The notes beneath the pieces were generated by a model, which was not told the DNA's origin, did no database searches, and saw nothing but the letters and a program-made list of their open reading frames with translations. From contig JACAEQ010000023.1 of the NCBI GenBank assembly GCA_013388755.1, positions 1 through 42,367 on the forward strand: DNA of 42,367 nt, in the 5' to 3' direction. The stretch's first letter is position 1. Each line of letters starts with the position of its first letter. The stretch comes from Chloroflexota bacterium. Its GTDB lineage: Bacteria; Chloroflexota; Chloroflexia; Chloroflexales; Roseiflexaceae. Of the stretch, positions 1 to 42,367 are shown in pieces. The translations under genes and the position numbers were made by a program.

Positions 1-67
1 CCCCCCCCGGGGGGGGGGGTCGGGTGGAGGGCGGTGCGGTGCAGAACGCCTTATTTCAAAGGTATTG
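1..67. repeat. R2 family interspersed repeat, copy a (truncated by window edge)
   Basis: The window opens with C8 followed by G11, then a G-rich stretch leading to GTGCGGTGC and AAGGTATTGG. The last two blocks occur in the same order and at similar spacing in copy c (13741-13884), and inverted in copy b (1172-1270). The C8G11 block is an extreme homopolymer palindrome at the window edge and may be part of the repeat or an assembly-sensitive spot. Confidence 0.5.
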
Positions 68-92
68 GCTCTAAGGCACCTCACCGGCCGGT

Positions 93-121
93 ACGCACAT
101 CGGCGGCGCCTGAGATATAAT
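93..121 (+). promoter_or_regulatory. Probable promoter of the DUF4388 gene
   Basis: A perfect -10 hexamer TATAAT lies at 116-121, 32 bases before the GTG start at 154. No good -35 is visible at 17-18 bp spacing (ACGCAC at 93-98), so the promoter call rests on the -10 alone. Confidence 0.4.
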
Positions 122-153
122 GAACATGGTCAAAGGTTCAGGGGAGGGCGGCT

Positions 154-864
154 GTGCAACTCGAGGGGTCCTTCCTCCAGTTTCCGCTGCGCGAGTTGAT
201 CGAGATGGCGGTCTATAGCTCGGTCAGCGGTATGCTGGAAGTGCAGGTCGGCGACACGGTCGGTCACATTTATTTCCACGACGGCCTGCCGCAACATGCC
301 GATATGGGCGATCTTGTGGGCATAGACGCTATCGGCCGGATATTTGCCGAACGTGACGCTACATTCCGCTTCATCGCAGGCAATGAGCCGGTTCCAGCAA
401 CGCTCTGGATGGATCCCTGGGAGATTATTGATCTGGCGGAGCACCAGGCACTCACCTGGGCCGTGCTCCGCGAATATGTGCCGAACCTGAGTGTGATTCC
501 TGTTCTACGCGGTCCGATCGACGCACGCCAGGTGGCAATCAGCGAAGATATCTGGCCGATCCTGGCGGCGGTGGATGGTCAGCGATCGGTGATCGAGATT
601 GCGCACAGTCTTACGATGCCGCCGATCGATGTCTGTAGCGGGATTGCGGCGCTCTTGCGGGATCAGCTTGTGGCGCTGAAGGCGCCACGCCCACCGGACA
701 ACGGCCCATCACCTGCCACGGACCCGGGCGCCGGTGTGACGCGCGATGGTTTCTTTGAACGCCTGATCGCGCGAGCGATCGAACAGGAGCGGCGCGCATC
801 GGATCCGGACGTGCGCCGCTCGGAGCCACGCTATCCGGCTGACACCGGCGATCACGGGCGCTGA
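154..864 (+). CDS. DUF4388 (PatA N-terminal-like) domain protein
   Basis: This 236-residue protein begins with the DUF4388/PatA-N pattern: an LEGSFLQFPLRELIEM opening, then a small beta-rich stretch GMLEVQVGDTVGHIYFHDG, and A-rich helices. Such domains occur in bacterial signalling proteins, often beside receiver or gliding-motility domains, and their biochemical role is not settled. The C-terminal half (about residues 125-200) resembles a winged-helix fold (ISEDIWPILAAVDGQRSVIEIA), a common partner. The tail is charged and low in complexity. There are no membrane segments, so it is likely cytoplasmic. The GTG start is supported by a GGGGAGGG ribosome site at 140-147. It stands alone: its downstream flank is a repeat-filled gap. 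Confidence 0.7.
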   Translation: MQLEGSFLQFPLRELIEMAVYSSVSGMLEVQVGDTVGHIYFHDGLPQHADMGDLVGIDAIGRIFAERDATFRFIAGNEPVPATLWMDPWEIIDLAEHQALTWAVLREYVPNLSVIPVLRGPIDARQVAISEDIWPILAAVDGQRSVIEIAHSLTMPPIDVCSGIAALLRDQLVALKAPRPPDNGPSPATDPGAGVTRDGFFERLIARAIEQERRASDPDVRRSEPRYPADTGDHGR

Positions 865-1004
865 TGGCAAAAACCGATAGCCAGTAGCGCACGACCCCTT
901 CGACTTTTTCCATTTGTCCTGGGGCCGATAACCCGAATGTATGAATCGCAAGCATCTGCACATCACTCTTTTGAACGTCACCCGCGATTGGCGATGTGTG
1001 AGAA
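865..1004. other. Gap, no gene seen
   Basis: This is the unique part of the gap between the DUF4388 gene and the membrane-protein gene. I see no credible coding region, RNA gene or terminator. The rest of the gap is occupied by repeats R1a and R2b. Confidence 0.5.
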
Positions 1005-1165
1005 ATCCGAACCCACATGCCAGGTCGAGCGGATGTCTGGATGTCATTGCGAGCGCAGCGAAGCAATCGAGTGGTGCGAGTGGAGATTGCTTCAGCCACG
1101 CGTTGCTTGCTGCAAGCTGTCGCCAGCGCTCCTCGCAATGACAGGGGGTGGAGAGTCATTCGGAT
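1005..1165. repeat. R1 family MITE-like palindromic repeat, copy a
   Basis: The element has outer inverted ends ATCCGAA (1005-1011) and TTCGGAT (1159-1165). Inside them is a perfect 12-bp inverted pair TGTCATTGCGAG (1042-1053) / CTCGCAATGACA (1132-1143). The core carries AGCGAAGCAATC and GCTTCAGCCACGC, both found in copy c on the opposite strand. No coding capacity is seen, so it is a non-autonomous palindromic element. Confidence 0.7.
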
Positions 1166-1171
1166 AGGGTG

Positions 1172-1270
1172 TCTACATACCTTGCACTGAAGGCTCGACG
1201 CATCGCACAGCCCCTTCCCGACCTGGAGCCGGGTCCCTCCTCCAGCGGGGGAGGGCCGGGTTGGGCAAAG
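1172..1270 (-). repeat. R2 family interspersed repeat, copy b
   Basis: Read on the minus strand this copy contains GTGCGATGCGTCGAGCC followed by GTGCAAGGTAT, nearly identical to copy c (GTGCGGTGCGTCAAGCC, GTGCAAGGTAT). The outer part carries a GC-rich inverted segment with CCTCCAGCGG and GGAGGG, also shared with copy c. It abuts copy a of R1. Confidence 0.65.
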
Positions 1271-1277
1271 GGCGTAT

Positions 1278-3263
1278 TTGAACAGTAGTGGGTCCCATAT
1301 CTCCACAGAGATCTTCCGCGAAGCTTTACGAGCCATGGCTGTTGCAGGCTGGCCTGGCGCATTTGCCGGGCAGGTGTTCATCACGTGCGCATTATTGTGT
1401 CTTCCGGGTCTTGCCCTGTTGCTCAGGATGGCGCCGGCAGCCGGTGCGACCGCTCTGGAGCGTTTTACGTTGTCGGTCGGCCTCAGCTTGAGCCTGGTGC
1501 CGCTCCTCTACCTCTGGGCAACGATGGTAAACATACGCCTGTCAGCCTGGCTGCTCTGGCTGGTGCTGTTGATCAGCCTGCTGATCACGCTCGTCTCACG
1601 CGGCCGCGTCAGCGTGATCTCTGCGCCATTCGTCGCCGCAAATGCCATGTGGTATGCCGTGATCGCCGGATGCACGGCGATCACGTTGTGGCTGCGCTTC
1701 GAACAGATTCGCTCCCTGGCCATGCCGGTATGGGTCGACTCGCTGCACCATGCATTACTCGTGCGGGTGGTTGTTGAGCAGGGCACTGCGCCGTTCACAT
1801 TGCGCCCCTACCTTCCGGTGGACGCATTGACCTATCACTGGGGGTATCACGTGGTTGTCGCGGCAGCGGCGCAACTGGCAGGTCTGCACGTGCCGCGCGA
1901 TCTGCCCGATGGTCTCCTCTGGATGGGCCAGATCATGAGCACGGCGATGGCGCCGGCGTATGCAGCACTGGCAGTACGGCTATGGCAGCGGCCCGTTGCT
2001 GGCGCCACCGCCGCTCTGGTGGTGGGTCTGGCATCAGTCATGCCGGCATTCTACCTGAGCTGGGGGCGATACACGTTGCTGGCGGGGATGCTGATGCTGC
2101 CGGCGGTGCTGATCGCCATGGACGAGGTGTGCCGCCGTCCTGGCTTGCCGTCGGCCGGATTGCTGGCGCTGCTGGTGGCCGGGCTCAGCCTGGTGCATGT
2201 TGCCGTTTTCGCGCTCGTGCTGGCGGCCTGCGTCGCCCGGGTGCTGATTGGCCCTGAGACGGGACAGTGGCGCCGCGCCGCCGGCTGGATGGTGATTGCG
2301 ATCGGGTCGGCGCTGGCGCTTACGGCGCCGTGGGTGCTGATGCTGGCGCGCCAGGCGCTGCCGGGAACCGGCAGCTCGGCCATGCACATCGCCGGCAATA
2401 TCCACTACAATGCGCTGCCCGTTGAGTTGCTGCGGGCTGGTACGAATCATCTGCTCCTGGCGCTTGCCGGCGCCGGGGCGCTGCTGGCGCTGCGCCAGCG
2501 GCGGCGGGCCGCCGCATGGCTGCTCGGCTGGTGCGCCCTTGCGATGGTGCTGGCCAACCCGGTTGTCATTGGATTGCCTTACCTGTCATTCATCACCAAT
2601 GAATTGCTGACGATCACGATGTTCGCGCCGCTGGCGCTGCTGATTGCCGGTGGCGTGGCAGCTCACGACGCGCGCGCACCGCAGCATGGCTGGCGCGCGC
2701 TGGCGTACCACGCAGTGCTGGTGGCTCTGGTGCTGGGCGTGGCGCTCTGGGGCGTTGATCGCTGGCGAACGATCGTTCGCGCCGATACTGTGCTGGCCGG
2801 CGCCGCCGATCGCGCGGCGATCGAATGGATCGCGCGCGCCACTCCGCCTGATGCGCGCTTTGTGGTAGGAACGGCGGGATGGCTCTTTGACGTCGATCGC
2901 GGTGTTGATGGTGGCTGGTGGATCCTGCCACTGGCAGGCAGACAGGTCAGCACGCCGCCGGTCATCTACAACTACGGCGCCCCTGCTGCCGTAGCCGCAA
3001 TAAAGCGCGATACGGCCTGGTTGCGTGATTATGGCGCGGTTGCCACCGCAGCACAGCTTGCCGCGTTTATGCGCGACCGCGGCTATGGCTATGTGTATAC
3101 GAGCGAACGTCCAGGCGCGATTCACGCCAGCACACTGCGCGGATCGCCATTGTTCGAGGAAGTGTACGCCGCTGAAGGGATCGGCATTTTCCGGCTGCAT
3201 GCCCTGGCGATCGAAACGAAACGGTTCACCGTCGGCGTCTGGGGGAAGCCCTCAGGAGAATGA
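1278..3263 (+). CDS. Multi-pass membrane protein, GT-C-like (DUF6541-type) architecture
   Basis: This is a protein of up to 661 residues with about 12-13 hydrophobic helices over the first ~500 residues and a soluble C-terminal domain of ~150 residues. An early extracytoplasmic-looking loop contains WVDSLHHALLVRVVVEQG followed by LPVDALTYHWGYH, the region where GT-C glycosyltransferases carry acidic and His residues. That is consistent with a lipid-linked-sugar glycosyltransferase or related enzyme, but the family assignment is not certain. The longest frame opens at a TTG (1278). An in-frame ATG at 1335 (MAVAGWPGAFAG) is equally possible because neither has a strong ribosome site. The upstream 100 bases are repeat R2b, so its promoter may lie in the repeat. 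Confidence 0.65.
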   Translation: MNSSGSHISTEIFREALRAMAVAGWPGAFAGQVFITCALLCLPGLALLLRMAPAAGATALERFTLSVGLSLSLVPLLYLWATMVNIRLSAWLLWLVLLISLLITLVSRGRVSVISAPFVAANAMWYAVIAGCTAITLWLRFEQIRSLAMPVWVDSLHHALLVRVVVEQGTAPFTLRPYLPVDALTYHWGYHVVVAAAAQLAGLHVPRDLPDGLLWMGQIMSTAMAPAYAALAVRLWQRPVAGATAALVVGLASVMPAFYLSWGRYTLLAGMLMLPAVLIAMDEVCRRPGLPSAGLLALLVAGLSLVHVAVFALVLAACVARVLIGPETGQWRRAAGWMVIAIGSALALTAPWVLMLARQALPGTGSSAMHIAGNIHYNALPVELLRAGTNHLLLALAGAGALLALRQRRRAAAWLLGWCALAMVLANPVVIGLPYLSFITNELLTITMFAPLALLIAGGVAAHDARAPQHGWRALAYHAVLVALVLGVALWGVDRWRTIVRADTVLAGAADRAAIEWIARATPPDARFVVGTAGWLFDVDRGVDGGWWILPLAGRQVSTPPVIYNYGAPAAVAAIKRDTAWLRDYGAVATAAQLAAFMRDRGYGYVYTSERPGAIHASTLRGSPLFEEVYAAEGIGIFRLHALAIETKRFTVGVWGKPSGE

Positions 3264-3400
3264 ATCGGCGGCGGGTCGGGATGCAGCGTGCCGCCTCCAC
3301 GACGTAAGCGCTCGAAATACATCGAACCGCCGACGAAAAAAGACATGGTTCCCCCAGGTGTGAACAAATACTCGAAAACTCGAAACTCGAAAAACAATCC
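3264..3400. other. Gap upstream of the rpoB promoter with A-rich CTCGAAA repeats
   Basis: The sequence has three near-tandem CTCGAAA(A) units at 3371-3394. They form an A-rich block directly upstream of the rpoB -35, a position where an UP element would contact the RNA polymerase alpha subunit. An imperfect GGCGGC/GCCGCC hairpin at 3267-3295 follows the preceding gene but has no T-tract. Confidence 0.45.
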
Positions 3401-3429
3401 TTGACACAGCGCATCTCTGGTGGTATCAT
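3401..3429 (+). promoter_or_regulatory. Sigma-70 type promoter of rpoB
   Basis: A perfect -35 TTGACA (3401-3406) is separated by exactly 17 bp from the -10 TATCAT (3424-3429). Transcription should start near 3436, which leaves a leader of about 330 nt before the rpoB start codon. Confidence 0.8.
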
Positions 3430-3460
3430 TTTGTTTCGCAGTGCGCGTTAGCCGGAGGGG

Positions 3461-3604
3461 ATGAAGGAGGTACTCACCGGCAATCGAATGCGTTACCCGA
3501 CGCATGTCCCGACTGAACCCATCACTGTTCACGAACGTCGATCCACGGTCTCTGTCGACAGCTCGACCAGCACCGAGGGTGTGTTCGTGTTTTTGATTTT
3601 CTGA
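3461..3604 (+). CDS. Possible 47-codon leader ORF in the rpoB 5' region
   Basis: An ATG at 3461 opens a 47-codon frame (MKEVLTGNRMRYPTH...) ending in a hydrophobic VFVFLIF and TGA at 3602-3604. GGAGG lies only 2-3 nt before the ATG, which is close for efficient initiation. A second in-frame ATG is at 3488. The frame runs through the hairpin and T-tract at 3530-3600, the arrangement expected for a translation-linked attenuator. There is no homology evidence and the frame could be chance. Confidence 0.25.
   Translation: MKEVLTGNRMRYPTHVPTEPITVHERRSTVSVDSSTSTEGVFVFLIF
3530..3600 (+). terminator. Terminator/attenuator-like structure in the rpoB leader
   Basis: A closing stem CACGAAC (3530-3536) / GTTCGTG (3583-3589) is followed at once by TTTTTGATTTT. 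Inside, GTCGA/TCGAC (3537-3541/3555-3559) and CTCG/CGAG (3562-3565/3574-3577) can form two arms of a three-way junction. It sits downstream of the promoter and upstream of rpoB, so it could attenuate rpoBC transcription. Confidence 0.4.
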
Positions 3605-3637
3605 GGCGAGAGGATCCAGCAACCAGTCGTCAATCAG

Positions 3638-3733
3638 CAGTAGTCAGTCGTCAGGGCCGGTGTGGGCCGCGCGGCGCAGTATTGTCGTCGGAACAAAAGC
3701 GGTACGCGCGGGCTGGCTGACGGCTGACTACTG
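3638..3733. repeat. 17-bp imperfect inverted repeat just upstream of rpoB
   Basis: CAGTAGTCAGTCGTCAG (3638-3654) is matched in inverted orientation by 3717-3733 (16 of 17). The two arms could close a ~62-nt loop ending ~35 nt before the rpoB start. The AGTCAGTCGTCAG motif is low in complexity, so this may be a small dispersed repeat rather than a designed regulator. Confidence 0.5.
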
Positions 3734-3768
3734 GTATCTGGCGAGTGGCGAGCAAGAGCGAGGTGCCA

Positions 3769-6700
3769 ATGCCCCCCTTGACTGAAAGTGTTGTACTTCA
3801 GCCGCTGATCATGCCGAATGATGTTGGTGCTGATAGCCTGCATCGCAGCAAAATGGCGCGACATTCATTCGCGCGGATTGCCGATGCGATCGAGTTGCCG
3901 ACGCTGATCGAGACGCAGATCAATAGTTTCGAATGGTTCCGCAAGGAGGGTTTGCACGAACTATTTGAAGAGATCTCGCCGATCACCGACTTCACCGGCA
4001 AAAACATGGAGTTGCGCTTCCTCGACTATCAGTTCGGTGAGCCGCGCTACGACGAACATGAGTGCCGTGAGCGGGGAATTACCTATGCCGCGCCGGTGCG
4101 CGTGAATGTGCAGTTGCGCATTCTGAGTACCGGCGAATTGAAGGAAAGCGAGATCTTTCTCGGCGATTTTCCGTTGATGACCGAGAATGGGACATTTGTG
4201 ATCAATGGCGCCGAACGCGTGGTGGTGTCACAATTGATCCGCTCGCCCGGCGTCTATTTCAAGGAAGAAAAGGATCCAACATCCGGGCGCAGCCTCCATT
4301 CAGCCAAGCTCATCCCGAATCGCGGCGCATGGCTGGAGTTCGAAACCAACAAGCGCGATGTCATCTCCGTGAAGGTTGACCGCAAACGCAAGATCCCGGT
4401 GACGATCCTGCTGCGTGCGGTGCTGGGCTGGCAGGCGAATGCTGACGGCGGTGGCCAGTGGGTGCCGGATAGCGAGCTTGAACAGCGGGGCCGTGATGAT
4501 GACGTGCTGGCGCTGTTCGCGCATATGGAGCCGGGTGAGCACCAGTATGTCAAGGTGACGCTCGATAAGGACCCGGCGCGGCACTCGAAAGAGGCCCTGA
4601 TGGAGCTGTATAAGCGCCTGCGCCCCGGTGATCCGCCGACGCTCGAGAATGCGCGCGGTCTGATCGAGTCGTTGCTCTTCAACCCGCGCCGCTATGATCT
4701 GGCCCGGGTTGGCCGCTACAAGCTCAACAAGAACCTCTGGGAAAAGGACGCACGCGCCGAAGTGCGCACCCAGGCGCCGGATCTCAAGGTGCGCGTGCTG
4801 CTGCCGGCCGATATCTATAAAATTGTTGAGCGTATCATCCAGCTCAATAATGGGACGCCTGGCCTGCGCGCCGATGATATTGACCATCTGGGGAACCGGC
4901 GCGTGCGCACGGTCGGCGAACTGATCCAGCAGCAGTTCCGCGTTGGCCTGCTGCGTATGGAGCGCGTGATCAAAGAACGCATGTCGCTGCAGGAGCCGGA
5001 TACGGCCACGCCCAATGCGCTGATCAATATCCGCCCGGTTGTTGCCGCCATGCGCGAATTCTTTGGCGGCTCACAACTCTCGCAGTTCATGGATCAGACG
5101 AATCCGCTGGCGGAGTTGACCAACAAACGCCGCCTGTCGGCGCTTGGCCCCGGTGGCCTCAGTCGTGACCGGGCCGGCTTCGAGGTGCGCGACGTGCATC
5201 ACTCGCACTATGGCCGTATCTGCCCGGTGGAGACGCCGGAAGGGCCAAACATCGGGTTGATCGGCACGATGTCCACCTTCGCGCGCGTCAATGAGATGGG
5301 GTTCCTGGAGACACCGTATCGCAAGGTGTACCGCGAGGTGCCGAATGCCAGCGAGTGGGAGCGCCAGGGGTTGTTGCTGCGCGACGTGCGCGATCTGCGC
5401 ACCGGCGAGTTGATCGCAGTGCGCGGCACGCGGGTGGATGCCGCCGTCGCGCGTCGAATTGCCGTTGCGTTGCTGCGTGGTCAGATCCTGCGCGAGGACG
5501 CGATCGATCCGCAGAGTGGTGAGGTGATCGCCGAGGCGGGCCAGGAGATTAACCGTGCCCTGGCGGAGCGGATCGTTGAGATGCCACTCAAATCGATCAA
5601 GATTCGACCGATCGTGTCACAGGAGGTCGATTATCTCTCGGCCGATGAAGAAGATAAGTTCGTCATCGTTCAGGCGAATGCGCCACTTGATGAGCATAAC
5701 CGTTTCCTGGAAGGCAATGTGTCGGTGCGCTTCGCCGGCGACTTCGACGATGTGTCGATCGAGCGTGTTGATTATATGGACGTGTCGCCCAAGCAGGTTG
5801 TCAGCGTTTCAACCGCGCTGATCCCCTTCCTGGAGCACGATGACGCCAACCGGGCGTTGATGGGCTCGAACATGCAACGCCAGGCGGTGCCGCTGCTGCG
5901 CCCCGATGCCCCGATCGTCGGGACGGGCATGGAGTACCTGGCTGCCCGCGATAGCGGCCAGGTGGTGGTGGCCAAGGCCGACGGCGTGGTCATTTCGGCG
6001 ACGGGTGACCGCATTGTGGTGCTTGAGGACGATGGGTACGAGCGTGAGTATCGCCTGCGTAAGTTCATGCGCTCCAACCAGGATACCTGCATTAACCAGC
6101 GCCCGAGTGTGACGCGTGGCCAGCGCGTGCGGAAGGGTGAGATCGTGGCGGATAGCTCCAGTACCGACAATGGCGAACTGGCGCTCGGCCAGAATGTGCT
6201 GGTGGCGTTCATGCCATGGGAAGGCGGTAACTTCGAAGATGCCATCCTGGTATCGGAACGCCTGGTGCGCGAGGATATCTTTACCTCGATCCATATCGAA
6301 AAGTATGAGGTCGAGGCACGCGATACCAAGCTTGGCCCGGAGGAGATTACCCGCGATATTCCGAATGTTGGCCAGGATAGCCTGCGAAACCTTGATGACC
6401 GGGGCATCATCTATGTCGGCGCCGAGGTGCAACCGAACGATATCCTGGTCGGGAAGATTACGCCAAAGGGCGAAACCGATCTGACGGCCGAGGAGCGCCT
6501 GTTGCGCGCAATCTTTGGCGAAAAGGCGCGTGAGGTGAAGGACTCGTCGCTGCGGGTGCCAAATGGCGTGCGTGGAAAAGTGATTGATGTCAAGGTCTTC
6601 ACCCGTGATGATGATGTCGAACTGCCGGTCGGCGTTAATCAGCGGGTTGATGTGCTGCTGTGCCAGAAGCGCAAGATCTCGGCGGGCGATAAAATGGCGG

Positions 6701-7458
6701 GCCGCCACGGGAATAAGGGGGTGGTCAGTCGCATCCTGCCGATCGAGGATATGCCGTTCCTGCCGGATGGGACGCCGGTGGATATTATTCTCAACCCGAT
6801 CGGTGTGCCAAGCCGTATGAATATCGGCCAGATCCTTGAGACGCATCTTGGCTGGGCCGCCGCGCGCCTGGGCTATCGCATCGCGACGCCGGTGTTCGAC
6901 GGCGCGAGTGAGACGGAGATCAAGGAGTGGCTCGCGCGCGCCGAGTTGCCGCGTGATGGCAAGATAACCCTCTATGACGGGCGTACCGGCAATGCGTTCC
7001 ATCATCCGGTGACGGTCGGCTATATCTATATGCTGAAACTGGCGCACCTGGTGGAGGATAAGATCCACGCGCGCTCGACTGGCCCCTACAGCCTGGTGAC
7101 ACAGCAACCACTCGGCGGGAAGGCGCAGTTCGGCGGGCAGCGCTTCGGTGAGATGGAGGTCTGGGCGCTTGAGGCGTATGGGGCAGCCTACATCCTCCAG
7201 GAGATGCTCACGGTCAAGTCGGATGACGTGGTCGGCCGTGTGAAGACGTATGAGGCGATCGTCAAGGGTGAACCGATCCAGGAGGCCGGCGTGCCGGAGA
7301 GTTTCAAGGTGCTGATCAAGGAACTGCAGTCGCTGGGCCTCTCGGTCGAGGTGCTCAGCGCCGATGAGACGCCGGTGGAACTCACCGATGATGTTGATAG
7401 CGACCTGGCCGCGCTTGACGGGATCAATCTGTCGGGGATGGAGCGCGGGGAGTTCTAG
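3769..7458 (+). CDS. rpoB: DNA-directed RNA polymerase subunit beta
   Basis: RpoB is the beta subunit of the core RNA polymerase. The 1,229-residue product has the family length and all landmark blocks: the rifampicin-pocket region [17 protein letters not shown] and [19 protein letters not shown], the [12 protein letters not shown] block, [10 protein letters not shown] with the catalytic-centre lysine/histidine region, and the C-terminal [15 protein letters not shown] that binds beta prime. I chose ATG 3769 because GAGG lies 5 nt upstream. A longer GTG start at 3745 is possible. The residue matching E. coli His526 is Asn452 and the S522 equivalent is Ala448, both within the rifampicin-contact cluster. 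It is followed by rpoC after a 361-nt structured gap, and is expressed from the promoter at 3401. Confidence 0.97.
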
Positions 7459-7819
7459 TGAACAGCGTTGCGTGTTGAATTCCTGGTTGTCGCACCTCCA
7501 CGCTTTCGATCTGACACCGGAAGCCGCAAGTCTATCGACGCAACTTCCGATACCGTGCAGCATGGCGACAGGTGTTCTGCACGGTATCGGAGTATGCTGC
7601 GGCAAGGCCGGCGCGCCACGCGGATTTCTTTCGAACCTGGTCGCCAGACATGGCGTATGTGCCAGGGTTGTGGTGGGCCGACGGGCCCATGCGGGTCATG
7701 ATGCATGGCGCGCATGCGTGCGATAGAGATTGCGAGAAATGATCGTGCACCTCTGACGATACGTGCAACGAATACGTGCGATTGCAGCTATCGCTGGAAT
7801 CAGCGCATAGGAGAATACA
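7459..7819 (+). other. 361-nt rpoB-rpoC intergenic region
   Basis: This gap is long for rpoB-rpoC, which are usually close together. It contains a long perfect hairpin (7546-7591), short direct repeats of ATACGTGC (7760-7780 region) and a good AGGAG site before rpoC. I see no convincing internal promoter and no gene. Confidence 0.5.
7546..7591 (+). other. Perfect 15-bp inverted repeat (RNA hairpin) between rpoB and rpoC
   Basis: TCCGATACCGTGCAG (7546-7560) and CTGCACGGTATCGGA (7577-7591) pair perfectly around a 16-nt loop. No T-tract follows, so an intrinsic terminator is unlikely. An RNase processing site, a pausing element or a protein-binding operator are open alternatives. Confidence 0.65.
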
Positions 7820-10800
7820 ATGCTCGAGATCAACGACTTCAACGCTATTCGCATCAGCCTCGCATCTCCTGAGGATATTTTAGGTTGGTCGCATGGAGAA
7901 GTAACAAAACCAGAAACGATCAATTATCGCACGTTAAAGCCAGAACGTGATGGTCTATTTTGTGAACGCATATTTGGCCCACAAAAGGACTGGGAGTGCT
8001 ATTGTGGAAAGTACAAGCGAGTTCGCTATAAAGGCGTTGTTTGCGATAAATGTGGCGTTGAAGTAACCCGATCGAAAGTTCGGCGCGATCGCATGGCGCA
8101 TATCGCACTGGCGTCGCCGGTTTCGCATATCTGGTTCGTGAAGGGCACGCCGAGCCGGCTCGGTTTGTTGCTCGACATCTCGCCGCGTAACCTTGAGCGG
8201 GTGCTCTATTTTGCCTCGTACCTGATCACGCAGGTGGATGAAGAACTGAAGGCACAGGCGCGCGAGGCGTTGCAGGCTGATTTCAAGGAGAAGCGCGAGC
8301 GGATTCAGGCCGAGGCCGAAGGGAAGCAGATCGAGCTATCGTCGCAACTGACGCAGGATCTGGGCGGCATGGAGAGCGCACAGATCTCGACGCAGCGCCG
8401 TATCGAGGAAGACTATCGTCGCCTGCGCGACGAGATCAGTGCCGAAGCGGAACGGCTGCGCAGCGATCTCGAAGAAAAGCAGGGCGAACCGGTCGAGGAA
8501 GACATTGTCTTCCGTGGCACGACCTTGATCGAAGAAGGCGAGATCGTGACTGAGAAGTCGATCGATGTGCTTGATGAGTTGCTCGATCAGGAACTGGAGA
8601 CGCTCGAGCAGAAGAAGCAGCGCGATCTCGAGGATGCCGAGCAGTTGACCGGTGCCGAACGCGAACGCAAGGAATATGAGGCGAGCCAGGAGCGCGAGCG
8701 GTTGCAGGAGCGCCTGCAGGGCGAACTCGATCGCCTGGTGCGCGAAGAAAAGGAACGGCTTGAGCAGATCGACTCAATCAAGCTCAAGCGCATCTTGAGC
8801 GAGCAGGAGTACCGCGCGCTGCGTGAACTTGCGCCGGGCGTCTTCCGCGCCGATATGGGCGCCGGCGCCGTGCGTGACCTGATCGTGCGCACGGTGGACC
8901 TCGATCGCATGGCTGAGGAATTGCAGGGTGAAGTGCAGAATACCCAGGGGCAGCGGCGCAAGAAGGCGACCAAGCGCCTGCGCGTTGTTGAGGCGTTCCG
9001 CAAGAGCGGCAACCGTCCCGAGTGGATGATCCTCACGGTGCTGCCGGTGATCCCGCCCGACCTGCGCCCGATGGTGCAACTCGATGGTGGTCGCTTCGCT
9101 ACCAGTGACCTGAATGACCTGTACCGCCGCGTGATCAACCGCAATAATCGTCTCAAGCGCCTGATGGAACTGAATGCGCCCGAGATTATTGTGCGCAATG
9201 AGAAACGCATGTTGCAGGAGGCGGTTGACGCGCTGATCGACAATGGCCGTCGCGGGCGAGCTGTGTCGGGTAAGGGGAAGCATCGCCTGAAGAGCCTGAG
9301 CGATATGCTCAAAGGGAAGCAGGGGCGCTTCCGCCAGAACTTGCTCGGCAAACGCGTTGATTATTCGGGCCGTTCGGTGATCGTGGTTGGCCCGAATCTG
9401 CAACTGCACCAGTGTGGCCTGCCGAAGAAAATGGCGCTTGAGCTGTTCAAGCCATTTGTGATGCGCCGCCTGGTAGAGAAGGGTTTTGCACACAATATCA
9501 AGAGCGCCAAGCGGATCGTTGAACGCATTCGCCCTGAAGTATGGGACGTGCTTGAGGAAGTCATCAAGGATTATCTGGTGCTGCTCAACCGTGCGCCATC
9601 ATTGCATCGCCTCTCGATCCAGGCCTTTGAAGCCAAATTGATCGAAGGGTCGGCGATCCAGTTGCACCCGCTGGTCTGTTCCGCGTTCAACGCCGACTTC
9701 GACGGTGACCAGATGGCGGTGCACGTCCCGCTCTCGCGCAAGGCGCAGGAAGAGGCACGCCTGCGCATGCTGTCGAAGTACAATCTGCTCTCGCCAGCTA
9801 CCGGCGACCCGATTGTGACGCCATCACAGGATATCGTGCTCGGTTGCTACTACCTGACCATGGTCAAGGATGGGGCGAAGGGCAGCGGTAAGATGTTTAC
9901 CTCGATTGATGAGGCGCTGCTGGCATACGATAAGGGGCTGGTTGATGTCCAGGCGCCGATCTTCGTGCGTATGGCCGGTGTCGTCCAGGGGGATAACGAT
10001 CGCCAGGTCAAGGTGCTGGCGCCGGATGAGGATGGAACGCCGCGTATGTTGCTGGAAACGACGATCGGGCGAATCATCTTCAACAATGAGCTACTTGAGC
10101 CATTGCGCTTCCGTAATCGGCTGATCGCCAAGAAGGGGTTGCGCGAGATTATCGCCGATTGCTACAAGTATTATACCAACCTCAATAATCTCAGCGACGC
10201 GGATCTCGATGGCATTCGGGCAATGTATGGCGATCGGCCGCGCGATGAACTGGCGCGTTACTACGGCTCGGAGATGACGGCCGAACAGGCTGACCGCATC
10301 AAGACGCTGGGGTTCAAGAACGCGACGCGCGGCGGTATGACCATCGGTGTTGATGACATTGAGGTGCCGGCGGACAAGCAACGTATTCTCAGCGAGTCCG
10401 AGGCGCGGGTTACCGATGTTGAACGGCAGTTCCGGCGCGGCCTCATTACCGAAGAGGAACGCTACCGCGAAATCGTTGAGATCTGGCAGAGTGCAACCAA
10501 ACAGACGACCGAAGCGGTCAAACAGAACCTCAACCCGTATGGCCCGGTGGCGATGATGGTCAACTCGGCAGCGCGCGGCAATATCAACCAGTTGAGCCAG
10601 ATGGCCGGCATGCGCGGCTTGATGTCCGACCCGACCGGGCGCATTATTGAGTTGCCGATCAAGAGTAACTTCCGCGAAGGGCTCTCGGTGCTCGAGTATT
10701 TCGTCTCGACCCACGGCGGGCGCAAGGGTCTGGCCGATACCGCGTTGCGTACCGCTGACGCAGGTTACCTGACACGGCGCCTGATCGATGTGGCGCAGGA

Positions 10801-12355
10801 TAACATTGTCACGATCGACGATTGCGGTACCGAGGACGGGTTGTGGCTGTATCGCGCCGACGATCGCGAGGTGCTGCAAGATCTTGAGCAGCGTATGATC
10901 GGTCGCATCCTGGCGGCGCCCGTCGTCGATCCACGCACGGGCGAGGTGCTTGCCGATCGGAATGCCGAGATCGATGAAGCGCTGGCACGGCAGTGCAAGC
11001 AGGCCGGTATTGATGCGATCTATGTCCGCTCGCCGCTTGCCTGCCAGGCTGACCACGGGATCTGCCGTATGTGCTATGGGCGCAACCTGGCGACCGGTAA
11101 ACTGGTTGATATCGGCGAGGCGGTCGGTATCATTGCGGCGCAGTCGATCGGTGAGCCTGGTACGCAGTTGACGCTGCGCACCTTCCATACCGGCGGTGTG
11201 GCTTCGGCTGATGATATTACCCAGGGTTTGCCGCGCGTCCAGGAGATTTTTGAGGCGCGTACTCCGAAAGGGAAAGCGATCCTGGCCGAGATCGACGGTA
11301 TTGTTGAACTCGTACGCGAAGAGGAGATGCGGAAGATCCGTGTGGTCTCCACCGAGCTCTACGCCGATGAGCACGAGCTTCCGCCACACTACGAGCCGCT
11401 GGTGGTAGATGGGGTGCATGTCAACGAAGGGGATCACCTGGCGCATAGCAACCGGGCTGACCTTGGCGGCGAACCAATTGTCGCGCGCATGGCCGGCGTG
11501 GTCCGGATCGGCGCCGGGCAGATCAGTGTGATCAATGAGGACCGCGAGGTGCGCGAAGTGATCGTGCCGCACACGGCGCGGCTTGGTCAGGGTGTCGAGA
11601 ATGGCGCGCGCGTTGTGGCCGGGCAACACCTGACTGAAGGTTCGGCTGATCCGCAGGAGTTGCTCGAATTGCAGGGGCGTGAGTCGGTCCAGCGGTATCT
11701 GGTCAACGAAGCGCAGAAAGTGTATCGTTCACAGGGTGTCGATATCAATGACAAACATATCGAAGTCATTGTGCGCCAGATGCTGCGCCGGGTGCGCATT
11801 GAGGAGCCAGGTGACACCGGGCTTCTGCCGGGCGAACTGATCGACTCGGCAGAGTTTGCCCGTATGAATGCCGAGATCGTCAGTCAGGGCGGTGAGCCGG
11901 CAACGGCGGCGACCGTGCTGCTTGGCATTACCAAGGCGTCGCTCACGACCGACAGTTTCCTGTCAGCCGCATCGTTCCAGGAGACGACGCGGGTATTGAC
12001 CGAGGCAGCAATCACTGGTAAAGTCGACTATCTGCGTGGCTTGAAGGAGAATGTCGTCATCGGGAAGCTTATCCCGGCCGGTACGGGCATTGAGAAGCGG
12101 CGCCAGCTGGCTGAAGAGATGATTGGCGAACTGGCAAGCGCAGGGCGTCGCGGTGATGGTGCGCCTGAGCTTCGCGAGGGGGGGGGCGGTGATCAGGAAC
12201 GGGCCGACCGCGGTGTTGACGAGGCGTTGCGCCGCAGGTTGCGCGCGCTGATCGGTGGAGAAGATGAGGCAGGGAACGAAAGCGAACCTCTGATTGAGCA
12301 GATGCCGGATGACTTCGTGATGCCGGAAGACATTGCGGACGACGGCGATCTGTAG
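7820..12355 (+). CDS. rpoC: DNA-directed RNA polymerase subunit beta prime
   Basis: RpoC is the catalytic beta prime subunit. The 1,511-residue product starts at ATG 7820 behind AGGAG. An N-terminal zinc-binding site is formed by C60, C62, C75 and C78. The active-site [12 protein letters not shown] block places the three Mg-binding aspartates at 626, 628 and 630. A second Cys-rich zinc site lies near 1059-1085. Residues ~150-340 are a large charged coiled-coil insertion ([30 protein letters not shown] type sequence) in the clamp, as in Chloroflexota and Thermus-type subunits. Codons ~20-90 are clearly AT-richer (43-45% GC over 7921-8040) than the rest. A run of nine G (12178-12186) near the 3' end encodes glycines ahead of an acidic tail. 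Confidence 0.97.
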
Positions 12356-12377
12356 CGCGATCCAGGTGTGAAATCCG

Positions 12378-12422
12378 AGGGGCCAGGCACGAGCGACAGA
12401 CGTCTCGCACCTGGCCCCTTTG
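12378..12422 (+). terminator. Intrinsic terminator after rpoC
   Basis: AGGGGCCAGG (12378-12387) pairs with CCTGGCCCCT (12410-12419), and an inner CGAG/CTCG extends the helix. TTTGTCT follows. It lies 22 nt after the rpoC stop. The minus-strand gene ends at 12439, so it may serve both directions. Confidence 0.8.
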
Positions 12423-12438
12423 TCTATCCGTGATCTGC

Positions 12439-12987
12439 CTATTCTATCGCGATGCCGATCTGTGCCAGTGCAGTTGATGCAACGCCATTGACGCGCATCG
12501 CTGCCATGCGCTGCCGGATATAGTCATGATCGAGTGTCTGACGGCGCGCGATACTGCTCGCGTCGGCAATGTCATGCTTGCCCTCTTCGATGCCGCGCCC
12601 CAGTAATGCCTTGTGCAGCACGATATCTTCTGGTGGCAGCACTGGCACCAGCGATCCAAGCAAGGGGAGCCGCCGCAACCTGCTGCGCATCGCATCATCG
12701 AATACAAATGGATAGACCTCGCGGCCGCGTCTGATGGTCAGATCATCGAAGATTTTGATGCCCCGCCAGAGAATGCGCTGCCCATCGAACTGCACGACCT
12801 TTTGTTGCTCCTGTAACAGACGAACAACGTCCGGAAGCTTCCCCGACTCAACCAGAATGTCAACGTCCTGGATCGGGCGCCGGTTCCCGTACAGATGCGC
12901 GGCTGCGCCGGCACAGACTGCCCAGGTAAACTGTTGCGCGTCGAGTGTGCGCTGTACGACGCCAAGATTGCCTGCAATCAGAGACAT
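12439..12987 (-). CDS. Nucleotidyltransferase-like protein
   Basis: This is a 182-residue protein. Its N-terminal part, WAVCAGAAAHLYGNRRP followed by QDVDIL, fits the GG/GS...DxD pattern of nucleotidyltransferase-fold proteins (pol-beta superfamily, AbiEii/MNT-like). A later PPEDIVLHKALLGRG block matches the EDl-hK motif common in that group. The target is unknown: these proteins may be tRNA/nucleotide-modifying enzymes or antitoxin-type toxins. No partner antitoxin is adjacent. The start is uncertain: ATG 12987 is used, with an in-frame GTG at 13023. A promoter at 13048-13076 would start transcription near 13041 and allow either. Confidence 0.6.
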   Translation of the reverse strand: MSLIAGNLGVVQRTLDAQQFTWAVCAGAAAHLYGNRRPIQDVDILVESGKLPDVVRLLQEQQKVVQFDGQRILWRGIKIFDDLTIRRGREVYPFVFDDAMRSRLRRLPLLGSLVPVLPPEDIVLHKALLGRGIEEGKHDIADASSIARRQTLDHDYIRQRMAAMRVNGVASTALAQIGIAIE

Positions 12988-13047
12988 AGCTGCTGCTCGT
13001 TGTGAGGTGAATGGCAATAGCACAGTGCCGAGCTGGCATCCGTTGCT

Positions 13048-13076
13048 ATCATAGCCAGGGTGCTTGTCGGGCGCAA
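13048..13076 (-). promoter_or_regulatory. Promoter of the nucleotidyltransferase-like gene
   Basis: On the minus strand TTGCGC (13071-13076) and TATGAT (13048-13053) are spaced by 17 bp. The -35 is the same TTGCG type as in the T-box and pseudokinase promoters. Confidence 0.55.
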
Positions 13077-13101
13077 GATGCCTAATGGTCCTGCTATCGT
13101 A

Positions 13102-13719
13102 TCACCCACACCGGCTGATCATCGCGCGGCGTCTGGCCCATTCCTCGCGGCCAAGTTGCATTTCGTAGAACTCAACCTTCAGGCCGCGTGGGTCTTCGCG
13201 GAAATAGCGGCGGAGCTGCGCATACTTCGGCAGTTCAAGGATGTGGCGGTCGAAGAGTGAACCGGCGTCGCGCCAGTCGCTATCCACATACCTGAAACCA
13301 AGCCGCGTATAGCAGCGAACGGCGCGCTGATTTGGCGCCGCGACGTCGAGGACCATCATGCGGTACTGGAGCGATTCGAAGTAGTACTCGAGAAACAGGG
13401 TGAGCGCCTCGGTACCAAGGCCGCGACCGACATATGGTGCGCCAAAGGTGACACCAAGACGCGCCTGACTGCGCCGTTCGTCAATCTCGCGCAAGGAAAT
13501 GCGCCCGATCAGCGTGCCATCGTGTTGTTCAACCGCCCAGCTCCGTCGTTGTATCCCATTCTCGAATATGCTGCTCCACATCTCCGGGCCGAATGACAGC
13601 CTTCGCGGCAGGTTCCACAGTGGATCCAGCGGGTCATTGTAGGGCGGCCATGCGTCGGCCAGTTCATCGTCGTGGCGCTCCCACGCTCGAATGATGACAC
13701 GCGTGCCATACAACTCCAT
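13102..13719 (-). CDS. GNAT family N-acetyltransferase (RimJ/RimL-like)
   Basis: This is a 205-residue GNAT protein that should transfer an acetyl group from acetyl-CoA to an amine. The acceptor cannot be read from sequence. The order is typical: N-terminal VIIRAWERHDDELADAW, then LIGRISLREIDERRSQARLGV (beta strands 2-4), the acetyl-CoA pyrophosphate loop GRGLGTEAL, and the C-terminal NQRAVRCYTRLGFRYV. The start is ATG 13719 with an AGGAG site 8 nt upstream. It lies downstream of the two sirtuins on the same strand, separated by repeat R2c. A link between acetyltransferase and deacylases is tempting, but the repeat makes a shared transcript uncertain. Confidence 0.85.
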   Translation of the reverse strand: MELYGTRVIIRAWERHDDELADAWPPYNDPLDPLWNLPRRLSFGPEMWSSIFENGIQRRSWAVEQHDGTLIGRISLREIDERRSQARLGVTFGAPYVGRGLGTEALTLFLEYYFESLQYRMMVLDVAAPNQRAVRCYTRLGFRYVDSDWRDAGSLFDRHILELPKYAQLRRYFREDPRGLKVEFYEMQLGREEWARRRAMISRCG

Positions 13720-13740
13720 CGAGGGTCTCCTGATCCAGGG

Positions 13741-13884
13741 CTAGAACCAATCCCTGTCAGATACGCCCGTCACCCACCCCGGCCCTCCCCTGCTGGAGAG
13801 GAGTCCGACCTCCAGCGGCGGGAGGTTGGGCGGGGGGCCGTGCGGTGCGTCAAGCCGTATGTGCAAGGTATTGGAGTTAGAACG
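13741..13884 (+). repeat. R2 family interspersed repeat, copy c
   Basis: The ends resemble short inverted termini: CCAAT at 13747-13751 against ATTGG at 13870-13874. The interior has a GC-rich inverted segment (GGCCCTCCCCTGCTGGAG...CCTCCAGCGGCGGGAGG) followed by GTGCGGTGCGTCAAGCC and GTGCAAGGTATTGG. It is inserted between the degenerate sirtuin gene, whose last codons it overlaps or touches, and the GNAT gene. Confidence 0.65.
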
Positions 13885-14656
13885 CGTCTGCCTGCAGTTC
13901 TTCCAGGCCACCAACATCACCAGCAATGAGCTTCACCAGTTCAGGCATAATGACGCCTGGCGTTGTAGGAACGACGTAGTCGGCCATCAGCGTGTAGATC
14001 GACTCATCGGGAGCGATGGTCAGGACGAATGCGCCACTGCGCCGGGCAACAAACGGAAACGATGCAATCGGCTCGATCGCGCCCACGGATCCGGCACACA
14101 TGAACACGTCGCACTGCTCTACGGCCAGACGGGCCCGGCGTAACTCGCTATGCGGCAGCCCTTCGCCAAACATGACGACGTCTGGACGGAGCAGGCTGCC
14201 GCACTGGGTGCAGTGCGGCGGGATCTCACCGTCATCCTCCCAGGTAAGCGCGATGTGGCCTGCCTCGAAGCAACGACTGCGCCGCAGGCTACCGTTTAAC
14301 TCGATCAGGTCGCGTGAGCCGGCGCGCCAGTGTAGCCCGTCGATCGTCTGGGTAATCAGGGTAAAGGCAGGATAATACTGCTCGAGATGCACCAGCGCGT
14401 AGTGCGTGGCGCCTGGCTGCGCCTTCTCCGCCAGGCCGCGACGGTAATCGTACCATTCCCAGACCAGCCGTGGATTGCGCACGAATGCCTGTGGCGTCGC
14501 CAGTTCACTGACATCATACTGCGCCCATTTGCCGGTATGTGCTGCGCCAAATGATGGTACGCCACTCTCTGCTGCGACGCCGCCGCCGGTAAGGACGACG
14601 ATGCGCCGGGCGTCGATCAGGCGGTGAAGAACATGATCGGGCAGCGTGAATGTCAT
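13877..14656 (-). CDS. Degenerate Sir2-family paralogue lacking the catalytic His
   Basis: This 259-residue protein aligns along its length with the neighbouring sirtuin, but its active site is altered. The NAD loop reads LTGGGVAAESGVPSFG instead of GAG...FR (Arg to Gly37). TQNVDG becomes TQTIDG (Asn to Thr104). The catalytic ELHGN becomes ELNGS (His to Asn121), and GTS becomes AGS. The fold seems kept: C129, C149 and C152 of the zinc region, LRPDVVMFGE, and the class III WYDYRR pair Tyr69/Arg72 remain. It is therefore probably not a deacylase. It may bind NAD or acyl groups or regulate its neighbour (inference). It starts at ATG 14656, 52 nt after the upstream sirtuin, and is likely co-transcribed. 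Confidence 0.85.
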   Translation of the reverse strand: MTFTLPDHVLHRLIDARRIVVLTGGGVAAESGVPSFGAAHTGKWAQYDVSELATPQAFVRNPRLVWEWYDYRRGLAEKAQPGATHYALVHLEQYYPAFTLITQTIDGLHWRAGSRDLIELNGSLRRSRCFEAGHIALTWEDDGEIPPHCTQCGSLLRPDVVMFGEGLPHSELRRARLAVEQCDVFMCAGSVGAIEPIASFPFVARRSGAFVLTIAPDESIYTLMADYVVPTTPGVIMPELVKLIAGDVGGLEELQADAF

Positions 14657-14707
14657 CGCGACTCTCCTCAGTGCGCAAGGCGTTGCACTGGTGTATGGCG
14701 GCGCTCG

Positions 14708-15466
14708 TCAGCCGATTGACGATCGCTCGCCAAATGCGGCAACGACGAGCGCCGGCAGCAATGTTCCAGACGGGCCGTAGAGATGAAGATTCAACTGGCC
14801 GGCCAGCGCGCCTGGCGCGAGGTTGATCTCTACGGTGTATGCGCCGTCAGCCTGCGCTATCAGGGGCAAATCGGCAGCCGGGCGTACCACTCCCGACGTG
14901 CCAATACACAGGAAGAGCGAGCATCGCCGGGTTGCTGCCAGCGCCATGTTCCATGCGTGTTGTGGCAAAAGCTCGCCGAACCAGACGACATCGGGGCGAA
15001 TCAAGCCGCCACAGCGTGGGCAGCGCGGCGGGGCATCCTTTGCGACAATCGTCACTTCGACGGGGGCACCATCATCGGAGCACCGATAACGGGTCAGGTT
15101 CCCATGCAATTCTACCACGTTCCGGCTTCCAGCGCGGTGATGCAACCCGTCAACATTCTGGGTGATCAGCGTGGTGTCCGGTATGTGCTGTTCCAGTTCG
15201 GCCAGTGCGTAATGCCCGGGGTTGGGCGCTGCAGCCTCGGCCAGGGCCCGGCGATAGGCATACCATTGCCACACCAGCACCGGGTTGGCGCGGAATGCAG
15301 CAGGTGACGCCAGTTCTGCAGGATCGTAGCGCGCCCAGAGGCCTGTTTGAGCATCGCGAAATGTCGGCATGCCGCTCTCTGCCGACACGCCGGCGCCGGT
15401 AAGGATGGCAACGCTCTGCGCGGCACGCAGGCGCTCGATCAACTCCGAAGGGAACGTGACGGTCAT
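14708..15466 (-). CDS. cobB: NAD-dependent protein deacylase, class III sirtuin (CobB/SIRT5-like)
   Basis: Sirtuins remove lysine acyl groups using NAD. The 252-residue product has GAGVSAESGMPTFRD (residues 24-38), TQNVDGLH (102-109) with Asn104/Asp106, and catalytic His121 in ELHGN. Tyr69 and Arg72 in WYAYRR are the pair that favours succinyl/malonyl-lysine in class III enzymes. The zinc site keeps C129, C149 and C152, but the usual second Cys of the first pair is not obvious. ATG 15466 follows the pseudokinase stop with one base between them (TAACATG), so translation is probably coupled. An upstream in-frame extension to 15595 lies inside the pseudokinase gene and is rejected. Confidence 0.9.
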   Translation of the reverse strand: MTVTFPSELIERLRAAQSVAILTGAGVSAESGMPTFRDAQTGLWARYDPAELASPAAFRANPVLVWQWYAYRRALAEAAAPNPGHYALAELEQHIPDTTLITQNVDGLHHRAGSRNVVELHGNLTRYRCSDDGAPVEVTIVAKDAPPRCPRCGGLIRPDVVWFGELLPQHAWNMALAATRRCSLFLCIGTSGVVRPAADLPLIAQADGAYTVEINLAPGALAGQLNLHLYGPSGTLLPALVVAAFGERSSIG

Positions 15467-15467
15467 G

Positions 15468-16850
15468 TTACTCGGCGCGGACATAATACTGCGATACCCA
15501 TCCTTCAACCTGCTGGCCGTTGATCTCACTCCGTACCAGCACCCATGGAACATCGTCAACGATACGCGGTCCATCAAGCTTGCGCACGCGGGCACCGTTG
15601 GGCAGCAGCCCGATCACCTGCGAGCCCAGGCCCGGCCCATTGCGCAGGTTCAGCCCTTCCACGTCGCCGATCGTCACGACCAGCACCTCGCCCGGTCCTT
15701 CGGCAACACCCGTCAGCCAGCCAGGGAGGGACAGGCCGGTGGGTGCCGGAATGTCGGGCCGTGGCAGGCGGATGCTGGTCAGACCCTCAAACGCCAGGCT
15801 GGCGAGCAGATAAGCGCCACCACCTACGGCAATGAACAGCGCCAGCATGGAGATCAACGTGATCAGCGAGCGCTGTTGAGTGCCACGAACAGGGTGGCGA
15901 TCCACCTCCGGTTCGGTTGTGGTTGGCGGGCGAGGCGGCGCGATCTGTTGTACCGGCGCCAGTTGCTCACCGGGAGGAGCGCCGGTGGATTGCGCGGTCG
16001 GTGGCGACCGTGGCGGTGATGACGCGAGGCGATCGGTGTCGCCGCTGATGGCCCGCCGCAGGTCGTCGAGCGCCTGGCCCAGCGCTGCGGCATCGGCAAA
16101 ACGCCGCGACGGGTCGTAGGCGACCGAGCGCGCGATCAGGCGCGCCAGCGATGGCATGAACAACTGGGGCTGAATCTCGGCAAGCGTCGGAGGGATGGAA
16201 CTCAGATGCGCACGAGCGATGGCCGCCGCGTCCGTTCCGGTGAACACCTGGCGGCCACTGATCATCTCAATCAGCAGCAGGCCCAGCGAATAGACCACGC
16301 TGGCCGCGGTTGCAGGATGGCCGGCAGTACGCTCGGGGGCACGGTAACAGGCAGAGTCGACACCAAGCTCTGTGGATGTCATCATCCAGTTTTCCACCAG
16401 TTCGACGTGGCCATCGCCAACCAGAATGACATTCGCGCTGCTGATCGGCGGGTGCGGCGCGCCGGCAGCCTGACAGACGGCGATCGCGGCGACAATCTGG
16501 CGAAAATAGAGCAGAGCCTCTTCGATGGCAATCGGCCCGATCTCGCGTAGTGTTCGCCCGGCGACATACTCCGTAATCATGAATGGCCGCCCGGCGATCT
16601 CGCCGCTATCATAGATCCGCAGCAACGATGGATGGGCCCGACGGGCGCCCAGTTGCGCCTCAGTGATGAATCGCTGGCGTAATGACGCCTGGTTCAGCAG
16701 TTCTTTCCGCAACAGGTGCACGAGCACACGACGCTCCAGGCGTTCGTCATATGCCCGGTAGACGGCGGTCAGGCGCGTGGTGCCAAGCCGCTCTTCGATG
16801 CGATAGCGGCCATGCAGGATCGGCTCCGAGAGCGAGGGAGACTCGGCCAT
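15468..16850 (-). CDS. Membrane-anchored pseudokinase with C-terminal SH3-like domain
   Basis: This 460-residue protein has a Ser/Thr protein kinase fold (residues ~14-270), a low-complexity Pro-rich linker, one membrane helix (~328-352) and a C-terminal SH3b-like domain (~385-460, LNLRNGPGLGSQVIG...VEGWVSQYYV). The kinase part keeps helix C Glu64, Asn140, APE171-173 and YSLG. The VAIK lysine is His45, the HRD aspartate is Pro135 with Ser at the HRDxK lysine, and DFG reads E153-N-W. It is therefore most likely catalytically dead and acts as a scaffold or sensor. The SH3 part should be extracytoplasmic and could bind cell wall. It is the first gene of the unit with the two sirtuins, behind a promoter at 16883-16911. 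Confidence 0.85.
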   Translation of the reverse strand: MAESPSLSEPILHGRYRIEERLGTTRLTAVYRAYDERLERRVLVHLLRKELLNQASLRQRFITEAQLGARRAHPSLLRIYDSGEIAGRPFMITEYVAGRTLREIGPIAIEEALLYFRQIVAAIAVCQAAGAPHPPISSANVILVGDGHVELVENWMMTSTELGVDSACYRAPERTAGHPATAASVVYSLGLLLIEMISGRQVFTGTDAAAIARAHLSSIPPTLAEIQPQLFMPSLARLIARSVAYDPSRRFADAAALGQALDDLRRAISGDTDRLASSPPRSPPTAQSTGAPPGEQLAPVQQIAPPRPPTTTEPEVDRHPVRGTQQRSLITLISMLALFIAVGGGAYLLASLAFEGLTSIRLPRPDIPAPTGLSLPGWLTGVAEGPGEVLVVTIGDVEGLNLRNGPGLGSQVIGLLPNGARVRKLDGPRIVDDVPWVLVRSEINGQQVEGWVSQYYVRAE

Positions 16851-16882
16851 AGTGGCATGCGTAGCAGTTGATCGTGCCAGCG

Positions 16883-16911
16883 ATTATAGCACCCGGCGCG
16901 TGCTGCCGCAA
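16883..16911 (-). promoter_or_regulatory. Promoter of the pseudokinase-sirtuin unit
   Basis: On the minus strand TTGCGG (16906-16911) and a perfect TATAAT (16883-16888) are spaced by 17 bp. Initiation near 16876 would leave a leader of about 26 nt. Confidence 0.7.
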
Positions 16912-17013
16912 CACAATGCTGTCGCGAAACAGGGTTCCTGCAAAGATACCGCCCGTCTGGAAAAAACACCCCACCGCCGGAGACCGACATCGTGAGATAC
17001 TTATATAGACTTA

Positions 17014-17029
17014 ATATCGTTAATGATAT
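17014..17029. promoter_or_regulatory. Palindromic candidate operator for the Zn/Mn importer
   Basis: ATATCGTTAATGATAT is a 16-bp palindrome with one symmetric mismatch pair. It is AT-rich in a GC-rich genome and lies two bases upstream of the candidate -35 (17032). Position and shape fit a Zur/Fur-type metal repressor site, but the regulator is not identified in the window. Confidence 0.4.
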
Positions 17030-17031
17030 CC

Positions 17032-17060
17032 TTGCTATACCCGTTATTATCTGCTAAAGT
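17032..17060 (+). promoter_or_regulatory. Candidate promoter of the metal-importer operon
   Basis: TTGCTA (17032-17037) and TAAAGT (17055-17060) are spaced by 17 bp. A second -10-like TACAAT is at 17070-17075. The whole 16991-17100 region is strongly AT-rich compared with its surroundings. Confidence 0.4.
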
Positions 17061-17117
17061 AATCTGTGATACAATGCTCGTGATTACGTATTGATATATA
17101 TACTCAGGAGTCTCGAC

Positions 17118-18512
17118 ATGGCGACACGTATCCTTGCTCTGGCAGTTGTTGGCGTGCTTATGCTGGCCGGCTGTGGTGGCAGCCAGCCGGCACCGGCAAT
17201 GCCCGCCGGTGGTACCACGCCGCTTAAGGTCATTGCCGCCGAGTCGTTTCTGGCCGACATTGCGCAGAATGTTGCCGGCGACCGGCTGGTGATTGATTCG
17301 CTTATCCCCACCGGCGTTGATCCACATGGCTTTGAACCGACGCCTGCCGATGTGCGCAAAGTGGCCGAGAGTGACGTGCTGATTGTGAATGGCGCCGGAT
17401 TTGAAGCGTTTCTCAGCAAATTGCTGGCCAATGCAGGTGGCGAGCGCCTGGTGATCGAGGCGGCGGCTGGCCTGGCAAGTCGTGCCGCGCGTGAGGGCGA
17501 AACGGCGGTTATGAGTGATACGGAGCTGGCGGAAGCCTTATGCGCCGAGGCCAGTGAACTCTCCGCAGCGCAGATTACCGCCGGCGATGCGGCAGCGGCG
17601 CCTGAACTCAACGCGCATGGCGCCGAAGACGCCGGCCACGCAACTGAAGAACATGGCGACGAGCATGGCGCCACCCTCTGGAGCGTCACCCTGGCGCAAC
17701 AGGCCGGCGGTCGCTATGCAGGCTTCCTGAAACTGGATGCCGAGGGGGGCGAGGTTGCGATCGCCACGAGTGGCGGTGCCCTGACCGTAACACGCGGCGC
17801 TGATCAGACGCCGGTGGGTATTGAAAAGACCCTCCCTCTCGATTGCGCCGGGTTAACTCAGGCCGCGATTCTCGATCTGGAGAGCGACGAATATCTGATC
17901 GCACTCAAGGACTTTGCGGCGTCGCAGGCGACCCTGATGATGGGTTCGCCCGGCGGGCACCACCACGACGAAGGCGATCCGCATTTCTGGCTCGATCCGG
18001 CCAGGGTGATCACCTATGTTGAGAATATTCGCGACGGTCTGATTGCCGCTGATCCGCCGGGTGCTGAGACATACCGCGCCAATGCTGAGCGCTATATCGC
18101 ACAACTGAACGATCTCGATCGGGCGATCGCCGCCGACGTGGCGCAGATTCCTGCTGCCGATCGGCAACTGGTGACGAACCACGAGAGCTTTGGCTACTAT
18201 GCCGATCGCTATGGTTTTCGCATTATCGGAACAATTGTCCCGAGCGTCAGCAGCGGTGCATCACCATCGGCGCAACAACTCGCCCGCCTGACCGAGCGTG
18301 TACGCGCGACAGGTGCGAAGGCGATCTTTCTTGAGACTGGTGCCAACCCGCAACTTGCCGAGCAACTGGCGCGTGAGACCGGCATCCAGGTTATCTCCGA
18401 TCTGTATACGCATTCACTTTCTGCACCAGATGGTCCGGCGCCGACATATCTGGCCATGATGCGTTACAATACACAACGTATCGTAGAGGGGCTCACAGCC
18501 GCCCAGCGGTGA
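17118..18512 (+). CDS. znuA: Zinc/manganese ABC transporter substrate-binding lipoprotein with inserted domain
   Basis: This is a cluster A-I binding protein for Zn or Mn uptake, anchored as a lipoprotein (signal peptide with LAGC, Cys19). The N-lobe has the ligand motif DPHGFEP and the C-lobe DPHFWLDP, TNHESFGYYADRYGF and ETGANPQLAEQLA. At 464 residues it is longer than the usual ~300. Between the lobes a segment of ~130-140 residues (about 136-270) is inserted. It starts with a His/Glu-rich stretch (HGAEDAGHATEEHGDEHG), continues as a small beta-rich domain I do not recognise, and ends at a HHHDEGDPH motif. ATG 17118 is chosen because AGGAG sits 7 nt upstream. The metal choice (Zn rather than Mn) is inferred from the His-rich segments. 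Confidence 0.9.
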   Translation: MATRILALAVVGVLMLAGCGGSQPAPAMPAGGTTPLKVIAAESFLADIAQNVAGDRLVIDSLIPTGVDPHGFEPTPADVRKVAESDVLIVNGAGFEAFLSKLLANAGGERLVIEAAAGLASRAAREGETAVMSDTELAEALCAEASELSAAQITAGDAAAAPELNAHGAEDAGHATEEHGDEHGATLWSVTLAQQAGGRYAGFLKLDAEGGEVAIATSGGALTVTRGADQTPVGIEKTLPLDCAGLTQAAILDLESDEYLIALKDFAASQATLMMGSPGGHHHDEGDPHFWLDPARVITYVENIRDGLIAADPPGAETYRANAERYIAQLNDLDRAIAADVAQIPAADRQLVTNHESFGYYADRYGFRIIGTIVPSVSSGASPSAQQLARLTERVRATGAKAIFLETGANPQLAEQLARETGIQVISDLYTHSLSAPDGPAPTYLAMMRYNTQRIVEGLTAAQR

Positions 18513-18883
18513 AGTCGCTGTGTGCGGTACACGCTGGCTGGCGCGATCGCAGTCGTTTCGCACGGTGCCTGATATCGGGTAGCAGTCGATCGTCCAGGAT
18601 GACCGCACCCTGCGGAGCCGTGCGGCAGCGTCGCGCAGGGTGCATGCCGTCGCTCCTGATCGGTGTCTGTCTGCGTGCAACCGGGTATGAGAGGGCGGCG
18701 GTGCAACTCGTATCGAGGGTTATCATGTATTCGCACGAGTAACGCGGTAGTCGACATGGAGCGTTCCGGGAAGTCTGAAGGAGACCTCCCGGAACGGCTG
18801 CTGCCGCCGAAATGGCAGGAGCGGGCTGCAGACCCTCCGCGCCCCTGCCGGACGGGAACCGCGTAACTCGTGCCACTCAGACT
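18513..18883 (+). other. 371-nt structured gap between binding-protein and ATPase genes
   Basis: The gap lies inside an operon and has two perfect 10-bp inverted repeats: GCACCCTGCG/CGCAGGGTGC at 18605-18614/18634-18643 and CGTTCCGGGA/TCCCGGAACG at 18762-18771/18787-18796. A weaker GGCAGG/CCTGCC stem follows at about 18814-18849. None has a T-tract. I see no gene. It may hold an mRNA processing site, a differential-expression structure or a metal-sensing RNA. Confidence 0.5.
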
Positions 18884-19702
18884 ATGCACACGGACACACA
18901 ACACCAGTTGCCAGCCCATCTTGAGGTCGATCACCTGGTCGTCGCCTATGAGCGGCGACGGGCACTGGATGACATTTCGTTTCGTGTGGCGTACGGTGAC
19001 CGGGTGGTGCTGGTGGGACCGAACGGCGCGGGCAAGTCAACGTTGTTCAAGGCGCTCGTTGGCCTGGTAAAACCGCAGAGTGGCACGATCCGCATTCATG
19101 GCATGCCGCTAGGCGTCCACACCGACTGTGTCGCCTATGTGCCGCAACGCGAGGATGTTGACTGGCGCTTTCCTGTTACGGTGGCTGATGTCGTGATGAT
19201 GGGGCGTTTCGGGCGTCTCGGCTGGTTCGGGCGCCCTGGTCGCGCTGACCGCGCCGCCGTTGAACATGGTATGGAGTTGATGGGTGTTGCGCATCTGGCG
19301 CGCCAATCAATAGGCGATCTTTCCGGAGGACAACAGCAGCGGGTGTTTCTGGCACGCGCGCTGGCGCAGGAACCGCATATTCTCCTGCTTGACGAGCCAT
19401 TCACTGGCGTCGATCTTGCCACTCAGGAGACCACGCTGAGTCTGCTCGATGCGTTGCATGATCAGAAAGTCACGATCATTCTTTCGACCCACGATCTGGG
19501 CCTGGCGGCGGCACGGTTCGAGCGCGTCCTGCTGATCAACCGGCGCCTGATCGGCGATGGGACGCCGGCAGAGGTACTGACCCATGAACATCTGAGCGAT
19601 GCATTCGGCGGGCAGGTGCTGACCCTGCCGGATGGGGCCGTCCTGGTTGACCAGTGCGCCTGTCACGAGCAAGACGAGATCCTTCCGAAGGTGGAGCGGT
19701 AG
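18884..19702 (+). CDS. znuC: Zinc/manganese ABC transporter ATP-binding protein
   Basis: This 272-residue ATPase powers the importer. Walker A GPNGAGKST, Q-loop YVPQRE, signature LSGGQQQR, Walker B ILLLDEP and switch STHDLG are all present. The DWRFPVTVADVVMMGRFG segment after the Q-loop is typical of Mn/Zn family ATPases. The start is taken as ATG 18884 (MHTDTQHQ), and no strong ribosome site is visible. A longer frame from 18812 lies in the structured gap and is less likely. A His/Cys-containing C-terminal tail (DQCACHEQDE) may contact metal. It is followed after 4 nt by the permease gene. Confidence 0.92.
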   Translation: MHTDTQHQLPAHLEVDHLVVAYERRRALDDISFRVAYGDRVVLVGPNGAGKSTLFKALVGLVKPQSGTIRIHGMPLGVHTDCVAYVPQREDVDWRFPVTVADVVMMGRFGRLGWFGRPGRADRAAVEHGMELMGVAHLARQSIGDLSGGQQQRVFLARALAQEPHILLLDEPFTGVDLATQETTLSLLDALHDQKVTIILSTHDLGLAAARFERVLLINRRLIGDGTPAEVLTHEHLSDAFGGQVLTLPDGAVLVDQCACHEQDEILPKVER

Positions 19703-19706
19703 GCCG

Positions 19707-20561
19707 ATGTTCTCCTGGATTGCTACACCCCTGACGTATGGCTTTATGCAGCGCGGCATGCTGGCGGCTGTTCTGGTCGGCGTGCTCTGCGCGATTGTCG
19801 GGTGCTATGTCGTGCTGCGATCCATGGCCTTTCTTGGCGATGCGCTGGCGCACGCCGTCCTGCCAGGGGTCGCCATCGCATATCTGATAGGTGGCAACCT
19901 GACGGTCGGCGCACTGGTAGCCGCGGTGGTCGTGGCGGTGGTGATCAGTGTTTTCTCGCGCCAGGGCACGGTAAAGGAAGACACAGCGATCGGGATCGTG
20001 TTCGCCGCCGCGCTGGCGCTTGGCGTGGCGTTGATTAGCAGTGTGCGCGCCTACGCCGTGGATCTGACCCATATACTCTTCGGCAATGTCCTGGGTGTTG
20101 GCCCGGCGGATCTCTGGCTCATTGTCGGTATTGGTGCGATCGTCCTGGCAACGATGCTGGTGCTGTATCGCCAGTTGCTCGTGATCGCCTTTGACCCGGT
20201 GCTTGCGGCGACCCAGCGCCTGCCGGTTGAACGCCTGCGCATGCTGTTGCTGATCCTCATTGCATTGACGATCGTTGTCTCATTGCAGACGGTGGGGGTG
20301 GGCCTGGTGGCGGCGATGCTGGTGACGCCAGGTGCGGCGGCGTACTTGCTCACGCGGCGATTACCGGCGATGATGGCCGTTGCCGCATTGATCGGTGCGG
20401 TCTCCGGTATCGCCGGGTTGTATCTCAGCTATTATGCGAATATTGCCTCGGGTTCGGCTGTGGTGCTGGTCGCAACCGTGCTGTTCACCATCGTGTTCCT
20501 TGTCGCACCGCGGCGGGGCCTGATCTGGCGCCACCTGAACCGTCCGACACGCACGGTGTAA
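19707..20561 (+). CDS. znuB: Zinc/manganese ABC transporter permease
   Basis: This is a 284-residue integral membrane protein of the ABC-3 family with about eight hydrophobic helices. The family block VVLRSMAFLGDALAHAVLPG contains the coupling region that contacts the ATPase, and the middle stretch LVTPGAAAYLLTRRLPAMM is also characteristic. ATG 19707 lies 4 nt after the ATPase stop with GGAGCGG upstream, so translation is likely coupled. It completes a three-gene binding protein-ATPase-permease importer. Confidence 0.93.
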   Translation: MFSWIATPLTYGFMQRGMLAAVLVGVLCAIVGCYVVLRSMAFLGDALAHAVLPGVAIAYLIGGNLTVGALVAAVVVAVVISVFSRQGTVKEDTAIGIVFAAALALGVALISSVRAYAVDLTHILFGNVLGVGPADLWLIVGIGAIVLATMLVLYRQLLVIAFDPVLAATQRLPVERLRMLLLILIALTIVVSLQTVGVGLVAAMLVTPGAAAYLLTRRLPAMMAVAALIGAVSGIAGLYLSYYANIASGSAVVLVATVLFTIVFLVAPRRGLIWRHLNRPTRTV

Positions 20562-21036
20562 TATCCGACATTTAGACATACACGGTCGTGGAACATGCCG
20601 TTTCGGCGGCGGCATGCTTCTTGCCTCGCGCGAATGCGCTGTGTGCCTCTATGTGCCGCGATGCTTCGCCGCGAGCTCCAGGGGTTCCTCCGCCAGACTG
20701 CCGCTGGTGCTCCGCGTCACTCACTGCGGCAACGTGCCTGTGGATGTGACGGCACGTTCTGCGGAACAGCGTTTCCAGGTAGCGTACGACGTGGCGCCAC
20801 CCGGCCCGCGAGCACGTGGCGCGCGCAATCAGGCCCGGACGTCCCTCAGGTAGAACTTCCCGCAAGCGCGCTCCCGGCACATGCATGCAGGACATTTCGT
20901 CCCCCCGCGCTTCTGCATCTGCCGGGGTATGGTACAATACCCCTCCTGGCAACATAACCCGTATCATACGACTACCAGAACGATGCGGGTGTGGGAGCAT
21001 ACGTTCTCCTTCCGCACCGCGTCAGGAGGCCATTTC
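20562..21036. other. Gap between permease and pepF
   Basis: A CATGCCG/CGGCATG hairpin at 20594-20616 followed by CTTCTTGCCT could end the importer transcript. GGGTATGGTACAATACCC at 20926-20943 combines a -10-like TACAAT (20933-20938) with a small hairpin and may be the pepF promoter. I see no gene in the remainder. Confidence 0.4.
20594..20624 (+). terminator. Weak terminator-like hairpin after the importer operon
   Basis: CATGCCG (20594-20600) pairs with CGGCATG (20610-20616), followed by CTTCTTGC rather than a clean T-tract. It lies 33 nt after the permease stop. Confidence 0.35.
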
Positions 21037-22845
21037 GTGAGTGAAACCCAGCAGGTTCCACGCCGTGATGAAATCCCGGTTGCATACACCTGGGATCTGA
21101 CAACCGTGTACGCCGACGATGCGTCCTGGGAGCAGGATATTGCTGCGATTGAGCGGATGCTTGCCGATGTCGCCACGATGCAGGGCCGCGTGGCACAGAG
21201 CGCGGCTAGCCTGCTCGAAGCGCTCCGCCTGCGTGATCAGGTTTCGATGCGTCTCTGGCAGGCATATGTCTATGCGAACCGCCGTTTTGACAGCGACACC
21301 GGCGATCCGGCCGGGCAGGCGCTCGCCGAGCGCGCGGGATCACTGGTGGCGAAGGTTGGCGCAGCGCTGGCATTCATTGACCCGGAGATCCTGGCGGCGC
21401 CCGAGACGCAGGTGCGCGCCTGGTTGCGCGAGAATGCCGACCTGGCGGTATATGAATATGCACTCGACCAGCTCATGCGCCAGCGTGAGCATGTGCGTTC
21501 TGCCGAGGTCGAGGGTATTCTGGCGCAGTTCAGTGACGTGACGCGTGCGCCGGGCGAGATCTTCGAAGTGCTCACCAATGCAGATCTGAGCTTTCCGGCG
21601 ATTGAGGATGAGCAAGGCCGAACAGTCCAGCTTTCGCACGGGCGCTACCTGCGCTTCCTGCGCAGCCCGGATCGGCGCGTGCGTCGCGATACGTTCCACG
21701 GCTACTATAGCGCCTTCCAGGGTATCCGGAACACCCTGGGTGCCTCGCTGGCCGCCCAGGTGCGCACCCATGTGGTCCAGGCCGGCATTCGCGGATATGC
21801 TTCGGCACTGGAGGCGGCGCTGGCGCCAAATGACATCCCGGTTGCGGTGTATCACACGCTTGTGGCGACCGTCAACGCCAACCTGGCGCGCCTGCAACGT
21901 TATTTTCGACTGCGCCGGCAGACACTGGGGCTTGATGAGTTGCGTGTGTATGATCTGTACGCGCCGCTGGTCCCTGAGGCCGACGTGGCGGTACCCTACG
22001 CCGAGGCGCAACGTCTGACGCGTGGAGCGTTCGAACCGCTCGGGGCGGAGTATGTTGCCGCAATCGAGCAATCGTTCACGAGCCGCTGGATTGATGTGTA
22101 CGAAAATGCTGGTAAGCGCAGCGGCGCCTACAGTGATGGGGCCTACACCACGGCACCGTTCATGTTGCTCAATTACCAGGATCGCCTGAACGATGCGTTC
22201 ACCCTGGCGCATGAACTGGGCCACGCGATGCATTCGTATTTCACCCGCAAGACGCAGCCGTATGTGTACGGTGATTATACGATCTTCGTGGCTGAAGTTG
22301 CGTCAACGCTGAATGAGGCATTGCTCACCGACTATTTGCTGCGGACCCGCGATGATCCGGTGCTGCGGCGCTATCTGATTGTCGAACAGCTCGAGGAGAT
22401 CCGCACGACGCTGTTCCGCCAGACAATGTTCGCCGAGTTCGAGCTCGATATTCACCGGCGCGCAGAGGCGGGAGAACCGTTGACGACCGAATTGTTCAGT
22501 ACTATCTATCGCGACCTGGTGGCACGTTACCATGTGGGTGAGGTGACGCTGGATGACGCCATCGCGCTGGAATGGGCGCGCATCCCGCATTTTTACTATA
22601 ACTTCTATGTCTACCAGTATGCGACGGGGCTTTCGGCGGCGCTGGCGCTGCACCGGCGCATTGTCAACGAGGGAACACCGGCGATCGAACGGTACCTGCG
22701 TTTCCTCCGCAGCGGTTCATCACGCCCTTCGATAGAACTTCTGCGTGACGCTGGGGTTGATATGCTCACGCCGGCGCCGATCCAGGCGGCGATGGATCAT
22801 TTTGACGCGCTGCTCGATGAACTTGAAGCGCTGGGGTCGGGATGA
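21037..22845 (+). CDS. pepF: Oligoendopeptidase F (M3 metallopeptidase)
   Basis: PepF cleaves short peptides of roughly 7-17 residues in the cytoplasm. The 602-residue product has the usual length. The zinc motif HELGH is at 392-396 with the third ligand Glu420 in VAEVASTLNE, and the C-terminal FYYNFYVYQYATGL substrate block is present. The start is the GTG at 21037 (MSETQQVPRRDE), set by a perfect AGGAGG at 21024-21029 with a 7-nt spacing. The frame stays open to 20881, but those codons do not look like PepF. It is a monocistronic unit convergent with the aminotransferase gene. Confidence 0.95.
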   Translation: MSETQQVPRRDEIPVAYTWDLTTVYADDASWEQDIAAIERMLADVATMQGRVAQSAASLLEALRLRDQVSMRLWQAYVYANRRFDSDTGDPAGQALAERAGSLVAKVGAALAFIDPEILAAPETQVRAWLRENADLAVYEYALDQLMRQREHVRSAEVEGILAQFSDVTRAPGEIFEVLTNADLSFPAIEDEQGRTVQLSHGRYLRFLRSPDRRVRRDTFHGYYSAFQGIRNTLGASLAAQVRTHVVQAGIRGYASALEAALAPNDIPVAVYHTLVATVNANLARLQRYFRLRRQTLGLDELRVYDLYAPLVPEADVAVPYAEAQRLTRGAFEPLGAEYVAAIEQSFTSRWIDVYENAGKRSGAYSDGAYTTAPFMLLNYQDRLNDAFTLAHELGHAMHSYFTRKTQPYVYGDYTIFVAEVASTLNEALLTDYLLRTRDDPVLRRYLIVEQLEEIRTTLFRQTMFAEFELDIHRRAEAGEPLTTELFSTIYRDLVARYHVGEVTLDDAIALEWARIPHFYYNFYVYQYATGLSAALALHRRIVNEGTPAIERYLRFLRSGSSRPSIELLRDAGVDMLTPAPIQAAMDHFDALLDELEALGSG

Positions 22846-22862
22846 GGGTGGTATTCGTGGGA

Positions 22863-24038
22863 TCAAGGCATGATCGCCTGCAGGCCCATCAGCAGTCGAT
22901 CGATATCTTCGGGTTTGTTGTACACCTGTATGGAGATACGAACAAGGGGGACGCCATTCCACACAAAACAGGGCACTTCGACCTTGAACTCGTCCCATAG
23001 CCGGGCCTGGAGGCGCTGCGGGTCGCACGGCGGCAAAGGAAGCGCCCGCATCTGTACCCACCAGTCGGTCGTCTCTGGCGTCAGGGCGGGAATCCCGGTC
23101 AACTCAGCCATGCGCTGCGAGGAGGTGACCAGCAATGTATGGCATGCCTGGCGTATCGATGGCCAGTCGTGGGTGGTCTGAAAGTCAATCGCTGCCGGCA
23201 CGCTGAGAAACGCCGAAGGGTCGTCGGTTCCCATCCACTCGTAATAATCCAGAAACGTCGAACCGCCTGGTTCGCGGGCACGCCATCCCCAGCTGACGAT
23301 CAATGGTTCCAGCATGGCCTGGCGATCAGGTCGCGCGTAGAGGAACCCTGCACCCTTCGGGGCGCACAACCATTTGTGACAATTACCGCCATAGAAATCG
23401 GCGCCGATCGCCTGCATATCGAGGTCGATCTGCCCCGGCGCATGTGCGCCATCAATAACACTGATGATACCCGCGGCGCGCGCACGCCGGCAGATTGCTG
23501 CAACCGGCAACACCAGGGCGGTCGGCGAGGTGATATGGCTCAATGTGATGACCTTTGTCCGGTGGCTGACGCCGCTCCAGATCTGTTCTTCGACATCCTC
23601 CAACCGTTCCACCGGCAGGTGGATCGGATGCGGCACGTAGATGGCGCCGCGTTGCTCACACACATACCGCCATGCGCGCTCAATGGCGCCATATTCATGG
23701 CCGGTGCCGAGGACTTCATCGCCTGGTCGCAGATCGACCGAGCGCGCAACGATGTTCATCGCGTACGTGACATTGGGCACGAACACGACCTCGCCGCTGG
23801 CAGCGCCGATGAAACGTGCCAGTCGCGCGCGCGCCTCGGCCAGTAATCCGCTGATACGCCGGCCGAAAAACTCCACCGGCTGATCCTCAATCAGGCGCTG
23901 CCAGTGCTGATATGCCTCGAAGACGGGGCGAGGACAGGCGCCGAAGCTGCCGTGATTGAGGAAGGTGATGTCGCGCCGCAGCAGGAAGTGCCCGGCGATT
24001 TCGGGCATCGGGAGGGTACACGACGAAATTCCTGCCAT
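22863..24038 (-). CDS. Class V aminotransferase (isopenicillin N epimerase-like)
   Basis: This 391-residue PLP enzyme has the class V layout: the N-terminal FLNHGSFGACPRPV typical of CefD/isopenicillin-N-epimerase relatives, the cofactor-binding IDGAHAPGQIDLD with Asp contacting the pyridine nitrogen, and the Schiff-base lysine in NCHKWLCAPKG. The true substrate is unknown: family members are epimerases, desulfurases, lyases or hercynylcysteine lyase-like enzymes. ATG 24038 has AAAGG about 10 nt upstream. The frame extends into rlmN (24119) but that extension is unlikely. It lies 40 nt after rlmN on the same strand, probably as one unit. Confidence 0.85.
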   Translation of the reverse strand: MAGISSCTLPMPEIAGHFLLRRDITFLNHGSFGACPRPVFEAYQHWQRLIEDQPVEFFGRRISGLLAEARARLARFIGAASGEVVFVPNVTYAMNIVARSVDLRPGDEVLGTGHEYGAIERAWRYVCEQRGAIYVPHPIHLPVERLEDVEEQIWSGVSHRTKVITLSHITSPTALVLPVAAICRRARAAGIISVIDGAHAPGQIDLDMQAIGADFYGGNCHKWLCAPKGAGFLYARPDRQAMLEPLIVSWGWRAREPGGSTFLDYYEWMGTDDPSAFLSVPAAIDFQTTHDWPSIRQACHTLLVTSSQRMAELTGIPALTPETTDWWVQMRALPLPPCDPQRLQARLWDEFKVEVPCFVWNGVPLVRISIQVYNKPEDIDRLLMGLQAIMP

Positions 24039-24078
24039 ACATGCTGCCTTTCGCAATACAGGTCGCCCTGGAGGATGC

Positions 24079-25275
24079 TCACGTCTTCTTGCCTGCCAGT
24101 TGCCCACATGCCGCTGCAATACTCACGCCACGCTCGACGCGCACGGTGCACGCAATGCCGCGCTCCTGCAGCACGCGCTGGAATGCGATCACGCGCCGGC
24201 GCTCCGAACGGCCGAGTGGCATGCCCGGCACCGGGTTCCATGGGATCAGGTTCACGTGCACCAGGTGCAGCGGCAACCCCTCGATGTCGGTTTCACCGCG
24301 CAGCAACGCGGCCAGTTCAGCGGCGTGTGCCGGTTCGTCATTGCGACCCTGCAACAGGACATACTCGAACGATACCCGCCTGCCGGTGGCGGTGAGGTAG
24401 TCGCGCGTGGCATCGAAGAGCGCAGCAAGCGGGTAGCGCCGGTTCATCGGTATCAGTGCGCTGCGCAGCTCATCATTCGGCGCATGCAGCGAAATCGCCA
24501 GATTGATCGGCAGCGTCTCGGTCGCCAGCCGGCGAATGCCGGGGACCAGTCCGACGGTCGAAACCGTGAGGCTCCGCGCGCCCATGTTCATGCCGCGCGG
24601 ATCGTGCAGCAGTTCCACGGCGCGCCACCAGCGATCATAGTTTGCAAACGGCTCTCCCATCCCCATGAAGACGATATTCGTCAGCCGCGCCATGGAACTT
24701 GCAGGCGTCGTTTGCGCCTGCTCATCACTTTCTACCGGTGCCCACCAGCGATCGTCGGCGGGGAGTGGCGCGTGCATCGTAGCGTGGGAAGCACCGCGAT
24801 CGGCAGCAGCGTCCCGCATCGCCCGCGCGGCCCAGATGACCTGTTCGGCGATTTCGCCTGGTGACAGATTGCGTACCAGGCCGAGTGTCCCCGTGGCGCA
24901 GAAGACGCATCCCATCGCGCAGCCGGCCTGGGTCGAGACGCAGACGGTCGCTCGGTCAGGGTAGATCATCAGCACACTCTCTGCCATGGCACCGCCGGCG
25001 AGGCGAAAAAGCGCCTTGCGCGTCAGACCGTTATCGGCCGTCTGGATGCGGTCAGGAGTCAGTGTACCGGCGCGGGTTTCGGCAACCAGGCGCTCACGCA
25101 ACGCCAGTGGCAGATCGGTCATACCAGCAGGCGAGCCGGCCAGGTTGACATACAACTGGCGGAAGATCTGGCGCGCCCGGTACGCCGGCTGGCCCCATCC
25201 GGTCAATAACCGTTCCAGTTCGGCGAGCGACAGATCGTACAGGTTCGGGCGAGTATCAGGATCGATGATCGTCAT
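24079..25275 (-). CDS. rlmN: 23S rRNA (adenine2503-C2)/tRNA A37 methyltransferase RlmN
   Basis: This radical SAM enzyme methylates C2 of A2503 in 23S rRNA and A37 in some tRNAs. The 4Fe-4S ligands are C119, C123 and C126 in GCAMGCVFC. The conserved C-terminal Cys390 (AAACGQL) and the [18 protein letters not shown] and [11 protein letters not shown] blocks are present. At 398 residues it is longer than typical (~350). An insertion of ~40 residues rich in Ala/Asp/Trp lies between the GEIAEQVI and [10 protein letters not shown] blocks. Start ATG 25275. It lies 97 nt after psuG on the same strand. Confidence 0.95.
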
Positions 25276-25372
25276 ACAGTGTAGAACGATTGGGTGGCCG
25301 GGCTTTGCTGCACTGCACGCCAGGCTGCAACCAGGGTCCGCAATCTGGGATCACGTCGGCGCCTGCCACCGG

Positions 25373-26341
25373 CTACTGCGCCAGCACGGCGATCGCCCCG
25401 GCCACCTGCGCTGCAACCCGGGCATTCTGGCGCAGCAAAGCGATGTTGGCGCGCACACTTTCGCCGCCCGTCTCCTGCGCCAGCGCGCTGAGCAGGAATG
25501 GTGTGACCGCCTGGCCACGCACGCCGGCTGCGGTGGCGCGGTGCAGCGCCCGCGTAATGGCTTCCTCGACGGCTGCGCCATTCAGCGCGTACTCCGCGGG
25601 CGGGGGGACAGCCAGCAGCATTCCGGCGCCGCCAAACGCACGATGGGCACACCAGGCGCGCGCCACGAAGGCGGCATCCGGAGCCAGCGCCACAGGCAGG
25701 CCACTCGATGCGCTGTAAAACGCCGGAAGCTCACCAACACCCCAGCCGAGCACCGGCACTCCGCTGGTTTCAAGGTACTCCAGTGTTGCCGGCAGGTCGA
25801 GGATCGCCTTGGCACCGGCGCAGACGACCAGCACCGGCGTGCGGGCGAGTTCCGTCAGATCTGCGGAGATGTCCCATGTCTCACGGGCACCGCGATGCAC
25901 ACCGCCGATCCCGCCCGTGGCAAACACATGAATGCCGGCCAGAGCGGCCAGTGCCATCGTCGCCGCCACGGTCGTCGCGCCATCGCCCCCTGCTGCCGCC
26001 ACATACCCGAGATCGCGGCGTGAAACCTTCACTGGACGGCGTCGTTCGTCGTCTGGGCGCGCGAAATGCTGAAGCGCCGCATCCTCCATCCCCACTGTCG
26101 GCACACCGGCGACGATCCCGACCGTTGCCGGCGTGGCACCCTGCGCACGCACATCTTGCTCCATGGCGCGTGCAAGTTCAAGATTGTGCGGATAGGGAAG
26201 GCCGTGGGAGATGACGGTGCTCTCCAGGGCAACGACGGGACGCCGCTGAGCGAGCGCAGTACGCACCTCGGGCGCGACGGCTATGGCAGGGACGCCAGCA
26301 CAGCCTTGTGGATGGTCGTAGATTGTTGCTCTTCCTGTCAT
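25373..26341 (-). CDS. psuG: Pseudouridine-5'-phosphate glycosidase
   Basis: PsuG breaks the C-C bond of pseudouridine 5'-phosphate to give uracil and ribose 5-phosphate during RNA-base salvage. The 322-residue product shows the family blocks ALESTVISHGLPYP, TVGIVAGVPTVGM, KVSRRDLGYVAAAGGDGATT, FATGGIGGVHRG, the active-site-region lysine in VVCAGAKAILD, and EYLETSGVPVLG. No adjacent PsuK kinase is present, so pseudouridine phosphorylation must be encoded elsewhere if the pathway is complete. ATG 26341 has no clear ribosome site. It follows the secreted-protein gene after 126 nt, in which I see no gene. Confidence 0.93.
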   Translation of the reverse strand: MTGRATIYDHPQGCAGVPAIAVAPEVRTALAQRRPVVALESTVISHGLPYPHNLELARAMEQDVRAQGATPATVGIVAGVPTVGMEDAALQHFARPDDERRRPVKVSRRDLGYVAAAGGDGATTVAATMALAALAGIHVFATGGIGGVHRGARETWDISADLTELARTPVLVVCAGAKAILDLPATLEYLETSGVPVLGWGVGELPAFYSASSGLPVALAPDAAFVARAWCAHRAFGGAGMLLAVPPPAEYALNGAAVEEAITRALHRATAAGVRGQAVTPFLLSALAQETGGESVRANIALLRQNARVAAQVAGAIAVLAQ

Positions 26342-26467
26342 TATGTTGCTGGCATGCTATTGCAGGCCGGCTCATATCGTTTTCAGCATGGCGGCAGGCT
26401 CGCTCCCTGATCCGCGCCTGGTCCTGCACACGAAACGGGTCATCAGGCGAGCAGCGGATGCCTGCCG

Positions 26468-27250
26468 TCACGGGCCCATGGTTCTATCAGGTGTGATTGT
26501 CAGCGTTGCCACCTGCGTTATCCGGCTCACATGACCGCACACCACCAGTGTATAAGCGCCCGGTGCGAGATCGGGCAGGCGTAGTTCAAACTCCGCCGTG
26601 CCGGCACCGTCGGATTGCGCGGTCTCACGAACCGGCCGCACGGATCCATCCGGCAAGTTCAACCACAACACGATGGTTTCATTCGGGAAGTAATGGGCCA
26701 CGGACACGCGGACAGGGGAGTTTGCGGCTGCGACCGTGGGAGTGATGCTGGCGCGCGGTTCTGCCGGCTGTGAACCCGTCACAGTGATGATCAGCGGATT
26801 TGTTCCAGCATTCCGCTTGCCATTACTATCCTGCCACTGAACCCTGGCGCGAGCAATGATGCGGAAGCCAGATGGCAGGTTCTCGTTGACCCGAAAGAAG
26901 ATCAGCGCACGTCGTTCCTCATCGGGGTTCAACTGATCGAACTCGATCACCAGCCGCCGGGAACCGAGTTCGCTGACCCACATCCCGGGCGCGTTCAGGC
27001 TGGTGCGAAACGGGTTGATTTCTTCCCGCACATATTCCAGTTCTACGCGCGTGTAGGACGCTCGACCCTCACCAAGGTTGTGCGCCATCAGTTCTACTGA
27101 GACGACGCCGCCTGGCAAGACATCGCGCACGCTGGGCCAGGCACGCAGGCTGACATCAGCCGGCGCCGGCTGTGCAGCCGATACGGGAGTTGCCACCAGT
27201 GCCACGCACAGCAGCAGCATGATGCGCCATAATGTGCGCAACCATCGCAT
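26468..27250 (-). CDS. Secreted beta-sandwich protein of unknown function
   Basis: This is a 260-residue protein with a clear Sec signal peptide (MRWLRTLWRIMLLLCVALVA, cleavage near SAA-QP). Two beta-rich modules follow, about residues 33-145 (PGGVVSVELMAHNLGEGRASYTRVEL, resembling DUF11/CARDB-type Ig-like repeats) and 155-255 (Ig-like with LAPGAYTLVV). No catalytic residues or anchor are evident, so it may be released or bind the cell surface. ATG 27250 has a GAGG site upstream. An extended -10 promoter at 27298-27306 drives it, divergent from the T-box operon. Confidence 0.7.
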   Translation of the reverse strand: MRWLRTLWRIMLLLCVALVATPVSAAQPAPADVSLRAWPSVRDVLPGGVVSVELMAHNLGEGRASYTRVELEYVREEINPFRTSLNAPGMWVSELGSRRLVIEFDQLNPDEERRALIFFRVNENLPSGFRIIARARVQWQDSNGKRNAGTNPLIITVTGSQPAEPRASITPTVAAANSPVRVSVAHYFPNETIVLWLNLPDGSVRPVRETAQSDGAGTAEFELRLPDLAPGAYTLVVCGHVSRITQVATLTITPDRTMGP

Positions 27251-27297
27251 CGTTCCACCTCGTGAACCAGAGTCTACCCCTGAACCATGGTGCCGCC

Positions 27298-27306
27298 ATC
27301 ATACCA
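27298..27306 (-). promoter_or_regulatory. Extended -10 promoter of the secreted-protein gene
   Basis: On the minus strand TGG precedes TATGAT (27298-27303), matching an extended -10. No convincing -35 is seen. Confidence 0.4.
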
Positions 27307-27368
27307 TACGTTATTCCTCCGGGTGCAGGGTCATTCCGCGGTCAATCGGTCCAGCGACCGTGCACCGA

Positions 27369-27397
27369 TTGCGCACCGCCCGCGACACTGCTATAAT
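27369..27397 (+). promoter_or_regulatory. Promoter of the T-box/Nudix/serS operon
   Basis: TTGCGC (27369-27374) and a perfect TATAAT (27392-27397) are spaced by 17 bp. Transcription should start near 27404, at the beginning of the T-box leader. Confidence 0.75.
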
Positions 27398-27403
27398 AGC
27401 GCC

Positions 27404-27658
27404 CAACGACGATGACGGAGACGACGTAGACCTGTACCAGCATCCAGAGAGCCGCCGGCTGGTGGAAGGCGGTTGCATGGTGCAAGTCCAATCCCCTCTC
27501 GAGTCGCCTGGGAAAGAGAAGGTGGCCTTTGCCGTCTGATCGAACCAGTGCCGGGAGCGCCCGTTACCGCGCTGTGAGGTTGCGCTCTTCCGGCGCAACG
27601 AACGAAGGTGGCACCACGGGGCATCACTCCTCGTCCTTCCAGGGCGAGGGGTTTTTTT
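27404..27658 (+). promoter_or_regulatory. T-box leader riboswitch, probably serine tRNA specific
   Basis: Stem I carries the AGAGAG motif (27446-27451), the distal CCGCC/GGCGG helix (27452-27456/27468-27472) with GGUG in the loop, and a lower UGUACCA/UGGUGCA helix (27433-27439/27478-27484). Just 3' of it, UCC (27487-27489) followed by A is the likely specifier codon. Stem III is at about 27549-27595. The T-box proper, GAAGGTGGCACCACGG, is at 27604-27619. Its UGGC bulge would pair with a GCCA tRNA end, and tRNA-Ser normally has discriminator G73. Uncharged tRNA-Ser should favour the antiterminator. The downstream serS supports the serine call. Confidence 0.9.
27627..27658 (+). terminator. T-box regulated intrinsic terminator
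   Basis: An 11-bp stem CTCCTCGTCCT (27627-27637) / AGGGCGAGGGG (27641-27651) is followed by T7 (27652-27658). Its 5' arm contains CCTT, which can instead pair with AAGG of the T-box sequence. This is the competing antiterminator arrangement of the class. Confidence 0.9.
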
Positions 27659-27731
27659 GTCCGTCGGCAGGCCATAGATGCGGGGATGTAGCGCCGGCAC
27701 GGACCGGTTCACATGGTCCACGAGGGTCTGT

Positions 27732-28223
27732 ATGCGAAGAGAACGCCTGGTGAACACAGCATTGACCCTGGCATACCGCGCGGCATATGCAGCCCGTGGC
27801 ATCGTCTGGAGCATTGCGCGTCCATCCCTGTTTGGCGTGCGAGCGCTGGTGCTACGCGGTGATCATGTCCTCCTGATACGCCATCGCAGCGGGGAGACAC
27901 CATGGTCGCTGCCCGGTGGAGCGGTTGACCCGCACGAGCGACTCGAAGAAGCGGCGCGCCGCGAAGTCTACGAAGAGACCGGCCTGCCGGCAGAGTATCA
28001 GCGGTTGCTCGGCGTCTACGATGCCTTCCGCGGTGACTACGTCAACTATATCGTTGTCTTCGTTTTCACGGTGAAGGATGGGCCACGGCCACCGCGTTCG
28101 ATAGAGATTGCAGAGGCGCGATTCTTCCGGCTCGACTCGCTGCCTGAAACGCTTGATCCCGGGTCGCAACGCCGGATCGCCGAGTACTGCGCCGGCGCCA
28201 CCGGTGTTTCGGCGCTGTGGTGA
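27732..28223 (+). CDS. Nudix hydrolase (first of two in the T-box operon)
   Basis: This 163-residue protein has a complete Nudix box, with GGAVDPHE, REVYEETGL and the catalytic EE pair at about residues 61-84. Nudix enzymes hydrolyse a nucleoside diphosphate linked to another group. The substrate here is not readable. An N-terminal ~35-residue amphipathic/hydrophobic lead (ALTLAYRAAYAARGIVWSIA) is unusual and may contact membrane. ATG 27732 has GAGGG 6 nt upstream. It is the first gene after the T-box terminator, so serine-tRNA charging should control it. Confidence 0.85.
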   Translation: MRRERLVNTALTLAYRAAYAARGIVWSIARPSLFGVRALVLRGDHVLLIRHRSGETPWSLPGGAVDPHERLEEAARREVYEETGLPAEYQRLLGVYDAFRGDYVNYIVVFVFTVKDGPRPPRSIEIAEARFFRLDSLPETLDPGSQRRIAEYCAGATGVSALW

Positions 28224-28260
28224 CATACTCCATCCCTTGTTGACAACACACGGAGAGCAC

Positions 28261-28752
28261 ATGGCTGCATACACACCTGTTCTTGCCACGCTTGGTTATG
28301 TGATGTCGCCGGATGGCGCGTCCGTTCTGATGGTGCATCGTAATGCGCGCGCCGACGATCTGCATTACGGTAAGTACAACGGCCTGGGCGGCAAGCTCGA
28401 TTCGCACGAAGATGTCGTAAGCGGGATGAAACGCGAGATACGCGAAGAGGCAGGCATCGAGGTTGAGGAACTGGTGCTGCGCGGCACGCTCAACTGGCCC
28501 GGTTTTGGCAAGAACGAAGAGGACTGGTTCGCTTTTGTCTTCCGCATTGACCGCTGGAGCGGCACACCGTATACGCGGAATCCGGAGGGTGATCTTGAGT
28601 GGGTGCCGGTGGCGCGCCTCCATGAACTCAACCTGTGGGATAGTGACCGCCTGTGGATCGACATGGTGTTCGAACAGACTGCGCGGACATTCTATGGGGT
28701 CGCACCGTATCAGGACGGCAAAATGGTCTCATGGAGCTACGAGCTTATCTGA
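28261..28752 (+). CDS. Nudix hydrolase, MutT/MTH1-like 8-oxo-dGTP diphosphatase type
   Basis: This 163-residue protein opens with TLGYVMSPDGASVLMVHRN and YGKYNGLGGK. Its Nudix box (GGKLDSHEDV...REIREEAGI) is complete, with EDWFAFVFRI and GDLEWVPVARLHELNLW after it. This layout is shared by the 8-oxo-(d)GTP diphosphatases of the YvcI/MTH1 type, which clean oxidised nucleotides. The substrate is inferred from family resemblance only. ATG 28261 follows GGAGAG. It lies 37 nt after the first Nudix gene and 12 nt before serS, with no terminator between. Confidence 0.88.
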   Translation: MAAYTPVLATLGYVMSPDGASVLMVHRNARADDLHYGKYNGLGGKLDSHEDVVSGMKREIREEAGIEVEELVLRGTLNWPGFGKNEEDWFAFVFRIDRWSGTPYTRNPEGDLEWVPVARLHELNLWDSDRLWIDMVFEQTARTFYGVAPYQDGKMVSWSYELI

Positions 28753-28764
28753 AAGGATGTGTCT

Positions 28765-30033
28765 ATGCTCGATATTCGCCTGATTCGTGAACAGACGGAG
28801 ATGGTCAAGGCGGCGCTGGGCCGGGCGGGTGTGGATCCGGCGCAGATTGATGCGGTGCTGGCCTGTGACGAGCAGCGCCGGGCACTGTTACGTGAAGTGG
28901 AGCAACTCAAGGCGACTCGCAACGCCGTCTCGAAAGAGATTGGCCGGATGAAAGATGCTGCCGAGCGGGACGCAAAGATCGCCGAGATGCGCGCTGTTGG
29001 TGACCGGATCGCCGCACTCGATCGCGATGTCGCCGCGGTGGAAGAACGGCAGCAGGCCCTGTTGCTGGAGCTGCGCAACCTGCCGCACCCTGATGTTCCC
29101 GACGGCCCTGATGAGGAACACAATGTTGTCATTGCGCAGGAAGGCGAGCCGCGCACCTTTGACTTTCCCCCCAGACCACACTGGGAGCTGGGAACGGCGC
29201 TGGATATCATCGATTTCGAGCGAGGCGTCAAACTCTCGGGCTCGCGCTTCTACGTGCTTAAAGGCATGGGTGCCCGGCTACAACGTGCGTTGATCCAGTG
29301 GATGCTCGATCTTCATGGGCGCCAGGGCTACCATGAAGTCTATACTCCCTTTGTAGTGAAAGAGCAGTGCATGTGGGGCGCGCGCCAGTTGCCGAAGTTC
29401 CGCGACAATCTGTACCGTGATGTCGAGGATGACCTGTGGCTGGTGCCGACAGCCGAAGTGCCGGTAACAAACCTGCATCGCGATGAGATTCTTGAGGCGG
29501 AGCAGTTGCCGTTGCGCTATTGCGCATATACACCCTGCTTCCGGCGTGAGAAGATGAGTGCCGGCCGTGATGTACGCGGCATCAAACGTGGCCACCAGTT
29601 CGACAAAGTCGAGATGTACATGTTCGTCCGGCCGGAAACAAGCTATACTGAACTGGAGAAGATGCGCGCCGACGCAGAGGAGACCTGCCGGTTGCTCGGG
29701 CTGGCCTACCGAACGAAAGCACTCTGCACCGGCGACCTGGGATTTGCGGCCGCGCGCACCTATGATATCGAAGTCTGGGCGCCGGGCCAGGGTGAGTGGC
29801 TCGAAGTCAGTTCATGTTCAAATGTCGAAGCGTTCCAGGCGCGAGCGGCGAATATTCGTTACCGGCCCGAAGCTGGAGCGCGACCGGACTATGTCCACAC
29901 GCTCAATGGTTCGGGGCTGGGCATGCCGCGCACCGTCATCGCCATTCTGGAAAATGGCCAGCAGGCGGACGGCAGCATTGTTGTGCCTGAGCCACTCCGG
30001 CCCTACATGGGCGGCGTCGAGGTCATTCGCTGA
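28765..30033 (+). CDS. serS: Serine--tRNA ligase
   Basis: SerRS charges tRNA-Ser (and tRNA-Sec if present). The 422-residue class II synthetase has the N-terminal antiparallel coiled coil that grips the long tRNA arm (residues ~30-105). Motif 2 is in the block with [20 protein letters not shown], a variant of the usual FRSEAGSAGRDTRG, and motif 3 in [19 protein letters not shown]. Start ATG 28765 is set by GAAAGGA at 28751-28757; GTG 28759 is too close. It is the third gene of the operon and the likely reason for the serine T-box. Confidence 0.96.
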
Positions 30034-30051
30034 GCGCTACCGCATGACGTG

Positions 30052-30150
30052 TGCCATTGCGAGCGACGCGTGGCTGAAGCAATTCGCTCGCAACGACCTG
30101 GAGGACGCGGGGTGCGCGAACCTCGCGAATCAATCAATACAGATAGGCAC
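30052..30150. repeat. R1 family palindromic repeat, copy b (degenerate)
   Basis: CCATTGCGAGCG, GTGGCTGAAGCAAT and CGCTCGCAACGAC recall the R1 core, and ATAGGCAC near 30144 resembles the TTCGGATAGGC end of copy c. The central part is missing, so this is a decayed or internally deleted copy. It sits just after serS. A short GGCCT/AGGCC stem with ACTCTTT downstream (30158-30180) may end the serS transcript. Confidence 0.45.
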
Positions 30151-30272
30151 GGATGGAGGCCTGGAGGAGGCCCCACTCTTTGCAAGGTAATGCTCCATGA
30201 TCGGCCTGTACATGATCGAACATGTGTGCTATTATTATCTGAACGGAGAGAACGCGTCAGCAGGGGGCGACA

Positions 30273-31190
30273 GTGGCGAATGTTGACGAAAAGCTGCGGC
30301 GCGGGTTCGATCTCGTCCAACGCGCCGGCAGCGACAACGATCTGCTGGGGGCGGCGTTGCTGGCATTTCACAGCGCGCTGGCCGATCATCTGGATGCCGA
30401 GCTGCGTCGCAGTTCGCTAGTAACTGTCGAGGAGCGGCAGGCGATTGATGAAGGAACGATGGGGTGGGCGACACGCGCGACGCTCGCACAGCGCGCAGGT
30501 ATTATCACGGACAGGCAACGCGATCGGGTGCTTGACGTGAATCGGGTGCGGGCGGGGTTTGCGCATGGCGAGACCTTCACCGGCAGCGCACGCAGCGTTG
30601 CGGCCTATGGAGAACTGGTTGCCGAGCTATGTGGTCGTTCTGCGCCAGTGGATGCGCGGGTCGCAGGCGCCACGGTGCAGGGCGCCGCCAGCGGATCGCG
30701 GATCGCCGGGGCGCGGCAGGCAGCAACGGTAGAGACCGCGCCGGGCCTGGGTGCGCGCGCAGCGGTGCGTCGCGCCCGCAAGGCGGACCTGATTCCGGAG
30801 AGTACGTCACTCCGCGTGGTAATGGCGGCAGTTGCGGTGCTCCTGCTCGCAGTAGTCGCGATCCTGGGGCTGCAGCAGCTGACGCCGTCAGCGGCATCGC
30901 TCGCCGGGGCCGCCACCACTGCGCTGGTTGCGCCGGCGACTCGGGCGCCAACCAGTACTCCCATGTCGCGTTCGGCGCGCATCGTCAATCTGCCGCCGGG
31001 TGCACCCGGCTGGTTGCGCACCACGCCGAGCTTCCGCGCTCCCACGCAACCGGTTCCGTTAAGCGAAGGGCTTGAAGTGACGCTGCTCGATCGCGATCCG
31101 GTCGATGCAGAGGGAACACGCTGGCGTTTCGTTACCTTTGGCGGGTATGACGGCTGGTGCCCGGAGCACAATCTTGAGATTGGCAGGTAG
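30273..31190 (+). CDS. Membrane protein with cytoplasmic helical domain and C-terminal SH3-like domain
   Basis: This is a 305-residue protein. Residues 1-120 form a helical domain (FHSALADHLDAEL...RVRAGFAHGETFTG) like a HEPN/DUF-type helical bundle. An Ala/Gly-rich linker, a single membrane helix (~184-206, VVMAAVAVLLLAVVAILGL) and a C-terminal SH3b-like domain (~240-305, ending TFGGYDGWCPEHNL) follow. The architecture recalls the pseudokinase at 15468-16850: cytoplasmic sensor domain, one TM, outside SH3. The function is unknown. The GTG start at 30273 has a G-rich site upstream (CAGGGGGCGACA). Confidence 0.6.
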   Translation: MANVDEKLRRGFDLVQRAGSDNDLLGAALLAFHSALADHLDAELRRSSLVTVEERQAIDEGTMGWATRATLAQRAGIITDRQRDRVLDVNRVRAGFAHGETFTGSARSVAAYGELVAELCGRSAPVDARVAGATVQGAASGSRIAGARQAATVETAPGLGARAAVRRARKADLIPESTSLRVVMAAVAVLLLAVVAILGLQQLTPSAASLAGAATTALVAPATRAPTSTPMSRSARIVNLPPGAPGWLRTTPSFRAPTQPVPLSEGLEVTLLDRDPVDAEGTRWRFVTFGGYDGWCPEHNLEIGR

Positions 31191-31352
31191 GGGTCGGGGC
31201 CAGGGTTAGAGCAACGTACAACGACCTCGTGCCCCGGTGGGATGCGCGGCGTGCCGGAACGGTGGCGCGTGGGCGGATCACGGTTGCGGCGCGCTGCTGG
31301 AGAGGTACGTGGCCAGGTTCAATGCGCATGACACCGTTTATGAACCTGACCC

Positions 31353-32600
31353 TTAACCCTGATACCTCCGCAGCAGCAGCGCCGAGTTATGCCCGCCGAG
31401 CCCGATGGAGTTCGATAGGGCGACATTCACCGGCGCAGCGCGCGCCACATTCGGCACATAGTCGAGGTCGCACGCCGGGTCCGGCTCTTCAAGATTGATC
31501 GTCGGCGGCAGTTGCCCATCACGAATGGCGAGCGCACAGATCAGCGCCTCAACGGCGCCGGCCGCACCCATCATATGGCCGAGCATCGACTTGGTAGAAC
31601 TGACGGCCAGCTGGTACGCATGATCGCCGAACACCGCCTTGATGGCGCGAGTTTCCGCGAGATCATTAAGCGGTGTGCCCGTGCCGTGGGCATTGATGTA
31701 ATCAACGGCGGTGGGTGCGAGGCCCGACTTGCGCAGAGCCATCGCCATGGCGCGCGCCGCGCCGCGCCCCTGGTCATCCGCAGCGATCATATCGCCGGCA
31801 TCGCAGCTATTGCCATAACCGACAATCTCCGCCACAATCGGCGCGGCGCGCGCCAGCGCATGGTCCAGGCTTTCCAGCACCAGCGCGCCGGCCCCCTCAG
31901 AAAGAATGAAGCCATCGCGCCGGGCGTCGAATGGCTTGCAGGCTCGTTCCGGGTTCAGGTTATCTTCCGCCAGGCCGCGCATATTGGCGAATGACGCGAC
32001 GATCGTCGGATGAATCGGTGCTTCGCTGCCGCCGGCAATCACGACGTCGGCATCGCCGCGCCGGATCGTCTCATATGCCTCGCCGACGTTGTGCCCGCCG
32101 GTAGAGCACGCCGCCACGACTGCCATATTCGGGCCCTGGGCGCCCAGCTGGATCGCAATATAGCCACTGGCCGAGTCAGGGATCATGTTGGCGATCAGCG
32201 TGGGCGAAACGCGCCGCGGCCCGCGTTCGCGCAGCACGTCATGGTTGTCGAAGATCAGGTCCAGCCCGCCAGCGCCGCTGCCAAACACTACCCCGACCTG
32301 CGCCGGATCTTCGCGCGCCATATCAAGGTCGGCAGTGCGCACCGCCTCGAGCACCGCATTGAGCGCATAACGCACATAGAGCGGCATGCGGCGCGCCTCG
32401 CGCGCATCCACTGCCGGATCGAGCACGAAACCGCGCACCTCGCCGGCGATACGAATTGTGAAATTCGCAGCGTCGAACCGGCTGATCGGCCCGATCCCGC
32501 TGCGACCCGCGAGCAATGCGTGCCACAATGCGGCGACATTGTTACCGCATGGTGTCACTGCACCGAGACCAGTAATCACGACGCGTCGCAGCATACTCAT
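31353..32600 (-). CDS. fabF: Beta-ketoacyl-[acyl-carrier-protein] synthase II
   Basis: FabF performs the chain-elongation condensation of fatty-acid synthesis. The 415-residue thiolase-fold protein has the catalytic Cys165 in AACSTGGHN (usually ACATG) and His305 and His342 in NAHGTGT and STKSMLGHMMGAAG, with the KxFD-type CKPFDARRDGFILSEGAG. ATG 32600 (MSMLRRVVITGLG) is used, and a second ATG two codons later is possible. It lies 88 nt after fabD on the same strand and is likely co-transcribed. No acyl carrier protein, fabG or fabH is in the window. Confidence 0.95.
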   Translation of the reverse strand: MSMLRRVVITGLGAVTPCGNNVAALWHALLAGRSGIGPISRFDAANFTIRIAGEVRGFVLDPAVDAREARRMPLYVRYALNAVLEAVRTADLDMAREDPAQVGVVFGSGAGGLDLIFDNHDVLRERGPRRVSPTLIANMIPDSASGYIAIQLGAQGPNMAVVAACSTGGHNVGEAYETIRRGDADVVIAGGSEAPIHPTIVASFANMRGLAEDNLNPERACKPFDARRDGFILSEGAGALVLESLDHALARAAPIVAEIVGYGNSCDAGDMIAADDQGRGAARAMAMALRKSGLAPTAVDYINAHGTGTPLNDLAETRAIKAVFGDHAYQLAVSSTKSMLGHMMGAAGAVEALICALAIRDGQLPPTINLEEPDPACDLDYVPNVARAAPVNVALSNSIGLGGHNSALLLRRYQG

Positions 32601-32688
32601 AGTCAGCGCAGTTCCAGGCGATCCGTCCGAGCATCAGCGCGCCATCCACCCCATCCAGATGCGCCGTGCCCGATCCGCAATCTCCAAT

Positions 32689-33681
32689 TTAGATGCCTGA
32701 TCCGTCGCTATCACTCTCTGCCTGCGCCACCAGTCGCGCAACTTCGGCATCAGTGAGCGTGACGGGCTTTGCATGCGGCGTGATGCGCTTGATCAGCCCG
32801 GAGAGCACCTGGCGCGGGCCGACTTCCACAATCGTTTCGACCCCGTGCGCGACCATCTCCTGAACCGATCGCGTCCACTGCACCGGGCGGGTCAGTTGTT
32901 GCGACAGTTCCTGGCGCAATTCCTCAACGGTCGTCAGTGCGCGACCATTGATGTTCGCAATCAGCGGCACCTCGGGTGGGCGCAGGTGCAACCGTGCGAC
33001 CAGCTCGTCGAAACGCGCTGAGGCGCTCTGCATCAGCGGCGAGTGGGCCGCAATCGACACTTGCAGGCGTTGGACGAGGCGTGCCCCCCGCGCCTTCGCC
33101 AGGTCCATTGCGCGTTGCAGCGCCCGATGCTCGCCGGAAATGACCGTCTGGCCGGGTGAATTGGCGTTGGCCAGCGATACGACCCCCTCCGTCTGCGCCT
33201 CCTGCACAACCTCTTCGAGTGTCTGCTCATCGAGGCCGACGACCGCAGCCATCCCACCCGGCGCCTGCTCGCCACTCTCTTTCATCAGGCGGCCACGCTC
33301 ACGCACCAGCTTGAGCGCATCTTCGAAATCGAGCACGCCAGCAGCAACCAGGGCAGTGAACTCGCCCAGGCTGTGACCGGCGACGAGCGATGGGGCACCA
33401 AGGTAGCCGAACGGGCCGAAACGCTCCTTGAGCGCCTCAAGGCAGGCAATACTGACCGTCAGAATCGCCGGCTGGGCGTTGATGGTGTCGTCAAGTTGCT
33501 CCTGAGGTCCTTCAAAACAGAGCTTCGAAAGCTCGAAGCCAAGCACGCTATCAGCCTGATCGAAAATGCGCCGTGCAGCAGGTGAGGCCTCGTAGAGATC
33601 CTTGCCCATGCCGACATATTGCGATCCTTGCCCGGGGAAGACAAGAGCGATTCGCTCCTTCATCGAACTGAATGTATTCAA
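32689..33681 (-). CDS. fabD: Malonyl-CoA:ACP transacylase
   Basis: FabD loads malonyl onto acyl carrier protein. The product has FPGQGSQYVGMG, the nucleophile in GHSLGEFTA, the Arg in the VRERGRLM segment and VSIAAHSPLM with the catalytic His. The start is decided by the ribosome site: AAGGAGG on the minus strand lies 5 nt before a TTG at 33681 (LNTFSSMKERIALV), while the nearest ATG (33663) is 23 nt away. With TTG the protein is 330 residues. A consensus promoter lies at 33807-33835. Confidence 0.93.
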   Translation of the reverse strand: MNTFSSMKERIALVFPGQGSQYVGMGKDLYEASPAARRIFDQADSVLGFELSKLCFEGPQEQLDDTINAQPAILTVSIACLEALKERFGPFGYLGAPSLVAGHSLGEFTALVAAGVLDFEDALKLVRERGRLMKESGEQAPGGMAAVVGLDEQTLEEVVQEAQTEGVVSLANANSPGQTVISGEHRALQRAMDLAKARGARLVQRLQVSIAAHSPLMQSASARFDELVARLHLRPPEVPLIANINGRALTTVEELRQELSQQLTRPVQWTRSVQEMVAHGVETIVEVGPRQVLSGLIKRITPHAKPVTLTDAEVARLVAQAESDSDGSGI

Positions 33682-33806
33682 GCGATCCTCCTTGACGAAG
33701 GGCGTTGTGCGAGTATGCAGCGCCGGCAGGCGCGTGGGATATGTGGTGGATTGCCAGGCGGAGCCGGTCGTGCAACTCGTGTTGTATTTGCGAATTGTAA
33801 CGCCTG

Positions 33807-33835
33807 AGTATAACAATGAGCGATACTACTGTCAA
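33807..33835 (-). promoter_or_regulatory. Consensus promoter of fabD-fabF
   Basis: On the minus strand TTGACA (33830-33835) and TATACT (33807-33812) are spaced by 17 bp. Transcription should start near 33800, giving a ~120-nt leader. Confidence 0.8.
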
Positions 33836-33876
33836 ACAGTGGTGAATTGGTTCACAAGAATACGAACAAACGCCTA

Positions 33877-33887
33877 TCTGGTATAAT
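33877..33887 (+). promoter_or_regulatory. Extended -10 promoter of the c-di-AMP receptor-like gene
   Basis: TATAAT at 33882-33887 is preceded by TGG (33879-33881), an extended -10. No -35 is obvious. It is divergent from the fabD promoter. Confidence 0.6.
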
Positions 33888-33922
33888 GCGCGTTGCGAAG
33901 GCGTCTGGAACAAGGAGTGCAC

Positions 33923-34165
33923 ATGAAGTTACTTATCTTCGTGACCGATGATAGTGTCGCCGACGTAACGGTCGACTCGCTTGTCGAGCAGGGGTTTCGC
34001 GTCACGCGGCTGGCTTCGACGGGCGGCTTCCTCCGTAAAGGAAACACAACCTTGCTGGTCGGTGTTGAAGACACGGCTGTCGATCGCGCGATGGCGCTGG
34101 TCCGTGACGCGGCGCCCGGAACGTTGTCAATTACGCTTGATCTCGAACGTTACGAACGCATGTGA
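33923..34165 (+). CDS. Short cyclic-di-AMP receptor-like protein (DarA/PstA, DUF970 family)
   Basis: This 80-residue protein matches the N-terminal core of the DarA/PstA PII-like c-di-AMP receptors: MKLLIFVTDD, then EQGFRVTRLASTGGFLRKGNTTLLVGVED. In the family the TGGFL and GNTT motifs line the c-di-AMP pocket. Family members are usually ~100-110 residues. Here the last ~25-30 residues are missing, yet the stop codon is clean and no frameshift continuation is seen. ATG 33923 has AAGGAG 6 nt upstream. Its stop overlaps the start of the downstream glycosyltransferase by 4 nt (GTGA), implying coupled translation. Confidence 0.85.
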   Translation: MKLLIFVTDDSVADVTVDSLVEQGFRVTRLASTGGFLRKGNTTLLVGVEDTAVDRAMALVRDAAPGTLSITLDLERYERM

Positions 34166-35346
34166 AGATTCTCTATGTCGCCAGTGGCATTCCTGTCCCC
34201 GGAACGCTTGGCGGCTCGGTTCATACGCTTGAGGTCGCGCGCGGGCTCGCGGCGCGCGGTCACATGGTGGATGTTGTGGCATGCAGCCGCCCCGGTGCAG
34301 GAAGCCCGGCGGCGCTGGTACGCCCGATCTCATCGCGCTACGATTCCTTCCGCCTGCATCATATTGATGTCCCCAAAGCGCTCTCACTGCTTTCCGCTCC
34401 ACTGATCCTGCGCCTGGCGCGCGCGCTGGCGCCGGATATCATCATGGAACGCTATTACAATTTTGCCGGCGGCGGTATTCTGGCGGCGCGGCGGCTCGAT
34501 GTACCGTCAATCCTTGAAGTCAATGCCCTGATCATTGATCCGCCAGTGGTGCTGAAACGGCAGATTGACGATGCGCTTGGCGGGCCAATGCGCCGCTGGG
34601 CATTGCGGCAGTGCCGCATGGCCGATGCGATTGTCACGCCGCTCCATACCACCGTTCCACACGGTATCCCGCGTGCGAGCATTGTCGAACTGCCCTGGGG
34701 TGCGAACATCGATCGGTTCGCTCCGGTATGGCCACGCGCTCCAGTGCCGGGCGATCAGCCGTGTGTCGTGTTCCTTGGTTCATTTCGCGCCTGGCACGGC
34801 GCGCTCGATGCGGTGCGCGCGGGCGGCATCCTTGCGGACCAGGGGCGAGCATGCCGTTTTTTGTTCATCGGCGATGGGCCACAGCGTGCAGCGGCGGAAC
34901 GACTGGCGGCACGCTGGCCCGGTCGTTTCATCTTTACCGGTGCCGTGCCGTACGATGATGTGCCCTTACGGCTGGCCGGCGCGACGATCGGGGTGGCGCC
35001 GTTTGATACCGCGGCGCATCCGGCGCTGCGCGCCGCCGGCTTTTTCTGGTCGCCGCTCAAGGTCTTCGAGTACATGGCCGCGGCGCTGCCGGTCGTGACG
35101 GTTGATATTCCGCCGCTCAATCATATTGTGCGCCACGGTAGCGAAGGATTGCTCTACCCGGAGGGAGATGTTGCCGCGCTGGCGGCAGCCATCGCTCACC
35201 TGCTCGACCATCCGGCGGACGCACGCGCGATGGGTGAACGTGGACGCGAGAGGGTCACCGCTCATTTCTCCTGGGCGCGCCATTGTGAGGAACTGGAGCG
35301 GATTATGACGACGTTGCATGTTGCACGTGGGAACGTTGAGCGTTGA
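34162..35346 (+). CDS. Glycosyltransferase family 4 protein
   Basis: This 394-residue GT-B enzyme presumably transfers a sugar from a nucleotide sugar at the inner membrane or in the cytoplasm. The N-terminal domain has the KILYVASGIPVPGTLGGSVHT acceptor-side loop. The C-terminal domain has VVFLGSFRAWHG, FLFIGDGP, PLRLAGATIGVAP and the SPLKVFEYMAAALPVV E-x7-type donor motif. The acceptor is unknown. GTG 34162 overlaps the stop of the upstream receptor-like gene. The last ~11 codons (TLHVARGNVER) are encoded by a short intergenic-type repeat (35311-35369), which suggests the repeat extended the 3' end. Confidence 0.88.
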   Translation: MKILYVASGIPVPGTLGGSVHTLEVARGLAARGHMVDVVACSRPGAGSPAALVRPISSRYDSFRLHHIDVPKALSLLSAPLILRLARALAPDIIMERYYNFAGGGILAARRLDVPSILEVNALIIDPPVVLKRQIDDALGGPMRRWALRQCRMADAIVTPLHTTVPHGIPRASIVELPWGANIDRFAPVWPRAPVPGDQPCVVFLGSFRAWHGALDAVRAGGILADQGRACRFLFIGDGPQRAAAERLAARWPGRFIFTGAVPYDDVPLRLAGATIGVAPFDTAAHPALRAAGFFWSPLKVFEYMAAALPVVTVDIPPLNHIVRHGSEGLLYPEGDVAALAAAIAHLLDHPADARAMGERGRERVTAHFSWARHCEELERIMTTLHVARGNVER

Positions 35347-35369
35347 ACGGTGGGGACGTTGGGACGTCG
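35311..35369. repeat. ACGTTGCA/CGTTGAAC-type low-complexity repeat at a gene end
   Basis: The stretch holds degenerate repeats of ACGTTGCATGTTGCACGT and AACGTTGAGCGTTGAAC, then GACGTTGGGACGT. Inverted versions of the same motif (CGTTCAACGTGCAA) are tandem at 41885-41921. Here it spans the 3' end of one GT4 gene and the start region of the next. Confidence 0.55.
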
Positions 35370-35370
35370 A

Positions 35371-36651
35371 ATGCACATTGTACTACCGACGGATGTGTTC
35401 CCACCCCGGTGCGGCGGTGCTGGCTGGAGCGCGCACGCCCTTGCGCTGGCACTGCTTGCGCGCGGGCACGCTGTCACGGCAATCGTTCCACACGAGGGCA
35501 GGCCCGGCCAGTTGCGCGGTGATACGCTTGGCGTTCCGACGGTGCGGATCAGCTACCGCGCCACACGTGTGCCCTTCGTTCGCAACTACTTCCGCCACGA
35601 ACGGTTCTGGCCTCACCTTGCCGCTGCCATCGCGCAGTACGTCGCAGCATCTGCTCTCCAACCCGCAGATCGCGTGATCCTGCACGCACAGCATGTACAG
35701 GTCGCGCCTGCAGCCGTCATTGCCGGGCAGCGCATCGGTGCACCCGTGGTCGTGAGCGTTCGTGACCACTGGCCGTGGGATTATTTCGCAACCGGGCTCC
35801 ATGGCGATCGCGTGCCCTATCCATACCAGACATGGGCTTCGCTGGCGACGGATCTCCCGGCCCGGCTCGGCCCGTTGCGCGGTGCAGCGGCGTTGCCGGC
35901 GATCCCCTACATGCTGGCACATATGGCGCGGCGACGCGCCGCACTCCGCCTGGCCAGCGCGGTGATCGCCGGCAGCCGGTATATCGCCAGTCGCCTGGAA
36001 GGGATCGTGGCGGCGGAGCGCCTGCATGTCATCCCGAACATTGTCGATCTGGCGATGGTTGGCGCAGTCATCGCCACACCACCGGCCAGTGTGCCGGCTG
36101 GCGAGCCATATGTGCTGTATGCCGGCAAACTGGAGCGAAACAAGGGCGCGCACCTGTTGCTGGACGTGTTTCGGGCGGATAATCTCGCCGGTTTCAGGCG
36201 CCGATACACGCTGGTGATTGCGGGGAATGGGCCGCTACGCGCTGAGATGGAACGCGAACTGGCGGCGCTGGATATGCGCGTACGCTTCCTCGACTGGGTG
36301 GATCATGATGAAGCGCTGCGCCTGACGGCACATTGTGATCTGCTCCTCTTCCCTTCGGCATGGGGTGAACCACTGAGCCGCGTGCTCCTGGAGGCGTGTG
36401 CCTGCGGCGCGCCGGTGCTGGCAATGCCAACCGGTGGCACGCCTGACATCATTGTGGACGGCGTGACCGGTGCAGTGGCAGCGACGCCTGAGCGCTTTGC
36501 AGCCCGGTTGGGCGAACTGCTCGACCGGCCCGCCGAACGATGCGCGCTTGGCGCTGGAGCGCGCCGGCTGGCTGAACAGCGTTTCGCGCCGCAGGCCGTC
36601 GCCACGCGCATGGAAGAGCTGTACCGGTCGTTGCTCGAAGCGACCCGCTGA
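35371..36651 (+). CDS. Glycosyltransferase family 4 protein
   Basis: This 426-residue GT-B enzyme shows the acceptor loop FPPRCGGAGWSAHALA, the hinge HVIPNIVDL, the donor-domain strand YVLYAGKLERNKGAHLLL, and the donor motif PSAWGEPLSRVLLEACACG with Glu residues eight apart, then GTPDIIVDGVTGAV. It is probably involved in exopolysaccharide or glycolipid synthesis together with the upstream GT4 (inference from adjacency). ATG 35371 (MHIVLPTDV) is preferred; a GTG at 35350 lies inside the repeat. It is convergent with the oxidoreductase gene. Confidence 0.88.
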   Translation: MHIVLPTDVFPPRCGGAGWSAHALALALLARGHAVTAIVPHEGRPGQLRGDTLGVPTVRISYRATRVPFVRNYFRHERFWPHLAAAIAQYVAASALQPADRVILHAQHVQVAPAAVIAGQRIGAPVVVSVRDHWPWDYFATGLHGDRVPYPYQTWASLATDLPARLGPLRGAAALPAIPYMLAHMARRRAALRLASAVIAGSRYIASRLEGIVAAERLHVIPNIVDLAMVGAVIATPPASVPAGEPYVLYAGKLERNKGAHLLLDVFRADNLAGFRRRYTLVIAGNGPLRAEMERELAALDMRVRFLDWVDHDEALRLTAHCDLLLFPSAWGEPLSRVLLEACACGAPVLAMPTGGTPDIIVDGVTGAVAATPERFAARLGELLDRPAERCALGAGARRLAEQRFAPQAVATRMEELYRSLLEATR

Positions 36652-36730
36652 TGCCGGGCGCGTGGCCGTCAACGATGCACGTGCCTGCCAGGGTGCTCTC
36701 GCCGATCGCATACACGGGTGAGGTTGCGGC

Positions 36731-38383
36731 TTACCCACGGCGGCGGCGCGCCGCCAGCCAGCCGACCCCGCCCGCCGCGAGCGCCGCGCCGGCCCACAGC
36801 ATACGGCTGCGGCGCATGTCGCCGAGGACGACGCGAGCGGTATTGTAGCCGCTTGCCGCAAAGACGCCGCCACCGGGATGGGTGCTGGCGCCGGTAAGAT
36901 AGAGCCCGCTGACTGGCGTACGATAGTGCGCCAGTTCAGGTAGCGGGCGGAAGAAAAACATCTGGTCGAACGACATCTCGACATGCATCACATTGCCACG
37001 CAGCAGGCCCAGGCGGCGCTCAATATCAAGCGGGCTCTGAATGAAGCGATCAATGATCTTACCCCGCATATTTGGCGCGTGGCGATAGAGCACCTCAAGG
37101 ATGCTGTCGGCAACGTCCTCACGTATATCATCCCACCGGCGCCCGTCGGCAAGCTCGTACGGAAAGTACTGCGACCAGAGGAACACGGTATGCTTTCCCT
37201 CCGGCGCAACCGTCGGGTCAATCGCTGAGAAGGTCATACTGATCACCGCCGGCTCGCGCGACGGCAGGCCGCGTTGATAGTCGGCAAAGGCGTTGCGGAG
37301 ATAGTGCAGCGAGGGGCAGAGCATCTGCAAACCGTGATGGCTCCAGTGCGGCTTCCCGCCCGAGGGGGCGCCGGGATAATCGGGCAGTTCCTCGGCGGCG
37401 CAGCGCACCGTCATGCCGAAACCGTTGCCAACCCTGATGTTGCGCACCCGTTCGGCAAGCCCCGCTGGCAAATGCTCAGCCCCCACCAGGTCGAGCATCG
37501 TCGTCATTACATGCGCATTTGAGATCACCAGCGGTGCACTGATGCGATCGCCACTCTGCAACTCGACCCCTTGAACCCTGTTCCTCTGCACCAGAATACG
37601 TTTCACCGGCGCATCGAGCCGCACCTCGCCCCCGGCAGCCGCCAGCGAGCGTGCCATCGCCTGGGTCAGCATACCGCTGCCACCCTTCGGATGTGCAGCA
37701 CCGCTGAGATGCATCATGGCGTACCAGCCGAAGTGGTCGCCACCGCCGATCTCATCGGGCGCAGGGCCGGACTGCGCGCCGAGCCAGGCCATGAATGCGC
37801 GCATCGGCTCGCTCTCGAACTGCTCGATAATCAACTGGCCGTACGATGTGAACAGGCGCCGGACCGTTTCGAGCGTGGTGTCCATCCTGCCGCTACGAAC
37901 CTGCGCCCTGACCATGCTGCCGAGCAGGCCTGTGACCGTTGGCGGGTTGAGGAACGTTTCGAATACGGCCTCATTGATCGGGCGCCAGTACGCGACAAAT
38001 TGCCGGTACGCCTCAGCGTCGCGTGGCGAGACCGTCGCGATCGACTCGCACGTCTTCTCGACATCGCGATAAAGCGCAATGGCGCCGGAACCATCGGGCA
38101 CGGGATAGAACGCATACGGATCCATATCGCAATACTCGAGCCCGTGGCGCTCCAGTTCAAGATCGCGGATCACCGGCGTGAGGCGGATCATGATGTGTGC
38201 CGACGAACCAACGTCAATCCTGTACCCGGGAATCACCTCTTCGGTGCATACCGCGCCGCCGACGATCGGGCGGCGTTCGAGCACCAGAGTGCGCAAGCCG
38301 GCGCGCGCCAGGTATCCGGCGCATGCCAGGCCGTTGTGCCCGCCGCCGACGATGATCGCGTCATAGTCGTGTTTTTGAGGCAT
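36731..38383 (-). CDS. FAD-dependent oxidoreductase, phytoene desaturase/CrtO (PYROXD2) type
   Basis: This 550-residue flavoprotein has the N-terminal dinucleotide fold (AIIVGGGHNGLACAGYLARA), then RPIVGGAVCTEEVIPGYRID typical of the CrtI/CrtO superfamily, the middle HPKGGSGMLTQAMARSLAAAGGEV segment and the C-terminal FAD-binding GLYLTGASTHPGGGVFAASG. Members are carotenoid desaturases, ketolases or PYROXD2-like proteins. The large size and LELERHGLEYCDMDPYAF block fit the CrtO/PYROXD2 branch. A hydrophobic C-terminal tail (MLWAGAALAAGGVGWLAARRRR) looks like a membrane anchor. ATG 38383 follows AAGGA. The upstream region is the R1c palindrome, beginning 16 nt before the start codon. Confidence 0.82.
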   Translation of the reverse strand: MPQKHDYDAIIVGGGHNGLACAGYLARAGLRTLVLERRPIVGGAVCTEEVIPGYRIDVGSSAHIMIRLTPVIRDLELERHGLEYCDMDPYAFYPVPDGSGAIALYRDVEKTCESIATVSPRDAEAYRQFVAYWRPINEAVFETFLNPPTVTGLLGSMVRAQVRSGRMDTTLETVRRLFTSYGQLIIEQFESEPMRAFMAWLGAQSGPAPDEIGGGDHFGWYAMMHLSGAAHPKGGSGMLTQAMARSLAAAGGEVRLDAPVKRILVQRNRVQGVELQSGDRISAPLVISNAHVMTTMLDLVGAEHLPAGLAERVRNIRVGNGFGMTVRCAAEELPDYPGAPSGGKPHWSHHGLQMLCPSLHYLRNAFADYQRGLPSREPAVISMTFSAIDPTVAPEGKHTVFLWSQYFPYELADGRRWDDIREDVADSILEVLYRHAPNMRGKIIDRFIQSPLDIERRLGLLRGNVMHVEMSFDQMFFFRPLPELAHYRTPVSGLYLTGASTHPGGGVFAASGYNTARVVLGDMRRSRMLWAGAALAAGGVGWLAARRRRG

Positions 38384-38398
38384 CGTCCGTTCCTTCGT

Positions 38399-38545
38399 GC
38401 CTATCCGAAAACCCATGGGCATGCGGTCATTGCGCGGAGCGCCAGCGACCGCGTGCAGCGAGCGCAGCGTGGCTGAAGCCATCGAGCGGCACGAGCGGAG
38501 ATTGCTTCGCTTCGCTCGCAATGACAGTCCGTTATTCGGATAGGC
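38399..38545. repeat. R1 family MITE-like palindromic repeat, copy c (complete)
   Basis: Perfect 11-bp inverted ends GCCTATCCGAA (38399-38409) and TTCGGATAGGC (38535-38545) bound 147 bp with no coding capacity. Inside, TCATTGCG/CGCAATGA form a second inverted pair, and the reverse strand carries AGCGAAGCAATC and GGCTTCAGCCACGC as in copy a. No clear target duplication is visible. It occupies the promoter/leader position of the minus-strand oxidoreductase gene. Confidence 0.75.
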
Positions 38546-38699
38546 TCTAAGTACCGTATCCAGCGTCTGGCTGACCGGGCGCTGGTGTCGCCATTATATC
38601 CCATGAAACCCGTCAGGACCGTGCCAGAGGATGGGCCCGCGTAGCGTCCTGCGCTGGCCACGGGTTGCTCCACACCTTGCTGTAGGATTGAAACCTCAT

Positions 38700-38733
38700 A
38701 TCAAAATATGCATGATTCTGCGCATATTTCGAT
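38700..38733. promoter_or_regulatory. Inverted-repeat candidate operator upstream of the STAS gene
   Basis: ATCAAAATATGC (38700-38711) and GCATATTTCGAT (38722-38733) match in 11 of 12 positions around a 10-nt spacer. The site is AT-rich and ~95 nt before the STAS gene start. A -10-like TATGCT follows at 38758-38763. Confidence 0.4.
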
Positions 38734-38828
38734 CATGATGCGGCGATGCACGCATGGTATGCTGCCATCTGGCGGGCTGTGCACGCTGTCGTTCTGTTGG
38801 CGCGATCCATGCACGTAAGGAGATAAAC

Positions 38829-39917
38829 ATGATTGCATCCTTGCGCCACTGGCTGAAACAATTGCCATATGAGGATGAGTTACAACGCCGGCAAGCGGGC
38901 CTGCTGCAGGGAGTGGCGTTGACGATTGGCGGGGCGGCCGTGATCGGCATGGGCATCGGCATAGCAACAACTGCGACATACGCCACTTTTGTGGTAGCGG
39001 CTGCTTCGTATGCGACCTTGATCGCGACGTCTGGAAGCGCCCTCTGGCTACTCCGCCGGGGCAGCTTTCGCGCAGCTGGCCATGTTGCCATTGCCGGCTT
39101 GATGCTGGCAATCGCGATCACAATGGTGGCGGTGGGAATGCAGGCGGCAGAGGCAACGATCCTGTCCCTGACGTTGCCAATCACGCTGGCAGGCATGGTG
39201 ATGAGCAGGCGCAGCATGTGGGCCGCATGTATCACCGCCATTGCCATGGTGGCGCTGAATGTCCTCGGCACGATCTACTGGCCACAGTGGATTGCCTTCG
39301 TCAGCATGCCGGAACAGACCCCGATTGCGCGAGTGGCCAGCTTCGCACTGATTGTCGTCGTGTTGAGCGTGTTCCTCGACCGCTTCGGTAGTGCGCTGCA
39401 CGAATCGCTGACGCGGGCACGGGTGCGGGAACAGGAGCTGGAGTCGCTGCGTGCTTCCCTCGAACAGATGGTAACGGAACGCACAGCCTCGCTGCAACGG
39501 ACCATTGATGAACTGAGCGCGACCCGGGATACTGTCCGGGCCTTGAGCGTGCCGGCCCTTCCTATTCTCCCCGGCGTCCTGGTGTTGCCCCTGATTGGCG
39601 CGCTTGATACCCGTCGTGCAACCGAGATGAGCGCAACGGTGCTGGCGGCTGTGGTTCAGCTCCGGGCGAAGGTGGTTATCTTCGATATTACCGGTGTGCC
39701 GCTGATTGACACACAGGTTGTGCAGGCGCTTCTCCAGACTGCGGCAGCGGTACGTTTGCTTGGCGCCGAACCGTGGATGGTTGGCATCCGTGCCGACGTT
39801 GCGCATACAATCGTCGCGCTCGGCGTCGATCTGCAGACCTTCCGCACGTCCGCCAATCTTGAAGAAGCTGTCTCTGCGCTGATTGGACGTCAGGCGCAGG
39901 CGGTCGGGGAGGGCTGA
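38829..39917 (+). CDS. Membrane-integral STAS (RsbR-like) protein
   Basis: This is a 362-residue protein with about six N-terminal membrane helices (residues ~25-185), a coiled-coil linker (~190-240, SLTRARVREQELESLRASLEQM) and a C-terminal STAS domain (~245-350). The STAS part has the RsbR/stressosome pattern: VVIFDITGVPLIDTQVVQALL, where the Thr of IDT matches the phosphorylated site of RsbR proteins, and LLGAEPWMVGIR...TIVALGVDL. The helices may sense a membrane signal and pass it to a partner-switching pathway. No RsbS or RsbT partner is adjacent. ATG 38829 has AAGGAG 8 nt upstream. Confidence 0.82.
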   Translation: MIASLRHWLKQLPYEDELQRRQAGLLQGVALTIGGAAVIGMGIGIATTATYATFVVAAASYATLIATSGSALWLLRRGSFRAAGHVAIAGLMLAIAITMVAVGMQAAEATILSLTLPITLAGMVMSRRSMWAACITAIAMVALNVLGTIYWPQWIAFVSMPEQTPIARVASFALIVVVLSVFLDRFGSALHESLTRARVREQELESLRASLEQMVTERTASLQRTIDELSATRDTVRALSVPALPILPGVLVLPLIGALDTRRATEMSATVLAAVVQLRAKVVIFDITGVPLIDTQVVQALLQTAAAVRLLGAEPWMVGIRADVAHTIVALGVDLQTFRTSANLEEAVSALIGRQAQAVGEG

Positions 39918-39991
39918 GCGTGGTGGCCGGAAACGCCGGTGGCACGTCGCGACGCACTACACAGAGCCCGTCGCCTGGCGCATCCCGCTCT

Positions 39992-40789
39992 TTAACGCTG
40001 CACCAGTAACCGCGCGACCATGGCGCGCTGCGCGGCCAGTTCCATGCTGTCGTCGAGCGGCGCGAGCAATGCGCCATTGCCGTAGCGCCGGTGTAATGCG
40101 GTTGCGATCAGGTGATCGGCGAGTTGCGGATTCTTCGGTAACAATGAGCCGTGCAGGTAACAGCCGATCGTATTGCGGTAGACCGCTCCCTCGGTACCAT
40201 CCTCGCCATTGTTGCCATGGCCGGCAAGCACGTGCCCCAGCGGGCGCACCCCCGCGCCCGGGTAGGTCCGGCCGGAGTGGTTCTCGAAGCCAACGAGCTG
40301 GATGGGGCCGGCATGTGGATCAGGAGCGACGCTGGTTTGCAGCGTCGCCGCGGCGACTTCCACCACCACGTTACCGATGAGTCGCACATTGCCGCCGACG
40401 GTATACACGTCAAGGGCGCCGATCCCGGGGAGGCGCTGGCCGGTATGGGTCAGAAAGTAATGGCCGAGTAGTTGATAGCCGCCGCAAATCGCCAGCATGG
40501 CCAGGCCGTCGTCAATGGCGGCACGCAACGCCGGCCCCTGGCGCTCCAGGAAATCTTCGGCAATCAGCGCCTGACCACTATCCTGGCCGCCGCCAAAGAA
40601 TGCGATGTCAATCGTCTCCCAGTCGACCCCGTCGCCTGGCCCGACCGGCACGACCTCGCAGATGATGCCGCGCCAGGTGCACCGTTGCCGTAATGCGATG
40701 ACATTGCCGCGATCGCCGTAGATATTCATATGGTCGGGGTACAGGTGCGCGATGCGCAACCGGTAGCCAGAAGCGGCGCTTTTGTCCAT
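39992..40789 (-). CDS. gatD: Lipid II isoglutaminyl synthase glutaminase subunit, GatD-like
   Basis: GatD frees ammonia from glutamine for MurT, which amidates the D-Glu of lipid II. The 265-residue type 1 (CobQ-like) amidotransferase has LRIAHLYPDHMNIYGDRGNV, AFFGGGQDSGQ, the nucleophile Cys102 in LAICGGYQLLGHYF, ENHSGRTY and the catalytic His in IGCYLHGSLLPKNP. MurT is normally adjacent. It is not in the window on either side: the downstream neighbour is the convergent STAS gene and the upstream one is a divergent glycosyltransferase. ATG 40789 follows AAGG. The upstream region carries three perfect 10-bp tandem repeats. Confidence 0.9.
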   Translation of the reverse strand: MDKSAASGYRLRIAHLYPDHMNIYGDRGNVIALRQRCTWRGIICEVVPVGPGDGVDWETIDIAFFGGGQDSGQALIAEDFLERQGPALRAAIDDGLAMLAICGGYQLLGHYFLTHTGQRLPGIGALDVYTVGGNVRLIGNVVVEVAAATLQTSVAPDPHAGPIQLVGFENHSGRTYPGAGVRPLGHVLAGHGNNGEDGTEGAVYRNTIGCYLHGSLLPKNPQLADHLIATALHRRYGNGALLAPLDDSMELAAQRAMVARLLVQR

Positions 40790-40802
40790 GACCTTACACT
40801 CG

Positions 40803-40856
40803 CTATCCCAAACTTATCCCACATTATCCCACATTATCCCACATGGTTTTCCCACA
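40803..40856. repeat. Tandem 10-bp TTATCCCACA repeats upstream of gatD
   Basis: TTATCCCACA occurs three times without a gap (40814-40823, 40824-40833, 40834-40843). It is flanked by degenerate units (CTATCCCAAA at 40803 and TTTTCCCACA at 40847). The period is one DNA helical turn, so the units present on one face. On the minus strand they read TGTGGGATAA with repeated GATAAT, which could also act as -10 elements of gatD. They differ from DnaA boxes by an extra C. Confidence 0.75.
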
Positions 40857-40974
40857 ACGCTGCAGTGAATCATGAACGGCTGGCCAGGCGGGTGTCAGTG
40901 GTTTTGCCTGTGAGGCGGCAAGAGTTATTAGCATGTTTGTTCGGATGTGCGAGCACCGGGCATCCGATCGTCAA

Positions 40975-40983
40975 TGGTATAAT
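40975..40983 (+). promoter_or_regulatory. Extended -10 promoter giving a near-leaderless transcript
   Basis: TATAAT (40978-40983) is preceded by TGG. Initiation 6-8 nt downstream would fall at 40990-40991, on the A of the ATG. No ribosome site precedes that ATG, which fits a leaderless mRNA. Confidence 0.6.
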
Positions 40984-40990
40984 CCCACTC

Positions 40991-42367
40991 ATGGCGAACG
41001 TTCCTGCTGAGCAGAGCATTGCTGCGGCGCGCCGCCGCGTCTGGCCCTGGATGCTGCGGATCTTACCCGGCGCGCTGGCGGCGCTGGTGTTTCTGGCGCT
41101 GGCGCTGGGGCGCGGCGTTCTCGCCGGCCGGGCCGGGCCGCTGCAGGGCGCGCTGGCGCTGGCGTTGCTGGCATCGATCGTGGCGCAGCCGCGTGTCGCC
41201 GGCCTCGTGCGTAGCGCGCTTGCTTCGCGACGCCTGCCGCGGGCCGTAGCGATTGTGGCAGTGATCATGCTGGCGCTGGCCCTCCGAACGCCGGGTCTCG
41301 CCTTCGGCCTGCCCTACTTTGAGCACCCCGATGAATGGGCCGTGGCCGAGGATGCGCTGCGCATGCTGCGCACCGGTGATTTCAGCCCCTTCTCATATAC
41401 CTATCCAACGCTGTACGTCTACATGCAGGTCGGGGTGGCCGCGGCGCATTTCCTCTGGGGCGCCGGCACCGGGCTGTACCGCGCGCCAGTCGACGTTGAT
41501 CCGGCCCTGTTTTACGTCTGGGCGCGCGCCATGACGGCGCTGCTCGGCACGGGAGCGGTAGGGCTGACCTATGTCGCCGGGCGGATGCTCTATGGCCATG
41601 CCGCTGGCCTGATTGCAGCGACGTTGCTGGCAGTCATGCCAGCGGCTGCTGGCGATGCCCACTATGTGACGACCGACACGCCGGCGATGTTCTTCACGCT
41701 GCTGGCGTTTCTTGCCATTGCACGGCTTGGCGCTGATACAGCGGAGGCCGGGAGAAGGAGCGAACGAGAGACATTCGCGCTCGTGCTGCTCGCCGGGATG
41801 GGCGTCGGGCTGGCTACAGCGACAAAGTGGAACGCCGGTTCGCTCGTAATCGCCCTGGCGCTTGCTTGCTTTTTCGCCGCACATCGTTCAACGTGCAACG
41901 TTCAACGTGCAACGTTCAACGCCCTGTGCGCCTTCCTCGGCATTCTGCTCGGCTTCACGCTCGGCGTGCCATACTGGCTGCGCGACCTGCCGCGCATCCT
42001 CGCCGACCTGGCCGGCATCGTCATCCATTACCGTTTCGAAGGTCATCCTGGCGCTGAGTCATCGCAGCCGGCGCTCTTCTACTGGTGGGCGCTGACGCGC
42101 GAAGGGGCCCTGCTGGCCTGGGCATGCCTGGGTGGTGTGCTGCTGGCGTTTGTTCGCCGTCGCCGCGCCGACCTGCTCGTGCTTGCCGTGGTTGTTCCGG
42201 CAGTGCTGCAACTCTCTGGCGTCACGGTCGTGTTTTTTCGTAATGCGATGCCGTTGCTGCCCTTTCTCTGCATACTGGCCGCGGCACTGGTTGTGCTGGT
42301 CGCCGATCGGCTGGTAGCCATAGCGCAGGAGTGGGAGACCAGGAGCGCGGGAGAGGGGGAGAGGGGG
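40991..42367 (+). CDS. GT39-like membrane glycosyltransferase (3' end beyond window)
   Basis: The open frame runs 459 codons to the window edge without a stop. After a 35-residue N-terminus and two helices, the loop LPYFEHPDEWAVAEDALRML carries the Asp-Glu expected in dolichyl-phosphate-mannose-type (GT39/PMT) GT-C enzymes. YPTLYVYMQVG and DAHYVTTDTPAMFFTLLAF with further helices follow. It should use a polyprenyl-phosphate sugar at the outer face of the membrane. Codons near 41885-41921 are made of a 14-bp tandem repeat (HRSTCNVQRATFN). Residues near 41745 and the very end (ETRSAGEGERG) are also low in complexity. Confidence 0.82.
   Translation, partial: MANVPAEQSIAAARRRVWPWMLRILPGALAALVFLALALGRGVLAGRAGPLQGALALALLASIVAQPRVAGLVRSALASRRLPRAVAIVAVIMLALALRTPGLAFGLPYFEHPDEWAVAEDALRMLRTGDFSPFSYTYPTLYVYMQVGVAAAHFLWGAGTGLYRAPVDVDPALFYVWARAMTALLGTGAVGLTYVAGRMLYGHAAGLIAATLLAVMPAAAGDAHYVTTDTPAMFFTLLAFLAIARLGADTAEAGRRSERETFALVLLAGMGVGLATATKWNAGSLVIALALACFFAAHRSTCNVQRATFNALCAFLGILLGFTLGVPYWLRDLPRILADLAGIVIHYRFEGHPGAESSQPALFYWWALTREGALLAWACLGGVLLAFVRRRRADLLVLAVVVPAVLQLSGVTVVFFRNAMPLLPFLCILAAALVVLVADRLVAIAQEWETRSAGEGERG
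41885..41921. repeat. 14-bp tandem repeat inside a coding region
   Basis: CGTTCAACGTGCAA is repeated 2.6 times in the GT39-like gene without breaking its frame. The 37-bp block lies in the loop between two membrane helices. Related motifs occur at 35311-35369. Confidence 0.75.

Follow-up and report, generated by a model that had tools for sequence, protein, structure and literature searches.

The window, that is, the whole 42,367-nucleotide stretch of DNA analysed here, carries five minus-strand genes in a row, designated K, A, B, GNAT and NT. K (15468-16850) encodes a membrane pseudokinase of 460 aa, in which a kinase fold is followed by a predicted transmembrane (TM) helix and an extracytoplasmic SH3_3 domain. 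A (14708-15466) encodes an intact class III-type sirtuin of 252 aa with the motifs YxxR, TQNxD, ELHGN and GTS, and B (13877-14656) a pseudo-sirtuin of 259 aa, from which the NAD-site residues are gone and in which the acyl-pocket residues are retained. The conserved partner of these genes, a GNAT acetyltransferase of the Acetyltransf_3 type with an intact acetyl-CoA loop, lies at 13102-13719, followed at 12439-12987 by NT, a putative nucleotidyltransferase that weakly matches PF14907 and is often found 3' of GNAT; its start was placed at the ATG that agrees with the orthologues. A single base separates the stop codon of K from the start codon of A (TAA C ATG), and the gaps between A and B and between B and GNAT are 51 nt and 157 nt, respectively. 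Upstream of K, a divergent gene (17091-18512) encodes a ZnuA-type metal-binding protein.

The earlier, sequence-only reading had placed a three-gene unit at 13877-16911. Its gene order, spacing and domain calls stood, and both the TAACATG junction of pseudokinase and sirtuin and the 51 nt between the sirtuins held on re-reading. The upstream end of that span overshoots the start of K at 16850, and the unit was drawn too small, since the GNAT gene is next in the row and is a shared partner in two families.

The pseudokinase K

K matched the Pkinase profile at 1.9e-18 and the SH3_3 profile at 1.5e-9 (residues 399-457; 15480-15656, minus strand), and a hydrophobic run at about residues 329-352 (15795-15866, minus strand) was predicted to be the TM segment. 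The AlphaFold2 model of K (mean pLDDT 84.8) displayed the kinase fold of PknB-like proteins, a helix spanning residues 324-358 and a C-terminal beta domain, and a fold search with this model returned PknB with a VIA-align Z of 27.9 and an rmsd of 2.5 over 248 residues. Model, fold search and SH3_3 match place K among proteins with the PknB-like fold and receptor layout, the topology being predicted, in agreement with the TM helix and outside SH3-like domain proposed before. The SH3_3 match cleared the Pfam cut-off for the K of this genome and for one g8 orthologue, and fell below it in the other four orthologues tested. These four still have a C-terminal region after the helix.

Judged by the beta3 Lys, HRD Asp and DFG Asp, K does not belong to the active Ser/Thr protein kinases. 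When K was aligned to PknA, the beta3 Lys was found to be replaced by His (VLVHLL), HRDxKxxN by HPPISSAN, and DFG by ENW. Among the orthologues, the beta3 Lys was present in 0/39 (His, Asn, Ala or Tyr instead; one further row was gapped) and the HRD Asp in 0/40 (Pro or Met instead), and the DFG Asp was kept in 4/40, with Glu in this genome. The replacements are themselves conserved: in the HPPISS motif (residues 133-138; 16437-16454, minus strand), P134 and S138 are invariant across the 40 orthologues, and P135, S137 and W155 are found in at least 90% of them, with the signature HPPISS...(E/D)xW standing in place of the kinase motifs. A shift of the kinase residues of K to nearby positions was ruled out by the PknA alignment and the 40 orthologues, in which the replacements sit in register, and the loss of the VAIK Lys, HRD Asp and DFG Asp reported from the first reading was borne out by the same comparisons. 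Since HPPISS and (E/D)xW are conserved, and the beta3 Lys and HRD Asp are absent throughout, the inactivity of K appears to be ancestral and its site to be still under constraint. Judged from these alignments, the pseudokinase state dates from the base of Chloroflexales, an order of filamentous bacteria. We also observed that R26 and R48 of K are near-invariant and might permit an unusual nucleotide binding.

Distribution and linkage across Chloroflexales

Of the 82 Chloroflexales genomes listed, 74 have K (E <= 1e-45), nearly always in one copy each. Outside the order, the two class-level matches read (E <= 1e-45) keep VAIK/VAVK, HRD and DFG and were rejected as ordinary active kinases; there was one phylum-level match (G236) besides. 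Among the four families sampled (f1 to f4), we take f1, the family of this genome, to be Roseiflexaceae, f3 Herpetosiphonaceae and f4 Chloroflexaceae, the last with Oscillochloris and Chloroflexus. K lies directly 5' of a sirtuin gene in 40 of the 47 loci in which a single stretch covered K plus a further module gene, with genera from all four families, and because these loci were picked partly via sirtuin matches, the counts of gene orders are not frequencies. With S denoting the operonic sirtuin, the order K-S-GNAT occurs in 16 genomes and in G005, whose K frame is broken, K-S-GNAT-NT in four genomes, and K-S in seven. The order K-A-B-GNAT-NT was found in six genomes including this one (K being cut by the contig end in G017), and a seventh genome has A-B-GNAT-NT on a contig that is short; the K-A-B order is limited to this genome and its sister genus. 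K-B-A occurs in six Herpetosiphon-like genomes. Seven genomes have K-GNAT(-NT) without a sirtuin, and four have S-GNAT(-NT) without an adjoining K, which has moved elsewhere or is not on the contig.

Linkage of K to S extends over f1 to f4, and that of GNAT over f1 and f4. It is found at K identities falling to 33% relative to the K of this genome, and further flanking genes vary between genera. The trees of K and GNAT broadly track the families, which fits mainly vertical inheritance; two g3 sequences stray in both trees. K, a sirtuin and an intact GNAT are an old conserved cluster of Chloroflexales. The neighbourhood analysis thus agrees with the earlier view of an inactive receptor-like kinase, an intact sirtuin and an inactive sirtuin as a conserved cluster, and the linkage of pseudokinase and sirtuin proved to be order-wide and no chance arrangement. 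A triad private to this genome was dismissed, as K-A-B is also present in the sister genus and K-sirtuin linkage in four families. The parts are nevertheless separable, which counts against a module: K-S occurs without a nearby GNAT in f2 and f3, K-GNAT occurs without S in genomes of the Chloroflexus/Oscillochloris type, many of which have K without an adjoining sirtuin, and in two f1 genomes (G001 and G006) K is apart from B-GNAT.

An intact and a degenerate sirtuin

A keeps GAGxS, TQNxD, ELHGN with the catalytic His, GTS and the YxxR acyl pocket, the motif set of class III (CobB/SIRT5-type) deacylases, and is therefore predicted to be the intact deacylase supposed earlier, although one of its four Zn cysteines, the second, is absent (RCSDDG). 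Many related, otherwise intact-looking sirtuins also lack this cysteine. The operonic sirtuin is intact-looking in f2 and in most of the f4 genera that have one. Joining both A groups, that of this lineage and that of the Herpetosiphon-like genomes, was not rejected (AU p 0.475), and we do not claim, at this p value, the two separate insertions of an intact sirtuin beside a dead one that one tree suggests. A recent tandem duplication giving A and B was disfavoured, with no formal rejection (p 0.058).

B has GGG, TQT, ELNGS and SVG at its motifs and shares 46% identity with A over 249 aligned residues. Asn121 (codon 14294-14296, minus strand) occupies the position of the catalytic His in sirtuins and Thr104 that of the TQN Asn, which sets B outside the class III deacylases; B is indeed the paralogue without catalytic His that the first reading described. 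Its AlphaFold2 model is a confident sirtuin fold (pLDDT 91.9), with Sir2Af1 as the closest match. In all 25 B sequences of f1, the His is replaced by Asn, and the TQN Asn by Thr, Ser or Ala. Residues fixed in 16 intact sirtuins and lost in f1 B include A25, N104, H121, T190, S191 and N215, which, from established sirtuin knowledge, we take to be NAD-binding or catalytic positions, and the losses fall mostly in the NAD-binding/catalytic motifs GAG, TQN, ELHG, GTS and IN. Kept in at least 90% of the B sequences are Y69, R72, V160, V161, G164 and E165, which, on the same knowledge, presumably line the acyl-lysine/peptide site. The B of f3 has Ala for the TQN Asn and has lost the Zn cysteines, with the His kept. 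Both His and TQN Asn are lost in the sirtuin of G058 (f4); K and GNAT of this genome group with f4, its sirtuin possibly does so too (p 0.449, in a sirtuin tree that carries a long-branch warning), and its change of His to Asn is likely a second, independent loss.

Over all pairs, dN/dS spanned roughly 0.05-0.10 in B, 0.06-0.18 in A, 0.08-0.23 in GNAT and 0.12-0.32 in K, values to be read with dS near saturation in the wider pairs and with a script that could revert to a simpler method. The identities between this genome and the sister genus were 81-83% for B, 77-78% for A, 71-75% for GNAT and 61-64% for K. B is under stronger purifying selection than A, and its low dN/dS and high identity suggest a constrained protein rather than a decaying copy. 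Searches of whole genomes with PF02146 returned B as the sole sirtuin in 13/13 g3 and g8 genomes examined, nine of them 90-98% complete, and the module in these genera consists of K, the dead B and GNAT alone. This suggests that B works without A there and is not simply a regulator of A. The GNAT protein, for its part, matched Acetyltransf_3 at 2.3e-18, and its GRGLGTEA conforms to the acetyl-CoA-binding loop (R/Q)xxGxG/A, which is present in nearly all of the 38 GNATs read. This GNAT type also includes N-terminal and small-molecule acetyltransferases, and lysine as the target is putative.

A possible acylation control module and its alternatives

From the computed gene content, linkage, residue losses, selection and, in two genera, the lack of a further sirtuin beside B, we tentatively favor an order-wide Chloroflexales module for the control of protein acylation, with K as scaffold, GNAT as writer, a sirtuin, and B as reader/adaptor, a reading to which we give somewhat less than an even chance. 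K would be a receptor of the PknB type that has given up phosphotransfer; the SH3 domain on its outside may sense the envelope, and the pseudokinase domain on its inside may serve as a conformational scaffold that holds or controls the GNAT acyltransferase and the sirtuin. Ancestrally, the sirtuin of the operon was probably catalytically active as a deacylase (eraser), a state that would persist in f2 and several f4 genera, and in f1 it would have become B, with the loss of NAD chemistry. Since B kept the fold and the acyl-lysine-pocket residues, it is probably a non-catalytic acyl-lysine reader or adaptor, which would bring an acylated client together with K and GNAT. Here and in the sister genus, the intact A between K and B would supply the eraser. 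Complex formation, sensing, the binding of acyl-lysine by B and the client are the steps that we infer. A more specific form, in which signals would pass from the pseudokinase receptor through an acyl-lysine-reading pseudo-sirtuin to GNAT, as envelope signaling mainly by dead enzymes, appears unlikely to us.

The interpretation first given to the locus, that K and B are inactive regulators of one active NAD-dependent enzyme, A, for example via a B-A heterodimer, agrees with the K-A-B order in this genome and five genomes of the sister genus, with A-B in a sixth, and with the adjoining degenerate and intact sirtuins after K in the Herpetosiphon-like genomes. However, B is the lone sirtuin of g3 and g8, and every f1 genus sampled has B linked to GNAT. 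We consider this interpretation unlikely, and with B as the only sirtuin in all g3 and g8 genomes examined, the claim that B and K exist to regulate A found no support. If K and the sirtuins had unrelated functions and were linked by inherited gene order alone under slow rearrangement, the parting of K from S in some genera and the absence of GNAT in f2 and f3 would be readily understood. Such inertia is an improbable explanation, as the linkage survives the divergence of K while the further flanks differ between genera, the K-A spacing here is one base, and both pseudoenzymes are under purifying selection.

It is very unlikely that B is a SirTM-like mono-ADP-ribosyltransferase, in which the loss of His was accompanied by a gain of new chemistry. 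SirTMs, too, have another residue for the catalytic His and belong to operons of modification enzymes (PMC4518038), but Asn118 of TQN is needed in these enzymes (PMC4518038), at which all of the f1 B sequences have Thr, Ser or Ala; moreover, the GTS and IN motifs are lost in B, Asn stands where SirTM has Gln, and no macrodomain was found among the recurrent neighbors examined. An anti-phage defence role for the K-sirtuin-GNAT cluster, which the sequence-only reading had entertained, is highly improbable. SIR2 domains are generally known from several defence systems, and K scores against several defence-kinase models of PADLOC, chiefly PD-T4-6 (best 6.6e-52); however, a PknB-like score is at least as good, K lacks the kinase residues and is PknB-like by both sequence and fold, and none of the PADLOC models is matched by A, B, GNAT or NT. 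CobB-type sirtuins also differ from the NADase SIR2 domains of defence, and K is near-universal, single-copy and mainly vertical in the order rather than patchy.

Control of bacterial protein acylation is commonly ascribed to metabolites, and the favored acylation module would link receptor-type signaling to such acylation. If B is a reader, it would be the first bacterial one made from a sirtuin; without NAD chemistry and yet slower-evolving than its active neighbor, it offers a testable case of a change from eraser to reader or adaptor. Bacterial pseudokinases are common and few have a known partner, and K has a conserved set of genetic partners across the order. The open-access literature, to which the search was confined (subscription papers being outside its scope), held no relevant description of a pseudokinase-sirtuin operon, Chloroflexi pseudokinases or pseudo-sirtuins.

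Among known systems, the membrane pseudokinase MviN of Mycobacterium recruits a cell-wall synthesis inhibitor (PMC12599244). K is similar to MviN/ActPs3 in being membrane-associated, in its kinase fold and in the loss of all catalytic motifs, MviN being a partner-recruiting scaffold of envelope control (PMC12599244). In contrast, ActPs3 is mainly actinobacterial, with no sirtuin or GNAT partner described, and K has the outer SH3 domain and HPPISS...(E/D)xW; the motifs tabulated for ActPs3, VALT, Lsidhpsr and Y-- (PMC12599244), differ from VLVHLL, HPPISS and ENW of K. This review of MviN/ActPs3 contains none of the words Chlorofle-, SH3 and sirtuin (PMC12599244). Receptor Ser/Thr kinases of the PknB/PknA type share with K the fold and the layout of inner kinase, TM helix and outer domain, whereas K is without the beta3 Lys, the HRD Asp and, here, the DFG Asp, and has SH3_3 instead of PASTA. 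A and the ancestral operonic sirtuin are like the CobB/SIRT5-type class III sirtuins (Sir2Af1, SIRT5), with which B shares the fold and YxxR; from B, the catalytic His is gone along with the TQN Asn and further residues of the NAD site. B resembles SirTM (class M) in its replaced His and in its operon with modification enzymes, and falls outside that class in having T104 and N121, as the TQN Asn is retained in SirTM and the His is replaced there by Gln (PMC4518038). The acuABC operon of Bacillus subtilis, in which writer and eraser are accompanied by a regulator proposed to act in trans (PMC8556138), differs in its Zn-dependent HDAC-type eraser and ACT/CBS regulator, with neither a kinase-like receptor nor a dead eraser; its likeness to the present cluster lies in the union, within a single operon, of a GNAT as writer, a deacetylase as eraser and a protein with a proposed regulatory role (PMC8556138).

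Genes adjoining the module in related genomes

Directly upstream of the membrane pseudokinase gene (K), Herpetosiphon-like and Oscillochloris-type genomes carry a gene for a membrane-anchored class I methyltransferase (L055:3974-4690 and L105:3896-4732). In family f2, the sirtuin gene beside K is followed by that of an acyltransferase of Pfam PF01553 (L054:4004-4741). We found that the genes for the pseudo-sirtuin (B) and the GNAT acetyltransferase were separated, in genera g2, g5 and g7, by a gene for a DUF402 protein (L032:4031-4573, L037:4278-4814 and L035:4562-5083); the Pfam match was tested for g2, and the g5 and g7 proteins were assigned via the same cluster. In these genera, the gene divergent from B encodes a Ser/Thr kinase that has a zinc ribbon and whose motifs are intact (VKEM, YRDMKPSN and DFG).

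Spacing of B and GNAT and a split K

In the window, B and GNAT are separated by 157 nt (13720-13876) that include GC-rich near-palindromic sequence; in the sister genus, the corresponding gap is much shorter, at about 20 nt. In genome G005, two overlapping reading frames take the place of a single K frame (L036:1287-2947), owing to a sequencing error or to decay of this copy; the adjoining B and GNAT genes have open reading frames.

The divergent ZnuA-type gene

The Pfam ZnuA match of the protein encoded divergently at 17091-18512 of the window falls in two stretches, suggesting a region inserted between them.
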